From Alphaproteobacteria bacterium (GTDB lineage: Bacteria; Pseudomonadota; Alphaproteobacteria; Puniceispirillales; Puniceispirillaceae), in the NCBI GenBank assembly GCA_016780775.1, contig JADHLI010000005.1:1-64000 (forward strand): DNA of 64,000 nt. The letters are read 5' to 3'. The position numbers and the translations under genes were made by a program. Shown here in pieces: positions 1 to 64,000 of the stretch. The notes beneath the pieces are model-generated. The model made no database searches. It was given only the letters and a program-made list of their open reading frames with translations, and had not been told where the DNA came from. Within the stretch, counting starts at the first letter, position 1. Every line of letters starts with the position of its first letter.

Positions 1-2
1 TA

Positions 3-245
3 GCAGCTGTCATTGTCCCAACATCAGAGATAAATGCACTGCCAGAAGCAGAAAAACTTGCCCAAATAAAACAAGCAGTGAGCCGTGCAAATAGTGCGTT
101 AGCGGCGTTCGAAAGGGTGCGAAAATTCATTCTGCATGATGAAGAATTTACAATAGAAAACAACCAATTAACCCCAACACTTAAGGTGCGGCGCCATATA
201 GTATTTTCCCTTTATCAAGCCAAGCTTGATGCGCTTTATCGTTAA
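3..245 (+). CDS. AMP-forming long-chain acyl-CoA synthetase, C-terminal end (partial)
   Basis: The open frame enters from the left edge and stops at TAA 243-245, giving the last 80 residues. It contains NSALAAFERVRKF, then DEEFT, then LTPTLKVRR, which is the characteristic C-terminal block of FadD15/Faa-type long-chain acyl-CoA synthetases; the lysine of TPTLK lies where the family has its catalytic lysine for adenylation. The enzyme activates fatty acids to acyl-CoA using ATP. The AMP-binding domain itself is outside the window, so chain-length preference cannot be judged. It runs toward the minus-strand tRNA-Asn, and no convincing terminator with a T-run follows it. Confidence 0.8.
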   Translation, partial: AAVIVPTSEINALPEAEKLAQIKQAVSRANSALAAFERVRKFILHDEEFTIENNQLTPTLKVRRHIVFSLYQAKLDALYR

Positions 246-353
246 GGAGGGTGCTGAAGTTTCTCTATGGAGAGAATAGGCGTCCCAGCGCCTTACGTTA
301 TCAGCTAGGAAAGACCGCTCACACCTGCTTTTGCATTTTGCTGAGATAAAAGA

Positions 354-428
354 TGGCTCCCCGGGACGGATTCGAACCGCCGGCCAAGCGATTAACAGTC
401 GCTTGCTCTACCGCTGAGCTACCGGGGA
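354..428 (-). tRNA. tRNA-Asn (anticodon GTT)
   Basis: The reverse complement folds as a 75-nt cloverleaf with a 7-bp acceptor stem (TCCCCGG with CCGGGGA), discriminator G, an encoded CCA end, the TTCGAAT T-loop and an anticodon loop reading CTGTTAA. GTT decodes asparagine AAC/AAU codons. It lies alone between the acyl-CoA synthetase gene and mnmH. Confidence 0.95.
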
Positions 429-449
429 ACAGTGCTCACGACTTGGACG

Positions 450-477
450 GTTATACATTATCATCGCTAAGATGCAA
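450..477 (-). promoter_or_regulatory. sigma-70 promoter of tRNA-Asn
   Basis: On the minus strand a TTGCAT -35 box and a TATAAC -10 box are separated by 16 bases, and the -10 box ends about 20 bases before the mature tRNA 5' end. The same TATAAC -10 sequence is seen in front of tRNA-Lys. Confidence 0.6.
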
Positions 478-519
478 GCGCCTTTTTATCAAAAGGGTAT
501 GGTTTTTATCTAGCTTAGC

Positions 520-1572
520 TTATCGCGGCTTAAGGGCTAGGACGGCGTCTGCTGTCTGAGCAATACTCTGAGGCGCGCAATCTTTTTGTATTAAGGTGGC
601 GCGCTGCTCTCGCTCGTGCCGCCCAACAGAGCTATCATAGGCTGGGTCATAATGATCTGCCAGCAGGGATTTTGCCAATTCTAGCCAGTCTTCTGCATCA
701 AACAAATCTTGCCAGTTTTGCGTAATAGCGGCCCCATGGCGATGGCGCATACCCTTAATCAGCTTAACCATATCGCTTTTATCGGTCAGCAGATGATGAT
801 ACCCGGCAAGTAGATATTGCGCCCGCGCCGCTATGGGGGCTTCGATAGTAATCATTGGGCTATTGGTCATTAGTTTCCACAAGCAAGATGGCAGTTGCAG
901 ATTACCAATGCGAGAGCTTTCAGATTCTACATAAACAGGTTTTGACAGATTAAATTGCCGAACCTTATCTATCAAACTACTTTCGAAAAAACGCTGCGTA
1001 GGCTGCGGGCTATCTGGCCAACGCCCTAGCAGAGAACCGCGATGGTGTGCCAGCCCCTCTAGGTCTAAAATCTGGCCACCTTTTTTTGCTATTTCGCCCA
1101 GAATATCGGTTTTAGCAGAGCCTGTGCGCCCAGCAATAATGATAAGAGACAGGCCAACAAAATCTGTGTCCAAGCGGTCTAATATATTGCGGCGATAAGC
1201 CTTATAGCCACCTTCCAGTAAGTGACATCGCCACCCCACCTCGCTCAAAATATGGGCAAAGGCACGTGAACGCTGCCCGCCACGCCAGCAATGAATAAGC
1301 GGCGAGAAATCAGTGGGGTAATCTTGCAAGGCGGTTTGTAAATGCTGTGCAATATTCTGTGATACTAGTGCCGCACCGCGCTTGCGTGCTGCAAAGGGAG
1401 AAACCTGTTTATAAAGCGTACCGACTTCCTCACGCTCTGTATCTGACAAGACAGGCATATTCACCGCGCCAACAATATGGTCTTGTGCAAATTCAACCGG
1501 TGCGCGCACATCTATCACCAAATCATAGGATTCTGGTTGCCAGTTCTGAGTTGTAATAATGGGCGCGCTCAT
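520..1572 (-). CDS. mnmH: tRNA 2-selenouridine synthase MnmH (SelU)
   Basis: MnmH uses selenophosphate to replace the sulfur of 2-thiouridine at the tRNA wobble position, through a geranylated intermediate. The 350 residues hold an N-terminal rhodanese domain (about 10-125) with the active cysteine in HCWRGGQRS (Cys95), then a P-loop domain with GRTGSAKT (148-155). The last Walker A glycine before the lysine is alanine here, a small departure from the textbook GxxxxGKT motif. Length is normal for the family. The ATG overlaps the selD stop in ATGA, so the two genes are probably translationally coupled. SelD supplies the selenophosphate. Confidence 0.93.
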   Translation of the reverse strand: MSAPIITTQNWQPESYDLVIDVRAPVEFAQDHIVGAVNMPVLSDTEREEVGTLYKQVSPFAARKRGAALVSQNIAQHLQTALQDYPTDFSPLIHCWRGGQRSRAFAHILSEVGWRCHLLEGGYKAYRRNILDRLDTDFVGLSLIIIAGRTGSAKTDILGEIAKKGGQILDLEGLAHHRGSLLGRWPDSPQPTQRFFESSLIDKVRQFNLSKPVYVESESSRIGNLQLPSCLWKLMTNSPMITIEAPIAARAQYLLAGYHHLLTDKSDMVKLIKGMRHRHGAAITQNWQDLFDAEDWLELAKSLLADHYDPAYDSSVGRHEREQRATLIQKDCAPQSIAQTADAVLALKPR

Positions 1573-3830
1573 ATCTCTTCTTCAGCTTCTTTTTTAACTG
1601 TGATACCCGTTTGAGTTTGGCTTAAACAGCCAATTATTTCTGCTTGAATATAGCCAGCTTCCTGTAATTTACCACAGATTTCATTCGCTTTAGATTTTGG
1701 TAGCGCGGCTAGAATTCCGCCTGAGGTTTGCGGGTCAAATAATAGCTCGATTAGCGGCGTATAACCCGCGCCCAATATCGCACCGCCCTGAACATTAATA
1801 TCTTTGCGATTATGGCTAAACAGGCTGGAACGTATACCGCTTGTGGCCAGCGCCTTTGCCCCTATCAGCAATGGCAGCCTATCCAGCCATATCTTTAGCC
1901 CAGTAGCTCCCACGCGCTTGGCTAGATTTAGCCCATGGCGTGCTAACCCAAAACCAGTAACATCTGTCATCATAGCTGATGGGGCTATGCTAGTGATGAT
2001 ATCGGCTGCGCTTGCATTGGATGCCAGCATTGCCGTAAGCGCTGCATCATAGCTATCAGGGGGACAAATACCGCGCATTTCTGCTGCTAGCACAATACCG
2101 ATACCCATAGGTTTGGTAAGCACCAGCATCACCTCTTCTGCATTTGGTAGGGCAGGAGAGGGTTTATCAGCCTGCGATATACCCGTAACAGCAAAACCAA
2201 GCATAGCTTCACTGCCTACGGTAGTATGTCCGCCTATTAATTGCGTGTGATGCGCAGCAAGCTCTTCTAATGCACCAGATAGCATCAACGCTAGGTCTGA
2301 TTTCTGCATTTCTGGGCGTGCGCGCTGCAAGGTAACTAACGCTTGAGCGGCAAAGGGTTTATCGCCCGCAACAAATACATCACTTAAGGCATGCAAAACT
2401 GCGATACGGCCAAATAAATAGCTATCGGAGATATGCTGAGAGATAAAATCAACAGACTGGCTAAGTTGGACAGCCTTACCGCCATCCTGTGTTAAAGGAA
2501 GCCGGCTATAGTCGCTTGTAATATCAGAAGGGGGAAGATAGCGTTCATCAACTCCCTTTTGCTTTGCGCGTTCACAAGCTTGCATTAGCGCATCATTTAA
2601 GATGTTTGCCCCAGCTTTTGCCCCGCACCCCGCACATTCAAATAGATCTTGGTCAGGCTGCTTGTTGAGCGTTTTAGCATAGGCTGGCAGGGTTGTTGGT
2701 GCGGCTAACATTTCAGGCAAGGTATTAAATTTCTGCATAAAACGCGCATCGATCCAGTTTTTTAAGTGCCACCAGAATGCGCCTTGTGCAACAAAACCAC
2801 CCCGAAGTGCCAGCGCATTTCTGCCGCCTAGCCCTATAAGTGCCAAGTATCGGCGTTGCGGGGAAAATGATTTTAGCGGGGTCTGTTGAATATAACTGCG
2901 CAGATTGGCAGCTAAATAGGAACCAGCACGCACGGCAAAAACACCTGCTTTTTCACGCGGCTCGCCTAGCATGCTGGCCACATCGCCTGCGGCAAAAACA
3001 TTATCATATTCTATTGTCTGCAACGTAGGGCGCACCGATATATATCCATCTTCACAATGGCTAAGCTTTAAATTTGATACCCAACTCGCTGGGCGAGCTG
3101 CCGTAACCACAAAGATATGCGCAGCAGGGATTTTATCGCCTGTCTCTAAAATAATATTATCCGATGTAATTTCTTTGACATTTGATTTGTTGTGGATGGT
3201 TATATTTTGGCGCTTAAGGGCTTGCTGCATAAGCTTAGAAGCGCGTTTTGGTGCGGTAGGCAGGACGCGGTCTGAGCGACTAAACAGATGACAGGAAATG
3301 TTCTTAGCCCCTAGCTGGTAGTGGTGATAAAGCGATATCGCCAACTCACATCCCGCAGCCCCACCCCCTATAACCGCAAAATCGCCGCGTAGCTCACAAG
3401 CATCAGGCATCTTTTCTAAAAAATGGGAAATCGGTTTAACGGTTATGCCATTTTCAGCTGTGCCTTTAATAGCTTCAGGGGCAGGTACAGCCCCGTTATT
3501 AAGTGATAATACATCATAATGCAGGTTTAAACCGCCCTCTAAGAGAATGTTTTGTTTGTCAAAATCTATATCAGTAACAGCCCGTCTAATCAGCCGCGCA
3601 CCGGCAAATCTAGCGAGTTTCAAAAGATTAATATGCATATCCTCCAAGCTATGATGACCTTCAACATAGCCTGGTAGCATACCTGAATAGGGCGCCATCA
3701 ACACATCTGTAACCAGGGTAAGACGCATCCCTTCAACCGTCTGCATACCAAAGGATTTCAGCACGGCAATCTGCGCATGCCCGCCGCCAATTAAGACAAG
3801 ATCAATAGCATCTGCTGGCACCTGTTTCAT
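1569..3830 (-). CDS. selD: Selenide, water dikinase SelD fused to an N-terminal FAD/NAD oxidoreductase domain
   Basis: This two-domain protein has 753 residues. Residues about 10-385 are a pyridine-nucleotide-disulfide/NDH-2-like oxidoreductase with dinucleotide motifs IGGGHAQ (near 14) and IGGGAAGCE (near 154). Residues about 393-750 are SelD, which makes selenophosphate from selenide and ATP; CAGCGAK (399-405) supplies the catalytic Cys402 and Lys405, with alanine where E. coli SelD has its dispensable second cysteine. The fused form is known in cyanobacteria and some proteobacteria, and the flavin domain is presumed to feed reduced selenium to SelD. The start ATG overlaps the upstream transporter stop by 4 bases and the stop overlaps mnmH, giving a tight three-gene unit. 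Confidence 0.92.
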   Translation of the reverse strand: MKQVPADAIDLVLIGGGHAQIAVLKSFGMQTVEGMRLTLVTDVLMAPYSGMLPGYVEGHHSLEDMHINLLKLARFAGARLIRRAVTDIDFDKQNILLEGGLNLHYDVLSLNNGAVPAPEAIKGTAENGITVKPISHFLEKMPDACELRGDFAVIGGGAAGCELAISLYHHYQLGAKNISCHLFSRSDRVLPTAPKRASKLMQQALKRQNITIHNKSNVKEITSDNIILETGDKIPAAHIFVVTAARPASWVSNLKLSHCEDGYISVRPTLQTIEYDNVFAAGDVASMLGEPREKAGVFAVRAGSYLAANLRSYIQQTPLKSFSPQRRYLALIGLGGRNALALRGGFVAQGAFWWHLKNWIDARFMQKFNTLPEMLAAPTTLPAYAKTLNKQPDQDLFECAGCGAKAGANILNDALMQACERAKQKGVDERYLPPSDITSDYSRLPLTQDGGKAVQLSQSVDFISQHISDSYLFGRIAVLHALSDVFVAGDKPFAAQALVTLQRARPEMQKSDLALMLSGALEELAAHHTQLIGGHTTVGSEAMLGFAVTGISQADKPSPALPNAEEVMLVLTKPMGIGIVLAAEMRGICPPDSYDAALTAMLASNASAADIITSIAPSAMMTDVTGFGLARHGLNLAKRVGATGLKIWLDRLPLLIGAKALATSGIRSSLFSHNRKDINVQGGAILGAGYTPLIELLFDPQTSGGILAALPKSKANEICGKLQEAGYIQAEIIGCLSQTQTGITVKKEAEEEI

Positions 3831-4738
3831 GGGGAGCTGTGTTTCTGCCAGAATTTAAACCATTGCGGCGGCAATACATCTGCAATCAAAATCGCAGCAA
3901 ATATCAACGCGCAACCTGTCATAGCAGAGACAGTCAAGGTTTGGGACAAGAATAACCAACCTGAGATTGCTGCAAATACTGATTCAAGCGATAGAATAAA
4001 AGCAGCGATGGTCGCGCTTGCATACCCTTGCGCTACGAGCTGCAATGTATAAGCAATGCCTACTGAAAATAATCCAGCATAAACCAGTTCTGGGAAAACC
4101 GGCAGGAAATCTGTCCATAGTGGCGCTTCAATTACAAGGGTAGGGGGGGCAGCAAATACCACACATAAGATGGATTGCAGGAAAGCTAGCTGAAAAGGTG
4201 CTTTTATCTTTTTGGTGACTATCCCGATTAAAACAATATGCCCTGCCCAGAAAAAGGCTCCAATTGTAACTAGAAAATCGCCCCACTGGCTTAGCAAGCT
4301 GGTTGACCCAGATAACATCCAAGAACCGCCAACACAAAGCCCTAATGCCAGCCATATGCTGCTGGTAATGACACTGCGGTTAATCATCCAGATCAGCAAG
4401 GGTACGGCAGGCACATATAAAGTGGTCAGAAAAGCTGCGTTTGCAACAAGTGTATATTGCAGAGCTGTTTGTTGCAGGCTAATCCCGCCAAACATCATCA
4501 CACCGAGGCCAAAGGCTTGCAGCATCAGCACATTGTCTTTTCGCATTTCTTGCCAGAGGGAGCAGCTGCGATATTCATATAAAGCAAATGGCAGTACCGC
4601 TAGCGCGCCTATCAGGTAACGTGCACCGGTAAAGCCAAACGGGCCGATTGTCTCCATGCCTGTGGTTTGAGCAATAAAGGTTGTGCCCCAAATAAGCGCG
4701 GCGATAAGCATTAGCGAATGAGCAGTATGGCGCGACAT
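3827..4738 (-). CDS. EamA/DMT-family membrane transporter
   Basis: The 303 residues form about ten hydrophobic segments in two repeated halves typical of EamA (DMT) carriers, beginning with the family-like LIWGTTFIAQ segment near residue 15. It acts in the inner membrane; the substrate cannot be read from sequence. It is the first gene of the unit with selD and mnmH, overlapping selD by 4 bases. A role in moving a selenium compound or metabolite is possible from context only. A promoter lies at 4818-4845. Confidence 0.8.
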   Translation of the reverse strand: MSRHTAHSLMLIAALIWGTTFIAQTTGMETIGPFGFTGARYLIGALAVLPFALYEYRSCSLWQEMRKDNVLMLQAFGLGVMMFGGISLQQTALQYTLVANAAFLTTLYVPAVPLLIWMINRSVITSSIWLALGLCVGGSWMLSGSTSLLSQWGDFLVTIGAFFWAGHIVLIGIVTKKIKAPFQLAFLQSILCVVFAAPPTLVIEAPLWTDFLPVFPELVYAGLFSVGIAYTLQLVAQGYASATIAAFILSLESVFAAISGWLFLSQTLTVSAMTGCALIFAAILIADVLPPQWFKFWQKHSSP

Positions 4739-4817
4739 AGTTTATTTTCTTTTCTAGTAGCTAAATTGGTTTTTGGTTGCATTTCTGCTATCCAGCCCAA
4801 CACTTTTTTCAGCCCTC

Positions 4818-4845
4818 TTTATAGGGGGGTTTATAACATTCACAA
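4818..4845 (-). promoter_or_regulatory. Promoter of the EamA-selD-mnmH unit
   Basis: On the minus strand TTGTGA and TATAAA are separated by 16 bases. The site lies about 80 bases before the EamA start codon and after the end of the MFS gene, so it is well placed to drive the three-gene unit. Confidence 0.5.
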
Positions 4846-4865
4846 AATATTTACGTCTTTGAGGG

Positions 4866-6101
4866 TTAGTGTGGACGCCGCCTTAGGTTTTTTATTGTCT
4901 TGGCAATAAAAAGAGAGGTGCGCGGAATATAGATATATGAGCGAAGAGTTACATTAAGTGGCCGGATAATCGCACGATATCCTGTATAAGCTAGTAATAA
5001 CAGATGCATAAAAGCAAAATAGGTAAACATGGATAATGGGCCAAAATGCTCAATAATATAGCTGGCAATCACAGGTGAGATAATCGCACCTATGCCAAAT
5101 AAGAAGATAAGCGATGCACTCAGCATCGTCATTTCCTGCTCACTAATCTGATTATTAGCGTGAATAGCAGATAAAGAATAAAGGGGCATCGTGGTTAGGC
5201 CAAAAATAAAGACCAGAATAAAGATGGTTTTAATGCCAAAAATTTCGTTCACTTCAATAAGGCTGAAACCGGCAGATATCAAAATAGTCACGCCGCTTAA
5301 CGCGCCAATAAGCTGGCGCGGGGTTGCACGTTCCGCCATATAGCCTATCGGTAATTGAATAAGCATGCCGGCGATAAGTGGCAGGCTAAGGAAAATACCT
5401 ATCTGGGTTGGCGTAAAATTAAGTTCATAGGCGAAAAGGGGGCCGATCATCCGCAAAGCAGACCCAGTTGCCCCCACAGTTAGAACGCCTAACGCCGCTA
5501 GTGGGGATATTCGAAACGCAAAAAGCACATCAATTTTCTGGGTTTTTGGCATTGCTGGTTGTACTGTTTTGGTTAATCCAAGTGGCATTAGTGACAGACA
5601 AATTAAAATCGCTAGCATGCTGTAAGATAAAAAATAGGCCGGTATCAAAACACTGATCATGGCTTGGGCTAAAAGTGCGCCCGTCATATCAATAATCCGG
5701 TAAATACCATAATAACGGGCTCTGTTTTTGTTAGTAAGTTTGGCATTGAGCCAGCTTTCAACAGATGTGTAGCTGGTTGCGATAGCCACGCCTGTCATCA
5801 CCCTGAACAAACACCATGCCCAAAAATAGGGCAGCACAGGATGTAGCAATATTGCAATGATGGATAGGGCGGCCGTAACACAATAGGCTCTTGCATGTCC
5901 TACCCGTTTCACCAGAAAAGGTGAGAATAAACATCCCACCAAAAACCCTAGAAAATGCGCGCCGCCAATGACACCGATTTCAGTGTTGGAAAAGCCAAGT
6001 TCTATCGCCGATAGGGTGTCGAGCGGCCCCAGTGCAGTTGTTCCCATCTGCATAAACATGATGGTGAATAAAAGTGCTGAGATGGACAGCAATGTTTTCA
6101 T
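4866..6101 (-). CDS. Major facilitator superfamily transporter
   Basis: The 411-residue protein has about twelve membrane segments. The first 100 residues carry the loop-2/3 region with FSPFLVKRVGHARAY, matching the MFS motif A position. The YcaD-like subfamily of MFS carriers is the closest I recognise, and the substrate is unknown. It is single, divergent from dam, and has a short basic C-terminus. The 124-base space after it contains the promoter for the next minus-strand unit. Confidence 0.8.
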   Translation of the reverse strand: MKTLLSISALLFTIMFMQMGTTALGPLDTLSAIELGFSNTEIGVIGGAHFLGFLVGCLFSPFLVKRVGHARAYCVTAALSIIAILLHPVLPYFWAWCLFRVMTGVAIATSYTSVESWLNAKLTNKNRARYYGIYRIIDMTGALLAQAMISVLIPAYFLSYSMLAILICLSLMPLGLTKTVQPAMPKTQKIDVLFAFRISPLAALGVLTVGATGSALRMIGPLFAYELNFTPTQIGIFLSLPLIAGMLIQLPIGYMAERATPRQLIGALSGVTILISAGFSLIEVNEIFGIKTIFILVFIFGLTTMPLYSLSAIHANNQISEQEMTMLSASLIFLFGIGAIISPVIASYIIEHFGPLSMFTYFAFMHLLLLAYTGYRAIIRPLNVTLRSYIYIPRTSLFIAKTIKNLRRRPH

Positions 6102-6198
6102 GAGAGCCGGCGTTAAAAAGAACAGGAAACCAATGAGCTATAGGTTTAAGAACGCGCTTATTTACCAAAAAGGTCAACTGAAAAAATAACGCCCTAGA

Positions 6199-6227
6199 TT
6201 GCCCTTATCGTCAAGACTGGTTAAATA
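6199..6227 (+). promoter_or_regulatory. Possible dam promoter giving an almost leaderless mRNA
   Basis: TTGCCC and TAAATA are separated by 17 bases. The -10 box ends only 7 bases before the dam ATG, so transcription from it would begin at or just before the start codon. No Shine-Dalgarno sequence precedes the ATG, which fits leaderless expression. The -35 match is weak. Confidence 0.35.
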
Positions 6228-6234
6228 ATAGGCC

Positions 6235-7071
6235 ATGACTGTAAAACCCTTTGTTAAATGGGTTGGCGGCAAACGTCAGCTTCTTGCTAAAATCACCCCG
6301 CTGATACCAGAGGCATTCACCCGCTATGTTGAACCTTTCACAGGTGGAGGTGCTGTCTTTTTCAGTCTTTCGCAGCGTTTGCAAGAAGGACAGGTACCAG
6401 CTTGGCTCAATGATATAAATCCAGAATTGGTAAATGCCTATCATGTTGTCAGAGACGCGCCAGACGAGCTGCTAGAAGATTTACGCACCCATATTCATAG
6501 CAAAGACTATTTCCTATCCCTTCGCAGTCTGGACAGGCAGGCAGGCGGGCTTTCCAGCCTTAGTCCTATAAAAAGAGCCAGCCGCTTTATCTATCTGAAC
6601 CGAACCGCCTTTAATGGGATGTACCGTGTGAATGCAAAAGGCCAGTTTAATGTACCCTTTGGGCGTTATAAAAACCCAGCGATTGCAGATGCAGATACCA
6701 TCCATAGCTGCTCCAAAATGTTGCAGAAGGTAGAGATAAGTTGTAGCGGATTTGAGGGGGTATTACCGCAAACAGGTGCGGGGGATTTTGTCTATCTTGA
6801 CCCACCTTATATCCCGTTAAACAAGACCAGCTATTTTACCAGCTACAGCGATACTGGATTTGTCCATACTGACCAGATAAAATTAGCAGAATTGATTCGT
6901 GACATGGATGAGCGCGGCGTGCGCTTTATTGCCTCAAATGCTTTTGTTCCAGAATTGAGAGATATGTATAGCGGCTTTACTATTTTAGAGGTTAAAGCCA
7001 CTCGTGCCATAAACGCTAATAAAGATGGACGCCATGCGATATCAGAAGCGCTTATTACCAATATCCTCTAA
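6235..7071 (+). CDS. dam: Dam-type DNA adenine-N6 methyltransferase (probable GATC specificity)
   Basis: This enzyme transfers methyl from S-adenosylmethionine to adenine N6. The 278 residues show the alpha-type order: AdoMet motif FVKWVGGKRQ (6-15), the target-recognition region with FNVPFGRYKNP (138-148), which closely follows the equivalent region of E. coli Dam that reads GATC, then the catalytic DPPY (189-192). Length equals that of E. coli Dam. No restriction enzyme gene is adjacent, so it looks like an orphan methylase; it is convergent with azlD with an 11-base gap. Alphaproteobacteria usually rely on CcrM (GANTC), so a Dam-like enzyme here is noteworthy. Specificity is inferred from similarity. 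Confidence 0.88.
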   Translation: MTVKPFVKWVGGKRQLLAKITPLIPEAFTRYVEPFTGGGAVFFSLSQRLQEGQVPAWLNDINPELVNAYHVVRDAPDELLEDLRTHIHSKDYFLSLRSLDRQAGGLSSLSPIKRASRFIYLNRTAFNGMYRVNAKGQFNVPFGRYKNPAIADADTIHSCSKMLQKVEISCSGFEGVLPQTGAGDFVYLDPPYIPLNKTSYFTSYSDTGFVHTDQIKLAELIRDMDERGVRFIASNAFVPELRDMYSGFTILEVKATRAINANKDGRHAISEALITNIL

Positions 7072-7082
7072 AATAAAGATCG

Positions 7083-7415
7083 CTAGAAATAGGTTACCAA
7101 AACAGCAAAGGCAGACATTGCCCCTAAAATAGCCAGCCATAATTTGCGCGTTAAAAACATCAATAAAAGGCCGATAGCAAGACAGGCAAGACGATAATTC
7201 AAAGGGGTGGTTGAGAGAACACCCGTAGGAAAAACAAGAATACGCATTAGCACAGCTGCGACCATGGCATAAGCAACCGCATTAATCCATTTCATCAATA
7301 AGCTATCGGGGCGTATATAATCTGAGAGGATAAGTCCTGAAAAACGCCAGCTAAAGGTCGCAAGGGCTGCTAAAAATATGGTTAGCCAAGTCTCAAATAA
7401 GGTATATTCAGCCAT
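7083..7415 (-). CDS. azlD: AzlD-family branched-chain amino acid export subunit
   Basis: This is a small hydrophobic protein with about four membrane segments, typical of AzlD, the partner of AzlC in branched-chain amino acid efflux. I place the start at ATG 7415 (110 residues, 8-base overlap with azlC) rather than at the upstream in-frame TTG, because an AGGATAAGGG stretch sits at ribosome-binding distance before the ATG. Confidence 0.8.
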   Translation of the reverse strand: MAEYTLFETWLTIFLAALATFSWRFSGLILSDYIRPDSLLMKWINAVAYAMVAAVLMRILVFPTGVLSTTPLNYRLACLAIGLLLMFLTRKLWLAILGAMSAFAVLVTYF

Positions 7416-8154
7416 CCAACCGACCCTTATCCTCAAAGTGTGCCCTTAGCTGATAAAAGGCAATCGCGCCTGTGCCGCCCAAAAAACCAGCCAGCAAAAT
7501 GGCCCAATCCCCAGCGGTTGCGTATAAAAATGGACAAACTGCACCACCTAAAACCGCAGCTAAACGGCTAACTGATTGTTGGGCATTCATCAATAACAGC
7601 AGAATATAAATTGGCGTGATGAAAATCACCAACCGCAATATTTCAGGTGGCATAACATCATTTAAAAAATAGCCAATAGTGGTGCCAGTCATACCAAAGG
7701 CAAAGATGGTTAGCGAAAAAGCCATATAATAAACGCGCAACATGGCGGGATTATAGTCATTCTGCCGATAGCTTATCTGTGCCCAGCTAGTGATGGCTAG
7801 TAAATGCATCATCAATGCGCGCTTCCATAGGGGCAAACCAGAATCACGAAGCCGCAGAATATCAGCGCCAGAAATAACCATCAACATCATCCGCATATTG
7901 GCCAGCGCGACAGCAACAAACATCAGAAAAAGAGAAGCGCCTGTGGCATAGAGGCTAACAAAGGCTACCTGCCCTGGCATACCCCAGACGCTAAAAGAGG
8001 TCAGGAATGTCATCCAGAAATCAAACCCAGCTTCTCTGGCAATGACAGCAAAGCCCATCATTGTGCTGCCAAGCGCGATACCGGGAACGCCGCTTGCATC
8101 TATTATCCCTGCAATACGGGCACGCCTCGGAGTGATAGCAGAGATATCAGTCAA
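7408..8154 (-). CDS. azlC: AzlC-family branched-chain amino acid permease
   Basis: The 248-residue inner-membrane protein carries the AzlC features of an early GIALGSTMMGFAVIA segment and ALANMRMMLM near residue 85. Together with AzlD it forms a two-subunit exporter for branched-chain amino acids or their analogues. The frame begins with TTG at 8154, as no ATG or GTG lies in a suitable position; the start is therefore uncertain by some residues. It is transcribed from the tRNA-Cys side, and azlD follows with a short overlap. Confidence 0.8.
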   Translation of the reverse strand: MTDISAITPRRARIAGIIDASGVPGIALGSTMMGFAVIAREAGFDFWMTFLTSFSVWGMPGQVAFVSLYATGASLFLMFVAVALANMRMMLMVISGADILRLRDSGLPLWKRALMMHLLAITSWAQISYRQNDYNPAMLRVYYMAFSLTIFAFGMTGTTIGYFLNDVMPPEILRLVIFITPIYILLLLMNAQQSVSRLAAVLGGAVCPFLYATAGDWAILLAGFLGGTGAIAFYQLRAHFEDKGRLDG

Positions 8155-8213
8155 AACACAAACAACTCAAAATTGGAGCGACCATTAAACAAAGATGATA
8201 ATTTTTGAATAAT

Positions 8214-8287
8214 TGGAGGCCCGGACCGGAATTGAACCGATGTACACGGTTTTGCAAACCGCTGCATAACCACTCTGCCACCGGGCC
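8214..8287 (-). tRNA. tRNA-Cys (anticodon GCA)
   Basis: The reverse complement gives a 74-nt cloverleaf with acceptor stem GGCCCGG/CCGGGCC, discriminator T, encoded CCA, TTCAATT T-loop and anticodon loop TTTGCAAA. GCA reads cysteine codons. Confidence 0.95.
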
Positions 8288-8309
8288 TAAATAAACGAGT
8301 AGCAGCATG

Positions 8310-8338
8310 GATGTACGTCAAACGCTAAAGAAGGTCAA
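8310..8338 (-). promoter_or_regulatory. Possible promoter of tRNA-Cys
   Basis: On the minus strand TTGACC and TACATC are separated by 17 bases, ending 22 bases before the tRNA 5' end. The -10 match is only partial. Confidence 0.4.
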
Positions 8339-8440
8339 CAAACACACCTCAAAAAAGTTATTAAATGCTGGGGAAGGGGAGATAAGACGTCACTTTTTTA
8401 TGCAATGGCACGCCTTGAATGCATCTTATTTAAATCAGCG

Positions 8441-8469
8441 TTGAAAGTTAGGTTTGTTCCGCTTATAAA
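8441..8469 (+). promoter_or_regulatory. Promoter of the methyltransferase-tolC-popZ unit
   Basis: TTGAAA and TATAAA are separated by exactly 17 bases, 40 bases before the ATG at 8510. It lies inside the longest open frame, which argues that the longer frame start at 8405 is not used. Confidence 0.6.
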
Positions 8470-8509
8470 ACAAAACAACGGGAAGTTCGCATATTTAAGG
8501 GGTGAAGGC

Positions 8510-9175
8510 ATGAACGATATGCATTTTGATGCATTGCGCAAAGCAATGGTAGATAGCCAAATCCGGCCTAATAAAGTGATTGATGACCGCGTCATCTCTG
8601 CATTTATGAATGTGCCACGTGAACGCTTTGTTACCAAGAATATGCAGAACCTGGCCTATATTGATGAAGATATTCACCTCAGTGGTGGACGTTTCATTCT
8701 CGAAGCGATGGTTATGGCAAGAATGATTCAGGCTCTGGAGCTTAATTCCAGTCAATCTATTATGCTCATTGGCGCTGGCACTGGTTATACAGCCGCCTTA
8801 CTATCATCGCTGGTAGAATCTGTTATTGCTATTGAAACCCGCGCACAGATGGTTGAAAAAGCCCAACAGCTGGTTGCCGGGCTTGATGTTGGCAATGTTG
8901 CTATCATCAAAGCAAGATTACAAGATGGCTACGCCTCAGAAGCACCTTATGATGCTATAATTATCGAAGGCGCAGTGGAACAAATGCCGCAAAGTCTTTT
9001 AGAACAGCTTGCAGATGGTGGGCGTCTGGCCGCTATTTGGCGACCAGAAAATTTACAGGTAGGAGAGGCCTGTATTTGGCATAAAACAGGGGATGCCGTT
9101 TCCAGAGCACCGCTATTTACCGCACAAGTTCCTGTACTAGATGAATTTAAAGCCAAACCAAAATTCTCTTTTTGA
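8510..9175 (+). CDS. Protein-L-isoaspartate O-methyltransferase-like protein (PCMT family)
   Basis: The 221 residues begin MNDMHFDALRKAMVDSQ and contain the AdoMet-binding motif IGAGTGYTAAL near residue 88, with the PREFI/RERF-type block (VPRERFVTKNM) near residue 40. This is the PCMT-fold branch found directly before tolC in many alphaproteobacteria; whether it repairs isoaspartyl residues is unproven, since a second and more canonical pcm lies at 28037. The start was chosen for its AAGGGGTGAAG ribosome-binding site and for lying just after the promoter. The tolC frame begins about 100 bases downstream. Confidence 0.8.
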   Translation: MNDMHFDALRKAMVDSQIRPNKVIDDRVISAFMNVPRERFVTKNMQNLAYIDEDIHLSGGRFILEAMVMARMIQALELNSSQSIMLIGAGTGYTAALLSSLVESVIAIETRAQMVEKAQQLVAGLDVGNVAIIKARLQDGYASEAPYDAIIIEGAVEQMPQSLLEQLADGGRLAAIWRPENLQVGEACIWHKTGDAVSRAPLFTAQVPVLDEFKAKPKFSF

Positions 9176-9275
9176 TGTATAGTATAGATACGGCTTGCGG
9201 CTTTGTTACTTGGTAACATGCGTTACTTCGTTTATATTGCAGTCATCTATCACCAATCATCGGGTTTCAACCATT

Positions 9276-10712
9276 ATGGTAACTTTCACTGCCTGGCTTA
9301 ACAGGGTTTCACAAAAATATGTGACGGCATCCCTTTATTTAACTGCTTTTATTGCAGTTGGCATTCTAACAACAGAGGTGTCAGCCCAAAATACCCCGAA
9401 TTCCCAGAATATTAGCGCAGAAGATAGCTTGCGTGCAGGTCTGATGGCCAGTGATATTCTGGAAGCTGAGCGTCAGGCTTTTGTGGTGGCCCGCCAAGCT
9501 GTTGCAACCAGCAATGCAAAAAATAATTTAACCGGCAATTTAGCCCTTAGTGGCTCGCACGTGCAAACAGATGCTAAAGATACCGCTGGCGGTTTTACCT
9601 CTAGTAATAGCCGTGTTGGCTCAATCACCCTTAAAAAGCAGATATATGATTTTGGTGAGGCAGATACCAGAATGCAAGCTGCCCGGTATGGAATGGATAG
9701 CGCACGTGCAGCCTATATGGGTGCAGAACAACAGGTAATTTTAAATATTTTGAGCGCGCATCTTAAGGTGATTACTGCCCAGAAAGCCTTTGATATCCGC
9801 ACAGCAAACAAAGAACGCTTGCAAGCACAAACACAAGCAGAAAACATTAAGCTGGATGCGGGTACTTCCACCCCAACAAGATTAGCTGAAGCTGAAGCAC
9901 GTCTTGCGCGCGCGCTTTCAGACGAAATTTTGGCAGAAGCTGACCTCATTTCTGCGCAAGAAGCTTATAATTCGCTGACAGGGCTTAATGATTTTGCTCT
10001 GCTACCCTTGAATTTAGATATGGTTACCCTGCCAACATCCATCCAACAAGCTGAACAAATAGCAAGCCGTGAGCATCCCTCTATCCTAGCTGGACTTGCA
10101 CAGGAAAAACAGGCCGCAATTGAGTTTAAAATCCTGAAAACCAGCCTGTTGCCAAAGGTTAATTTCAGTTTATCAGCTGTTCAAAACGACCAAAAAGGCA
10201 CCTCGATGGATAAGGATGAGGTTACCACGAAGCTTGAATTTTCTACCCCATTTCTGGTTACAGAAGGGTCGCGAGCGGCAGATAGGCGCGCTGCTGCTGG
10301 GCTTAGCCAGACGCGCGCACAGCTGGCAGAGACACGCCGGGTCATTCGCCTTGCGGCGCGCAAAGCCTACCGGGATTATCAGGCCGCTGGTGCCCAGCTA
10401 GGCTCGGTGGAAGCAGAGATACGTGCAGCCCGTCTGGTTGCTAGTGGAACAGCAAGCGAGGTTGAATATGGCTTAAAAACCTTTCTTGACCAGCTGGATG
10501 CAGAACAATTACTTTCAGACACAGAATTGCGTCTAGTACAAACCCAAGAGGCCATCGTGCTAAATGGCTACCGTTTGTTGCAGGCTACAGGCCAGCTTGC
10601 GGTTGAAATGTTTTTACCCGCAGATATCTTGCCTGCTCTTGATTCAATTAATGACCCTGCCAGTCGTTATCCCTTTATCATAGCGATACCGTCTGATAGC
10701 AGAGTGCAATAA
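9276..10712 (+). CDS. tolC: TolC-family outer-membrane efflux protein
   Basis: The protein is 478 residues from ATG 9276. An N-terminal signal peptide ends near VSA-QN (residue 37). The mature part is two repeats rich in alanine, glutamine and glutamate heptads with the OEP pattern (QIYDFGEADTRMQAARYG; later LEFSTPFLVTEGSRAADR), as expected for the trimeric periplasmic tunnel used by type I secretion and RND pumps. The longer frame opens with TTG 9195 but would put charged residues before the signal, so I prefer the ATG. It lies between the PCMT-like gene and the popZ-like gene, an order conserved in alphaproteobacteria. Confidence 0.87.
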   Translation: MVTFTAWLNRVSQKYVTASLYLTAFIAVGILTTEVSAQNTPNSQNISAEDSLRAGLMASDILEAERQAFVVARQAVATSNAKNNLTGNLALSGSHVQTDAKDTAGGFTSSNSRVGSITLKKQIYDFGEADTRMQAARYGMDSARAAYMGAEQQVILNILSAHLKVITAQKAFDIRTANKERLQAQTQAENIKLDAGTSTPTRLAEAEARLARALSDEILAEADLISAQEAYNSLTGLNDFALLPLNLDMVTLPTSIQQAEQIASREHPSILAGLAQEKQAAIEFKILKTSLLPKVNFSLSAVQNDQKGTSMDKDEVTTKLEFSTPFLVTEGSRAADRRAAAGLSQTRAQLAETRRVIRLAARKAYRDYQAAGAQLGSVEAEIRAARLVASGTASEVEYGLKTFLDQLDAEQLLSDTELRLVQTQEAIVLNGYRLLQATGQLAVEMFLPADILPALDSINDPASRYPFIIAIPSDSRVQ

Positions 10713-10761
10713 TCCCTCATCTTACTCTGCTTTTTCACTAATATTTAAGGCAGGAAACAAG

Positions 10762-11583
10762 ATGATGCATGGCAGAAAACAAAGCAATATCACAGCCCTT
10801 TTAGAATCCATTGAAGGCTTGCATGCATTGGCAACAGATGCCGAAAACCCAAAAGAAACCCCCTCTCTGGTAAAAAATAATGAAGTGGTGAAACTAAAAA
10901 CCGTTTTTTCTAGTCGCACTAGTGGAAATGCAAGCGATATGTCCTTTGCAACTGTGCCTGAGGCAAAAAGAAGCCCAGCCCTCCATGATGAAACTGATTT
11001 TGATGCCAAGCTTGCTAGGCTGATACAAGACGTAGTTGGAAATGAGCCGCAAGCCGCAACACCGCCGCAAACAACCAAAAAATCTGTATCATCCATGCGC
11101 GCTGATAGTCGTAAAATACCCTATCTAGAGCCTAGTTCTTCTGATGATGCACGCGATATTCGTGCAGAGATTGACAATCTACTGGCGCCCTATCTGGATA
11201 AAACAAAATCCAGACCTGCCCAAAATTCAGCCCCAAACCCAAATCAAAGACAGGCTAAAAGTTCGGCTCAAAAGCAGTCCCAAAGACTAGATCAAGAACC
11301 AACCCATAAGCCCCTCCAAAAAGAGACCATCCAAACATCGAATAGCCAGCCAGCAGAAAATTTTATAAATACCGCCTCCGGTAATAAAAATATTCGGGCC
11401 TTTTTGAGCCCTGAAGACCTGCAGGAGCTTAATCTTTTCATCAAAGAGGAAATCAAAAAACAGATTTCTGTCTGGATTGCACAAAATATTGACCAGATTA
11501 TCGAAGATTCCTTGCTTTCAGACAGGCCAGACGCTAGGAATGCATCTGGAGTTACCCGCAAAATGACTAAAAATAGCGGGTAG
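10762..11583 (+). CDS. popZ: PopZ-like polar organizing protein (DUF2497 family)
   Basis: This 273-residue protein has weak overall similarity but a diagnostic layout. The N-terminal segment is short. A long low-complexity middle (about 40-200) is rich in P, Q, S and K and is probably disordered. The C-terminal helical block is FIKEEIKKQISVWIAQNIDQ (near residue 227), matching the conserved multimerisation helices of PopZ/DUF2497. Its position between tolC and valS is the conserved place of this gene in alphaproteobacteria. PopZ forms a polar matrix that tethers the chromosome origin through ParB. Assignment rests on synteny plus the C-terminus. The tail after the helix is longer than usual and basic. 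Confidence 0.72.
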   Translation: MMHGRKQSNITALLESIEGLHALATDAENPKETPSLVKNNEVVKLKTVFSSRTSGNASDMSFATVPEAKRSPALHDETDFDAKLARLIQDVVGNEPQAATPPQTTKKSVSSMRADSRKIPYLEPSSSDDARDIRAEIDNLLAPYLDKTKSRPAQNSAPNPNQRQAKSSAQKQSQRLDQEPTHKPLQKETIQTSNSQPAENFINTASGNKNIRAFLSPEDLQELNLFIKEEIKKQISVWIAQNIDQIIEDSLLSDRPDARNASGVTRKMTKNSG

Positions 11584-11617
11584 TAGTAAGACCGCTTTTA
11601 GTTGCCTGTCAGGAACC

Positions 11618-14257
11618 ATGCTCGAAAAAAACTTTGATCCAAAATTAAGTGAACGCCACTGGTACGAAAAGAGCGAAACTAGCGGCGTTTTTGCGTGTAA
11701 TCCTAGCTCTGAGAAGACGCCATATACGATTATGATGCCGCCACCGAATGTGACAGGATCGTTGCATATGGGGCATGCGCTGACCTTTACCCTGCAAGAT
11801 GTGCTTATTCGCTATCACCGGATGCGCGGTTTTGATGCGCTGTGGCAGCCGGGTATGGATCATGCTGGTATCGCCACACAAATGGTGGTTGAACGCCAGC
11901 TAGCAGAACAGAATATTTCACGCCGTGATTTAGGACGCGAAGCCTTTGTTGAAAGAGTATGGGAATGGAAGGCTGAATCTGGCGGCACTATCCTGCATCA
12001 GCAAAAACATATTGGGGTTAGCGCAGATTGGGAGCGCAGCCGCTTTACCATGGATGAGGGCCTGTCAAATGCGGTACGCAAAGTGTTTGTGCGTTTGCAT
12101 AAAGATGGGCTGATTTACCGTGATAAAAGGCTGGTGAACTGGGATCCAAAATTACAGACTGCTATTTCAGATTTAGAGGTAGAACAGCGCGAGGTACAAG
12201 GGCGCATGTGGCAGCTGCATTATCCGCTTGCCGATAGTGATGGCGTCATTATTGTAGCTACCACACGTCCTGAGACGATGTTTGGCGATATGGCGGTTGC
12301 GGTTCATCCAGAAGATAAGCGATACTCCCATCTAATTGGAAAGCATGTCTGCCTGCCCATTATTGGGCGCGAAATACCGATTATCGCAGACAGCTATTCA
12401 GATATGGAAAAAGGTACGGGTGCTGTAAAAATTACGCCTGCCCATGATTTTAATGATTTTGAGGTTGGCAAGCGTCACAATCTAGAGCTGTTGAATATTT
12501 TTGACCAACATGCTGCCCTCAATGAAAATGTTCCAGAAGCCTATCAGGGAATGGACAGGTTTGACGCTCGCAAAAAGTTGCTGGATGCACTAGAAGAGCA
12601 GGGCGCGCTTGGCGAAATAGAAGAGAATATGCATTCAGTTCCGCATGGTGACCGCTCTGGTGTGCCAATCGAGCCTTGGTTGATGGACCAATGGTATGTG
12701 AATGCTGCTGAGCTTGCAAAGCCAGCTATAGAGGCGGTGCGCGATGGCCGTACCCGTTTCGTGCCACAACGCTGGGAAAAAACCTATTTTGACTGGATGG
12801 AAAATATTCAGCCCTGGTGTATTTCACGCCAGCTTTGGTGGGGACACCGCGTACCGGTTTGGTATGGGCCTGACGGTACCATCTTTGTTGAGGAAAGCGC
12901 AGAAGAAGCCCAAGAAGTAGCCAACGCCCATTATGGTAAAGCCGTCATGCTGACACAAGATGAAGATGTGCTCGATACTTGGTTTTCATCCGCTTTGTGG
13001 CCGTTCTCCACCCTTGGATGGCCAGAAGAGCCGGCTGAGTTAAATCGCTATTATCCAGGCAATGTGCTGGTAACTGGTTTTGATATCATCTTCTTTTGGG
13101 TTGCCCGGATGATGATGATGGGCATGTATTTTATGGATGGCAAAGTGCCGTTCAAAGATGTTTATATCCATGCGTTGGTTCGCGATGAATTTGGCCAAAA
13201 AATGTCTAAATCTAAGGGGAATGTGCTTGATCCACTTGATTTAACAGATAAATATGGTGCGGATGCGTTGCGCTTTACTCTTGTTGCGATGGCAGCGCAA
13301 GGACGGGATTTAAAATTATCTGAAACGCGTATTGAATCCTATCGTAACTTCACCACAAAATTATGGAATGCTGCACGTTTTCTTGAAATGAATGGCTGTG
13401 TTAGCGATAATGCTGGCCTGCCAGCTTGCCCAGATACAATTTCAGAGCCCGTTAATCGCTGGATTTTGGATGAGCTGAATGCCGCTATTACGAAAACAGA
13501 AGAAGCGGTAAATAAATACCGATTTAACGAAGCTGCTGACGCAATTTATCATTTTGTTTGGGACAGGTATTGCGACTGGTATATCGAATTTATCAAGCCA
13601 GTTTTAAAAGAATCACAAGAAACGCGTCAGGTAGCTAGCTTTGTCCTAGCGCAGCTTTTGCGGCTGATGAACCCCTTCATGCCCTTTATTACCGAAGAGC
13701 TAAACGCCAAATTATTTGGCCATAAAACCATGCTTGCAGGGCTAGAATGGCCCGCTAAAAGCAGATTAGCAGATAGTCAAACGGGGTTGCATTACGTGAT
13801 TGATATTATCAGTGAAATCAGGACGATACGCGCAGAAATGAATGTGCCATTGAAAGCGGCTCCTGTCCTGAATATCAAAGGGGTGGACACCCAGCAACAA
13901 ACGGTAATTACCTCTATGCATAGTGCCATTTGCCGGTTAGCACGAGTATCTGATATTGCGATTAACCAAGATGGCTCTTTCGAAAAGGGGACAGCACGAA
14001 CTAGCCTGCATGGCATGGATATAGGCCTACCACTTGCTGGAATACTTGACTTTGCTGCAGAAAAAGCAAGGCTGGAAAAAGAAATAAAAGCAGGTGAGGG
14101 TGAGGTTAAGAAAATCGCCTCGAAGCTTGCTAATGAAGGTTTCCTTGCCAAAGCCCCAGAAGCAGTGGTGCAGGAAAACCGCCGCCGATTAGAAGAAGAA
14201 CAGACCCGACTGGAGGGGTTGAACACTGCCCACCAGCGTATTCTGGCTGAGATGTAA
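11618..14257 (+). CDS. valS: Valyl-tRNA synthetase
   Basis: This cytoplasmic enzyme charges tRNA-Val. The 879 residues show the class I signature HMGH (50-53, after PPPNVTGSL), the editing domain with TTRPETMFGD, the KMSKS loop (GQKMSKSKGN, near residue 528), an anticodon-binding domain and the C-terminal coiled-coil arm (LEKEIKAGEGEVKKIASKL) that marks ValRS. Length is typical of the shorter alphaproteobacterial form. It follows the popZ-like gene by 34 bases and precedes ilvD by 24. Confidence 0.97.
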   Translation: MLEKNFDPKLSERHWYEKSETSGVFACNPSSEKTPYTIMMPPPNVTGSLHMGHALTFTLQDVLIRYHRMRGFDALWQPGMDHAGIATQMVVERQLAEQNISRRDLGREAFVERVWEWKAESGGTILHQQKHIGVSADWERSRFTMDEGLSNAVRKVFVRLHKDGLIYRDKRLVNWDPKLQTAISDLEVEQREVQGRMWQLHYPLADSDGVIIVATTRPETMFGDMAVAVHPEDKRYSHLIGKHVCLPIIGREIPIIADSYSDMEKGTGAVKITPAHDFNDFEVGKRHNLELLNIFDQHAALNENVPEAYQGMDRFDARKKLLDALEEQGALGEIEENMHSVPHGDRSGVPIEPWLMDQWYVNAAELAKPAIEAVRDGRTRFVPQRWEKTYFDWMENIQPWCISRQLWWGHRVPVWYGPDGTIFVEESAEEAQEVANAHYGKAVMLTQDEDVLDTWFSSALWPFSTLGWPEEPAELNRYYPGNVLVTGFDIIFFWVARMMMMGMYFMDGKVPFKDVYIHALVRDEFGQKMSKSKGNVLDPLDLTDKYGADALRFTLVAMAAQGRDLKLSETRIESYRNFTTKLWNAARFLEMNGCVSDNAGLPACPDTISEPVNRWILDELNAAITKTEEAVNKYRFNEAADAIYHFVWDRYCDWYIEFIKPVLKESQETRQVASFVLAQLLRLMNPFMPFITEELNAKLFGHKTMLAGLEWPAKSRLADSQTGLHYVIDIISEIRTIRAEMNVPLKAAPVLNIKGVDTQQQTVITSMHSAICRLARVSDIAINQDGSFEKGTARTSLHGMDIGLPLAGILDFAAEKARLEKEIKAGEGEVKKIASKLANEGFLAKAPEAVVQENRRRLEEEQTRLEGLNTAHQRILAEM

Positions 14258-14281
14258 CGCCCTATCAGGAGAAATAGACCG

Positions 14282-16009
14282 ATGAGTGATAAACCTGTTT
14301 TTGATAAGTCAAAATTGCCAAGCCGGCATGTATCTGTGGGCCCCAAAAGTGCGCCTCACCGTTCTTATTATTATGCGATGGGGATGACTGAAGAAGAAAT
14401 AAATCAGCCCCTTATCGGTGTGGCCACCACTTGGAATGAAGCTGCACCATGTAATATTGCGCTTGCCCGTCAAGCCCAAGCTGCCAAGAGGGGGGTGCGT
14501 GACCATGCAGGCTCGCCGCGCGAGTTTACCACTATTACCGTGACAGACGGCATTGCTATGGGACATGCGGGTATGAAAGCCTCGCTAGTTAGCCGCGAGG
14601 TTATCGCAGATTCGATTGAGCTTACCATGCGTGGTCATTGTTATGATGCGCTGGTTGGGCTGGCAGGGTGTGATAAATCTTTGCCCGGCGTGATGATGTC
14701 AATGGCACGCTTGAATGTGCCTTCTGTCTTCATGTATGGCGGCTCTATTCTACCCGGCTCGTTTAAAGGGAATGATGTAACGGTTCAAGATGTCTTTGAA
14801 GCGGTTGGTGCGCATGCTGCTGGTAATATGTCAGATGAAGACTTGCATGAGCTAGAATGTGTGGCTTGTCCGTCTGCAGGTTCATGTGGCGGCCAATTCA
14901 CTGCCAATACGATGGCATGTGTCTCCGAAGCGATTGGCCTTGCCCTGCCAGGCTCTGCTGGCGCTCCAGCTCCGTATGAAAGCCGTGATGAATATGCCTA
15001 TCATTCTGGCCGTGTCGTGATGGATTTGATCCGTGACAATCTGCGTCCACGCGATATCCTGACCCGCAAAGCATTTGAAAATGCGGCTACAGTAGTTGCG
15101 GCATCTGGCGGGTCTACTAATGCAGGTCTGCATCTACCAGCGCTAGCAGCGGAATGCGGTATTGAATTTGATTTGCATGATGTTGCAGAAATTTTCAAAC
15201 GTACCCCTTATATTGCCGACTTAAAGCCGGGTGGAAAATATGTAGCAAAAGACCTGTTTTCTGTTGGCGGCGTGCCTATCTTGATGAAGGCCCTTATTGA
15301 AGGTGGTTTTCTGCATGGAGATTGCATCACGGTAACTGGCAAGACCATTGCTGAAAATTTAGAAGATGTGGTGTTCCCTGAAAATCAGGATGTTGTTTAT
15401 AAGACCAGCACACCACTTTCACCTACTGGCGGGGTTGTAGGACTTCGCGGAAATCTGGCTCCGGAAGGGGCAATTGTGAAGGTTGCGGGCATGAAAAAAC
15501 TGCAATTCACAGGCCCTGCGCGCTGTTTTGATTGTGAAGAAGATGCCTTTAAAGCTGTGGAAACACGCGACTATAAAGAAGGGGAAGTTTTGGTTATCCG
15601 TTATGAGGGACCTAAGGGCGGACCTGGCATGCGCGAGATGTTAGCGACGACTGCAGCGCTTTATGGTCAGGGCGCTGGTGATACGGTTGCGCTGATAACT
15701 GATGGCCGTTTTTCAGGAGCTACACGCGGTTTTTGTATTGGCCATGTTGGTCCAGAAGCAGCTGTTGGTGGGCCTATCGGCCTGTTAAAGGATGGGGATA
15801 TGATCACCATCAATGCCGAATCTGGGGAAATCAGCGTAGATTTAAGCGAGGATGAGCTTGCAGAACGCCGCAAAAGCTGGAAACCACGTGAGACAGATTA
15901 TCAGTCTGGCTCAATATGGAAATATGCACAGACCGTTGGGTCGGCAGAAAAAGGCGCGCTTACCCATCCGGGCGGCAAGGCTGAAACGCATACCTATGCT
16001 GATATCTAA
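14282..16009 (+). CDS. ilvD: Dihydroxy-acid dehydratase
   Basis: IlvD dehydrates 2,3-dihydroxy-3-methylvalerate or 2,3-dihydroxyisovalerate to the 2-keto acids of isoleucine and valine synthesis. The 575 residues carry the cluster-binding cysteines in [13 protein letters not shown] and [16 protein letters not shown]. It sits 24 bases after valS with a GGAG ribosome-binding site, linking valine synthesis and valine charging in one transcript. A strong terminator follows at 16038. Confidence 0.97.
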
Positions 16010-16037
16010 ACAATATTAAAAAACTAAACCTAAAAAG

Positions 16038-16065
16038 AGCAGGGGCAGTGACCCTGCTTTTTTTT
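16038..16065 (+). terminator. Rho-independent terminator after ilvD
   Basis: A 7-bp stem AGCAGGG/CCCTGCT with a 7-base loop is followed directly by eight T residues. The remaining 180 bases up to xthA hold only a weak minus-strand hairpin (near 16226-16247) that may end the erpA-xthA transcript. Confidence 0.85.
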
Positions 16066-16246
16066 CACCTATCTTGCTCCATCAACCTTTATGAGCACGT
16101 TTTTTAAACTCTGAATAATCAAAGCTAAAACGGGTATTTAAGCATAGATATATGAAGGTAGCCTATTAGCGCTTTGCTAAAACAAGCCCCTAGATTGTAA
16201 TCGGCAATGCTTTAGCCAAAAATGTAGCCTGCATTTTTAAAGCAGG

Positions 16247-17026
16247 TTATAGCATTTCTACCCAGACAGGCGTGTGGTCAGAGGGGCGTTCCAACCCGCG
16301 CGGGGTTTTATCCACACCAGCATTAACTAGCTTATCAGCCGCTTCAGGGGACAACATTAAATGGTCAATGCGGATACCGTTATCGCGCGGCCATGCGCCT
16401 GCCTGATAGTCCCAATAGCTATATTGAGCACCAACCGGGTGAATAGCGCGTATAGCATCTGTATAGCCAAGATTAGAAAGTTCAAAAAAAGCAGCACGGC
16501 TTTGCGGGTGCCAAAGAGCATCACCTTCCCAAGCTGGTGCATCATAACAATCAATGGCTTGCGGCATCACATTATAATCCCCAGCCAGAATAACAGGCAT
16601 CTCACTGTCTAACAGAGTTTTAGCATGCGCATTAAGCCGCGCCATCCATTGTAATTTATAGTCAAATTTTGGCCCCGGACAGGGATTGCCATTAGGCAGA
16701 TAAATAGCCCCTAAACGAAAGCCATTAACGCTAGCTTCAATATAGCGGGACTGCTCATCTTGGGCATCTTCTGGGGTTAAATGAGGCAGACCACGCATAA
16801 CGTTTGAAATCTCAAAAGGTGAGAGGATAGCTACACCATTATATGTTTTCTGGCCATGACAAACACTATTCCAGCCAATATCTGCAAAAGCCTGATGCGG
16901 AAAATTCTCATCACTTAGCTTTAACTCTTGCAGCATCAGACAATCAACTTGCCCAGAACGGCAATAATCCAGAACATGGTCAAGACGCGCCTTCAGGGAA
17001 TTTACGTTCCAGCTCGCAATGCGCAT
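16247..17026 (-). CDS. xthA: Exodeoxyribonuclease III
   Basis: This is an apurinic/apyrimidinic endonuclease and 3'-5' exonuclease of base excision repair. The 259 residues show the EEP-fold motifs in order: IASWNVNSLKAR, LQELKL (metal-binding Glu), GDYNVMP, DNGIRIDHLM and the terminal SDHTPVW (catalytic His). Length matches E. coli XthA. It follows erpA by 12 bases and is probably co-transcribed with it. Confidence 0.94.
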   Translation of the reverse strand: MRIASWNVNSLKARLDHVLDYCRSGQVDCLMLQELKLSDENFPHQAFADIGWNSVCHGQKTYNGVAILSPFEISNVMRGLPHLTPEDAQDEQSRYIEASVNGFRLGAIYLPNGNPCPGPKFDYKLQWMARLNAHAKTLLDSEMPVILAGDYNVMPQAIDCYDAPAWEGDALWHPQSRAAFFELSNLGYTDAIRAIHPVGAQYSYWDYQAGAWPRDNGIRIDHLMLSPEAADKLVNAGVDKTPRGLERPSDHTPVWVEML

Positions 17027-17038
17027 AAAACCTATCCT

Positions 17039-17398
17039 TTAGATGGAAAAAGAAGTGCCGCAACCGCAAGAGGCGGTAGCGTTGGGGTTTTCAACCTTAA
17101 AATAGGAGCCAACCAATTCTTCGACGTAATCAAGCTGGGCATCCCCAAGAAAACCAAGCGACATATCATCAACCAGTACCGCCACCCCATGCTGGCGCAG
17201 CTCTAAATCTTCGGGCTGTTTTTCAGAATCAAAATCAAACTTATATTGAAAGCCAGAACAGCCGCCGCCATCTACCCGAATACGAAAATAAGGCTTATCC
17301 TCGCTCTCCAACAGCACAGAAATACGGCTTGCCGCCGCAGCTGTCAGCGAGAAAGGCACAGAATTTTCACTAGAGGTAGATGTCCTTATTTCTGTCAT
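17039..17398 (-). CDS. erpA: Iron-sulfur cluster carrier protein of the A-type (ErpA/IscA)
   Basis: The 119-residue HesB/IscA-family protein carries the three ligand cysteines: GGGCSGFQY in the middle and CGCGTSF at the C-terminus. A-type carriers deliver Fe-S clusters to target enzymes such as IlvD-type dehydratases. The VDGGGCSGFQYKF and DYVEELVGSYF segments fit ErpA best, but IscA paralogues differ only slightly. The spacing to xthA suggests an erpA-xthA transcript. Confidence 0.85.
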   Translation of the reverse strand: MTEIRTSTSSENSVPFSLTAAAASRISVLLESEDKPYFRIRVDGGGCSGFQYKFDFDSEKQPEDLELRQHGVAVLVDDMSLGFLGDAQLDYVEELVGSYFKVENPNATASCGCGTSFSI

Positions 17399-17431
17399 AT
17401 CTGTCCAGACCCTGATAGGATGTAGATGCGC

Positions 17432-17437
17432 ATTATA
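17432..17437 (-). promoter_or_regulatory. Candidate -10 box for erpA-xthA
   Basis: A perfect TATAAT on the minus strand lies 34 bases before the erpA ATG. No good -35 match is present at 16-18 bases. Confidence 0.35.
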
Positions 17438-17527
17438 TTTGCGTGCTTGCTCTTAAACGCGCTTACCCTTCGAATATGAGGGGTGCGCATAAACAAATCA
17501 AGCCCTGCTTACATTAATGAGGATGTT

Positions 17528-18739
17528 ATGGCAGCTTCTTCCGCGATACCACAATTAGCGATTTATGGTTGTTTTAATTCCAAAAAAGGGCGGCTTTTGG
17601 AGGAAGGAAGCAAAGATAGACACCCTAAGCCTAGCTTTGAGCGCAGCCCGTTTCAGCGCGACCGTGACCGCATCATTCATTCGGTAGCTTTTCGCCGCCT
17701 TAAACATAAGACACAAGTTTTTTTATACCATGAGGGGGATTATTTTCGCACCCGCTTAACCCATTCCCTAGAGGTTGCGCAAATCGCGCGAACCATGGCA
17801 CGTGCGCTAGGCCTGAATGAAGATATTGCAGAAGCGGTTGCCCTAGCCCATGATTTAGGTCATCCGCCCTTTGGTCATGCTGGGGAAGATGCGCTAAATA
17901 TCGCCATGCAGGATTTTGGCGGCTTTGATCATAATGAGCAGTCATTGCGGGTATTGACCTTGCTAGAGCATCGCTATGCTGATTTTGATGGGCTAAACCT
18001 TACTTTTGAGACAATTGACGGCGTATTAAAACATAATGGCCCGCTATTGGAAAAAGGGGGCGATCGTAGCCATTTACGCCAGACGGTAAAAGACCTTGAT
18101 AGTAAATGGGGGCTTGATCTAGAGCTTTATCCCAGTGCAGAAAGCCAGATTGCTAATCTTTCAGACGATATTGCGTATCTTTCGCATGATTTTGATGATG
18201 CGTTGCGCGCAGAATTGCTGACATTAAGTCAAATTGATGAGTTGCCTGTAGTAGGGGCTATTCTTAATCAATTACATAGCGAATATGGCGTATTGCCTAT
18301 GGGACGTCTAACCCATGAGCTGACAAGAGCGCTCATCAGCCATTTTGTTCAAGATTTATTGCATTGCTCACAAGCCCGCATCGCAGATGCCGCCCCGCAG
18401 TCGGTTGAGGATGTTCGCCGCGCCGGACAGCCGCTAATATTGCATAGCCCCGAAGCCGCCGCTGAATTACGTATTTTGCGAGATTTTCTAATGAAATATA
18501 GCTGGCGTCATTACAAGGTAAACCGGATGACGAGCAAATCCAGAAAAACCCTTACCGCCCTGTTTCAGCGTTTTACCGAAGAAGTGAATTTACTGCCAAC
18601 AGACTGGCAGGAAAAAGCAGAAAAAGGGGATGAAAAGCATAAAGCACGTGTAATTGCGGACTATCTGGCTTCCATGACAGACCGCTATGCGCTATTAGAG
18701 TATGAACGCATCTTTGAAACCGGGCCAATTCTCAGTTAA
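17528..18739 (+). CDS. dgt: dGTP triphosphohydrolase-like HD-domain protein
   Basis: The protein has 403 residues from ATG 17528, chosen over GTG 17483 because GAGG lies 5 bases upstream. The HD-domain signature is clear: [11 protein letters not shown], then [15 protein letters not shown], then the metal-binding [14 protein letters not shown] and FDHNEQSLR. Family members cleave dGTP to deoxyguanosine and triphosphate. In alphaproteobacteria this shorter type is placed before argS, as here, where the argS ATG follows the dgt stop after one base. Confidence 0.9.
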
Positions 18740-18740
18740 A

Positions 18741-20471
18741 ATGAACATTTTCAGTGATTTCCAAGACTTTATCCTCACCTCCTTTGATGAGATGATTGCC
18801 GCTGGCACCATCGCTTCTCCAGAGCTTGCTGATACTAGCAAGGTGGTAGTTGAATTGCCCCGCGATGAAGCACATGGCGATTTAGCCTGCAATGCAGCAA
18901 TGGTATTATCCAAACAGGCGCGCATGAAGCCCCGTGATTTGGCTGGGTTATTAGCTGAAAAGCTGATGCAGCGAGATGATGTGGCAGACGTGGAAATCGC
19001 CGGACCAGGTTTCATTAATATCCGGCTGATAGAGGGGCGCTGGGCACGCGAACTTGCTGGCATTCTGAACGCTGGTAGCGATTATGGACGCAATGAGTTG
19101 GGCAAGGATAAGACCATAAATGTGGAGTTTGTGTCGGCAAACCCTACAGGCCCTCTTCATGCTGCCCATGCTAGAGGGGCTATTTTTGGGGATGCGCTCG
19201 CCAATCTTCTGGAATGGTCTGGCTATAAGGTATGCCGTGAATATTACATTAATGATGCGGGCGCACAGGTTGATGTGCTGGCACGTTCAGCCTTCCTACG
19301 TTACCGCGAAGCCTTAGGTGAGGCGGGAATTGAAATCCCAGAAGGGCTGTATCCAGGTCTATATCTAAAAGAGGTTGGCCAAGCCCTAAAGACAGAGTTT
19401 GGCGATAGCCTTCTCAAGCAAAGCGAAGCGGAATATCTTGCGCCTATTCGCGGCTTTGCGATTGATATGATGATGGAGGGTATCAAAAAAGATCTTCGCG
19501 GATTAGGCATTGATATGGATGTTTATAGCTCTGAGCGGGAGCTTGTTGAAGCTGGCAAGGTTGCTAGTGCTATCGAAAAATTGCAAACAGATGGGCTAGT
19601 CTATCGCGGCGTATTAGAGCCACCAAAAGGTCAGTTGCCCGAAGATTGGGAAGCACGTGAGCAACTGTTGTTCCGCGCAACCGATTTCGGCGATGATATA
19701 GACAGGCCTTTACAGAAATCAGACGGCAGCTGGACCTATTTTGCCTCTGATGTAGCCTATCACCATGATAAATTACAGCGCACAGATGGTGCAATGATTA
19801 ATGTCTGGGGCGCAGATCATGGCGGCTATGTTAAACGCATGAAAGCAGCAACCGAGGCTATTTCTGGTCAGAAAGACACGCTTGATGTTAAATTATGTCA
19901 GCTGGTATCGCTTCTGGATAAGGGTAAACCTGTTAAGATGTCCAAAAGGGCAGGGACTTTTGTCACGCTTAGCGATGTAATGGAAGCGGTGGGGGCAGAT
20001 GTGATGCGTTTTATCATGTTGACCCGCCGAAATGACCAAACGCTAGAATTTGATTATGCCAAAATTACAGAAAAGAGCCGCGAAAATCCGGTTTTTTATG
20101 TGCAATATGCGCATGCCAGAGGATGTTCGGTATTGCGTCAAGACAATCTTCCAGAACTGTCAGGTGCAGATTATAGCCTATTAAATGCCCCCCATGAGGT
20201 TAGGTTGATTAAACAGCTTGTTAGTTGGCCACAATTAGTACGCTCTGCTGCGCTTAGCCATGAGCCGCATAAAATCGCCTTTTATCTAATTGATTTAGCT
20301 GCCTCTTTTCATGGTTTATGGACAGCTGGACGGGAAGATGCCGCCCTACGCTTTATTATCGAGTCTAACACAGATTTAACCCGCGCAAGGCTCAGCCTTG
20401 TGCAAGCGTCGGTAAATGTAATTCAGGCAGGTCTTAGCCTTTTAAGTGTTGATGCGCCGCAGGAGATGTAG
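18741..20471 (+). CDS. argS: Arginyl-tRNA synthetase
   Basis: This enzyme charges tRNA-Arg. The 576 residues start [10 protein letters not shown], an Add1-type N-terminal domain. The class I HIGH site, after NPTGPL, reads HAAH (140-143); the glycine normally found at the third position is alanine. KMSKR (399-403) and the C-terminal anticodon-binding DALR domain are normal. The next Met upstream is inside dgt, so the ATG one base after the dgt stop is the sensible start. The altered HIGH motif is the only odd feature. Confidence 0.96.
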
Positions 20472-20476
20472 AGCCG

Positions 20477-21307
20477 ATGTTGCAGATGCTAAAATCCCGC
20501 CATCTATTCATCTTGCTTGGGCTGACTGGACTGCTTGTTGGTGCGGGGATTGTTGCTGTTCTTATTTTGATGCCGCCATTAAATGGCGCAAGTGATGTTG
20601 TTTATCTGAAAGGCGATGATACCCCTTATAAGGTGCGGCCATCCGAAGAGGGGGGGCAGAAAATCGCGCATCAGGATTCCCGCTTTATGAAGTTTCTGGA
20701 TAATGGAGAGGAAAATGGCGAAGAGGTTGAGGTTATTAGCCTGAATGATAGTATGCCAGAGCCACCGCCCGTTCAGCTAGAGGCAGAAAATGAAGCAAAA
20801 AAAGCTGTGGATTTAACTAATCTTTCGACAAAAACAGAACCGCCTGCAAAACCAATTGAAACAGAAAGCGTGCTGGCAACACCGCTGGCAGATGCTAGTG
20901 AAATTAACAGTGTAATTGATACAAGCCCGCCTAAGCTTTTACAAAACGCACAGCCTGACACCGTAGCTGAACCCGTACCAGTATCGAAGCCTAAAAACCC
21001 TGCACCAAAAAAACCTGTTAAAAAGAAAACGCCTGTTAACCCAGATACGCCCATGCGCCAAATACAATTGGCAGCCTTTCAAAGCCAAAAACGCGCCGAT
21101 ACCGCCGCAGCTTTATTGTCTGAGAAACATAATACACGCTTGAAGGGATATGTGCTATCTGCAAACGCAATCACAAAGGCAGATGGTGGTCTATTCTGGC
21201 GGGTAATGACCGATCAGATGCCCGCCACAGAAGCCAGCTCAATTTGTGAGGCGCTAAAAAAAGCAGGGCAGGAATGTATTATACGTAAACCTAAAGAGCA
21301 GCAATAG
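20477..21307 (+). CDS. SPOR-domain membrane protein
   Basis: The 276 residues have an N-terminal membrane anchor (residues 10-33), then a long acidic and proline/lysine-rich periplasmic linker (about 40-195). The C-terminal SPOR domain starts at RQIQLAAFQSQKRAD and contains FWRVMTD. SPOR domains bind denuded glycan strands at the septum. The gene stands between argS and scpA, its conserved place in alphaproteobacteria, where the neighbour nagZ normally follows but is absent here. Confidence 0.85.
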   Translation: MLQMLKSRHLFILLGLTGLLVGAGIVAVLILMPPLNGASDVVYLKGDDTPYKVRPSEEGGQKIAHQDSRFMKFLDNGEENGEEVEVISLNDSMPEPPPVQLEAENEAKKAVDLTNLSTKTEPPAKPIETESVLATPLADASEINSVIDTSPPKLLQNAQPDTVAEPVPVSKPKNPAPKKPVKKKTPVNPDTPMRQIQLAAFQSQKRADTAAALLSEKHNTRLKGYVLSANAITKADGGLFWRVMTDQMPATEASSICEALKKAGQECIIRKPKEQQ

Positions 21308-21318
21308 AGCTAGCCATA

Positions 21319-22116
21319 ATGTCAAATACGCTAACAGATGCAGAGTTTCAGCAAGAAGAGACAAGAGATAAAGAAGCAGAACAGCTCTCTTTATTTGTCA
21401 ATCTTGATGGCTTTGAAGGTCCAATAGATTTATTGCTAACCCTAGCGCGCGAGCAAAAAGTGGATTTAGGAAAGATTGCAATCCTGCCGCTTGCCGAACA
21501 ATATCTTGCCTATATTGCCTCTGCTAGAAAGCTAAATCTGGAAGTCGCGGCAGATTATTTGGTAATGGCGGCATGGCTGGCTTTTTTGAAATCGCGGTTA
21601 CTCTTGCCAGACCCAGAACCTGAACATTCAGAAGATGCGTTGGATATGACTGACGCGCTGCGCTTTCAGCTGGTTAGATTAGAAGCTATGCAGTCAGCAG
21701 CAAAGCGGCTATCTGGCCTGCCTTTATTAGGGCGTAGCCGGCTAGCACGTGGCCAGCCAGAAACTTTTGAAGGACGCGTTTCTATCGTTTGGCAGGCCCG
21801 TTTATATGACCTTATTCAAGCCTATGGCGATATTCGTTCAGCCGAAGAAGCGCAGATGCTAACCATTGCTGCTACCCGCTTATATTCTGTACAAGAAGCT
21901 GCAGGGCGCCTAGCCAGATTATTGCCAAAAACACCTGGCTGGACACAATTAGAAGATTTCCTGCCGCCAGAGTTGAAAGACCCGCTTGATAGGCGCTCGG
22001 CAATGGCATCCCACTTTGTGGCTAGTCTTGAGCTAGCAAAAGATGGTCAGATTACCTTGCGGCAATCTGGAAAATATACCCCACTTTATTTGCGCATGAA
22101 GGAGCAGGCTGGATGA
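21319..22116 (+). CDS. scpA: Segregation and condensation protein A
   Basis: The 265-residue kleisin subunit bridges the SMC heads with ScpB. The N-terminal block FEGPIDLLLTLAREQKVDLGKIAI and the YLVMAAWLAFLKSRLLLP helix are diagnostic. The stop overlaps the scpB ATG in ATGA, so the two products are coupled. The smc gene is not in this window. Confidence 0.93.
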   Translation: MSNTLTDAEFQQEETRDKEAEQLSLFVNLDGFEGPIDLLLTLAREQKVDLGKIAILPLAEQYLAYIASARKLNLEVAADYLVMAAWLAFLKSRLLLPDPEPEHSEDALDMTDALRFQLVRLEAMQSAAKRLSGLPLLGRSRLARGQPETFEGRVSIVWQARLYDLIQAYGDIRSAEEAQMLTIAATRLYSVQEAAGRLARLLPKTPGWTQLEDFLPPELKDPLDRRSAMASHFVASLELAKDGQITLRQSGKYTPLYLRMKEQAG

Positions 22117-22862
22117 GCAGTGTATCGACAAACGACACATCCCCAGATAGCCCTATAGACACATCTAAAAACGCGCCGGTTGATGCTAGCTTAAGCCTGT
22201 CTGAGCGCGCGCGTATTATCGAAGCTTTGGTGTTTGCCTCTTCAGAACCAGTCCTGTTTAAGAAGTTATCTCCATACATAAATGAAGAAACAGAACTGGC
22301 TGAAATAATTGACATAATTAAATCACGCTATGATGAGCGTTCTGGTTTAGAATTTAAGGTGTTTGACCAGTCATTGGCTTTTCGTACAAGAGCAGATGTT
22401 GCGGCCCATCTAAGCCTAGAACGTCCAGTGCAAAAGCCGTTATCCAGAGCGGCGCTCGAAGTGTTGGCTATCATTGCCTATCACCAGCCGATTACGCGCT
22501 CTGAGATTGAAGAAATTAGAGGTATAAGCCTATCACGCGGAACGATAGATATTCTGCTGGAATTAGAATGGATACGTCCACGCGGTCGGCGTCGTACACC
22601 AGGACGCCCCCTTACATGGGGTACCAGCACTGCGTTTCTTGACCATTTTGGGCTGGCTTCTGTGTCCGAGTTGCCGGGTCTGGAAGATTTAAAATCAGCA
22701 GGCCTGCTACGTAAAGGCCAAGTCATTGGCGGTCTAGGTGAAGCGAGCGCCGTAACAGAGGATGCTGCAGATGATGGTGAGGGTGTTATTGGCGAGGACG
22801 AATTAGAAGAAGGCCTGCTAGGCGGGGATATAGATTTTTTTGATGAGGGTGAGCATGATTAA
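22113..22862 (+). CDS. scpB: Segregation and condensation protein B
   Basis: The 249 residues contain two winged-helix domains with RIIEALVFASSEPV at about residue 31, LEVLAIIAYHQPITRSEIEEIRG near 115 and GRPLTWGTSTAFLDHFGL near 168. ScpB homodimers bind ScpA. The C-terminal tail is strongly acidic (about residues 205-249). A 17-bp tandem repeat starts 23 bases after the stop. Confidence 0.94.
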   Translation: MSSVSTNDTSPDSPIDTSKNAPVDASLSLSERARIIEALVFASSEPVLFKKLSPYINEETELAEIIDIIKSRYDERSGLEFKVFDQSLAFRTRADVAAHLSLERPVQKPLSRAALEVLAIIAYHQPITRSEIEEIRGISLSRGTIDILLELEWIRPRGRRRTPGRPLTWGTSTAFLDHFGLASVSELPGLEDLKSAGLLRKGQVIGGLGEASAVTEDAADDGEGVIGEDELEEGLLGGDIDFFDEGEHD

Positions 22863-22885
22863 AATCTGCATCCCAAAAACATTAT

Positions 22886-22919
22886 AGATTACCAAACGTT
22901 ACAGATTACCAAACGTTAC
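22886..22919 (+). repeat. 17-bp tandem repeat, two perfect copies plus 6 bases
   Basis: The unit AGATTACCAAACGTTAC occurs at 22886-22902 and 22903-22919, and AGATTA follows. It fills the 74-base space between scpB and the ABC ATPase gene. It could be a recent slippage duplication or a paired operator. Confidence 0.85.
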
Positions 22920-22936
22920 AGATTATTGGAAAACGC

Positions 22937-24004
22937 GTGACCATAAGATTTGAGAATATCAGCCATTACTATGGCAGTACCGCATCGGTAACCGATATCA
23001 GCTTTGAGGTTGGGGAGGGGGAGGTTGTCTCTTTGCTTGGACCATCTGGTTGCGGTAAAACAACTTTGCTTCGTCTGGCGGCTGGTTTTGAAACCCCTGA
23101 TAGCGGCCAGATTATGCAAGGCGATAATGTGCTATCTTCTAGTTCTGGCGTTTTGCCGCCTGAACAACGCCAAATGGGGCTAGTGTTTCAGTCCTATGCG
23201 CTATTTCCGCATATGACTATCCATAAAAATGTGATGTTTGGCCTGCATACGAGCACAAAGGCAGATATTGAAAGGGCAAACGCGCTGCTCGCTGACATGG
23301 ATTTAGCAGATTGCGCAGATAAATATCCGCATGAGCTTTCTGGTGGCCAGCAACAGCGCGTGGCTTTGGCAAGAGCTTTAGCACCATCTCCTAAACTTAT
23401 CTTGCTGGATGAGCCTTATTCCGGGCTAGATAGCCGCCTGCGCGAGCGTGTGCGTGACCAGATGTTGCATGCGCTACGCTTGTCTGGAACAGCTGCGCTA
23501 ATGGTTACGCATGATGCAGAAGAAGCGATGTTTATGTCAGACAGGATTATCGTATTGCGTGAGGGGAATATGATACAGCAAGGCCGGCCTATTGATTTAT
23601 ATTGTCGTCCCAGAAGCGCCTTTGTTGCTGAATTTTTTGGTGAGGTTAACCGGGTGCCTGCCATTGGCCAAAAAGGCGAGGTTTCCAGTCTATTTGGAAC
23701 TCTGCCTTGTGATACTGTTGCCGAAGGCGAGGATGCTGTTATCGTTATTCGCCATGAAGGCTTGCAGGTATCGATGGATAGAACGGGCGATAAAGCAGAC
23801 GGCGTAGAAGCGATTGTACAAGAAGCGCACCTTTTGGGTCGAAGCTCTCTGTTGCATCTATCGGTTCCGGAAACTGATAAAAGTGAAGAGCTGCATTTGC
23901 ATGCCCGCATCCCAGGTTTGAATTCCTTTGCTGAGGGCGCGCGGGTGCATATCAGCATTGATCCATCACAGGCTTTTGTGTATCCAGACGGAAAAAAGAT
24001 TTAA
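22937..24004 (+). CDS. ABC transporter ATP-binding protein of the FbpC/PotA type, orphan
   Basis: The 355-residue ATPase has Walker A GPSGCGKTT (35-43), the Q-loop in FQSYALFPHM, signature LSGGQQQR, Walker B LILLDEP and the switch His in VTHDAEEAM. A C-terminal TOBE-like region (about 230-350) matches the CUT/ferric-iron/polyamine importer group. No permease or binding-protein gene is adjacent: it sits between scpB and tatA, where alphaproteobacterial genomes normally have neither. The start codon is GTG with a poor ribosome-binding site. Substrate unknown; ferric iron, sulfate, thiamine and polyamine systems all use such subunits. Confidence 0.82.
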   Translation: MTIRFENISHYYGSTASVTDISFEVGEGEVVSLLGPSGCGKTTLLRLAAGFETPDSGQIMQGDNVLSSSSGVLPPEQRQMGLVFQSYALFPHMTIHKNVMFGLHTSTKADIERANALLADMDLADCADKYPHELSGGQQQRVALARALAPSPKLILLDEPYSGLDSRLRERVRDQMLHALRLSGTAALMVTHDAEEAMFMSDRIIVLREGNMIQQGRPIDLYCRPRSAFVAEFFGEVNRVPAIGQKGEVSSLFGTLPCDTVAEGEDAVIVIRHEGLQVSMDRTGDKADGVEAIVQEAHLLGRSSLLHLSVPETDKSEELHLHARIPGLNSFAEGARVHISIDPSQAFVYPDGKKI

Positions 24005-24020
24005 AAACGAAAGCTAGCTG

Positions 24021-24049
24021 TTGCCGCATTAAATTGGCATGTTTATATT
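24021..24049 (+). promoter_or_regulatory. Promoter of tatA
   Basis: TTGCCG and TATATT are separated by 17 bases, about 80 bases before the tatA ATG. A second perfect TATAAT at 24066-24071 has no good -35 partner. Confidence 0.45.
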
Positions 24050-24131
24050 CGCAATAGCTTTAAAATATAATGGCATCCGGTAAAGGAAAATTCTGCCTTG
24101 ACCTTGCCGACATGACCGTAAGGGGATTGAA

Positions 24132-24449
24132 ATGGGTTTCACTAGCATTTGGCATTGGATTATTGTTCTAGCCGTTGTACTGATTTTGTTTGCACGTCCG
24201 GGTAAAATTTCTGGCATTATGGGCGATTTCGGAAAAGGCCTGCGTAGCTTCAAAGATGGTGTAAAATCTGATGAAGCTGATGATGAGGCGGAAGTAGAAG
24301 CAGAAGCTATTGAACAGCCTGCGGCTAAAAAGGTTGCTAAAAAAGCAGCTAAGAAGGTAGCCAAGAAAGTAGCGCCTAAAAAGAAAACAACAAAAACGGC
24401 TGCAAAGAAAACGAAGGCACCTAAAAAGGCTGCAAAGAAAAAGGCTTAA
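24132..24449 (+). CDS. tatA: Sec-independent translocase subunit TatA
   Basis: TatA oligomers form the conduit for folded twin-arginine substrates. The 105 residues show the single N-terminal membrane helix (5-21), the hinge FARPGKI and the amphipathic helix [15 protein letters not shown]. The acidic stretch (45-61) is followed by an unusual tail (66-105) built almost only of A, K, P and T in AAKK-type repeats, resembling histone H1-like tails. A GGGG ribosome-binding site precedes the ATG. tatB and tatC follow. Confidence 0.92.
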
Positions 24450-24450
24450 C

Positions 24451-24501
24451 GCCTTGGGGTTGTTGCCTTGGGGTGCTTGCCTCGTGCCTTGGGGTGCTTG
24501 C
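24451..24501 (+). repeat. Direct repeats GCCTTGGGGTGCTTGC after tatA
   Basis: Two perfect 16-base copies lie at 24465-24480 and 24486-24501, and a related copy GCCTTGGGGTTGTTG starts at 24451, two bases after the tatA stop. The last copy overlaps a weak hairpin (CTTGCT/AGCAAG) followed by TTTCTTTTTT near 24538, which could end some tatA transcripts. The rest of the tatA-tatB gap shows no gene. Confidence 0.8.
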
Positions 24502-24611
24502 TATGCCCGGTTTTAGGAAGCAAGGCAAGATTTCTTTTTTGACATTCTGGTCTGGCAAGACGCTACGCGGTTTCCCTTCACTAGAATATTGGCCTGATTT
24601 TCGGAGACAAA

Positions 24612-25061
24612 ATGTTTGATTTTGGTTGGCAAGAATTTGTTATGGTCGCCTTCGTCCTTGTGTTGGTCGTCGGCCCGAAAGATTTGCCAAAAGTACTCCG
24701 TGGTTTTACTAAATTCACCCGTCAGGCTAGGCAGATGGCGAACGAATTTACCCGCTCGTTAGAGGATGTTGGTGCAGACGATAATATTCGCGAGGTTAAA
24801 TCCATGGTTGCTGACCTCAAATCAGGCAATCTAGAGGATATGGCGCGTATCGTTGATGATAAGGAAGTGACCACAGAGCTGGGCAAAATCAAAGATGACA
24901 TGGATGTTGCTGGATTAAGAGACAAGGTAAGCGAGGTTCAAAAGGCAGGCCAACAAGACGCAGCAACACCAAAAAATAAACCTGCAAAAATACCAAAAAC
25001 CAAGACACAAAAAACCGCTAAAAAGACAGCTAAATCTGGCAATGTGAAGGGCAGCGCATAA
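24612..25061 (+). CDS. tatB: Sec-independent translocase subunit TatB
   Basis: The 149 residues start MFDFGWQEFVMV, with the membrane helix (5-20), the VVGPKDLPKVLR hinge and a long amphipathic helix typical of TatB. The C-terminus is lysine-rich (about 115-149). TatB together with TatC recognises twin-arginine signals. The stop overlaps the tatC ATG by one base (TAATG). Confidence 0.92.
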   Translation: MFDFGWQEFVMVAFVLVLVVGPKDLPKVLRGFTKFTRQARQMANEFTRSLEDVGADDNIREVKSMVADLKSGNLEDMARIVDDKEVTTELGKIKDDMDVAGLRDKVSEVQKAGQQDAATPKNKPAKIPKTKTQKTAKKTAKSGNVKGSA

Positions 25062-25909
25062 TGGCTGATGCTGTAGACCCAACTGAAGGTTCAATGAGCC
25101 TATTAGATCATTTAACTGAACTTCGGAATCGCATTGGTATTGTCTTTATTGCCTTTGTTGTTATTTTCCTTGCTTGTTTTATCCGCCCATTTGGTTCTGG
25201 TAGCGCAAATATTGCAGACCTTACTTATCATTGGCTGCAAGCACCGCTTGCGGCACGTGAAGAAGTTAGCCGGATGATTTTCACTGGCCTGCATGAAGGG
25301 TTTTTCACGCAAGTTAAAGTGGCGTTTTTTGTTTCTATCTGTATTACCTTTCCCATTATCTTGCTGCAAATCTGGCGTTTTGTTGCGCCGGGTTTATACA
25401 AAAATGAACGCAGAGCGATTTATCCTTTCTTGCTAGCAACACCTGTGCTGTTCGCAATGGGCGCTTTGATGGTTTATTATCTGGTGATACCGCTAGCTTG
25501 GGGTTTTTTCCTGTCGTTTGAGATGCAAGGGGCTGAGGGCGCTCTAGCAATTGAGGTTGAGCCGCGCATTTCAGAATATCTAAGCCTTGTTATGCGTTTG
25601 ATGTTTGCCTTTGGGGTATCGTTTGAGTTGCCGGTATTACTGCTGTTGATGGTCAAAGCAGGGCTAATGACAGCAGATGGATTAGCAGAAAAACGTAAAT
25701 ACGCTATTTTGCTAGCCTTTATTGCTGCCGCTATTTTAACCCCGCCTGATGTTATCTCGCAGGTTCTGTTGGCTGTGCCTGTAATCCTTTTATATGAGAT
25801 TTCTATTATCGGTGCGCGTATGATCCAGAAAAAACGCGATAGGGCTGAGGACGACACTAAGGACGACACTAAGGATGATGCCAAAGATGATGAAAGCAAC
25901 TTAACCTGA
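25061..25909 (+). CDS. tatC: Sec-independent translocase subunit TatC
   Basis: The 282-residue protein has six membrane segments. The family motifs LLDHLTELRNRI (N-terminus), FPIILLQIWRFVAPGLYKNER and SFELPVLLLLM are present. TatC is the twin-arginine signal receptor. The C-terminal tail is a 12-bp in-frame tandem repeat encoding DDTK-DDTK-DDAK, an acidic cytoplasmic extension not needed for the fold. Confidence 0.95.
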   Translation: MADAVDPTEGSMSLLDHLTELRNRIGIVFIAFVVIFLACFIRPFGSGSANIADLTYHWLQAPLAAREEVSRMIFTGLHEGFFTQVKVAFFVSICITFPIILLQIWRFVAPGLYKNERRAIYPFLLATPVLFAMGALMVYYLVIPLAWGFFLSFEMQGAEGALAIEVEPRISEYLSLVMRLMFAFGVSFELPVLLLLMVKAGLMTADGLAEKRKYAILLAFIAAAILTPPDVISQVLLAVPVILLYEISIIGARMIQKKRDRAEDDTKDDTKDDAKDDESNLT

Positions 25910-25963
25910 CCTAGCAGATAGTTTGTAGCTATCTTTTGAGCGCAATATGGAGACCTAGCGCCT

Positions 25964-27250
25964 ATGCATGACATAAAAGCTATTCGCGAAAATCCAGAGC
26001 AGTTTGACAAGGCTGCACAGCGGCGCGGCCTGGACCCGGTTGCGGGGCAGATTGTTGCATTGGACAAAGAAAGACGCGAAATTCAAACGAATCTTCAGGC
26101 AAAATTATCACGTCGTAACGAAGCTAGCCGAGAAATTGGCCAGAAAAAAGCCGCTGGCGAGGATGCAGATACACTATTGGCAGAAGTTGCAGCCCTGAAA
26201 GAGGCTATCCCAGCTTTGGAAGCACAAGAAGCAGAACTGTCACAAGCCATTAACACTCATCTGATCTCTATCCCGAATATTCTGGATGATATCGTGCCAG
26301 ATGGCGAGGATGAGGATGAGAATGAGTTGTTGCGGAGTGTAGGTGAAAAGCCATCTTTTTCCTTTACCCCCCGCGATCATGTTGATATTGGCGAAGGCTT
26401 GGGACAAATGGATTTTGCAGCTGGCGCCAAACTATCTGGTGCGCGCTTTGTTGTCTTGCAAGGCCAGCTAGCTAGGCTGGAGCGTGCCCTAGCTGCTTTT
26501 ATGCTTGATGTGCACACCAAAGAGCATGGCTATCTAGAGACCTTGCCGCCTGCTTTAGTCCGCACCCAAACTATGACTGGAACAGGCCAGCTACCTAAAT
26601 TTGCCGATGATCTGTTCCATACAACAGATGATAGATGGCTTATCCCAACAGCAGAAGTGCCGCTAACTAATATTGTTGCAGACAGTATTGTGCCGCGTGA
26701 TGCCTTGCCAATGCGCCTAACCGCATTTACCCCATGTTTCCGCGCTGAAGCTGGTTCAGCTGGGCGCGACACAAGAGGACTTATCCGTCAACATCAATTC
26801 TCTAAGGTAGAACTTGTAACGCTTACCACGCCAGAGGAATCTGAAGCTGAATTGGCGCGAATGGCAGCCTGTGCGGAAACAATTCTCCAGCGCCTAGGGC
26901 TTGCTTATCGCGTGCTGCGCTTATGTTCTGGTGATACGGGTTTTTCAGCTCAGCAAACTTTGGATATTGAGGTTTGGTTACCCGGTCAAGATGAAGGCAA
27001 GGGCATGTATCGCGAGATTTCATCCTGTTCAAACTGTGGTCCGTTTCAGGCGCGCCGCATGAAAGCACGCACCCGCAAAGACGGGGAGAAGGAAACCGAG
27101 TTTTTGCATACCCTAAACGGCTCTGCATTGGCGGTTGGCAGATGTATGATAGCGGTTCTGGAAAACGGCCAACAAGAGGATGGCTCGGTTTTACTGCCAG
27201 AAGTCTTGCATAATTATATGGGGTGTGACCGTCTAGTTGCATCTGCATAA
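25964..27250 (+). CDS. serS: Seryl-tRNA synthetase
   Basis: This class II synthetase charges tRNA-Ser. The 428 residues begin MHDIKAIRENPEQFD, followed by the long antiparallel coiled coil that grips the tRNA-Ser variable arm (about 30-100). Motif 2 (FRAEAGSAGRDTRGLIRQHQF) and motif 3 (LNGSALAVGRCMIAVLE) are intact. The position after tatC and before surE is the conserved alphaproteobacterial order. A tRNA-Ser(TGA) gene lies at the right end of this window. Confidence 0.97.
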   Translation: MHDIKAIRENPEQFDKAAQRRGLDPVAGQIVALDKERREIQTNLQAKLSRRNEASREIGQKKAAGEDADTLLAEVAALKEAIPALEAQEAELSQAINTHLISIPNILDDIVPDGEDEDENELLRSVGEKPSFSFTPRDHVDIGEGLGQMDFAAGAKLSGARFVVLQGQLARLERALAAFMLDVHTKEHGYLETLPPALVRTQTMTGTGQLPKFADDLFHTTDDRWLIPTAEVPLTNIVADSIVPRDALPMRLTAFTPCFRAEAGSAGRDTRGLIRQHQFSKVELVTLTTPEESEAELARMAACAETILQRLGLAYRVLRLCSGDTGFSAQQTLDIEVWLPGQDEGKGMYREISSCSNCGPFQARRMKARTRKDGEKETEFLHTLNGSALAVGRCMIAVLENGQQEDGSVLLPEVLHNYMGCDRLVASA

Positions 27251-27290
27251 CAAAAAGCTAGGTTAGCTAATAGCGTTGGGAGATGGTTTT

Positions 27291-28040
27291 TTGCGCATTC
27301 TGGTCACGAATGATGATGGTATTGATGCCGAGGGCTTGCACCTGTTAGAAGAGTTAGCGCGCACCTTATCAGATGATGTGACAATAGTGGCACCTGCTGC
27401 TAATCAATCTGGCACTGGCCGTTCTATTAGCTTGCACCGTGATATAGATTTTCATAAGCGGGACCAGACCCATTATTCGGTAGGCGGCACACCTGCAGAT
27501 TGTGTGATGCTGGCCTTGCATCTCTTATTCCCAGACAAAAAGCCTGATCTGGTGCTATCTGGCATTAATCACGGAATGAATGTTGCGGATGATATTGGTT
27601 ATTCTGGGACAGTTGGCGCGGCCAAAGAAGCGGCTATAAATGGGATAGCCGGCATTGCCCTATCGCAACGTTTTGCCAAAGGTCAGGCAGATTTCACACC
27701 TGTTAAACAAGTTGGCAGAGAGGTGTTGGAAGCTGCTGTTAAAATAACGATGCCGGAGCGTTCCGTCCTAAACATTAATTTTCCGCCAGCCCATCTGGGC
27801 CCCGTAAAGGGGATACGTTCGGCAAGCTTGGACTGTCATAAATTCTCAGATGAAATCTTACCAGGTGATGAGCCAGGCAGCTATCGTATCGGTCCCATGC
27901 TGATGCTTGATGAGGTTGCACCAAACACTGACAGATGGTGGCTGGATAGAGGATATGTCTCGCTAACGCCATTAAAAATGGATATGACGGCTACAGATTT
28001 GCTGCCCAATATGCCAGATAAGGATTTATCTGTTCTGTGA
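27291..28040 (+). CDS. surE: 5'-nucleotidase / exopolyphosphatase SurE
   Basis: SurE hydrolyses nucleoside 5'-monophosphates in a metal-dependent way. The protein starts RILVTNDDGIDAEGL, with the catalytic DD pair, then APAANQSGTGRSIS and SGINHGMNVADDIGYSGTVGAA. I chose TTG 27291 (249 residues) because the family starts at this MRILVTND block and GGGAG lies 8 bases upstream; a TTG at 27276 would add five residues. The stop overlaps the pcm GTG by four bases. Confidence 0.92.
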   Translation: MRILVTNDDGIDAEGLHLLEELARTLSDDVTIVAPAANQSGTGRSISLHRDIDFHKRDQTHYSVGGTPADCVMLALHLLFPDKKPDLVLSGINHGMNVADDIGYSGTVGAAKEAAINGIAGIALSQRFAKGQADFTPVKQVGREVLEAAVKITMPERSVLNINFPPAHLGPVKGIRSASLDCHKFSDEILPGDEPGSYRIGPMLMLDEVAPNTDRWWLDRGYVSLTPLKMDMTATDLLPNMPDKDLSVL

Positions 28041-28696
28041 CCCAAAAGAGCCAAACTGCTATGCCTAGCTTTCTGCCGCAAAAAGCAAAATTACTTATGG
28101 CCTTGCGCGCTCAAGCTATTATGCAGCCAGAGATATTATCGGCCATTGAAACTATTCCGCGTGAGCAATTCATTCCTGACAGCCTGCATGCGCATGCCTA
28201 TGAAAATGCCTCTCTGCCTATCGGTCATAAACAGACCATCAGCCAGCCTTATATAGTGGCGGTAATGACGCAAGCTCTTGAGCTGAAGAAAACCCACAGA
28301 GTTTTAGAAATTGGGACAGGAAGTGGTTATCAAGCAGCTATCTTATCGCGCTTATCGCGCCGCGTTTATACCTTAGAGCGGTTGCGTCCATTGCTGATTT
28401 CAGCAGAAAAGCGCCTGAAAGAACTGCAAATATCAAACATTACCTATCGCCATAGCGATGGTGCGAAAGGCTGGCCAGAGGCTGCCCCTTTTGACCGGAT
28501 TATTATCACCTGTCAGGTTGTTGAAATCCCTGCAAACCTGCTTGATCAGCTTAAAGTAGGGGGAATATTAATCGCCCCTGTCGGTCCATCTGGTAAAGAA
28601 ATGCTGGTTCGTGTAAAACGAGGAGAAGACAGGATTGAGAAAGAAGAACTGATGCCTGTTCGATTTGTTCCGATGCTGGCCGGAATAGATCGATAG
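28037..28696 (+). CDS. pcm: Protein-L-isoaspartate O-methyltransferase
   Basis: Pcm repairs isoaspartyl residues by AdoMet-dependent methylation. The 219 residues carry the canonical blocks PREQFIP, ENASLPIGHKQTISQPYIVAVM and the AdoMet motif EIGTGSGYQAAIL. The surE-pcm pair is a conserved stress-survival unit and is coupled here by GTGA. The final codons GIDR-stop form the first unit of a tandem DNA repeat that runs into the next gene's leader. Confidence 0.94.
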   Translation: MTQKSQTAMPSFLPQKAKLLMALRAQAIMQPEILSAIETIPREQFIPDSLHAHAYENASLPIGHKQTISQPYIVAVMTQALELKKTHRVLEIGTGSGYQAAILSRLSRRVYTLERLRPLLISAEKRLKELQISNITYRHSDGAKGWPEAAPFDRIIITCQVVEIPANLLDQLKVGGILIAPVGPSGKEMLVRVKRGEDRIEKEELMPVRFVPMLAGIDR

Positions 28697-28741
28697 GAAT
28701 AGATCGATAGAAATAGATCGAGATAGAAATAGATCGAGATA
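28682..28741 (+). repeat. Tandem repeat with four GATC sites between pcm and nlpD
   Basis: Two 14-bp units GGAATAGATCGATA (28682-28695, 28696-28709) are followed by two 16-bp units GAAATAGATCGAGATA (28710-28725, 28726-28741) and a partial unit. The array covers the pcm stop codon and ends just before the nlpD-like start. Each full unit contains one GATC (28688, 28702, 28716 and 28732), spaced 14, 14 and 16 bp. Confidence 0.9.
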
Positions 28742-28778
28742 GAAATAGATAATTTATAAAATGGGATATAGAGCGATA

Positions 28779-29771
28779 ATGAAAAAACAATTTCAGCGGT
28801 TTTTTAAGCTTTCAAACCTTACACCTGTTTTACTCATTGCTGGTCTTGCGGGCCTTAGCGCCTGCCAGAGCAGGCTGCCAGAGTTACCATCTTTGTCGCT
28901 AACGCGCGATGAACCCGCCCCGCTTGAAGATGCCCCCTTGCGCGAAGCACGGGCATTACTGCCTGTTTCAGGGCAGGTAGTTGTACAGGCAGGTGACACC
29001 ATTTTTAGCCTTGCAACCCGCTATCAGATAACCCCTCAATCCATTATTAATGACAATCAGCTAGTTCCCCCTTTCAATATTGCTGTTGGAGAGCAGCTAA
29101 CGCTATCCCCAGCACGCTATCACATTGTTGTCATTGAAGATAATTTATATGATCTTTCCCAGCGCTATGCCGTGAGCCAGCAGCAATTGGCCGCACTTAA
29201 TGCGTTGCAAGAACCGTATGACCTGATAGTGGGTCAGCGCCTGTTATTGCCAGACCAGCTAGATTTTTCTGTATTAGATGTAGCAGGTATAGATATTGAA
29301 GTAGTACCAGCTAGTGCGATAAGGCCTGCCCCGCAAACCACAGCTGCAACACCACCAAAATCACCCCCCAAATCCTTTGTTGCTCCAGCATTAGGCAGCG
29401 CTGGATTTACCTGGCCTGTAAAAGGTGAGGTTGTTGCAGAGTTTGGACCTATGGCAAGAGGTGTTCATAATGATGGGATAAATATTCGCGCTGATGAAGG
29501 AACCATTGTGGTTACCTCTGCGCCGGGTACGGTTGCTTTTGTTGGCACTGGCCTAAAGAGTTTTGGCAATCTAGTCTTAGTAAAGCATGAGGGCGGCTAT
29601 ATTACAGCCTATGCCCATCTAAGCGATATTCAGGTAAAAGAAGGGGATGTGCTAGGTGAGGGGACAAGCATTGGTCAAGTTGGTATGACTGGGCGCGTGG
29701 ATAGCCCGCAGCTACATTTTGAAATTCGGCAAAGCCGCACCCCCCTTAATCCAAGAGAGATTATCTCTTAA
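28779..29771 (+). CDS. nlpD: LytM-domain lipoprotein, NlpD-like amidase activator
   Basis: The protein has 330 residues from ATG 28779. A signal peptide ends in lipobox LSAC (Cys29). Two LysM domains follow (about 65-110 and 113-158), then a linker and a C-terminal LytM/M23 domain (about 210-330). Zinc-site residues are degenerate: HNDGIN in place of HxGxD and QLHFEIR in place of HLHFE, as in NlpD and EnvC proteins that activate amidases rather than cut themselves. It probably controls septal peptidoglycan cleavage. An ATG at 28761 in the same frame is less likely, as it adds six residues before the signal peptide. The tandem GATC repeat forms its leader. Confidence 0.85.
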   Translation: MKKQFQRFFKLSNLTPVLLIAGLAGLSACQSRLPELPSLSLTRDEPAPLEDAPLREARALLPVSGQVVVQAGDTIFSLATRYQITPQSIINDNQLVPPFNIAVGEQLTLSPARYHIVVIEDNLYDLSQRYAVSQQQLAALNALQEPYDLIVGQRLLLPDQLDFSVLDVAGIDIEVVPASAIRPAPQTTAATPPKSPPKSFVAPALGSAGFTWPVKGEVVAEFGPMARGVHNDGINIRADEGTIVVTSAPGTVAFVGTGLKSFGNLVLVKHEGGYITAYAHLSDIQVKEGDVLGEGTSIGQVGMTGRVDSPQLHFEIRQSRTPLNPREIIS

Positions 29772-29791
29772 TTAAAATAGCTTCACAGGGG

Positions 29792-30646
29792 TTATATCTT
29801 TACCCCATGCTGCATGGCGAGATTAAGGATATATTGAAAAGCTGTTCTTCCAGACCGATTACCGCGCCCAATGGCCCACGTTAGGCTGTCTTGACGTGCT
29901 ATATCATAGCTCACTGGGATTTTGTAATAGTCGATATACCATCTGATCATTTCTAAATAGGTATCTTGGTCGATATTATGAAAGCCAATCCATAGCCCGA
30001 AACGGTCAGAAAGGGATATTTTTTCTTCTGACGCTTCGGAACGATTAATGGCCGTAGACCTCTCATTCTCTATCATATCGCGTGGCATCAAGTGCCGGCG
30101 GTTAGAGGTTGCATAGAAAACCAGATTACGTGGCCGCCCAGAAAGGCCGCCTTCTAAAACTGCTTTCAGTGACTTATAGCTTATATCATCCTGCTCAAAG
30201 GCTAGGTCATCACAAAAGATGATAAAGGCACGTTCAATGCGCGCCAAACGTTCCATCACCTCAGGCAAGTCAGACAGGTCTTCACGCTGAATTTCAACTA
30301 ATCCAATATTATAACCAGCTTCTAAAAGATGGCCATGAACTGCCTTCATAACTGAAGATTTACCAGTGCCACGTGCGCCCCATAGCAAAGCGTTATTGGC
30401 ACGCATACCTTTAGCAAAATATTCAGTATTCTCTAAAAGCTTTTGTTTTTGCTGATCTATTCCTTGCAAACTTTCTAGGGGCAGACGTTGAATTTCATCT
30501 ACGGGGTGAAAATTCGACTTCTCTGCGACCCAGATATACCCCTCATGGGCAGTCAAATCTATTTCGGCATTTTTTGGCGGTGCAAGGCGTTCTAGCGCAT
30601 CGGCAATGCGGGTCAACACATCCAAATTTTCATCAGTTGGTGTCAT
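29792..30646 (-). CDS. DUF815-family ATPase
   Basis: This is a 284-residue AAA-like protein with Walker A GARGTGKSS and Walker B FIIFCDDLAFE. It has the family signature NARSTAINR-like NERSTAINRSEASEEKISLSDRFGLW after a sensor block (FYATSNRRHLMPRDM). The role is unknown; members are widespread and single-copy. The start is ATG 30646, with AGAGTG upstream. It is convergent with the NlpD-like gene and divergent from yajC. Confidence 0.88.
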   Translation of the reverse strand: MTPTDENLDVLTRIADALERLAPPKNAEIDLTAHEGYIWVAEKSNFHPVDEIQRLPLESLQGIDQQKQKLLENTEYFAKGMRANNALLWGARGTGKSSVMKAVHGHLLEAGYNIGLVEIQREDLSDLPEVMERLARIERAFIIFCDDLAFEQDDISYKSLKAVLEGGLSGRPRNLVFYATSNRRHLMPRDMIENERSTAINRSEASEEKISLSDRFGLWIGFHNIDQDTYLEMIRWYIDYYKIPVSYDIARQDSLTWAIGRGNRSGRTAFQYILNLAMQHGVKI

Positions 30647-30652
30647 AATCAC

Positions 30653-30913
30653 ACTCTAAATTTCAATCCCAAAAGACACAGCATACCTAGCTCATCATAG
30701 CGCAAACTAGTAGCTGCTTTTCTATGTTTGCACTATAGCGAAGCGATAACTAAACTCAATTATTTACTGTGAATAGTTTATAGTTAAAGACGTTGCAGAA
30801 CTAAAAATAGCTGAAAATTTGCAAATCTTACAAAAGCCCAATTTTGTTTGTCATAGCTGGTTAATCATTATTGGCTTTTAACAGAAATTTATGTTACCAA
30901 AACAGGGCTTTTT
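30653..30913. other. AT-rich divergent intergenic region, no gene recognised
   Basis: This region lies between the DUF815 gene and yajC. It must hold promoters for both directions but no box pair stands out. A TTGTTT near 30845 with ATTATT 17 bases on is a weak plus-strand candidate. The leader ends in the hairpin at 30914. Confidence 0.4.
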
Positions 30914-30940
30914 AAGCTGCCAGATGCGCAGCTTTTTTAT
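30914..30940 (+). terminator. Terminator-like hairpin in the yajC leader
   Basis: A 7-bp stem AAGCTGC/GCAGCTT with a 7-base loop is followed by a run of T, ending 18 bases before the yajC ATG. It must either end a short upstream transcript or act as an attenuator of yajC-secDF. Confidence 0.6.
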
Positions 30941-30957
30941 TATGGAGACTTCCTATT

Positions 30958-31344
30958 ATGCTTATTAGTCCAGCTTTTGCTCAATCAGCCGGTGGTGCCG
31001 GGGGATTAGCCTCACTTCTGCCTTTTGTGCTGATTTTTGTTGTTTTTTACTTTTTCCTTATTCGGCCGCAACAAAAGCGGGCCAAAGAGCATCGTGAAAT
31101 GGTAAGCCAACTCCGCCGCGGGGATAAGATTATTTCTTCTGGTGGTCTTGTTGGCACGGTTACAAAATCGGTCGAAGGTCAGGAAACTGTTGAGGTGGAA
31201 ATCGCTAAAGATGTTAAGGTTAACATCATGCGCACCATGATTGCCGATAAGCGCGCCAAGGATGACAAAAAGGGCAAGGGCGGTAAAGCTGATGAGCCTC
31301 AGGCTAAATCTGGTTTAGCTGGCTTGTTTGGCGGTAAAAAATAA
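30958..31344 (+). CDS. yajC: Preprotein translocase accessory subunit YajC
   Basis: The 128-residue protein has a short N-terminus, one membrane helix (about 15-36) ending FFLIRPQQKRAKEH, then the conserved GDKIISSGGLVGTV block. It is the accessory partner of SecDF in the inner membrane. The C-terminal 35 residues are lysine-rich and low in complexity. A GGAG ribosome-binding site precedes the ATG. A second terminator lies between yajC and secD. Confidence 0.94.
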   Translation: MLISPAFAQSAGGAGGLASLLPFVLIFVVFYFFLIRPQQKRAKEHREMVSQLRRGDKIISSGGLVGTVTKSVEGQETVEVEIAKDVKVNIMRTMIADKRAKDDKKGKGGKADEPQAKSGLAGLFGGKK

Positions 31345-31353
31345 AGGCGTGAC

Positions 31354-31389
31354 AAAAGCGGCAAGATCTTCTGGTCACGGCCGCTTTTT
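31354..31389 (+). terminator. Terminator hairpin between yajC and secD
   Basis: A 9-bp stem AAAAGCGGC/GCCGCTTTT has a 17-base loop with the T-run inside and after the 3' arm. It starts 9 bases after the yajC stop and would lower secDF expression relative to yajC unless a promoter lies between, which I do not see. Confidence 0.65.
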
Positions 31390-31418
31390 CTTCCCTAATC
31401 TTTTCACGAGTTCATCTT

Positions 31419-32993
31419 ATGCTTCAGTTTGAGACATGGAAAAAAGCGATTGTTTTGCTGCTGGTTGCTACCGGCATGCTCTACGCAGCCCCTAATCTGT
31501 TTAGCCGCGGGGATGATAGTGGCGGCACTGCCTTTATGCCCGGCCAAGCTATAAATCTTGGCCTTGATCTACAAGGCGGCTCGCATCTGTTGTTGCAAGC
31601 AGATCTTAGTGCAGTAGTTGCTGAGAGGATGGTGAGCGTTTCAGAAAATATGAGGTTAACGCTCCGCGCTGAAAAAATTAGGTTTCGGAGCTTAAAAGCG
31701 AATGCAGATTCGGTGGGTTTTGCCCTACGTAGTAATGAAACGGATGATGTAGCAAACGCCCAAATAGATGGCATATTGGCTGATTTGGGTCGTGATTTTG
31801 ATGTTGTGCGCACAGGTCAGGCATTTACAATCCGCTTTAACGAGGCAGGATTGCAAAATCTTGCTAATCAAACGGTCGAGCAAGCCATAGAAATTATCCG
31901 CCGCCGACTAGACCCAGATGGCACAAAAGAGCCTGTTATCCAGCGTCAGGGCAAGGATAGAATTCTTGTCCAATTGCCAGGTGTCGATGACCCAGAACGC
32001 ATTAAGCGGCTTATCGGCAGAACAGCTAGACTGACCTTCCAGCTGGTGGATATGCGCACCACAGCACAGGAGGCGCGAAATTCTGGCCGCGTACCACCGG
32101 GTAGTGTGCTTCTGGAAAGTGCCGAAGAAGGCGGGCAGGAATATATCGTTGAAAAGCGGGTCATGGTTAGTGGGGAGTTACTAGAAAACGCCTCTGCTGG
32201 GTTTGACCAAAACAGCAGGCCTGCTGTGAATTTTCAACTAAACGCTGAAGGCGCCCGGAGATTTGGCCGCGTCACAGGCGAAAATATTGGCCGTCCCTTT
32301 GCTATCGTTTTAGATGGCAAGGTCGTTTCTGCGCCAGTTATCCAATCGCAAATTTTTGGCAGTGGACAGATTACTGGCAATTTCGATGTTGCAGAAACAA
32401 ACGAGCTAGCGTTGATCTTACGGGCTGGGGCGCTACCTGCGCCTCTTATCATACTAGAGGAGCGTTCGGTTGGGCCGGGCTTGGGGGCAGATTCGATTGC
32501 CGCAGGTCAGATTGCAGCAATGGTCGGTCTTGCGCTTGTTATAATTTATATGGTGTTAAGCTATGGGCTGTTCGGCGTATTTGCCGATATAGCATTAATG
32601 GTTAATATCGTCTTGATTTTAGGCGCGCTTTCCGCTTTGCAGGCGACCCTAACTTTGCCTGGTATCGCTGGTATTGTTTTGACCATGGGGATGGCGGTAG
32701 ATGCTAATGTGCTTGTTTTTGAGCGCATACGAGAAGAGCTGCGCGGTGGCAGGCGTGTTGCCCAAGCGATTGAGGCTGGGTACAGCCGCGCGCTATCAAC
32801 CATTATTGATTCAAACCTAACCACCTTATTTGCTGCACTTTTCCTGTTTGTTTTTGGCTCAGGCCCGATTAAAGGATTTGCGGTAACGCTATCACTGGGG
32901 ATTGCAACCTCCATGTTTACTGCCCTGATGGTCACCCGCTTACTGATTGTAGTTTGGGTGAATGCCAAGCGGCCAAAAAAGCTAGAACTTTAG
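31419..32993 (+). CDS. secD: Protein translocase subunit SecD
   Basis: The 524-residue RND-type subunit uses proton motive force to pull secreted proteins through SecYEG. It has an N-terminal membrane helix, then the D1 motif GLDLQGGSHLLLQ (near 47), a large periplasmic region with IEIIRRRLDPDG, and five C-terminal membrane helices with MAVDANVLVFERIREE. Upstream lies yajC and downstream, after 18 bases, secF. Confidence 0.96.
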   Translation: MLQFETWKKAIVLLLVATGMLYAAPNLFSRGDDSGGTAFMPGQAINLGLDLQGGSHLLLQADLSAVVAERMVSVSENMRLTLRAEKIRFRSLKANADSVGFALRSNETDDVANAQIDGILADLGRDFDVVRTGQAFTIRFNEAGLQNLANQTVEQAIEIIRRRLDPDGTKEPVIQRQGKDRILVQLPGVDDPERIKRLIGRTARLTFQLVDMRTTAQEARNSGRVPPGSVLLESAEEGGQEYIVEKRVMVSGELLENASAGFDQNSRPAVNFQLNAEGARRFGRVTGENIGRPFAIVLDGKVVSAPVIQSQIFGSGQITGNFDVAETNELALILRAGALPAPLIILEERSVGPGLGADSIAAGQIAAMVGLALVIIYMVLSYGLFGVFADIALMVNIVLILGALSALQATLTLPGIAGIVLTMGMAVDANVLVFERIREELRGGRRVAQAIEAGYSRALSTIIDSNLTTLFAALFLFVFGSGPIKGFAVTLSLGIATSMFTALMVTRLLIVVWVNAKRPKKLEL

Positions 32994-33011
32994 GGTTACG
33001 GGAGATTTGTT

Positions 33012-33947
33012 ATGTTCAGATTAAAACTGGTACCTTCAACCCCATCCTTAAATTTTTTGAAATATATGCCTGTTGCTGGCTTATCATCACTTGCAGCAGT
33101 GCTGGTATCTATTGGCTTGTTCTTTATTATTGGTCTAAATCTAGGGATTGATTTCAGAGGCGGCATCTTGATTGAGGCGCGTTCTGAAACACCTGCAGAT
33201 ATTGGCGGTGTACGCGGCGATTTAGAAAATCTTGGTTTAGGGGATATTTCTATCCAGAGCTTTGGTAGTGACCGTGATGTGCTTATCCGTGTGCAAAAAC
33301 AAGAAGGTGATGAGCGAGCACAATTACAGGCGATTGAGAAAATCACAAATGCGCTTGGCGGGGCTTATGATATCCGGCGCACTGAATTTGTAGGGCCGAC
33401 TGTAGGGGCGGAGCTGGCAGAAAAAGGTATTCTTGCGGTTGCTTGTGCATTATTCGCGATTATGATTTATATTTGGTTTCGCTTCGAATGGCAGTTCTCA
33501 ATTGCCGCTTTTCTTGCGCTTACCCATGATGTGCTTACCACAATTGGCTTGTTTGCGTTAACAGGGTTTGAGTTTAATTTGGCAACCTTGGCGGCAATTT
33601 TGACGATAGCTGGCTATTCTATCAATGATACGGTGGTGGTGTTTGACCGCGTTCGTGAGAATTTACGTAAATATAAATCTTGGGAACAGCCAAAGATATT
33701 AAATAAATCTTTGAACGAAACACTCTCCCGTACCGTGATGACCTCTGTTACTACTGCGATTGCGCTGATAGCGATTATCTTGTTTGGTGGAGCGGTGTTA
33801 CGTGATTTTGCGCTTGCGATGCTGTGGGGGGTTACTATCGGAACCTATTCTTCTATCTTTATCGCTGTAGGGCTTATTTCGCGTTTTGATCTAAAGCGTA
33901 ATGATGATGAAGATAACCAGATACCTACACCTGAATATGAACGCTAG
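33012..33947 (+). CDS. secF: Protein translocase subunit SecF
   Basis: The 311-residue partner of SecD carries GIDFRGGILIEAR near residue 45, the GPTVGAEL block, and membrane helices with the RND motif GYSINDTVVVFDRVRENLRKY. The short C-terminal tail is charged. The next two genes encode homologues of mitochondrial complex I assembly factors. Confidence 0.96.
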   Translation: MFRLKLVPSTPSLNFLKYMPVAGLSSLAAVLVSIGLFFIIGLNLGIDFRGGILIEARSETPADIGGVRGDLENLGLGDISIQSFGSDRDVLIRVQKQEGDERAQLQAIEKITNALGGAYDIRRTEFVGPTVGAELAEKGILAVACALFAIMIYIWFRFEWQFSIAAFLALTHDVLTTIGLFALTGFEFNLATLAAILTIAGYSINDTVVVFDRVRENLRKYKSWEQPKILNKSLNETLSRTVMTSVTTAIALIAIILFGGAVLRDFALAMLWGVTIGTYSSIFIAVGLISRFDLKRNDDEDNQIPTPEYER

Positions 33948-33974
33948 AACAGCTGGTTAAAAGGCCGCTGTTTT
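33948..33974 (+). terminator. Weak terminator after secF
   Basis: AACAGC/GCTGTT forms a 6-bp stem with an inner GG/CC pair, and four T residues follow the stem core. It starts directly after the secF stop. Confidence 0.4.
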
Positions 33975-34012
33975 GCTGATTACATAAAAATAAGGACGCT
34001 TGTAGCGAGCTG

Positions 34013-34462
34013 ATGGCCGAAAACACCACAGACAAACATAACCCGCTTGTATCGGTTCAAGAATTTCCCGATGACGGCAAACTGCAAATTATACATGGCT
34101 ATGGTGGTGGCCAATTTCGTATAGCAGGGCAAACTTGTAATGGTGCACAATTTGTTCTTCCGCGTTTGACACTAGACTGGCAGATTACCTCACTTGCGGA
34201 TGTGACAGCTAATGCGATTGCAGAAATGCTAGCGGCAGGCAAAAATACCGGCATCCTTGAAGGCCAAGATGGCCAGATGACTGAGCTGGTTATTTTAGGT
34301 GTAGGTGCGCGCGCCGATAGCCATTTACCCGAACTTGCACAGGCGCTAAAGGCTCAAAATATTCGCCTTGAGGTAATGACAACAGCTGCGGCGTGCCGGA
34401 CCTGGAATGTGCTGCTGACCGAAGGGCGTTCTGCGGCGGTTGGTCTGCTGCCGGTTGACTAG
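34013..34462 (+). CDS. Mth938-like (DUF498) protein, NDUFAF3 homologue
   Basis: The 149-residue soluble protein has a compact Mth938 fold: IIHGYGGGQFRIAGQTCNGAQFVLP near residue 30, then LVILGVGARADSHLP, and the terminal EVMTTAAACRTWNVLLTEGRSAAVGLLPV. The mitochondrial homologue NDUFAF3 is an assembly factor of respiratory complex I. Bacterial homologues are often found near secDF, as here. It is followed after 15 bases by the NDUFAF6-like gene, so both probably help insert or assemble NADH dehydrogenase. Biochemical activity is not known. Confidence 0.85.
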   Translation: MAENTTDKHNPLVSVQEFPDDGKLQIIHGYGGGQFRIAGQTCNGAQFVLPRLTLDWQITSLADVTANAIAEMLAAGKNTGILEGQDGQMTELVILGVGARADSHLPELAQALKAQNIRLEVMTTAAACRTWNVLLTEGRSAAVGLLPVD

Positions 34463-34477
34463 AATTGCTGCGCATCC

Positions 34478-35113
34478 ATGACAGATAAAAATAGCTGGAA
34501 ATCCTTACGCGAAAATGCGCCTCTGTTAAGTTATAGTCTGCTTTTCCAAAATCTGCAGCAGCGCGAGGTTTTGGCAGATATCCTATCGCTTGGCTTGGAG
34601 TTTGATTTTATCCTTGCCCAAGCCTCAGAACCGATGTTGGCTCTTATTCGCCTGAAATGGTGGGAAGAGCAAATTGCCAACTCTGCAAAGGGGGACAGCC
34701 TGCCCCTATTAGGCCAAATAAACAGCCATATTGCAGCAGGGTTTCTAAGGCGAGCGCAGGTAATCAGCTTGCTTGAGCGTTGGCAGGATTATGCAGAATC
34801 TGATCCGCAAAACTCTCAAAATACTGGGCAGAAATGCTGGTCAGAGCTTCTTGCTATTTGCGCGCATTTATGCGGGTTTGAGGACAATAAGTTAACACAA
34901 GAGATTGGCGCTGCATTATATGATAGCCGCAATGGCTATACCCCGTCAGATTTGCCCAGCGCACGGCAAATACACCAAAGCTATGGTAAAGGGGCTGAAT
35001 TCTTAATTATTCTTGCTTATTTGGCGCGGCGCGGAACAGATGCTGGCATCACCTCAGATAATCTCATCCTGTTTAAAATCATCTGGCAGGTGCTTGCTAA
35101 GCCGAGCGCCTAG
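34478..35113 (+). CDS. Squalene/phytoene synthase-fold protein, NDUFAF6 homologue
   Basis: The 211 residues belong to the isoprenoid synthase helical family: [14 protein letters not shown] (near 64) matches the usual RLxWWR block, but the two Asp-rich substrate motifs of true squalene synthases are not visible. This is the pattern of NDUFAF6 and its bacterial relatives, which are complex I assembly factors. At 211 residues it is shorter than usual (about 250-290), with the loss mainly at the C-terminus. The 3' end overlaps the 3' end of trmFO by 17 bases on the opposite strand. Confidence 0.72.
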
Positions 35114-36515
35114 TCTCATCATCAGGTGCGAAGAGGGCTTCTATATCCAATGTTGTGTTACCGGACCAGCCTTGCATACTCAGCAGGGCGCGGCGCGCAA
35201 ACGCAGCCTTCCTATCGCGACCTTTTAATTTTCTCTTGCCAGTTTTATTATCGCTAGCCTCTAGCTCTGGAAACAGGCCAAAATTTACATTCATAGGCTG
35301 AAAACTATCTGCCAATGCCCCGCCAGTAATATGCTGTAAAAGGGCACCATGGGCAGTAATTTGCGGCGGCGCATCCCATTGCTCGCCCAGAATTTCTGCA
35401 GCCGCCATGCGTCCTGCTATACCGCCAATTGCAGCAGATTCAACATAACCTTCAACGCCAGTAATCTGGCCGGCAAAGCGCAATCGCGGCATTTTATGCA
35501 AGCGAAGTTCGCTATCTAGTAAGCGTGGACTATTGATAAAAGTGTTGCGATGCAAACCGCCAAGGCGCGCAAATTGAGCCCCTTCTAGACCGGGTATCAT
35601 CTGAAACACCCGCACCTGCTCTGCATATTTTAGCTTAGTCTGAAATCCAACCATATTGAACAGGGTGCCCAGCCGGTTATCTTGACGTAATTGCACTACC
35701 GCATAGGGGCGCGATCCATCATGAGCATTGGTTAATCCAACTGGTTTCATTGGCCCAAAACGCAAGGTCTCACGCCCACGTGATGCCATCACCTCCACAG
35801 GCATACAGCCGTCAAAATAGGGGGTGTTTTCCTCCCATTGATGGAACGACATTTTCTCACCCGCTAGCATTTCATCTAGGAAATGTTCGTATTGCTCTTT
35901 GCTCATCGGGCAGTTGATATAGTCCCGGCCATCCCCGATAGCGCTAGTTTTATCATAGCGCGACTGAAACCATGCGATGTCCATATTAATACTATCTGCA
36001 TGCACAATCGGCGCAATCGCATCAAAAAAGGCTAGGTCTTCTTCCCCTGTAACCTCGCGCACCGCCTCAGCTAGCGCATCCGAAGTTAGCGGACCCGTGG
36101 CCACAATCACCTGATCCCATGTACTATCTGGCAACCCCATTATTTCGCCGCGCTCAAGGGTGATATTTGGATGTGCAGATAATTTTGCCTCTACCCCTTG
36201 GGCAAAAATATCCCTATCAACAGCTAGCGCGCCGCCTGCAGGAACAGCCGCAACATCCGCCTCTGTCATAATGATAGAGTTCAGCATCCGCATCTCTGCA
36301 TGCAATACCCCGACTGCATTGGCAGTAGCATCATCAGAGCGAAAAGAATTAGAGCAAACTAATTCGGCTAGATGTTGAGTTTTATGAACATCTGTTGGGC
36401 GCTCTGGGCGCATTTCATGTAAAATGACCTGCACGCCTTGCTCAGCTGCCTGCCATGCAGCTTCTGAGCCAGCCAGACCGCCACCAATGATATGAAGAGG
36501 GGTGTTCGCCGCCAT
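35097..36515 (-). CDS. trmFO: Methylenetetrahydrofolate-tRNA-(uracil-54) methyltransferase TrmFO
   Basis: This folate- and FAD-dependent enzyme forms ribothymidine at tRNA position 54. The 472 residues begin with the FAD motif [14 protein letters not shown] and carry the family blocks [17 protein letters not shown] and [13 protein letters not shown]. coli-type bacteria use TrmA instead, so this fits an alphaproteobacterial or Gram-positive-type repertoire. The ATG shares one base with the uvrA stop (TAATG), so the genes are coupled. Confidence 0.95.
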
Positions 36516-39406
36516 TAAGATACCTTTTTTCTGTCCTCACGCGCTGGTTTTAGCAAACGTGCCAAATAAGATCCGGTATGCGAGCCATCAACTTCTGCGA
36601 CCTTCTCTGGCGTACCAGCTGCAACAATTTCACCGCCGCCATCGCCGCCTTCTGGCCCAAGATCAATAATCCAATCCGCAGTTTTAATCACATCCAGATT
36701 ATGTTCAATCACAATGACCGTATTACCAGCTTCGACTAGCTCATGCAAAACTTCTAGTAGTTTAGCGATGTCAGCAAAATGCAGACCTGTGGTAGGCTCA
36801 TCCAGAATATAGACTGTACGCCCTGTTGCGCGCTTCGATAATTCCTTGGATAGTTTCACCCTCTGGGCTTCCCCGCCTGATAGGGTGGTAGCTTGCTGGC
36901 CGATGCGCACATAGCCCAAACCGACCCGCAACATAGTTTGCAACTTGTCACGAATAGACGGCACAGCTTTGAAAAAGCTGACACCTTCTTCAACGGTCAT
37001 ATCAAGAACATCTGCTACGGATTTGCCGCGCCATAATATTTCCAAAGTTTCACGATTATACCTACGTCCCTTACAGCTATCGCAAGTAACATAGACATCT
37101 GGCAGAAAATGCATCTCGATTTTAATCACGCCATCACCTTGGCAAGCCTCACACCTGCCACCTTTGACGTTAAAGCTGAAGCGGCCCGGCGTATAGCCGC
37201 GCGATTTAGCTTCTGGCAGGCCAGCGAACCATTCGCGTATGGGGGTAAAAGCTCCTGTATAGGTAGCTGGATTAGAGCGCGGTGTACGACCAATTGGTGA
37301 CTGATCGATATCTACCACCTTATCAAGCAGCTCTATGCCCTCGATTTGTGTATGCGGGGCAGGTATTTCACGGCTTTTATGTAACCGCCGCGATAAGGCT
37401 TTCCACAAGGTTTCTAGAATAAGCGTAGATTTACCGCCGCCGGATACGCCAGTGATACAGGTCAGTATACCTAGCGGAATTTCTGCATTTACAGATTTCA
37501 GATTATTGCCGCTTGCCCCTTTGACCTTAAGGCTACGTTTTTTATCAAACTTCCGACGTTTTGCTGGAACAGCTATCTCTTTTGCCCCACTTAAATATTG
37601 CCCTGTCAGAGATGCCGGATTGGCCAGAATAACTGATAATACACCCTCTGCTACCACCGTGCCGCCATGCACCCCAGCTCCTGGACCCATATCCACCACA
37701 TAATCAGCCGCCCGTATTGCATCTTCGTCATGTTCGACCACCAGCACGGTATTGCCGAGGTCACGAAGACGCGTCAACGTCGCCAGCAAGCGGTCATTGT
37801 CACGCTGATGCAGGCCGATTGACGGCTCATCTAGAACATATAATACGCCAGTTAGCCCGGAGCCAATTTGTGAGGCAAGACGTATCCGCTGAGACTCGCC
37901 CCCCGAAAGTGTGCCTGAATTTCGTGACAGGTTCAGATAGCGCAACCCAACATTTGCCAAAAATCCTAGCCGTTCATTAATTTCTTTTAGAATGCGTGAG
38001 GCGATTTCTTGGTCTGTTGCAGATAATTTTGCCTCAAGATCAGTAAACCAGACAACTGCATCACCTATTGAAAGCGCAGATATATCAGATATATCCATAC
38101 CCTCTATCTTTACCGCTAATGCTTCTGATTTCAGCCGCTTACCTTTACAATCCTCACAAGGCTGGATAGCGCGGAACTGGTCAAGCTCATCACGCACCCA
38201 GTTTGAATCTGTCTCGATAAAGCGGCGGCTTAAATTGGGAATAATTCCCTCAAATGGTTTGGATGTCTTATAAGAGCGCAAGCCATCATCATAGACCATT
38301 TGTACCGCTTCATTTTCGCTACCATAAAGTAAAACCTGCTGAAATTTTCTATCAAGGTCGCGAAACGGTACATCTATCGAAAAGCCGTAATGCCGAGCAA
38401 GGCTCTTTAGCGTTTGCAGATAATATTTGGACGTTGTTTTTGCCCATGGTGCAAGCGCCCCGCCGCGCAGAGATAAATCAGTGTCTGGAACAATTAGCTG
38501 CTCTTCAAAATGCGAAGACACCCCCAAACCATCGCAAGAAGCACAAGCCCCGAACGGATTGTTAAAAGAAAATAAACGCGGCTCCACCTCATCAATGGTA
38601 AAACCTGAGACAGGACAGGCAAAACGTGCAGAAAATACACTACGCTGACCAGATTTAGCATCATCTGCAAAGGTCAACCCATCTGCTAGTTCTAGCGCGG
38701 TTTCCAGCGAATCAGCTAATCTTGTTGCAAGCGTTTCCTGTTCTTTTTTAATAACCAGCCGGTCCACAACAATCTCAATGTCATGCTTTTTCTTTTTATC
38801 TAGGGCAGGCGGGTTATCAAGCTCATAAAACTCGCCATCAATGCGCGCCCGACCAAATCCCTTCTGAAGCCATGTGGCCATTTCCTTGCGATATTCCCCT
38901 TTGCGCCCGCGTATCACAGGAGCCAGTAGATAAAGGCGCGTACCTTCTTCCATGCCTAAAATAATATCTACCATCTGGCTGACAGTTTGCGAGGTAATCG
39001 GCAAGCCTGTTGCGGGTGAATAGGGGACTCCAACGCGTGCCCACAACAACCGCATATAGTCATAAATTTCAGTCACAGTACCAACCGTTGAGCGGGGATT
39101 GCGCGATGTGGTTTTCTGTTCGATGGAAATCGCCGGAGACAAGCCTTCGATAAGATCAACATCTGGCTTTTGCATCATTTCTAGAAACTGCCGGGCATAG
39201 GCAGAAAGTGATTCGACATATCGGCGCTGGCCTTCAGCATAAATTGTATCAAAAGCAAGGCTAGATTTACCTGAGCCTGAAAGCCCGGTGATCACCACCA
39301 GACTATCGCGCGGCAGGTCCACATTTACATTCCGCAGATTATGTTCACGTGCGCCACGAACGCTGATATGGCGGGTAGCTTGGTCAAACCCTGTCTTTTT
39401 CGTCAT
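36515..39406 (-). CDS. uvrA: Excinuclease ABC subunit A
   Basis: UvrA is the damage-sensing ATPase of nucleotide excision repair. The 963 residues hold two ABC modules: Walker [10 protein letters not shown] near the N-terminus and GVSGGGKST in the second half, each followed by an LSGGE signature. The second zinc module (CEAC and [10 protein letters not shown]) is intact. The first reads CPVSGFTI, so one cysteine of the usual CxxC is serine, as I recall for alphaproteobacterial UvrA. I start at ATG 39406; the frame has a TTG six bases earlier. It is divergent from ssb. Confidence 0.96.
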
Positions 39407-39551
39407 TATCAATGCCTATTAATTGCTTCTTTGCCTATATCTACGCCAAATTAACAAACAACGCTCATTTGAGATTTGATTAAGTCAGTATGTTGTAGCT
39501 GTGAATACCAGCAACAATATAACGCGTTTTACGCATCAAACAGCTATGGCT

Positions 39552-39581
39552 TTGAAAAAAATATTTCAACTCTTCTATTTT
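39552..39581 (+). promoter_or_regulatory. Possible ssb promoter
   Basis: TTGAAA and TATTTT are separated by 18 bases, about 100 bases before the ssb ATG. The uvrA-ssb gap of 271 bases otherwise shows no gene. I looked for the alphaproteobacterial LexA site (GTTC-N7-GTTC) and found none. Confidence 0.35.
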
Positions 39582-39677
39582 GCTGTTTATGAACTGTGCT
39601 AGGGTGGGGGGCAAGGAAGGCAGTTCACGAAAATTGTTTCGATAAAATTTAACGCAAGACGCTAGGGAGCTTGATAG

Positions 39678-40175
39678 ATGGCTGGCAGTGTAAATAAAGT
39701 AACGCTTCTTGGGAATTTGGGCCGTGACCCTGAAGTTAAAAGCACCCAAGATGGGATGAAAATTGTCAATTTGTCTATCGCGACCTCAGAGCGCTGGAAA
39801 GACCGTAATTCTGGTGAACAGCGTGAAAAAACAGAATGGCATCGTGTCGTTATTTTTAACGAAAACCTCGCCAGAGTTGCCGAACAATATCTCCGCAAGG
39901 GCAGCACTGTTTATGTAGAAGGTCAGCTACAGACGCGCAAATGGACAGATCAGCAAGGGGTTGAAAAATATACCACTGAGGTTGTTCTACAACGTTACCG
40001 TGGCGAGCTAACACTTCTAGGGAGTCGTCAAGAAGGCATGGGCGGCGGCGCTATCGGCAATGATATGGGCGGCGGTAATATGGGCGGCGGTCAGCCGGCA
40101 GCTTCATCGAGTGCGCAAATGAGCCCACCACCATTAGCTGGCGGTGATAATCTAGATGATGATATCCCCTTTTAG
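39678..40175 (+). CDS. ssb: Single-stranded DNA-binding protein
   Basis: The 165 residues form an N-terminal OB-fold (MAGSVNKVTLLGNLGRDPE to about residue 110), a glycine-rich linker with repeated MGGGN units and the acidic tip DDDIPF that recruits repair and replication partners. The linker repeat is a 15-bp in-frame duplication. The uvrA-ssb divergent arrangement is common in proteobacteria. Confidence 0.96.
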   Translation: MAGSVNKVTLLGNLGRDPEVKSTQDGMKIVNLSIATSERWKDRNSGEQREKTEWHRVVIFNENLARVAEQYLRKGSTVYVEGQLQTRKWTDQQGVEKYTTEVVLQRYRGELTLLGSRQEGMGGGAIGNDMGGGNMGGGQPAASSSAQMSPPPLAGGDNLDDDIPF

Positions 40176-40305
40176 GACGTTTTTTTTGAACATTCTCTAC
40201 CTTTGTTAAAAAAATGACTCTTTTATAACAATATCTGGTGTTTCAACCGCCTGATATGGTATAAATATTGAGTATTTTTCTTTTTTTGGGAATGGGAAAA
40301 CTTCT

Positions 40306-43008
40306 TTGTCTGATTCGACCCTGCCACCCGCAGAATCTGGTCCATTAATCTCAATTTCTGATGAGATGCGGCGCTCTTATCTCGATTACGCAATGAGCGT
40401 TATCGTATCGCGCGCGCTTCCAGATGTCCGCGACGGATTAAAGCCGGTTCATCGGCGCATTCTGTATGCCATGATGGAAGGCAATTATGACTGGTCGAAG
40501 CCGCCACGCAAATCCGCCCGCATTGTCGGGGATGTCATGGGTAACTATCACCCGCATGGTGACAGCTCCATTTATGAGGCGATGGTTAGGATGGCGCAAG
40601 ATTTCTCTATGCGCTTGCCGCTAGTAGACGGGCAGGGCAATTTTGGCTCGGTTGATGGCGATCCAGCCGCAGCTATGCGATATACCGAATCACGCCTTGC
40701 CAGATCTGCAGAATCGCTACTTCGTGATATTGATAAAAATACCGTTGATTTCATTCCAAATTATGATGAGACGCAAGAAGAGCCATCTGTTTTACCTGCG
40801 GAATATCCTAATCTGCTGGTTAATGGGGCAGGGGGAATTGCGGTCGGTATGGCAACCAACATACCGCCCCATAATCCAGGGGAAGTTATCCGCGCCTGTA
40901 TGGCCATAATCGGAAACCCAGATTTGAGCGAAGAGGAATTGATGGAAATCGTTCCTGGCCCGGATTTTCCAACTGGCGCACTGATTATGGGACGTTCTGG
41001 TATCCGTGATGCCTTCCGAACTGGCCGCGGCTCGGTCATGATGCGCGCAAAAGCAGAAGTACAAACTACCGCCAAAGACCGCGAGCAAATTATTATCACA
41101 GAAATCCCCTATCAGGTGAATAAAGCCCAATTGCTGGAACGGGTAGGCGAGTTGGTGCGCGAGAAAACCATTGAAGGTATCTCTGATATTCGTGACGAGT
41201 CTGACCGCAAAGGTATGCGCGTGGTCATTGAGATTAAGCGCGATGGTTCTGGTGATGTTGTGCTGAACCAGCTTTATCGCCATACAAGGCTGCAAACCAG
41301 CTTTGCAGTCAATATGTTGGCAATGCATAATGGTCGTCCGCAACAGATGAGCTTGCGAGAGGTGTTAGACGCGTTTTGCAGCTTCCGCCGTGAAGTGATC
41401 ACCCGCCGGACCCGATATCTGCTTACTAAATCAAGAGATAGAGCCCATATTTTGGCAGGCTTGCTGGTAGCACTGGCTTCGATTGACGAGATTATCGAGC
41501 TTATAAAGAGCGCGGCAAATGCCGAGCAAGCTCGCAATGATTTGATGGCGAAAGCATGGCCAGCCACTGAGGTGGAAGCCTTTATATCGCTTATTGATGA
41601 CCCAGGCCATAAGGTAATAGATGGGCACTACCATCTGTCAGAGACACAAGCACGTGCTATCTTAGAGTTGCGCCTGCAACGCCTGACAGGTATGGAACGC
41701 GACAAGCTAGCCGAAGAAACACAGCAGTTAGCTGACCAGATAGAGGATTATCTAGAAATTCTATCTAGCAGTGCGCGCCTCACAGACGTGGTACTAGAAG
41801 AGCTGCAAGCCACCCATGACCGTTTGGATAATCCGCGCCGCACAGAAATATCAGATGCGCTAGCGGATCAAGATGATGAGGATTTAATCCAACAAGAAGA
41901 TATGGTCGTCACCGTTAGCCATCGCGGTTATATCAAGCGTGTTGCTTTGTCAGATTACCGCGCACAACGGCGCGGCGGCAAAGGTCGAACTGGCATGAAA
42001 ACGCGCGAGGAAGATTTCGTCACGCGCCTGTTTGTTGCAAACACGCACACACCAATCCTGTTTTTTACCTCAAAAGGCATAGTTTATCAGCTTAAATGTT
42101 ACAAATTGCCTGTAGCCTCACCACAGGCGCTCGGTAAGGCCATGGTAAATATGCTGCCCATAGCGCCAGAAGAGACGATACAGACGGTTATGCCGATGCC
42201 GCAGGATGAGGCAAGTTGGGAGAAGTTAAACATCCTGTTTGCTACGGCAAAGGGTAATATTCGCCGCAATCTGCTTTCTGATTTCACTAATATTATGCGC
42301 AATGGTAAAATTGCCATGAAGCTAGATGAAGATGATAGCCTTATTGGCGTTCTACCATGTCAGGATGCAGATAATGTATTGCTTGCTTCACGCAATGGTA
42401 AGGCTATTCGCTTTGCCATAGATGAAGTCCGGGTATTTAAAGGGCGTGGATCTGTTGGCGTTCGCGGCATGCGCTTGCTGAACGATGATTATCTTGTTTC
42501 GATGTGTGTTATTCGCGACCCGATGCGTGAGTTTGTTCTGTCTATCACCGAAAATGGGTATGGCAAGCGAACATCTGTGGAGGATTACCGGCGCACTGGT
42601 CGCGGTGGGCAGGGGGTTGCCAATATTGAAACCTCTGATCGAAACGGATTGGTAGTAGCCTCATTTACGGTTTTTGCCGAAGATCAGTTGATGCTGGTCA
42701 CAGACGCAGGGAAAGTTATCCGCATTCGCGTGGATGGCGGCGAGGGAGACACTATTCGGGTCGCTGGCCGGAAAACACAAGGAGTACGGCTATTTGAGGT
42801 AGATGGTACAGAAAAAGTTGTTTCTGTTGGCGTTATACGCGATGCTGATACCGATGATGAGGAAGAAGATATTGCTATCGGTGATGATGCACAGCCAAAT
42901 GATGCGCTACTTGCTGAGGAAGCGGCTGAGGAAGCAACTGAGACAGGGAATCCAGATACAGATACAAATATAAGTGAAACGCCATCAGATACAGATGAGA
43001 CGCCATAA
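40306..43008 (+). CDS. gyrA: DNA gyrase subunit A
   Basis: The 900-residue breakage-reunion subunit has catalytic Tyr126 in [10 protein letters not shown]. The C-terminal domain contains the GyrA box QRRGGKG, which separates it from ParC, and an acidic tail of about 50 residues. The quinolone region reads HGDSSIYE, so E. coli Ser83 is kept and Asp87 is glutamate. Start is TTG, with GGGAATGGGAAAAC upstream and no in-frame ATG or GTG that would not cut the conserved N-terminus. The stop overlaps the coaD ATG. Confidence 0.96.
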
Positions 43009-43514
43009 TGACGCGGATAGGCTTATATCCTGGCACTTTTGACCCGCTAACCTACGGTCATTTGGATATTATGACACGCGCTAGCCATATTTGTGACATT
43101 CTGGTTATTGGCGTTGCTGAAAATAGCGGGAAATCACCAATATTCTCGCTTAATGAGCGGCTAGAGATAATCCAAGAACAAATGGGTTTGGCGCAGAAGA
43201 AACAGAAGACAAATAAAGAAATAATTGTGAAAAGCTTTACAGGGCTATTGACCGATTTTGCGCAAACCGTTGAGGCAAATTTTATTATTCGCGGCCTTAG
43301 GGCAGTATCTGATTTTGAATATGAATTTCAGATGGCCAGTGCTAATCGCCGCCTGAGAGGTAATCTTGAGACAATTTTTCTAACCGCTTCTGAAAACCAA
43401 CATTTTGTTGCTTCGTCGCTGGTAAAGGAAATTGCCAAATTTGGCGGAGATATTTCCTCTTTCGTGCCGCCAGAAGTTGAAGCCCGTATCAAGCTGTATT
43501 TCTCGAACACATAA
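43008..43514 (+). CDS. coaD: Phosphopantetheine adenylyltransferase
   Basis: CoaD makes dephospho-CoA from 4'-phosphopantetheine and ATP. The 168 residues show the nucleotidyltransferase motif YPGTFDPLTYGHLD, then IRGLRAVSDFEYEFQMASANR and the C-terminal SSLVKEIAKFGGD. The ATG shares a base with the gyrA stop (TAATG), suggesting co-transcription. Confidence 0.96.
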   Translation: MTRIGLYPGTFDPLTYGHLDIMTRASHICDILVIGVAENSGKSPIFSLNERLEIIQEQMGLAQKKQKTNKEIIVKSFTGLLTDFAQTVEANFIIRGLRAVSDFEYEFQMASANRRLRGNLETIFLTASENQHFVASSLVKEIAKFGGDISSFVPPEVEARIKLYFSNT

Positions 43515-43597
43515 ATCCCTTTTATTACTTTTTATCTGCTTGGTGTAGCTGTATTTGCGCCCGTTTCGTGATGTAAAAACTTTATGCAGTTTTGGGG

Positions 43598-43626
43598 TTT
43601 ACACGCTTCTGCAAGAACACTATAAC
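43598..43626 (+). promoter_or_regulatory. Promoter of tRNA-Lys
   Basis: TTTACA and TATAAC are separated by exactly 17 bases, ending 47 bases before the tRNA. This is one of the best box pairs in the window. Confidence 0.7.
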
Positions 43627-43673
43627 CTGACGCAGTTTGCCGCTTTCTTTGATGATAGCGCCAAGCCCTTTGC

Positions 43674-43749
43674 GGGCGGTTAGCTCAGTTGGTAGAGCAA
43701 GTGACTTTTAATCACTGGGTCACAGGTTCGAATCCTGTACCGCTCACCA
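43674..43749 (+). tRNA. tRNA-Lys (anticodon TTT)
   Basis: A 76-nt cloverleaf has acceptor stem GGGCGGT/ACCGCTC, discriminator A and encoded CCA, T-loop TTCGAAT and anticodon loop CTTTTAA. The 3' 48 bases are duplicated at 44611, so the gene is the intact side of an apparent attachment site. Confidence 0.96.
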
Positions 43750-43751
43750 TT
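43702..43751 (+). repeat. 50-bp direct repeat, tRNA-Lys side (candidate attachment site)
   Basis: From TGACTTTTAATC in the anticodon arm through the CCA end plus TT, 50 bases are identical to 44611-44660. Tyrosine recombinases commonly use the 3' half of tRNA genes as attB and rebuild it on integration. Confidence 0.85.
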
Positions 43752-43753
43752 TT

Positions 43754-43836
43754 AAGGGGCAAGTGAGATGCTTGGTGACGTTTCCTGTGAAGGCAGTTGA
43801 CGTTAACCTTAAACTCACTTGCCCCTTTCGTTTTTT
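43754..43836 (+). terminator. Long-loop terminator after tRNA-Lys
   Basis: A perfect 14-bp inverted repeat, AAGGGGCAAGTGAG with CTCACTTGCCCCTT, encloses a 46-base loop and is followed by TTTTTT at 43831-43836. It lies just inside the segment between the two tRNA repeats. Confidence 0.7.
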
Positions 43837-43901
43837 GTCAAGTGTTTTCAAGCCATTTAGTGCACCAATATAACATCAAGAAGTTAACAAAAAGGTTAAC
43901 T

Positions 43902-44270
43902 TTACTTCTTAATAGGAACAACGTAACTAGCGGGATATTCTCTGTGCTTGTCTGTTATTGCATCTGTGATACCAAAATCAAGGAAAACAGCACTAGCTAC
44001 AATTTTACCTCCCATGCTACTAGGGACTGAGGCAATTGATGTTCTGCCATCGTCAGTCTTGCAGTTTAGTTGAAGGTTATCATCACTTCTTCTAATCATT
44101 GGGGCGCTCGGTATAGAGGCCTCAATAGACATCCGTTTATTTGTTATTTGACAAGTCCCTGAGCTGCCATCACTAAATGATATTGCCATTGGAACAAAAG
44201 CATCATTAGTTATAGAGGCACAGGAAGATAAAGCTAGGCCACACATTGCTGCAATTATGTATTTATTCAT
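43902..44270 (-). CDS. Small lipoprotein of unknown function inside the tRNA-Lys repeat segment
   Basis: The 122 residues have a signal peptide with lipobox LSSC (Cys17). The mature part contains SDGSSGTCQITNK and a conserved-looking C-terminal block GGKIVASAVFLDFGITDAITD with KHREYP, reminiscent of small envelope lipoproteins found in many marine gammaproteobacteria; no function is known to me. A GGAG lies 8-9 bases before the ATG, so it is probably expressed. It is the only gene between the two 50-bp repeats, is on the opposite strand to the tRNA, and looks like cargo of a shrunken mobile element. Confidence 0.75.
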   Translation of the reverse strand: MNKYIIAAMCGLALSSCASITNDAFVPMAISFSDGSSGTCQITNKRMSIEASIPSAPMIRRSDDNLQLNCKTDDGRTSIASVPSSMGGKIVASAVFLDFGITDAITDKHREYPASYVVPIKK

Positions 44271-44610
44271 GATAAAAACTCCATTTCTATGATTTGAGTT
44301 TCAAACATATTTCGCAATACTTCAAGCGGTTAACAAATACATCTTCGCGGTTTTAGTAATTTCATTTGGGATTAAATCCACCTGGTTCATTAATAGAATT
44401 TATGCACAGGGAAAACTCACAGTAGAACCTGAAGTGTAACCCTGCGAACCAATGAACAATCCCTCTACACCATGACTGTGCAGGGCAGGGGTAAATCATT
44501 GGAATCTTGCTAAATGCCTAGCATTATGATACCATCTAAGTGTCGTAGCTGTTGGCTAGATAAGTCACTTGCTACTAGGAATTTTGGGCAACGATTACTG
44601 GTCAGAACCT
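44271..44610. other. 340-bp gap inside the tRNA-Lys repeat segment, no gene seen
   Basis: No convincing open frame or RNA fold is visible. An 11-bp inverted copy of tRNA-Lys sequence (AGTCACTTGCT, 44563-44573) lies 37 bases before the second repeat; it may be chance. Confidence 0.5.
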
Positions 44611-44660
44611 TGACTTTTAATCACTGGGTCACAGGTTCGAATCCTGTACCGCTCACCATT
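44611..44660 (+). repeat. 50-bp direct repeat, distal copy (tRNA-Lys 3' ghost)
   Basis: This is a perfect copy of 43702-43751. It lacks the tRNA 5' half (the sequence before it is unrelated), so it is not a working tRNA. It marks the far end of a 909-bp unit. Confidence 0.9.
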
Positions 44661-44665
44661 ATTAG

Positions 44666-44705
44666 AGGTCTGATTTTAGGTACCCCCTGATTTCAGACCT
44701 TTTTT
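44666..44705 (+). terminator. Terminator after the distal tRNA ghost
   Basis: AGGTCTGA/TCAGACCT forms an 8-bp stem extended inward by further pairs and is followed by TTTTT. It is likely the ancestral tRNA-Lys terminator displaced by an insertion. Confidence 0.75.
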
Positions 44706-44753
44706 ATTTGGTCAAAAACAGGCACTTTTACCTCACCATTACACCTCATAATG

Positions 44754-44793
44754 AAAAAAAAGACCTCCGAATTCTGGGATGAATTCGAAGGCC
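44754..44793 (-). terminator. Minus-strand terminator of the 73-residue gene
   Basis: On the minus strand GGCCTTCGAATTC and GAATTCGGAGGTC pair around a 6-base loop, with two mismatched or wobble positions, followed by eight T residues. It serves the gene ending at 44846. Confidence 0.8.
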
Positions 44794-44845
44794 CTTTTGC
44801 TGCAATAATGTAATCTTTTGGGAGGAGAGGAGGGAGAACGGATGA

Positions 44846-45067
44846 TTACATCATTACAAACTGTCCAACACGATCAAGCGCAACAACTTTGCCATTGTTT
44901 AGGGAGAAACATGCATAATTTTCAGGTGCTTTCATCGTGTTTTTGATCTTATTAATAAGGTCATGAATCGGCGCTGAGCAAAACTGACGTTGAGATATCC
45001 AACTATCATAGGAACGAGACTGAAAGAAGGTAACGGTAACCAGTTCTTGTTCATTTCTTTGTGCCAT
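44846..45067 (-). CDS. Orphan 73-residue protein of unknown function
   Basis: The ATG has AAGGTTAGGAC just upstream and the gene is followed by a strong terminator, which supports real expression. The product starts MAQRNEQELVTVTFFQ and is soluble, with an apparent mixed alpha/beta pattern and no motif I recognise. It stands alone between the tRNA-Lys ghost and the ccm operon, so it may be a passenger of the same accessory patch. It could also be a lineage-specific core gene. Confidence 0.6.
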   Translation of the reverse strand: MAQRNEQELVTVTFFQSRSYDSWISQRQFCSAPIHDLINKIKNTMKAPENYACFSLNNGKVVALDRVGQFVMM

Positions 45068-45190
45068 GTCCTAACCTTTTCATTTATTCGATAATTCTTA
45101 TTAAGACATAGATATATTACTTTTTCGTTTATTCAAAATCACATTCGCGTGAGGAAGAGAAAAACCAATAAAACACCTATAAAAAACCTA

Positions 45191-45216
45191 CAAAAATATA
45201 CTGTTAAAGACAGTAT
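45191..45216 (-). terminator. Terminator of the ccmF-ccmG-ccmHI operon
   Basis: On the minus strand ATACTGT/ACAGTAT with a 5-base loop is followed by ATTTTTG. A wider repeat, AAACACCT (45171) with AGGTGTTT (45233), surrounds it. Confidence 0.65.
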
Positions 45217-45249
45217 CCAGAATATAAGAAAGAGGTGTTTATGGGTAGA

Positions 45250-46875
45250 TTAGCGTGCTAGCTTATCAAGCTCTGCTTGCAATAGGCGGGCGGTTTCGCT
45301 TGTTTGGGGTATCGTATCAAGCAGTTTTACCCAATAGAAACGGGCCTTATCCTTATCCCCTTCTTGTCGGGCAAAATGGCCAGCAAAAAACAATAATTCA
45401 GGATGCTCAGCATTAACTGCCAATGCTCGTACCAACACTTCATTCGCCAAAGCCTGATCGCTTGTCTGCGATCTATCTCCGGCTTGACCTGCCAGCATAA
45501 GCTGCTCCAGTACGGCAAGCTGTAGCTTTAGATCCCCCGGAGCAGCCTCAGATGCGCTCACAAGGGCTTTTAACGCCTCTTCTGGCTGGCCAAGTACTGT
45601 ATAGGCGCGCGCCAACCGCTGCCACCCGGCGCTATCTGATGGTGCGTTTTCTAGGCGCTCACGAAGCCTGACCACCATGCCTTCAATCATTTCTAAACGC
45701 TCTTCTGGGCTCATTTCTGCTGCGGCAGAGAGGCTTTCTTGCGATAGCACAGGAAGGTTCGAGCTATCGCTATCTGTCTTTAATTCAATACCGGCTCTAT
45801 CTGCGGCTTCTTGTAGATTTTTGCGTACAACGACCAACCATGGCGCATCGCTAGGCGATATTTCAATAAGATAGCGCCAATTATCAACCGCGCGTTTATA
45901 AGCGCCATCTTCCATCGCCGCTAGGCCAGACAGGAAAAGGGCGCGTGGCTCACGTCCATTTTCAGCTAACACTTCTGCTATAAGCTGGCGTGCCTCCGGT
46001 ATTACTTGCCCTTCTGCTGAGCGCGTTAACGCCTCGGCCAACATAGATTTAATCCCCGCATCCTCACCTGTCAGCGACAGAGCCGTGCGCAGCGCATTCA
46101 GCTCATCATCCATACGCCCCAATTCTGCTGCTGCTAGCGCTAACTCTAGCCAGCTCCCTATATTTTCAGGCGCACGCAATGTGGCGTCTTTTGCAGCTGT
46201 GTAGGCTTTTTGTTTTTCGGCGAGCAACGCTTCTGCCTGACTGGCATCTTGGCTTATCTCAGAAGCGCGCTGGGATAATGGCTGCGATGGCAGGGAAGGG
46301 GAGCCTAAAACGAACCAGTAAATAGCCCCAGCCGCAATAATACAAAAGCTAGCAGTAATAGCCAAAATAGGCGTTCCTGGCGTGCCTGCATGCATAGTTT
46401 TTACAGATACTGGTTTTTCGGCTGTGTTCTCTGATAGGTCTTGAGCAGATTGTGGCGGGGACTGTTTTACCCGCCTGCGGTTCAAGACAATCAGACCGCC
46501 CCCAATTAGTAACGCAAGGATAGGGGTTGCCCATAGCCCAATTGTAGCTACGCTAACAGGTGGATTCAGAAGGACATAATCACCGTATTTTTCCTGCAGG
46601 TCTGCCATTATCGTCTGATCATCTGCGCCGCTAAGCAATTGTTTGCGAACCTCGGCACGCAAATCTTTTGCTAAATCTGCGTCCGAATCATCAATTGACT
46701 GATTCTGGCACACCAGACAGCGCAATTGCTTAGACAGGTCTCTAGCACGCGCTTCTAATTCTGGGTCGGCGAGTTGTTCTTCGGCTGTAATCGCAAAAGC
46801 CGCAGGAACAGACAGGGTTTGCAAAGACATACCTACGAGTAAAATCAAAATTAGGGCATTAAAATAACGCATCAT
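45250..46875 (-). CDS. ccmH: Cytochrome c maturation protein: CcmH fused to CcmI
   Basis: The 541-residue protein has two functional parts. Residues 1-130 are CcmH: signal peptide, the redox motif LRCLVC (Cys53/Cys56) and a membrane helix near 110. Residues about 165-541 are CcmI: a second membrane helix and a periplasmic TPR domain (helical repeats about 210-540) that holds apocytochrome c. E. coli CcmH is such a fusion, whereas many alphaproteobacteria keep CcmI (CycH) separate. It is the last gene of the minus-strand unit and starts 2 bases after the ccmG stop. Confidence 0.9.
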   Translation of the reverse strand: MMRYFNALILILLVGMSLQTLSVPAAFAITAEEQLADPELEARARDLSKQLRCLVCQNQSIDDSDADLAKDLRAEVRKQLLSGADDQTIMADLQEKYGDYVLLNPPVSVATIGLWATPILALLIGGGLIVLNRRRVKQSPPQSAQDLSENTAEKPVSVKTMHAGTPGTPILAITASFCIIAAGAIYWFVLGSPSLPSQPLSQRASEISQDASQAEALLAEKQKAYTAAKDATLRAPENIGSWLELALAAAELGRMDDELNALRTALSLTGEDAGIKSMLAEALTRSAEGQVIPEARQLIAEVLAENGREPRALFLSGLAAMEDGAYKRAVDNWRYLIEISPSDAPWLVVVRKNLQEAADRAGIELKTDSDSSNLPVLSQESLSAAAEMSPEERLEMIEGMVVRLRERLENAPSDSAGWQRLARAYTVLGQPEEALKALVSASEAAPGDLKLQLAVLEQLMLAGQAGDRSQTSDQALANEVLVRALAVNAEHPELLFFAGHFARQEGDKDKARFYWVKLLDTIPQTSETARLLQAELDKLAR

Positions 46876-46877
46876 CC

Positions 46878-47429
46878 CTATTCCCTGTCTTGCAAAGAGC
46901 GGATAAGCGGCAGAAATTCATCACGCAGAATATCACCGTCTATTGGCCCTGCATGGCGTTTTAGTATAATACCGTCTTTGGAGATAAGATAGGTTTCCGG
47001 TACGCCGTAAACGCCCCAATTAAGGCCCGCAGCCCCATCATTATCTATGCCTATCGCCCTATAGGGGTTACCAAAATCGGCTAAAAATTTTCGGCTATCT
47101 TCTGGCTTATCTTTATACGCCACCCCAATTATATCGATTTGCTTGCCAAGAATAGCAAGTGCCGGAGCTTCGGCTCGACAGGGTGCACACCAGCTTGCAA
47201 AGAAGTTTACAAGGTAGGGTGTAGCTGTCGTGGCTTCAATTTTTATAAAGGCTTGCGGGTTAGATAAAGAGGGCAGCTCTGTTACAGGTACAGGCTTACC
47301 AATAAGCGCAGAAGGAAGCTCGGACAGCTTACGTTCACCAGATAAGGTCATTATCAGCGCAACACTGGCGATTGAGGCAAAGCAGACAAATAAAAGTAGC
47401 GGCAGAAAATGAGTGAGGGAACGGGCCAT
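46878..47429 (-). CDS. ccmG: Thiol:disulfide oxidoreductase CcmG (DsbE)
   Basis: The 183-residue membrane-anchored thioredoxin has an N-terminal helix (8-28) and an active site in FFASWCAPCRAEAP (Cys81/Cys84), with the downstream YGVPETYLI cis-proline loop. It reduces the apocytochrome or CcmH disulfides in the periplasm. It overlaps ccmF by one base. Confidence 0.93.
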   Translation of the reverse strand: MARSLTHFLPLLLFVCFASIASVALIMTLSGERKLSELPSALIGKPVPVTELPSLSNPQAFIKIEATTATPYLVNFFASWCAPCRAEAPALAILGKQIDIIGVAYKDKPEDSRKFLADFGNPYRAIGIDNDGAAGLNWGVYGVPETYLISKDGIILKRHAGPIDGDILRDEFLPLIRSLQDRE

Positions 47430-49390
47430 TATTCCGCCTCCTTAGGCACCTGTTCAGGCTGCATAACGCGCTGTGCTTTTTGTGGACGGCGATAGAGCGC
47501 AATAAGACCCCCAATAGCCATCATCACCGCCCCAAACCAAATCCAGCTAACCAGGGGCTTATGATATAGCCGCAATGTATACCCGCTTTCGGCGCTACCA
47601 TCCCCAAGTACTGCATAATGGTCGCCTGAAAGGCGGGTGCGTATAGCAGCCTCTGTTGTGGTCTGGCGTTCTGCTGGGTAGAACCGTTTTTCAGGATATA
47701 ACCCATCTTTTAAATTTCCATCTCGATCAAATAAGCGCAGAAGAGCCGTTTCGGTGACATAATTCGGTCCAATACGCTCTTCCACCCCATCAAAGATAAG
47801 CGTTTCATGTCCAAGGGCTATTTCAGCCCCTTTGCTTACACGCACCACATTTTCCTGTTCAAAAAGCGCACTGGCTAGAGCGCCTGTCAGGAATATCACC
47901 ATCCCAAAATGGGCCAGCCACATTCCCCACTGTGTTGCTGGCAAGCGCAAGCGCGCACCTATCCCTGCTTGCCAAGGGCGAAGCCGGAACAACATATCAC
48001 CGCCAATCGATAGCGCTAGCCAGAAGGTAAGGGCAATACCAGCAATACCGGCAACGCTAAGCCCCGAGCCAACCAGTAGGATAACCGCCGCAATAATAGT
48101 TACAGAACCTGAAAGTAAAAGGGCAGGGCGCGCAGAGCCAACCATGCCGCGCCGCCAAACCGTTAACGGACCAATTGCCATAAAGACAATACCGATTCCC
48201 ATTACAGGGTTAAAAGTTGCATCAAAATAGGGCGCTCCGACAGTAATTTTTGCGCCTGTGAACAGCTCTAATGCAAGAGGATAAAACGTGCCTATTAGGA
48301 CAATAAAGGTAGAAACAACAAGAATATAGTTATTAATAATTAAACCAGTTTCGCGGCTTAGTAATGCATAATCTGAACCTTTGGTAAGACTGCCAGCTCG
48401 CAAGGCATACAAAAATAATGGCAGTCCAACCGCACCAAGCAGAATAAACAAAATAAAGATACCGCGCGCAGGGTCAGACGCAAAGGAATGCACTGAAGTT
48501 AACAAGCCAGAGCGCACGATAAAAGTACCAACCAGAGATAGGGAAAAAGCGGTAATGGCCATCAGTAATGTCCAACTAACCATCTGTTGGCGCTTTTCAA
48601 CAACGATTACAGAATGCAAAAGTGCTGTAGCCGCTAGCCACGGCATCAATGAGGCATTTTCAACTGGATCCCAAAACCACCAACCACCCCAGCCAAGCTC
48701 ATAATAAGCCCACCAACTGCCAAGAGCGATACCTGCGGTCAGCGCACTCCATGCAAGCGCAACCCAAAAACGGGTGATGCGTGCCCAACTCCTCGTAACT
48801 TGACCTGTTATAAGTCCAGCAATTGCAAGGGCAAACGCAACTGACAGCCCAACATAACCCAGATAAAGCATAGGCGGATGTAGAGCAAGGCCAATATCCT
48901 GCAATACGGGGTTCAGGCCTCTACCATCTGGCGGGGCAGGGCTAAGTCGTGTAAATGGATTAGAGGTAAACAAACTAAACGCCAAAAAAGCTAGCGTAAT
49001 TCCGCCCATGACCATCAGGGTCAGGGTTTTTAGCCGTGATGTCGCCTCGCGAAACACAAACAACATGCCAAACAACCCTAGGATAACAATCCATAACAAA
49101 AGCGAGCCTTCATGGTTACCCCAACTTCCCGTAACTTTATAAATCATTGGCTTTAGGGAGTGCGAATGGCTTGCGACAAGCTGCACCGAAAAGTCAGACA
49201 CGACAAAAGCATAAACAAGGCTTGCAAAGCTAATAAAGATAGCCGCAGAGGCTATAAGCTGCAAAGGTTCTGCGAAGTAGGTAAGACGGGCATCATCGCG
49301 CAATATCCCAGCCATAGGCAGAATGATTTGCACAACACTGACCACCAGTGCCAGCACTAAGCAGAAATGACCGAATTCAGGACTAAGCAT
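47429..49390 (-). CDS. ccmF: Cytochrome c haem lyase subunit CcmF
   Basis: The 653-residue multi-pass protein carries the tryptophan-rich haem-handling motif WGGWWFWDPVENASLMPW and the preceding GSWGNHEGSLLLW block. CcmF transfers haem from CcmE to apocytochrome c together with CcmH/CcmI. It is the first gene of the unit; no ccmE lies upstream, since the next sequence is the divergent thiamine riboswitch region. The first 166 bases before ccmF show no recognisable promoter for it. Confidence 0.95.
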   Translation of the reverse strand: MLSPEFGHFCLVLALVVSVVQIILPMAGILRDDARLTYFAEPLQLIASAAIFISFASLVYAFVVSDFSVQLVASHSHSLKPMIYKVTGSWGNHEGSLLLWIVILGLFGMLFVFREATSRLKTLTLMVMGGITLAFLAFSLFTSNPFTRLSPAPPDGRGLNPVLQDIGLALHPPMLYLGYVGLSVAFALAIAGLITGQVTRSWARITRFWVALAWSALTAGIALGSWWAYYELGWGGWWFWDPVENASLMPWLAATALLHSVIVVEKRQQMVSWTLLMAITAFSLSLVGTFIVRSGLLTSVHSFASDPARGIFILFILLGAVGLPLFLYALRAGSLTKGSDYALLSRETGLIINNYILVVSTFIVLIGTFYPLALELFTGAKITVGAPYFDATFNPVMGIGIVFMAIGPLTVWRRGMVGSARPALLLSGSVTIIAAVILLVGSGLSVAGIAGIALTFWLALSIGGDMLFRLRPWQAGIGARLRLPATQWGMWLAHFGMVIFLTGALASALFEQENVVRVSKGAEIALGHETLIFDGVEERIGPNYVTETALLRLFDRDGNLKDGLYPEKRFYPAERQTTTEAAIRTRLSGDHYAVLGDGSAESGYTLRLYHKPLVSWIWFGAVMMAIGGLIALYRRPQKAQRVMQPEQVPKEAE

Positions 49391-49556
49391 GGATTATCTA
49401 TCTATTACCCGGATGTGATTGGTTTTGCTTTTGCAAAGTGGCGCAAATAAGGCGTCAAAGTAAAGAGTGTTTTTGCAAAAATTTCATTAGCTAGAAGCCT
49501 TAATGCTAGGCAGTTAATAACACCTGCATGTCTCAGGCTATTGCTGCTTATCCTGC

Positions 49557-49585
49557 TTGACAAAAATGCCTGTATATCGTCTAAC
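49557..49585 (+). promoter_or_regulatory. Promoter of the thiamine salvage operon
   Basis: A perfect TTGACA and TCTAAC are separated by 17 bases, predicting a transcript start near 49592, 3 bases before the aptamer. Confidence 0.65.
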
Positions 49586-49594
49586 TAAAGCTAT

Positions 49595-49666
49595 GACAGG
49601 GGTGCCTGATAAAAGGCTGAGACAGACCCTTATAACCTGACCCAGATAATGCTGGCGTAGGAAGTC
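49595..49666 (+). promoter_or_regulatory. TPP riboswitch (THI element)
   Basis: The conserved parts are all present in order: AGGGGTGCC, GGCTGAGA, ACCCTTATAACCTGA, then GATAATGCTGGCGTAGGAAG, closed by GAC/GTC as P1. It senses thiamine pyrophosphate and precedes thiM by about 100 bases, so it should repress the whole operon when thiamine pyrophosphate is plentiful. Confidence 0.95.
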
Positions 49667-49734
49667 GATACCGTTAGATTGCCCTAATAAAGCGTTTCAA
49701 ATTAGAGCTCTTCACATAAACGGCCTTCATCAGA

Positions 49735-49760
49735 TTTCCTTACCGTCAGCTCGAAGGAGA
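49735..49760 (+). promoter_or_regulatory. Shine-Dalgarno-sequestering hairpin of the TPP riboswitch
   Basis: TTTCCTT (49735-49741) can pair with AAGGAGA (49754-49760), the thiM ribosome-binding site, across a 12-base loop. There is no T-run, so translational control is indicated. Pairing is predicted by eye only. Confidence 0.55.
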
Positions 49761-49768
49761 TTTTGATT

Positions 49769-50548
49769 GTGAGCCAGATTCTTGCTGATCTAAGAGCCAA
49801 AAACCCGCTTGTTCATTGTATTACAAACTATGTGGCAATGAACATATCTGCCAATGTTGTACTGGCAGCAGGTGCCTCTCCTGCTATGATACATACCCCC
49901 GAAGAAACAGCTGATTTTGCCAAAATTGTTGGCGCGCTCACCGTGAATATCGGCACCTTGTCGCCGTCTTGGGTAGAGGGTATGAAATTAGCAGCAGAGG
50001 CTGCGAATGGGGCAGGCGTGCCATGGGTGTTTGATCCGGTTGCGCATTTTGCTACCCCCTATCGTGCACAGGCTGCTCAGGAATTACTTGCCCTTAACCC
50101 AACCATATTACGGGGTAATGCATCAGAAATTATGGGGCTAGGGGGACAGGCATCTGCAGCAAAGGGTGTAGATGCCACTGACCCGGTTGAAGCCGCAGAA
50201 GCTGGTGCGATGATGCTAGCCAAGAAGCATAATTCGGTTGTGGTTATCACAGGCGAAACAGATTTTGTTACAGATGGCAGCCATGTTGCGCGTATTTCTG
50301 GCGGGTCAGAAATGATGCCAATGATTACCGCGCTAGGGTGCTCTCTAACTTGCCTAATGGGCGGGTTTGCTGCTGTTGCCCCGCCAATGGAAGCCGCCGC
50401 AACGGCGCTGGCTCTATTTGCAGAAGCTGGAAGTCAGGCAGAAAAAAGCGCAAATGGCCCAGGCAGTTTCCAGCCGCTTTTTCTAGATGCATTACATAAC
50501 ACCACTCCAGAGATGCTAGAAGAGGCCGGCCGTATCACATGGCAATAG
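49769..50548 (+). CDS. thiM: Hydroxyethylthiazole kinase
   Basis: ThiM phosphorylates salvaged 5-(2-hydroxyethyl)-4-methylthiazole. The 259 residues start SQILADLRAKNPLVHCITNYVA, with the family blocks ISANVVLAAGASPAM, TILRGNASEIM and the GCSLTC-type nucleotide loop. I chose GTG 49769 (9 bases after GGAG) over TTG 49763 (3 bases). It overlaps thiE by 10 bases. With thiE and thiD it makes thiamine phosphate from precursors. Confidence 0.95.
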   Translation: MSQILADLRAKNPLVHCITNYVAMNISANVVLAAGASPAMIHTPEETADFAKIVGALTVNIGTLSPSWVEGMKLAAEAANGAGVPWVFDPVAHFATPYRAQAAQELLALNPTILRGNASEIMGLGGQASAAKGVDATDPVEAAEAGAMMLAKKHNSVVVITGETDFVTDGSHVARISGGSEMMPMITALGCSLTCLMGGFAAVAPPMEAAATALALFAEAGSQAEKSANGPGSFQPLFLDALHNTTPEMLEEAGRITWQ

Positions 50549-51180
50549 ACCCAAATATCCTAAAACTCTATCTGGTAACTGACCCGCATTTATGCGCCCA
50601 GCTTGGTGTTGAAAAGACTGTTGAAGCAGCTGTTCGCGGCGGTGTCTCTATGGTGCAATTGCGCGATAAGGACGCCTCCACTGCTGACCGGATTGCTCTG
50701 GCCACGCGTCTAAAGCCAATTTGTGCCCAATATCAAGTTCCGCTCGTCATCAATGATGATGTAGAGGCAGCCTTGCAAAGTGATGTAGATGGGGTGCATG
50801 TCGGGCAGGGAGATATGGCAGCAAGCCTAGCACGGACGAAAATAGGCACAGACAAAATTTTAGGTCTGTCTGTTGAAACAGTAGAGGCGGCCAAGCAAAC
50901 CCCCAGCAATATAGTAGATTATATAGGTATCGGCCCTATCTATCCAACGCCAACAAAGAGTGACCATAAACCGCCTATTGGTTTTGATGGCTTGGCTACG
51001 ATTTGTGCTGCCTCACCCGTCTACACGGTTGCAATCGGGGGGTTGAAAATTACAGATTGCGCACGCGTAATGGCGGCGGGGGTAAATGGTATGGCTGTTG
51101 TTTCTGCGATTTGCGGACAGGATAACCCTTACGATGCTGCTGCTGGGCTGCGCCGTTCTTTAGATGCCTTGTTTATTTGA
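50539..51180 (+). CDS. thiE: Thiamine-phosphate synthase
   Basis: ThiE joins HMP-PP and thiazole phosphate. The 213-residue TIM barrel shows YLVTDP, VQLRDKDA, LVINDDVEAAL, DGVHVGQGD, GIGPIYPTPTK and the phosphate-binding AIGGLK. It overlaps thiM. An imperfect 17-base duplication (TTTGAATAATTATGGGG at 51176 and TTTGAATGATTATGGGA at 51197) covers its stop codon and runs into the thiD ribosome-binding site. Confidence 0.95.
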   Translation: MAIDPNILKLYLVTDPHLCAQLGVEKTVEAAVRGGVSMVQLRDKDASTADRIALATRLKPICAQYQVPLVINDDVEAALQSDVDGVHVGQGDMAASLARTKIGTDKILGLSVETVEAAKQTPSNIVDYIGIGPIYPTPTKSDHKPPIGFDGLATICAASPVYTVAIGGLKITDCARVMAAGVNGMAVVSAICGQDNPYDAAAGLRRSLDALFI

Positions 51181-51220
51181 ATAATTATGGGGTTCCTTTG
51201 AATGATTATGGGAGGCAAAA

Positions 51221-52024
51221 ATGATTTATAATGCTCTATCTATTGCTGGTTCCGACCCCTCAGGCGGGGCAGGTATTCAAGCAGATCTGAAGGTTTTTTC
51301 AGCCCATAATGTTTATGGCATGGCAGCGATTACTGCGCTTACAGCTCAAAATACAACTGGGGTGTCAGCCATACACACGCCGCCCCCTGATTTTGTTGCA
51401 GAACAAATCAGGATGATATTTGCGGATGTGCGAGTAGATGCGGTAAAAATCGGCATGATAGCGAATGCAGAAATCGCCATGGCAGTGGCAACCACACTTA
51501 TTGAGGTTGAAGCCCAGCATATTGTCTTGGACCCAGTAATGATTGCCAAAGGCGGTGCCCCGCTCCTTGCAGAGGATGCTATGGATTGCTTGCGTGATAA
51601 TATACTACCCCTTGCAGACATTATCACCCCAAACCTGCCAGAAGCAGCAGCATTGCTTGGCGAAGAAGAAGCGCAAAGCCGTGAAGATATGATGGGGCAG
51701 GCCAAAAGGCTGCTTGCACTTGGCCCGCGCAATATCTATCTGAAAGGCGGACATTTTATCGGCGCAGAAAGCCCGGATTTGATGCTTACAGCCACAAGTG
51801 AGACCTGGCTGGATGCCCCGCGCATAGATACCAAAAACACGCATGGAACAGGGTGCAGTCTGTCTGCCGCTATTGCTGCCAATAGAGCTTGTGGTGCCTC
51901 TGAGAAAGAAGCAGCAGAGGCAGGAAAAACTTATATCACAAACGCCATTGCTGCTGCTGACCGGCTAGAGGTAGGGAAGGGGCATGGTCCTGTTTATCAT
52001 TTTACCCAAAAGACACATCATTGA
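51221..52024 (+). CDS. thiD: Hydroxymethylpyrimidine/phosphomethylpyrimidine kinase
   Basis: ThiD phosphorylates HMP and HMP-P. The 267 residues contain ALSIAGSDPSGGAGIQADLK, TALTAQNT, LDPVMIAKGG, TPNLPEAA and GTGCSLSAAIA, all typical. GGGAGG precedes the ATG. A 13-bp duplication (ACACATCATTGAA, then ACACATCATTAAA, 52013-52038) spans the stop codon. Confidence 0.95.
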   Translation: MIYNALSIAGSDPSGGAGIQADLKVFSAHNVYGMAAITALTAQNTTGVSAIHTPPPDFVAEQIRMIFADVRVDAVKIGMIANAEIAMAVATTLIEVEAQHIVLDPVMIAKGGAPLLAEDAMDCLRDNILPLADIITPNLPEAAALLGEEEAQSREDMMGQAKRLLALGPRNIYLKGGHFIGAESPDLMLTATSETWLDAPRIDTKNTHGTGCSLSAAIAANRACGASEKEAAEAGKTYITNAIAAADRLEVGKGHGPVYHFTQKTHH

Positions 52025-52082
52025 AACACATCATTAAATGCATCACTAGATACGCATTTAAGCACTAAAATGGAGATATTAA

Positions 52083-53030
52083 ATGTTTAGGCACTATTTT
52101 CTAACCCTTTTAAGCCTGTCTTTTTTATTAAGCAGTCAGGCAATGGCAAATGACAAAATGACTGTTTTGCTGGATTGGTTTGTTAACCCTGACCATGGGC
52201 CATTGATTATCGCGCAAGAAAAGGGCTATTTTGCAGATGCTGGACTAGAGGTTGAAATTGTTGCCCCAGCTGACCCATCAGCGCCGCCAAAGCTTGTAGC
52301 GGCCGGGCAAGCCGATATCGCTATCAGCTATCAGCCGCAGCTTCACTTGCAAATTGCCGAGGGGCTGCCACTGGTTCGCATAGGAACATTGGTAGCTACC
52401 CCGCTAAACTGCCTTTTAGTGTTAGAAAAGGGACCAGTGAAGAGCCTTGCTGACCTTAAAGGGCGAAAGATAGGCTATTCGGTTGCCGGTGTTGAAGAAG
52501 CGTTGCTGACCGGTATGCTTGCGCCGCATAATGTAAAGCTCTCTGATATTGAGCTGATTAATGTGAATTTTTCGCTATCACCAGCATTGATGTCTGGGCA
52601 GGTAGATGCCGTTATTGGCGCATTTCGTAATTTTGAGCTTAACCAGATGGATATAGAAGGGGTGAAAGGACGCTGTTTCTACCTAGAAGAAGAGGGAATT
52701 CCATCTTATGATGAGCTGATTTATGTGGCCAATCCTGAGATAATGGATGCAGATAAAATGGAACGTTTTATCGGCGCAACCGAGCTTGCAACACAATTTA
52801 TTATCAATAATCCGCAGGAAAGCTGGGAGATTTTCTCTGGCACTGCTAAAGAGCTACAAAATGAGCTGAATAAGCGGGCATGGGCAGATACACTGCCACG
52901 TTTTGCGTTGCGCCCGGCTGCATTTGATGCAGGGCGATATCAGCGCTTTCAAGCCTTTTTGATAGAATCTGGATTGCTGTCAGAAGCGATGCCGATTGAA
53001 AAAATCGCGATAGATGTAACCGCTAAATAA
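52083..53030 (+). CDS. thiY: Thiamine-precursor ABC transporter, substrate-binding protein (ThiY-like)
   Basis: The 315-residue periplasmic protein has a signal peptide ending near AMA-ND (residue 22). The NMT1/THI5-like fold is recognisable by LDWFVNPDHGPLIIAQEKGYF, the family's substrate loop, and ADIAISYQPQLHLQ. ThiY proteins bind formylaminopyrimidine or HMP. Its place behind the TPP riboswitch and thiD supports a pyrimidine precursor as substrate; the exact ligand is inferred. Confidence 0.88.
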   Translation: MFRHYFLTLLSLSFLLSSQAMANDKMTVLLDWFVNPDHGPLIIAQEKGYFADAGLEVEIVAPADPSAPPKLVAAGQADIAISYQPQLHLQIAEGLPLVRIGTLVATPLNCLLVLEKGPVKSLADLKGRKIGYSVAGVEEALLTGMLAPHNVKLSDIELINVNFSLSPALMSGQVDAVIGAFRNFELNQMDIEGVKGRCFYLEEEGIPSYDELIYVANPEIMDADKMERFIGATELATQFIINNPQESWEIFSGTAKELQNELNKRAWADTLPRFALRPAAFDAGRYQRFQAFLIESGLLSEAMPIEKIAIDVTAK

Positions 53031-53051
53031 GGAAGGCGAACAAGAAAAAAG

Positions 53052-53777
53052 ATGACAAGATCCCCTGAAATTCTGTTGAAAGGCTGTGCCCATCTGGGTG
53101 AAAAAACGCTGTTCAAGAATCTGGAATTACAGGTTAAAGCAGGGGAATGGACAGCCCTTTTAGGCCCATCTGGTTCCGGCAAATCAACCCTATTGCGGCT
53201 GATTGCCGGCCTTGCCACAGCTGCTGAATTTGATGGGCAGATACAGACTGATGACCAGCAAAGGCTGATAGGGCGCATCGGCTATATGGCACAACAGGAT
53301 TTATTGCTGGAATGGGCAAAGATTAGCGATAATGTCACCTTAGGCAGTCGATTGCGCGGCGAGATATGGCCATCTGAAAGGCGCGATAAAATTATTAAGG
53401 CTGTAGGCTTAAGTGATAAAGCAGATAAGCTTCCAAGTGAGCTATCTGGCGGGCAACGTCAACGTGTAGCATTGGCGCGCACATTATTAGAAGATAAGCC
53501 TGTTATTCTGCTTGATGAGCCTTTTTCTGCGCTAGATGCCCGCACCAGAGCAGATATGCAAGACTTGGCTGCCAGCCAACTAGCTGGACGTACGGTGTTG
53601 CTGGTAACCCACGATCCAGGTGAAGCGGTACGCCTGTGCCGAAATATCTATCTGCTGCAGAATGAAAAGCTGGTAAAGCAAACGCCGCTAGCACCACCCT
53701 TTCCAAAGCCACTAGATGATAGCAAAGCATTGGCCTTGCAAGCAAAATTGCTGATGCAGATAAGGGCAGGGGCATGA
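53052..53777 (+). CDS. thiZ: Thiamine-precursor ABC transporter, ATP-binding protein (ThiZ-like)
   Basis: The 241-residue ATPase has Walker A GPSGSGKST, the Q-loop MAQQDLLLEW, signature LSGGQRQR, Walker B VILLDEPFSALD and switch VTHDPGEAV. It overlaps the permease gene by 4 bases and follows the binding protein after 21 bases, so its partners are clear. Confidence 0.9.
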   Translation: MTRSPEILLKGCAHLGEKTLFKNLELQVKAGEWTALLGPSGSGKSTLLRLIAGLATAAEFDGQIQTDDQQRLIGRIGYMAQQDLLLEWAKISDNVTLGSRLRGEIWPSERRDKIIKAVGLSDKADKLPSELSGGQRQRVALARTLLEDKPVILLDEPFSALDARTRADMQDLAASQLAGRTVLLVTHDPGEAVRLCRNIYLLQNEKLVKQTPLAPPFPKPLDDSKALALQAKLLMQIRAGA

Positions 53778-54520
53778 ATAGCGCGTTTCGAAGCGGCATC
53801 GCCGCTATGCTGGGATTGATTATCCTCTGGCAAATAGTTGTAACTCTAACCGGCGTGCCGCGCTTTATTTTGCCTTCCCCTTATCTGGTTTTGATATCTT
53901 TCATTGAAAATAGAGGGCTTATTTTCGAACATACGCTGGTTACGCTAACCGAAGTGATTTTAGGTCTTTTTATTGGTATCGCCCTTGGCATGATAACCGC
54001 TTTACAGTTTGAGATATCACCAACCGCAAAATTCTTTTTGAAACCCGTTTTAATATTCAGCCAAGCGATACCTGTTTTCGCACTCGCACCTGTGCTAACG
54101 CTATGGCTGGGATATGGCATGATCTCAAAAGTGACCATGGCGGTATTAATTATCTATTTTCCAGTTACATCTGCCTTTCATGATGGCTTAACACGCACCC
54201 CACCAGGTTTGATTGATTTAGCCAAAGTGATGCAGGCAAAACACTTGCGGCTTTTATTCTTGATAAAATTACCTGCCGCCGTTCCAAACCTCTTATCGGG
54301 GATAAGGCTAGCAGCGGTTTATGCACCAATAGGGGCGGTAATAGGAGAATGGGTAGGCTCATCGCAAGGGCTAGGGTATTTGATGTTGCTAGCCAATGGA
54401 CGGGTGAAAACAGACCTTATGTTTGCCGCTCTATTTACCTTGGGCTTTATGTCCATGAGCCTTTATGGCCTTATCACTGTCTGGATCAAACTTAGCTTTA
54501 AACGCTTTGAAACGCATTAG
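53774..54520 (+). CDS. thiX: Thiamine-precursor ABC transporter, permease (ThiX-like)
   Basis: The 248-residue inner-membrane protein has about six membrane segments and the permease EAA loop in the region GLIDLAKVMQAKHLRLLFLIKLPAA. It belongs to the SsuC/TauC-like branch used by NMT1-type importers. It is the last gene of the riboswitch operon. Its TAG stop is inside a 9-bp tandem repeat. Confidence 0.9.
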   Translation: MNSAFRSGIAAMLGLIILWQIVVTLTGVPRFILPSPYLVLISFIENRGLIFEHTLVTLTEVILGLFIGIALGMITALQFEISPTAKFFLKPVLIFSQAIPVFALAPVLTLWLGYGMISKVTMAVLIIYFPVTSAFHDGLTRTPPGLIDLAKVMQAKHLRLLFLIKLPAAVPNLLSGIRLAAVYAPIGAVIGEWVGSSQGLGYLMLLANGRVKTDLMFAALFTLGFMSMSLYGLITVWIKLSFKRFETH

Positions 54521-54542
54521 TCAGATTAGTCAGATTAGTCAG
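54516..54542 (+). repeat. Three tandem copies of ATTAGTCAG over the thiX stop
   Basis: The copies at 54516-54524, 54525-54533 and 54534-54542 are perfect; the thiX TAG (54518-54520) lies in the first. Confidence 0.9.
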
Positions 54543-54624
54543 AACCAATGGTGATGAAGTTCTTCCTATATTAAGCTGGTGTATGACGCATTTTTGAACG
54601 GGAGGGAGCTGGTTTTTAGCTATA

Positions 54625-54699
54625 CCAGATGTTTATGTGCCAGATATCTATGTGCGAGATATTTATGTGCCAGATGTTTAAGAGCCAGATGTTTAAGAG
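54625..54699 (+). repeat. Five tandem 15-bp repeats in the thiX-hydrolase gap
   Basis: The units are CCAGATGTTTATGTG and variants, with 1-3 changes between copies: 54625, 54640, 54655, 54670 and 54685. The last two copies are identical (CCAGATGTTTAAGAG). The period is a multiple of three and one frame (54558-54719) stays open through it, reading R-C/Y-L-C/R-A repeats, but no start codon with a ribosome-binding site precedes it. The rest of the 325-bp gap between convergent genes shows no gene. Confidence 0.85.
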
Positions 54700-54845
54700 C
54701 AGGGGTGGCAACCTAAACACACACAGCCCTTTAAAAGCATTCCTTAAATGGATATTTCTAAATCAATAGAAATGTCGCATAATGTATATTATGTAATTTT
54801 TATATATCTAGAAAAACCAAAATAACCGCTAAAATAACAACAATA

Positions 54846-55643
54846 TTAGCGATTTAGCTCAAACACCATACCATCATAACCTGGTTCAACACCGTCTGGA
54901 CACCGCGCCAACAAGGTTTGATAATCAGCCTCTAGCCCTAAATGCGTAAGAACTGCTTGTTTCGGGTTAACCCTATCTATCCACGAAAATGTCAGGTCAT
55001 AATGTGCATGCGCCTGATGCTCGGTCTCTCGCAGGCTTTCAACGATCCAGAGGGGCAAGCCTGCCAACTTATCGAAATTCTCTTCTGGCATGTCTTTGAC
55101 ATCCGTTGAATAGCCGCATAAATTATTAAAAATAAAGCCTAATGAGAATGTTGTGCCGTGACCCTGATGTAAAACATCAATTTTTATGTCGCCAATATTC
55201 ACGCTCTGCCCTGCGGCAATTTCATGGTGTTTTAAGGGCGGAACAAAATAGCTGGGACTTTCCTTACTTTTCTTAAACATATAGGGCATACGGTCAATAA
55301 TATTGCTGCCATGCGTTTGCGTGGCATACATATCAATCTCTTTTTTATCTGGCCAATAATAGACCCGCAAATCATCTAAACCGGCTACATGATCTGAATG
55401 CGTATGCGTGATAAGTAGCCCATCTAGCTTAGGGATATTCAAGGGCAGTAATTGGTTGCGAATATCTGGACCTGCGTCCACCAGTATAGTTGTGCTTTCT
55501 GATTGCACTAATAATGCGCAGCGTTGCCGCCGATTTTTAGGCTCATTTGGGTCACATAGGCCCCATCCTGCACGCCCAAGACATGGCACCCCTACCGAAG
55601 TACCACAGCCTAGCAAGGTGATTTTCAGCCTATCTGCAATCAT
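54846..55643 (-). CDS. Metallo-beta-lactamase-fold hydrolase, PhnP-like
   Basis: The 265 residues carry the MBL metal motif THTHSDHVAGLDDLR (near residue 80), the leading GCGTSVGVPCLGR and the tail HLGLEADYQ. PhnP hydrolyses cyclic ribose phosphates, but this branch stands next to tatD and metG in many alphaproteobacteria, where its substrate is not known; a nucleic-acid or cyclic-nucleotide phosphodiester is plausible. Its start overlaps the tatD stop by 4 bases. It is the last gene of the large minus-strand unit. Confidence 0.82.
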   Translation of the reverse strand: MIADRLKITLLGCGTSVGVPCLGRAGWGLCDPNEPKNRRQRCALLVQSESTTILVDAGPDIRNQLLPLNIPKLDGLLITHTHSDHVAGLDDLRVYYWPDKKEIDMYATQTHGSNIIDRMPYMFKKSKESPSYFVPPLKHHEIAAGQSVNIGDIKIDVLHQGHGTTFSLGFIFNNLCGYSTDVKDMPEENFDKLAGLPLWIVESLRETEHQAHAHYDLTFSWIDRVNPKQAVLTHLGLEADYQTLLARCPDGVEPGYDGMVFELNR

Positions 55644-56452
55644 ACCCCTGCTCTTTGTTGTGGTTTCATACGATCAAACAAGGTTAGTGTATTAGCGCGT
55701 GTTTGTGCAGCCATTTCGCCTTCGCTTAGCCCTTTAATTTCAGCCAGACGGTTAAGCACATAACGCGTAAAGCCTGGCTCGTTAGTTTTGCCGCGATGAG
55801 GTGGCGGGGCTAGATAAGGCGAGTCTGTCTCTACCAGCAAACGGCTAAGCGGGACATCTTTGGCTATTTCCCGTAAATCTTCAGAACTATTGAAGGTCAA
55901 TATACCAGAAAAGCTGATGTAAAAGCCGATATTGAGGGCGCGCTGCGCCAATTCTGCTCCAGAGCTAAAACAATGAAGTACGCCCTTAAACACACCTTTT
56001 TGCATTTCATCTTCTAGGATATCGGCCATATCCTTATCAGCGTCACGAGCATGCACAATTATCGGCAGATCTAGCGCTCGGGCAGCACGGATTTGAGTAC
56101 GAAAGCTTGTCGCTTGCGCATCACGCGGTGCAAAATCGTAAAAATAATCCAAACCCGCCTCACCGATGGCCACACATTTATCATGGCTAGCAAAGGCTGT
56201 GATGGCATCATAATCACAGGCTTGCGGGTCTTTTGCGGCTTCATGCGGATGGATGCCCACACTAAACCAGATATTTTCATAAGCCTCGGCTATCTGGCGC
56301 GGTTTATGCGCAGTATCCAGACGCACACCAATGGATATCATCTCGGTAACACCAAGCGCGGCGGCGCGCTCTATTACTTCTGGAAGCTCATCAGCAAATT
56401 GCGGGTAATCCAGATGCGCATGGCTATCTATTATAGATAAGATTTCGCTCAT
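55640..56452 (-). CDS. tatD: TatD-family metal-dependent hydrolase (DNase)
   Basis: The 270-residue TIM-barrel hydrolase has DSHAHLDYPQF at the start, IGEAGLDYFYDF, PIIVHARDADKDM, VLHCFSSGAE and ETDSPYLAPPPHRGK. Members are 3'-5' nucleases acting on damaged or single-stranded DNA. It overlaps both the hydrolase gene and metG by 4 bases, so the three are coupled. Confidence 0.92.
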   Translation of the reverse strand: MSEILSIIDSHAHLDYPQFADELPEVIERAAALGVTEMISIGVRLDTAHKPRQIAEAYENIWFSVGIHPHEAAKDPQACDYDAITAFASHDKCVAIGEAGLDYFYDFAPRDAQATSFRTQIRAARALDLPIIVHARDADKDMADILEDEMQKGVFKGVLHCFSSGAELAQRALNIGFYISFSGILTFNSSEDLREIAKDVPLSRLLVETDSPYLAPPPHRGKTNEPGFTRYVLNRLAEIKGLSEGEMAAQTRANTLTLFDRMKPQQRAGV

Positions 56453-58008
56453 GCCCCCTCTCCGCTCTCATCTACATAGCGCGGAAACACCCCTTCTGGC
56501 TTAGAGATGGTTTTCGGAGAGGTATCGTTATCACCTTGCATTCGACCTGCACTGCCAAGGCTAGTAAAATCGCGCATACCTTCTTCTATCAAGAGCTGAT
56601 CAAGCAAACGCGCCGCAGAGCCAGGCATTACTGGCTGAATAAGGATGGCAACTTGCCGGATAGTTTCAAGCAATATGGCAAGCACGTCTGCCATACGTGC
56701 GGGATCTGTTTTTTTCAACGCCCAAGGGGCCGCCTGATCAATATAGCGGTTTGCCTTAGTTATCACATCCCATATTAGGCGCAGCACCTCATGAAAGGCT
56801 TGTTTATCCATCTCTGAACGCACCGCATCTAAAAGACTATCAGTGGCTTTTATAAGGGCTACGTCTTCTGGCTGTAGCTGTTTTGGAAAAGCGGGCATTT
56901 GGCCATCTAGGTTTTTGAAAACGAGGGAGAGAGTCCGTTGCGCCAGATTGCCTATATCGTTGGCTAAATCGCTATTGATGCGCTGGATCATTTGGTCAGG
57001 TACGAAATCACCATCGCGGCCAAAAGGTACCTCCCGCATAAGAAAATAGCGCGTTTGATCAAGCCCATATTCCTCCACCAGCTTTAGGGGATCGATAACA
57101 TTGCCAAGCGATTTGGATATCTTCTCACCTTCATTTGTCCACCAGCCATGCGCAAATACCCTAGCCGGTAATGGGAGTTCTGCTGCCATCAAAAAAGCTG
57201 GCCAGTAAACCGCATGAAAGCGCAAAATATCTTTGCCGACTACATGCAGATTAGCAGGCCAAAATTTCTTGAAATCATCCCCATCTTCATGCCAATCAAG
57301 AGCTGTCAGATAATTGGTTAGCGCATCCAGCCATACATACATCACATGGCCATCATCCCCTGGTACAGGAACGCCCCAGTCAAATGTGGTACGGCTGACA
57401 GATAAATCCTTCAAGCCGCCAGAAACAAAGCTTATAACTTCTTTCTTTCGTCCTTCCGGAGCAATAAAATTTGGATTTTCTTCGTAAAAATCAAGCAAGG
57501 GCTGTTGCCATTTTGATAAATCAAAGAAGTAAGATGGCTCTTCCACCCATTCCACTGGGGCACCTGTAGGGGCCTTACCGTCTACCAATTCGGTTTCGGT
57601 AAAAAAGGCTTCATCGCGCACTGAGTACCAACCTGCATATTTATCTAGCCTGATATGACCCCGCTCTTGCAGGCGCGTCCACAGCGCTTGTGAAGAGGCA
57701 TAATGGCGTGCTTCGGTAGTGCGGATAAACTGATCATTTGAAAAATTCATTACCCCTAACAAATGGCGAAAATTCTGGGAAACGCTATCAGTAAAGCTGC
57801 GCGGGTCGATACCAGCTTTATCAGCAGCTTCTTGAACTTTCTGACCATGCTCATCAGTGCCAGTTAGAAACATCACATCAAAGCCATCTAGCCTTTTAAA
57901 TCGTGCCAGTAAATCACAGGCTAGCGTTGTATAGGCATGGCCAATATGCGGCTTGTCATTCACATAATAAATCGGGGTCGTCAGATAGTAGGGCTTTGTC
58001 ATGGTCAT
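56449..58008 (-). CDS. metG: Methionyl-tRNA synthetase
   Basis: This class I enzyme charges tRNA-Met. The 519 residues show HIGHAY, the MetRS-specific TGTDEHGQKV and KISKSLGN. There is no C-terminal tRNA-binding (EMAP-like) extension, so it is the short form. ATGACCATG gives two possible starts two codons apart. It follows holB by 72 bases. Confidence 0.96.
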   Translation of the reverse strand: MTMTKPYYLTTPIYYVNDKPHIGHAYTTLACDLLARFKRLDGFDVMFLTGTDEHGQKVQEAADKAGIDPRSFTDSVSQNFRHLLGVMNFSNDQFIRTTEARHYASSQALWTRLQERGHIRLDKYAGWYSVRDEAFFTETELVDGKAPTGAPVEWVEEPSYFFDLSKWQQPLLDFYEENPNFIAPEGRKKEVISFVSGGLKDLSVSRTTFDWGVPVPGDDGHVMYVWLDALTNYLTALDWHEDGDDFKKFWPANLHVVGKDILRFHAVYWPAFLMAAELPLPARVFAHGWWTNEGEKISKSLGNVIDPLKLVEEYGLDQTRYFLMREVPFGRDGDFVPDQMIQRINSDLANDIGNLAQRTLSLVFKNLDGQMPAFPKQLQPEDVALIKATDSLLDAVRSEMDKQAFHEVLRLIWDVITKANRYIDQAAPWALKKTDPARMADVLAILLETIRQVAILIQPVMPGSAARLLDQLLIEEGMRDFTSLGSAGRMQGDNDTSPKTISKPEGVFPRYVDESGEGA

Positions 58009-58080
58009 TTTTGAATTTCAAAACTCATGTAATCAGTGGCTAAATGCGCAAAATGCATGCAAATCTGCCATGTTCATACC

Positions 58081-59202
58081 TTATCTGTTGGCGCTTTGGC
58101 TACGTAAATCGCGTGTTAAATCGAAAAAAAACTTTGTCATTATTGGCGCAAAATCAAGATAGAGACGCTCATTCAACTGATAAGACGCACCAAACTCACG
58201 GTGCAGGTTGGCAAGCTGTTCTGGCGTATGGCGTATGGCTAGCACCCGTGCTGCCTGTTCAATAAATCCAATTTGCGCCAGACTATTTTGATGGGCTGCA
58301 TCGCTTTCCATCTGATACAGGGTAGCCAAAAGCAGTAATTCGGGAAATAAATAGCTGGCTGCTTGGCGCACAGGCCGGCCACGCGCGCCCCCTGCTGACC
58401 ATTTTTCTGCGAGAGCGATTAAATCTGCTGGTTTAGCTCTGTTATCAGATAGCAAACTGCAGCTGGCTTCAAACATATCCAGAACGCCTGCATCTGCTAG
58501 CTGCAATGCCCTGCCCGGTGCCCCCTTGCTAAGCCCAGCAAGCAAGCCCAACGCTTCTTTATCAGCATCTGGCCAAATTGTGGCTAAAACTCCGGCTGTA
58601 TCTGTGCTGGTAAGCGGGCTTAAATTAGCTGTAATACAGCGTGATCGGATGGTTGGCAAGATTTGTCCCGGGCGTGAGGACAGCAGCAGCAGCAAACAAT
58701 TTGCCGGAGGTTCTTCAAGTGTTTTTAGCATCGCGTTCATACCCGCGCGGTTCACCACATCAAGGCTATCAATTATAGCTACCCGCCATTTGGAGCGCGC
58801 AGCATGATGGGCAAAAAAAGCAGGTAATTTCCGCAATTGCTCAGTTTTAATAAGGCCAGATTTGTTTTTATCTTCTTGTTCTGGTTGAAGAAGCAGTAAA
58901 TCCGGGTGGGTATTTCCAAAAACCAGACGCGCTTCCTCGCTTTCAACCTCTATATCAGCGGGATGTGGATGCCCCTCCCCATCCTCAAATAGCGGCTGTG
59001 CAGCTGTGTCTTTGATAGATAATATCCATGCGGCTATTTGCTGGGCTAGGCGGAATTTTCCAATACCTTCATCCCCTGCCAGAAGCCAGCCATGATGCAA
59101 ACGATTTTGCTGATGACCGTTAAATATTCGATCCATAATCTCGCGGTGGCCAAATAGCGGTGACGGCGTGTTATATGTCTGAATTTCAGCGTCTGCTGAC
59201 AT
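58081..59202 (-). CDS. holB: DNA polymerase III subunit delta'
   Basis: The 373-residue clamp-loader subunit has an N-terminal AAA+ domain: GDEGIGKF as a P-loop, WRVAIIDSLDVVNRAGMNAMLKTLEEPP as the Walker B/sensor region and the arginine block in TIRSRC. It works with DnaX and HolA to load the sliding clamp. It lies between tmk and metG, the conserved order in alphaproteobacteria. Confidence 0.92.
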   Translation of the reverse strand: MSADAEIQTYNTPSPLFGHREIMDRIFNGHQQNRLHHGWLLAGDEGIGKFRLAQQIAAWILSIKDTAAQPLFEDGEGHPHPADIEVESEEARLVFGNTHPDLLLLQPEQEDKNKSGLIKTEQLRKLPAFFAHHAARSKWRVAIIDSLDVVNRAGMNAMLKTLEEPPANCLLLLLSSRPGQILPTIRSRCITANLSPLTSTDTAGVLATIWPDADKEALGLLAGLSKGAPGRALQLADAGVLDMFEASCSLLSDNRAKPADLIALAEKWSAGGARGRPVRQAASYLFPELLLLATLYQMESDAAHQNSLAQIGFIEQAARVLAIRHTPEQLANLHREFGASYQLNERLYLDFAPIMTKFFFDLTRDLRSQSANR

Positions 59203-59233
59203 GCCCTACCCGCTCCCAAAGCGAAGACCTTTA

Positions 59234-59896
59234 TTAAAGGTCGTCTGGTAACTTGTTGATAATATGTTTTTTAACTTGTAGATCAGAATGTTCTGCGCTC
59301 TGGCTAGCATCAATTATAACTATCCGTTCCTTATATTTATCAGCGAGTGCTAAGAACCCAGACCTCACCCGCTGGTGAAATTCTATGCCCTTATCTTCAA
59401 ATCGACTTTCTGCCGCAGATGGTTGACCTCCTTCAGCAATTTGACGCTGACCGGCGCGTTGCAGACCTAACTCAGCTGGTACATCCATTAAGAAGGTTAA
59501 ATCAGGCCGTAAATCACCAAAACCAAATTCATGGATGCCAACAAGATTATCGATGGCCAGATCATGCGCCAACCCCTGATAAACAAGAGTTGAATCCGAA
59601 AATCTGTCACATAGAACAATTGCCCCGCGTTGCAAAGCAGGGGCGATAACTTTCTGTACATGTTCAGTGCGCGAGGCAATCATCAATAGAGCTTCTGCCT
59701 CAACCGACAATTTTTCAGCAGAACCAGTAACCAAAATATCGCGGATAAGCTCTGCTTCAGGCGTGCCACCAGGCTCGCGTGTTTTCAAGATTTCACGCCC
59801 CGGATAACTTTCTGAGAACCAATTTTCCAGCAACCGGATCTGCGTTGACTTTCCAGACCCTTCACCGCCTTCAAATGTAATAAACAGTCCAGACAT
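59234..59896 (-). CDS. tmk: Thymidylate kinase
   Basis: Tmk converts dTMP to dTDP. The 220 residues have the P-loop FEGGEGSGKST (8-18), the REPGGTPEAELIR block, DRFSDSTLVYQG and a lid with ESRFEDKG. A short palindrome, GACCTTTA-T-TAAAGGTC (59226-59242), covers the stop codon region before holB. Confidence 0.95.
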   Translation of the reverse strand: MSGLFITFEGGEGSGKSTQIRLLENWFSESYPGREILKTREPGGTPEAELIRDILVTGSAEKLSVEAEALLMIASRTEHVQKVIAPALQRGAIVLCDRFSDSTLVYQGLAHDLAIDNLVGIHEFGFGDLRPDLTFLMDVPAELGLQRAGQRQIAEGGQPSAAESRFEDKGIEFHQRVRSGFLALADKYKERIVIIDASQSAEHSDLQVKKHIINKLPDDL

Positions 59897-59925
59897 AATA
59901 GCGCCCCCGCCCCCGCATGACCTTA

Positions 59926-61152
59926 TTATTGCTGGCTATCAGGCATGCTAGATGCACCTAAAACAAGATAGCTCAACGCCGCCCCTAGCCTGTCAAACAT
60001 ACCAAGCTGCGCTACATCACGGTCTGCGGCCAGCGCAACTTTATCCACAATTTTACCATCCATGCGAAGAGCGAGTTCTCCTATTTTCTGGCCTTTTTGG
60101 ATAGGAGCAGAAACCGGATTCATCCAGCTTACCACTATTTCTGTTTTCATCCGCTCAGCACGCGATAGAACACGGCTGACATCGCCTTCAGCCACCAGGC
60201 CGACCTTGCTTGCACGTCCAAGCCAGACATCTGCTTCATCTACTTTGGTGCCGCTAGCGAAAAATTTGTAATTTTTAAATTCACGTAAGATGAAATCCAT
60301 TAGGCGCGCAGATTCGCTTGAACGCTCCTTTTTGGATTTCATTCCATTTAACACCATCACCACCCGCATACCGTTTTTTTCTGCCGATGCGGTCAAACCA
60401 TAGCCAGATTCTTCCGTATAGCCTGTTTTCAGCCCGTCCACCCCATTTTCAGTTGCGCTCTTGCCATATAAAAGCGGGTTACGGTTACCCTGCTTGATAT
60501 CGTTCAGCGTATAGGTCTTCACCTTGAAAATCGGATAAAGTTCTGGATAGGTCTCTGGCGGAAAATCGCGGATGAGTGCTGTCGCCAATATGTTTAGGTC
60601 TTCTGCTGTGGTGGTTAAATCTGCATCTGGCCAGCCAGTTGCGTTAGTGAAATTAGTATTTTTCATACCCAACTTCTGGGCAGTTAAATTCATTTCAGTT
60701 GCAAAATTTTCTTCCGTGCCGGCTAGCCCTTCTGCCAACACAACGGCCGCATCATTTCCAGATTGCACAATCACCCCATAAAGCAGCTCTTTGACGCTAT
60801 AACGTGTACCGGGCTTCAGAAAAGAGCGTGAGCCGCCCATTTTCCAAGCCTTTTCAGAGACAACAATCTGGTCATTTAGCGCTAAAGATCCATCCTTGAT
60901 GCGCGAAAACACTACATAGCTGGTTATAATCTTGGCCATAGAAGCAGGCTTCATTGGCGCCTGTTTTTGCTTTTCCATCAGGATGCGGCCAGTTTCAAAT
61001 TCGGTTACCAGCACATATTCAGCTGTGGTGGGGATATTAGTTTGCGCCTGTAAGGTGCTAATCCCCAGAAAAAGACATAGACCTGAAGCCATAATTATCT
61101 GGCTAATTCTGGTAACAGAGGAGGAGAACGGAATAATATTTGCCAGCTTCAT
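59926..61152 (-). CDS. dacC: D-alanyl-D-alanine carboxypeptidase (penicillin-binding protein 5/6 family)
   Basis: The 408-residue serine peptidase trims pentapeptide stems of peptidoglycan. A signal peptide ends near LQA-QT (residue 37). Catalytic motifs are SMAK (71-74), SGN (131-133) and KTG (242-244). The C-terminal PBP5 beta domain (about 295-385) is present; the final amphipathic anchor is weak. The symbol dacA would be equally fair. It sits between rlpA and tmk. Confidence 0.93.
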   Translation of the reverse strand: MKLANIIPFSSSVTRISQIIMASGLCLFLGISTLQAQTNIPTTAEYVLVTEFETGRILMEKQKQAPMKPASMAKIITSYVVFSRIKDGSLALNDQIVVSEKAWKMGGSRSFLKPGTRYSVKELLYGVIVQSGNDAAVVLAEGLAGTEENFATEMNLTAQKLGMKNTNFTNATGWPDADLTTTAEDLNILATALIRDFPPETYPELYPIFKVKTYTLNDIKQGNRNPLLYGKSATENGVDGLKTGYTEESGYGLTASAEKNGMRVVMVLNGMKSKKERSSESARLMDFILREFKNYKFFASGTKVDEADVWLGRASKVGLVAEGDVSRVLSRAERMKTEIVVSWMNPVSAPIQKGQKIGELALRMDGKIVDKVALAADRDVAQLGMFDRLGAALSYLVLGASSMPDSQQ

Positions 61153-61284
61153 GGGTGTCTCGTTAATTTTTTTCTATTTTTACTATGATATTGTATCAAG
61201 CGGCCTGTTTCGTGCCACTATTTGTTTTAATGAAATAAAGCGACAGAAAAAAGGCATTTAATAGATGTTTTCCTGCCCATTTTA

Positions 61285-61320
61285 GCGCTTTTTCGGGGCG
61301 CTTTTTCGGGGCGCTTTTTC
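61285..61320 (-). repeat. 13-bp tandem repeat between rlpA and dac
   Basis: The unit GCGCTTTTTCGGG (plus-strand reading) occurs at 61285-61297, 61298-61310 and as 10 bases at 61311-61320, ending 4 bases from the rlpA stop. The remaining 132 bases up to dac show no gene. Confidence 0.85.
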
Positions 61321-61324
61321 AACC

Positions 61325-62293
61325 CTATTCTACAACTATATCGGCGCCATCAAAACCACGTGAATAAATCTGTTTTAGCAGGCTGTCTGCCTGCTCTACT
61401 GTTTGAATAGGCCCTAACCGCGCCCGATACAGAACCCGGCCATCTTTAATCGTCTCCAGCACCGAACCCTTTTTCAAATCAGCAAAATTAGTCAGCAGGT
61501 TTTTAGCATTATCCTCTGAATGAAACGCGCCTACCTGTATCCAGATATCGGTTACCTGAGGCTCTGTATTTATCACATTTCCACTTCTGGAGTGAGACAG
61601 CAGGTCAAGCGCAGATTCGCCAGATTTTTTCTTTTGTGGGTTTGCCCGGGTAGTTCGCGCTGATAAGCTAACAGAAGGTTTGCCAGCCGCTGTAGTTTCT
61701 GGCAGCGGTCCGGTAGTTTCGGAAAGCAGTGGAAATTCACCATTGCGCGCCAACTCTTCTAAGCGCAGGCTCTGCTCGACCAATAATTTAACGCGGACAC
61801 GGGCAATTCCTTGATCTTTAAAACCAAGCAACCGTGCCCCTTCACGCGACATATCAATAATACGCCCGCTGACATAAGGGCCTCTGTCATTCACCCGCAC
61901 TACAAGCGATTTTCCATTATCCAGATTGGTTACCCGAACCACAGATGGCATTGGCAAGGTTTTATGTGCTGCTGAGACGAGCGCCGGGTCAAAAATTTCC
62001 CCATTGGCAGTCATTTTGCCGCCAAATTCATCTCCATACCAAGAAGCAATACCCGTCTTATCATAGGTCAGATCCCGGTCTGGATAATACCAAATGCCAG
62101 CTATTTGATAGGGGTTGCCTATCTTGTAGTGTGGATTGGCAACAATCTGCTGCGCCTCAGCCTGCTTTTCTTTATTTTTTTGTTTCTTGGCAAAATCAAT
62201 AGCCAGTTCAGCAGTAGTACAACCACTCACGCTAGCTAAAAACGCAGCCGCTATACCTGCTCTAATAATGGGAATAAGCTTGTTCTCAATCAC
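61325..62293 (-). CDS. rlpA: Septal ring lytic transglycosylase RlpA
   Basis: The 322-residue lipoprotein has lipobox VSGC (Cys25). The double-psi beta-barrel (about 80-175) has TGIASWYGDEFGGKMTANGE and VRVNDRGPYVSGRIIDMS, with the conserved catalytic-type Asp and His. The C-terminal SPOR domain (about 245-322) reads WIQVGAFHSEDNAKNL. RlpA cleaves naked glycan strands at the septum. It stands first in the dac-tmk-holB order. Confidence 0.92.
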   Translation of the reverse strand: MIENKLIPIIRAGIAAAFLASVSGCTTAELAIDFAKKQKNKEKQAEAQQIVANPHYKIGNPYQIAGIWYYPDRDLTYDKTGIASWYGDEFGGKMTANGEIFDPALVSAAHKTLPMPSVVRVTNLDNGKSLVVRVNDRGPYVSGRIIDMSREGARLLGFKDQGIARVRVKLLVEQSLRLEELARNGEFPLLSETTGPLPETTAAGKPSVSLSARTTRANPQKKKSGESALDLLSHSRSGNVINTEPQVTDIWIQVGAFHSEDNAKNLLTNFADLKKGSVLETIKDGRVLYRARLGPIQTVEQADSLLKQIYSRGFDGADIVVE

Positions 62294-62354
62294 AAATCTT
62301 TTCCTTAAAAACCTTTAAAAACTATTATTCCCGGCCAGCTTGAACGCTGTTTTG

Positions 62355-63377
62355 TTATTCTGCTTGCTCTATCATATCGGCCAATGTGCCAACAGCAATA
62401 GCAAAAAAGTTAGACCGATTCCATTTCAAGATATTGTCATAATTAGCATAAGCAATATACGCCTTGCCATCATTGCGCGAAGGCACTACCAGCCGCGAGG
62501 TCAAATTGCGCTTTGGCAATGCCTCCCCATCCGCATTTTTAAGCCCAAGCGCGCGCCATTCATTCATGGTTTTTTTTGTCTTAGCGTCTGAAAGTTTTTT
62601 ACCGTCGATAGTGTCTGGCACAAATACACGCCGCCCCCAGGTTAAATCATCACGCCAACCAACCGAGGACAGGTAGTTAGCAATAGAGGCAAAAACATCA
62701 TGCTGAGTCTGCCATATATCGCGCCGCCCATCCCCGTTATAATCAAAGGCATAGCTTAAGAAGCTAGAAGGCATAAACTGGCTTTGGCCCATTGCCCCTG
62801 CCCAAGAGCCTTTCATATCGCCTGATTTAATATGCCCTTCTTCGATAATCTGAAGCGCATTTAACAATTCTTTGCGAAAATAGGCAGAGCGCCGCCCATC
62901 ATAGGCGAGCGTAGATAAGGCCGCGATAACCGAAAAACCGCCTGTATGCTGGCCAAAATTTGTCTCAATTCCCCATAAGGCAACGATAAAGCGCGGTTGA
63001 ACACCAAATTTTTCTGAAACTTCTTTTAAAATTGCGCGATGTTCTACTAGCTTCTGGCGCGCACGCTTCACTCGTGTGGCCGATACCACCTTATTCAGAT
63101 AGCTATCTAGCGTCAGGGTAAACTCAGGCTGACTGCGGTCTAGCTCTAGCACACGCGCAATAGGCGCAACCCCAACAAAGGCTGTATCAAACGTGTCTGC
63201 TGAAATGCCCTTAGAAAGGGCTTCGGTGCGCAATTCTGCCTGCCACGCGGTAAAGCTCTGATGGCTATCGGCAAAGGCGGTGTGAGCATGAAGAAGAAAA
63301 ACAATAGAAAACAAAAAGTTAGCGCCTCGCGCGCATATGCCTCGCATATTATCATAAAAAGTTGAAATGATTTTCAT
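62355..63377 (-). CDS. mltB: Lytic murein transglycosylase B
   Basis: The protein is 340 residues from ATG 63377, chosen because AAGGGG lies about 10 bases upstream and the signal peptide (ending HTAFA-DS, residue 36) then has normal length; the frame opens 14 codons earlier without a ribosome-binding site. Catalytic Glu138 lies in WGIETNFG, followed by GAMGQSQFMPSSFLSYAFDYNGDGRRDIW, the MltB signature. It has no lipobox, so it is a periplasmic, non-lipidated form. It makes 1,6-anhydromuropeptides. Confidence 0.92.
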   Translation of the reverse strand: MKIISTFYDNMRGICARGANFLFSIVFLLHAHTAFADSHQSFTAWQAELRTEALSKGISADTFDTAFVGVAPIARVLELDRSQPEFTLTLDSYLNKVVSATRVKRARQKLVEHRAILKEVSEKFGVQPRFIVALWGIETNFGQHTGGFSVIAALSTLAYDGRRSAYFRKELLNALQIIEEGHIKSGDMKGSWAGAMGQSQFMPSSFLSYAFDYNGDGRRDIWQTQHDVFASIANYLSSVGWRDDLTWGRRVFVPDTIDGKKLSDAKTKKTMNEWRALGLKNADGEALPKRNLTSRLVVPSRNDGKAYIAYANYDNILKWNRSNFFAIAVGTLADMIEQAE

Positions 63378-63557
63378 CGCGCGCCTGCCCCTTTTTATCA
63401 GACCTATTTTAAAAGGCATAAAATCTTGCTTAAAATGCCCGTCAACAGCCTATCTGCGCTAGGGCAATAGAGCAACAGGCAATCGGCGGGCGCAGCAAGA
63501 TTATCGGCTCTGCTTGATGCTGGATATGCTGACAAGAGAAGAAAAGTGAACTTCCCA

Positions 63558-63586
63558 TTGACACCGCTTTAAGGATATTTTAATCA
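63558..63586 (+). promoter_or_regulatory. Possible promoter of tRNA-Ser
   Basis: A perfect TTGACA is followed after 17 bases by TAATCA, 38 bases before the tRNA. The -10 match is poor. Confidence 0.4.
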
Positions 63587-63624
63587 CACTCTGGCAAGAC
63601 CGCGAATTGCACCCGATTAAAGAC

Positions 63625-63714
63625 GGAGAGGTGGCAGAGCGGTTGAATGCACCGGTCTTGAAAACCGGCATGGGTGAAAGCCCATCGTGGGTTCGAATCC
63701 CACCCTCTCCGCCA
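63625..63714 (+). tRNA. tRNA-Ser (anticodon TGA)
   Basis: A 90-nt class II tRNA has acceptor GGAGAGG/CCTCTCC, discriminator G and encoded CCA, a long variable arm (CATGGGTGAAAGCCCATCG), T-loop TTCGAAT and anticodon loop CTTGAAA. Confidence 0.96.
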
Positions 63715-63766
63715 TATTTTATTATAAATTATTGTTAAATAGAGGTTTATTATTTAAGCCTGTACT

Positions 63767-63788
63767 TTTACCCACACATTTACCCACA
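63767..63788. repeat. Paired TTTACCCACA direct repeats downstream of tRNA-Ser
   Basis: Two perfect 10-base copies (63767-63776, 63779-63788) are 12 bp apart. On the minus strand they read TGTGGGTAAA twice. They resemble arm-type integrase sites, and a degenerate similar block follows the tRNA-Lys ghost (44722-44750). Function is inferred. Confidence 0.5.
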
Positions 63789-63792
63789 AATT

Positions 63793-63832
63793 AAAAAGCC
63801 CCAGTAGTTTTTTTAGGAGGAACTACTGAGGC
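63793..63832 (-). terminator. Minus-strand terminator-like hairpin beyond tRNA-Ser
   Basis: On the minus strand GCCTCAGTAGTT pairs with AACTACTGGGGC (12 bp with one T-G pair), followed by TTTTT. No minus-strand gene is visible between it and the window end. Confidence 0.65.
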
Positions 63833-63898
63833 GGGTAGATTAGGAAGTATTTAAAATATTTCTGTTTTTCTTTTCAAAATTATTACATCTCAAAAGAA

Positions 63899-63942
63899 AA
63901 CCCCCATTAAGCGGACGCGAGCATCAACGCTATTTGGGGGTT
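63899..63942 (-). terminator. Second hairpin at the right edge
   Basis: AACCCCCA/TGGGGGTT (8 bp) encloses a smaller AGCG/CGCT stem. Read on the minus strand it is followed by TTCTTTT. It could equally be a leader structure of the plus-strand gene starting at 63993. Confidence 0.5.
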
Positions 63943-63992
63943 GGCAAAGGTAACGGCCTCTGAGAGACTTATTTTAGTAATTGGAGGTAATT

Positions 63993-64000
63993 ATGCGTTT
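63993..64000 (+). CDS. Start of a gene cut by the window edge
   Basis: ATGCGTTT follows TTGGAGGTAATT, with GGAGG at 63983-63987, an ideal ribosome-binding site. Only two full codons are visible, so nothing can be said about the product. Confidence 0.4.

Follow-up and report, generated by a model that had tools for sequence, protein, structure and literature searches.

Several kinds of small integrated element with a bearing on tRNA genes have been described, and they are introduced here as far as excerpts of the respective papers portray them. CIMEs keep their att sites and have lost their integration and transfer genes; they are described as decayed ICEs or IMEs, and their accretion with integrase-bearing elements is also described (excerpts of PMC5704250). 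Cassettes of Ca. Actinomarinales are recognisable by a tRNA segment that they repeat (excerpts of PMC7771536), and in Ca. Methylopumilus repeats of the tRNA-Lys end stand before additive islands that range from 330 bp and one CDS upward (excerpts of PMC10872708). The same excerpts characterise tycheposons as tRNA-associated elements of 4-200 kbp with a tyrosine recombinase; together with VEIMEs they count among the integrative elements of ocean bacteria (PMC11389934, PMC10872708), and PICI-like phage satellites are named in the excerpted part of PMC11389934. A title-level search of the literature for islands of SAR116 and for elements that are tRNA-bounded or non-autonomous returned no title on the subject.

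The locus described here lies in a window of 64,000 nucleotides, the whole stretch of DNA that was analysed, from a marine alphaproteobacterium. In this window a short unit bounded by direct repeats of the tRNA 3' part follows an intact tRNA-Lys gene, and its features are:

43674-43749, + strand: intact tRNA-Lys(TTT), found by ARAGORN and Rfam; it stands after coaD in relatives too
43702-43751, + strand: copy 1 of the direct repeat (attL-like), which spans the anticodon arm to the CCA end and the next TT and matches copy 2 at 100%
43754-43827, + strand: hairpin 3' of copy 1, on the element side, with a 14-bp outer stem
43902-44270, - strand: lipoprotein gene of 122 aa, antisense to tRNA-Lys, seen as an ORF with homologs
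44562-44573, - strand: 12-mer matching the tRNA-Lys anticodon arm (nt 23-34) in inverted orientation, E 0.021
44611-44660, + strand: direct repeat copy 2 (attR-like), which aligns with the empty site of genome G005
44664-44702, + strand: native tRNA-Lys terminator hairpin, now stranded 3' of copy 2; G005 has a similar one after its single tRNA
44846-45067, - strand: p73, a 73-aa gene, the first beyond the site and a marker of the far flank

Nucleotides 29-76 of the tRNA plus TT recur over 50 nt with zero mismatches, and similarity between the two copies extends to 58 nt at 95%; an exact repeat of this kind is not due to chance. The spacer measures 859 bp and the total inserted length 909 bp. 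Rfam scores the tRNA at 74 bits, its sole match at E<=1 between 43400 and 45300, and thus recognises no other structured RNA in the insert at that threshold. Three ORFs of at least 50 aa touch the spacer, namely the 122-aa frame, one of 77 aa that partially overlaps it on the opposite strand, and one of 58 aa that overlaps repeat copy 2; none is of integrase size, and the lipoprotein gene is the only convincing cargo. The hairpin after copy 1 folds at -40 kcal/mol (z -5.8) and that after copy 2 at -21.7 kcal/mol (z -5.4). Neither is listed by a consensus terminator scan, whose one terminator-like site lies elsewhere; the loops or inner stems of both are longer than the scan rule permits. The stem arms of the copy-1 hairpin contain GCAAGTGA, which corresponds to tRNA nt 24-31, and its complement. 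A first-pass annotation made from the sequence alone had reported a perfect 50-bp repeat, a hairpin after each copy, and a spacer with one lipoprotein gene and no integrase. Re-alignment found the repeat to be exact, both hairpins stand out from background, and the ORF list together with the integrase-query search described below agrees with the gene content.

The perfect identity of the copies would also fit a tandem duplication of tRNA-Lys in which the second 5' half decayed and the lipoprotein gene was inserted independently, and a displaced copy in G006 whose similarity to the tRNA (94%) already starts at nt 9 points the same way. This origin was rejected because there is no 5' half: when the 28 nt before copy 2 are aligned to the tRNA 5' half, 231 of 831 windows of the insert score equally well or better, so that none is detectable, as had been claimed from the sequence alone. 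The repeat also begins abruptly at the anticodon arm, the DNA after copy 2 matches an empty site, and displaced pieces that start inside the tRNA recur at tRNA-Asn, which together make tandem duplication very improbable.

The empty site is found in G005, a member of the same genus, where a single tRNA-Lys leads directly into ATTATTA, the terminator and p73, just as copy 2 does here; the alignment of copy 2 and its far-side DNA with this site reaches 77% over 252 columns. It follows that 909 bp were inserted and that the native 3' end, now displaced, survives as copy 2. One copy of tRNA-Lys occupies the site in G001, G002, G004, G005 and G007. In G004 a different stretch of ~0.5 kb precedes p73, and G006 carries a different insert of 2.25 kb at tRNA-Lys, to which G007 seems to be the empty counterpart. 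The two-copy arrangement of the window occurs in none of the seven same-genus genomes, six of which are informative (G003, 76% complete, shows no tRNA-Lys). The order coaD-tRNA-Lys is kept in relatives, preceded by ssb-gyrA where the contig reaches that far, and p73 follows tRNA-Lys at 0.1-2.6 kb in G004, G005, G001, G014, G031 and G044, with other ORFs between them in some of these six. Conserved flanks of this kind bear on whether two places might have been joined in assembly through the 50-bp repeat, an idea that the division of the 2.21-Mb host genome into 44 contigs and the ending of some relatives' contigs at tRNA pieces would favour. The flanks are nevertheless those expected, coaD on one side and p73-ccmI on the other, in the order of G004 and G005, and an artefact is barely conceivable.

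Of the hallmarks of a tRNA-integrated element of the tyrosine-recombinase type, the locus displays a second, direct copy of the tRNA 3' part at its far end while the tRNA itself stays intact, and a relative in which the far-side DNA comes right after a single tRNA; an integrase within the element is absent, so that the unit is not an autonomous element. The first-pass annotation had proposed an integration scar, to be checked by seeking a one-copy site in related genomes and to be doubted if relatives shared both copies or if a 5' half could be traced. G005 provides that site, and the search for the two adverse outcomes turned up neither among the genus-mates nor before copy 2. Its suggestion of a young or conserved site holds as to youth only insofar as close relatives lack the arrangement; the perfect identity of the copies, on which it had drawn, gives no date. 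Further out, an inverted repeat seen by eye at the 3' end of p73 (44808-44860; GTAATC...GATTAC, with GTAACC...GGTTAC as its G001 counterpart) encloses a purine-rich GGGAGGAGAGGAGGGAGAA stretch and appears by eye to be kept in the compared genus-mates with p73; it is possibly a structured RNA or a terminator.

All 29 tRNA genes of the host genome (Rfam model) were compared with their own surroundings, usually 2-3 kb of flank and less at contig ends, and, neighbouring look-alike tRNA genes aside, tRNA-Lys is the only one with a long duplicate of its end nearby. The genome contains eight PF00589 matches, none of them at tRNA-Lys. It also harbours other probable integrated elements. One of ~7.8 kb at tRNA-Ser(TGA) (L162 1126-8983; G000:C2 ~63625-71482, mostly just past the end of the window) encodes a paralog of the lipoprotein, an HK97-type capsid protein, an HTH_36/RepC-like replication protein and a 439-aa tyrosine integrase. 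The paralog sits on the tRNA side, the far boundary is marked by 14 nt that match the 3' end of tRNA-Ser, a short match (E 0.005), and the whole looks like a phage satellite or a reduced prophage. Elsewhere, the 3' piece of a tRNA that by eye is tRNA-Arg (G000:C36 ~37693-37740; L155 7694-7740) stands displaced, with no whole tRNA in the 15-kb stretch around it, and lies ~0.35 kb from a broken integrase fragment with one in-frame stop (C36:37153-37353); it is likely another integration remnant. Two similar integrases with open frames of ~390 aa (L220 in G000:C37 and L221 in G000:C14) stand ~0.7 kb from tRNA-Gly(TCC) and tRNA-Arg(ACG), and these loci are probable autonomous islands.

The 122-aa protein has a lipobox-like LSSC (by eye), and homologs occur in 12 of 136 genomes of the order, its own included. 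The gene is 87% identical in DNA to its homolog in G006, against a background of 72% for gyrA, 68% for coaD and 69% for thiM, with dN 0.042, dS 0.61 and dN/dS 0.07. Comparison with G130 gives dN/dS 0.06, and the remaining pairs, in which dS is saturated, give pN/pS 0.09-0.20. The low dN/dS and the excess of identity over the 68-72% background mean that the gene is held by purifying selection and has spread laterally; the G006 homolog carries an in-frame stop and is thus dispensable there. Searches of Pfam (E<=1), PHROGs, NCBIfam and PADLOC (E<=0.1) assign the protein to no family, and tblastn against phage records yields no match at E<=0.01; two IMG/VR contigs carry relatives at 56-58%.

When 12 homolog regions (11 cellular, one viral) were compared with 59 tRNA sequences, a tRNA or tRNA piece was found near the homolog in six and none in the other six. 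The six comprise the window (Lys), its own paralog (Ser), G029 (Asn), G035 and G081, where tRNA-Val-like pieces adjoin, and G006, where a Lys piece lies 1.1 kb away and an integrase-like fragment adjoins at 26.5 bits, just below the 27.1 cut-off. Together with the paralog in the tRNA-Ser element and the relatives on IMG/VR contigs, such neighbours tie the gene family to integrating elements; the six regions that have none speak against this. Near the weakest homologs, those of G096 and G102, a scan for whole tRNAs only found no whole tRNA. In G035:C35 (L147 7999-8481) the tRNA-Val piece (nt 22-75, 98%) is directly 5' of the homolog, and a 100-aa DUF5681-like protein (below cut-off) that by eye resembles a phage small terminase adjoins.

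Structure prediction from the single sequence was useless (pLDDT 38). A three-sequence model (pLDDT 68) folds into a small beta structure without a match at E<=0.001 in the PDB or a viral structure library, the best viral match being an unnamed 123-aa protein at E 1.1e-3 and rmsd 12.9, and no function is therefore claimed from the fold. The lipoprotein probably changes the cell surface, for instance against other phages; a surface role such as superinfection exclusion, which is reported of Ltp, a phage lipoprotein (excerpts of PMC3952083), is a guess from the phage company that it keeps.

Units comparable to that of the window recur in relatives. The survey covered 61 genomes of the family, searched with tRNA-Lys and tRNA-Asn as the only two tRNAs, and a unit was defined by both boundaries lying on one contig within 3 kb; counts are minima, since fragmented assemblies hide further units. 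At least 16 were measured, the window's included. Start-to-start distances are 909 (window), 2254, 915, 952, 844, 1136 and 2669 bp at tRNA-Lys, among the matches listed, and 920, 930, 931, 2788, 2011, 1258, 1989, 933 and 1116 bp at tRNA-Asn, where 2669 (G017) and 1116 (G035) are spacings between two 5' pieces. Eight of the 16, in six groups by homology, fall within 844-952 bp among the matches listed. Left out were Lys pieces without a partner in G002, G009 and G033 plus a 27-nt piece in G007, and ten Asn pieces (G005, G007, G013, G021, G028, G044, two in G047, G052 and G054). Both polarities occur, with displaced 3' pieces downstream, as in the window, or displaced 5' pieces upstream.

The closest counterpart in cargo is in G029, of another genus, where nt 31-75 of tRNA-Asn (45 nt) recur without mismatch 920 bp downstream and the repeats enclose a lipoprotein gene of 77% identity. 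The two inserts align significantly over this gene only, which is oppositely oriented relative to the tRNA, and no other unit has ends in common with the window's beyond it. The units of G032 and G041 have common ends (72% and 83%) and different middles. Other cargo includes DUF2061 in G041, a Gly-zipper protein with a lipoprotein-like start in G035, and DUF3764, which recurs in the G010/G011 units (above cut-off in G011) and is below cut-off in G037. Outside the lipoprotein gene the window's insert has no match in 136 genomes of the order, and so leads to no parent element among them. These small inserts look like a recurring route of small-scale gene gain in the group.

Longer cases at tRNA-Lys measure 8.8 kb (G012) and ~40 kb (G014) and contain phage-like genes by eye. 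Both (G014:C1 384614-424558, L185-L187; G012, L188) are bounded by a 5' tRNA-Lys piece and a full tRNA-Lys, with integrase-like sequence beside the former and lysin-like ORFs beside the latter, again by eye. Four IMG/VR contigs (L156, L158, L159 and L161) hold nt 24/29-65 of the window's tRNA-Lys, probably as attP sites of tRNA-Lys-using phages, and two of them, L156 and L158, have a likely integrase ORF (script motif) within ~2 kb of this segment. In G036:C26 (L126) a 279-aa ORF with a Cas9-like start (by eye) lies on the reverse strand just 3' of tRNA-Lys.

Many units contain further short copies of the anticodon arm. In 17 units among the matches listed (the 16 and one from G011 bounded by a 20-nt match), 45 matches of at least 9 nt are to the cognate tRNA and 10 to the non-cognate one, and 40 of the 45 lie inside tRNA nt 18-47. 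Thinning homologous units to 14 leaves 38 and 9, and 69 kb of neighbouring DNA, a control that is mostly coding and so unlike the units in kind, contains 19 and 22. The signal is uneven: G029 alone contributes nine, and seven of the 17, the window's included, have none or one. In the G029 unit (L145 6126-7000) the nine copies, of 9-13 nt and in both orientations, flank the lipoprotein gene. We read such copies as putative extra core-type integrase sites. The alternative, that they are relics of older att copies, would predict the T arm to be included equally often. The single match in the window's insert, the 12-mer at 44562-44573, is not a significant enrichment by count (P 0.31); the cognate-copy enrichment in related units lends it weight as a candidate core-type site.

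How a unit may come to lack an integrase is suggested by G010, a member of a third genus, where two units stand in a row after tRNA-Asn, the first of 0.93 kb and the second of 2.79 kb, each closed by a tRNA piece. The longer unit encodes a 322-aa tyrosine integrase (PF00589, E 1e-11). The shorter matches integrase codons 1-27 (56%, E 2e-4), as does the homologous G011 unit (52%, E 0.002), and so seems to keep 27 integrase codons; over its rightmost 93 bp it shares 89% identity with the longer unit's right end. In G017 the integrase reads as two ORFs, and the shorter G027 shares stretches with G017. Eleven integrase queries, of which some nine count as distinct and informative (L223 duplicates the integrase at tRNA-Ser, and L225 is a longest frame that is probably not an integrase), find no trace in the window's insert at E up to 0.5, and integrase loss is here argued by analogy.

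The reading that we favour, and hold to be probable, is that the window contains a CIME-like unit that was inserted site-specifically, lost its integrase and other genes and kept the lipoprotein as useful; the apparent integrase loss in the related G010/G011 unit inclines us to such an integrase-deletion derivative. Judged from the anatomy of the locus, as are the direction of insertion and the recombinase, a small element would have entered tRNA-Lys by a site-specific crossover in its anticodon arm, most likely by means of a tyrosine recombinase. Its own identical 3' part and terminator would have replaced those of the tRNA, which stays whole because the element supplies an identical 3' part, and the old 3' end would have been pushed 909 bp downstream with the native terminator. 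The parent would have been a phage-, satellite- or island-type element whose integrase and other genes were then lost, the lipoprotein gene being retained because of its usefulness, probably through a change to the cell surface. The first-pass annotation had left open whether the unit was decayed, mobilised in trans or satellite-like: we lean to an integrase-deletion derivative of this CIME-like kind with functional cargo.

Mobilisation in trans deserves separate weighing. MITEs depend on helpers, and the ~0.9-kb format could comparably be a non-autonomous cassette, composed of two att repeats, recombinase-binding sites and one cargo gene, that the integrases of related elements would move in trans or in tandem. 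The narrow size class spans two tRNA targets and several genera among the matches listed, common ends with different middles are seen in G032 and G041, and one mini unit forms a tandem with an integrase-bearing element whose right end is similar. Cargo recurs as well, the lipoprotein at Lys and Asn and DUF3764 as noted, and the units as a set are enriched for cognate arm copies. Against this, no identical unit is found at two places among the matches listed, the window and G029 units share the gene only and in opposite orientation, the host's PF00589 matches avoid tRNA-Lys, the window's insert is not enriched for arm copies, and the clustering of sizes may be a mere remainder after deletion. 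We consider a trans-moved cassette unlikely. Equally doubtful is the broader proposal that SAR116-type bacteria host integrase-less, ~0.9-kb single-gene cassettes that would be moved in trans, with the anticodon arm as crossover and the arm copies as recombinase-binding sites; if true, there would be an integron-like cassette traffic on tRNA genes, dealing in small, often envelope-associated proteins.

The locus is a well-delimited case, below one kilobase and with the empty site present in a relative, of a gene gained at a tRNA, and it is linked to a series in other relatives that runs from integrase-bearing elements to one-gene units. Two questions thereby become testable, how integrated elements can shrink without losing useful cargo and whether units at tRNA genes that lack an integrase remain mobile, and the recurring cargo leads to a phage-associated, uncharacterised lipoprotein family of interest for effects on phage infection.

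Tycheposons are reportedly the subject of Hackl 2023. The window's unit, at 0.9 kb and without a recombinase, lies outside the size range and lacks the recombinase that excerpts of PMC10872708 give for them. The phage satellites named in excerpts of PMC11389934 find their likeness in the host's own tRNA-Ser element, with its capsid gene, replication-like protein, integrase and lipoprotein paralog near the tRNA, whereas the tRNA-Lys unit itself holds no phage gene, its one lipoprotein being without a PHROGs match at E<=0.1. With the tRNA cassettes of additive islands, as excerpted (PMC7771536, PMC10872708), it has in common its small size, its place at a tRNA gene of streamlined aquatic bacteria and its partial-tRNA direct repeats. 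It differs by standing alone as a unit whose empty site is seen, by a ~0.9-kb size that recurs in relatives, by the appearance of the same cargo at different tRNAs, and by the internal cognate arm copies of many units. Like CIMEs it retains attL and attR and is devoid of recombination genes, presumably by loss, and the tandem with an integrase-bearing element, present in G010 and absent from the window, resembles the accretions described in excerpts of PMC5704250; unlike them it is below 1 kb, has one gene, and shows no visible conjugation gene or ICE/IME parent. Collectively, tRNA-repeat cassettes and CIMEs are already known, the ~0.9-kb recurrence and the internal cognate arm copies less so, and the tRNA-Lys unit is a variant of these cassettes and CIMEs, with one gene, less than 1 kb, and a size and cargo that recur across tRNA targets.
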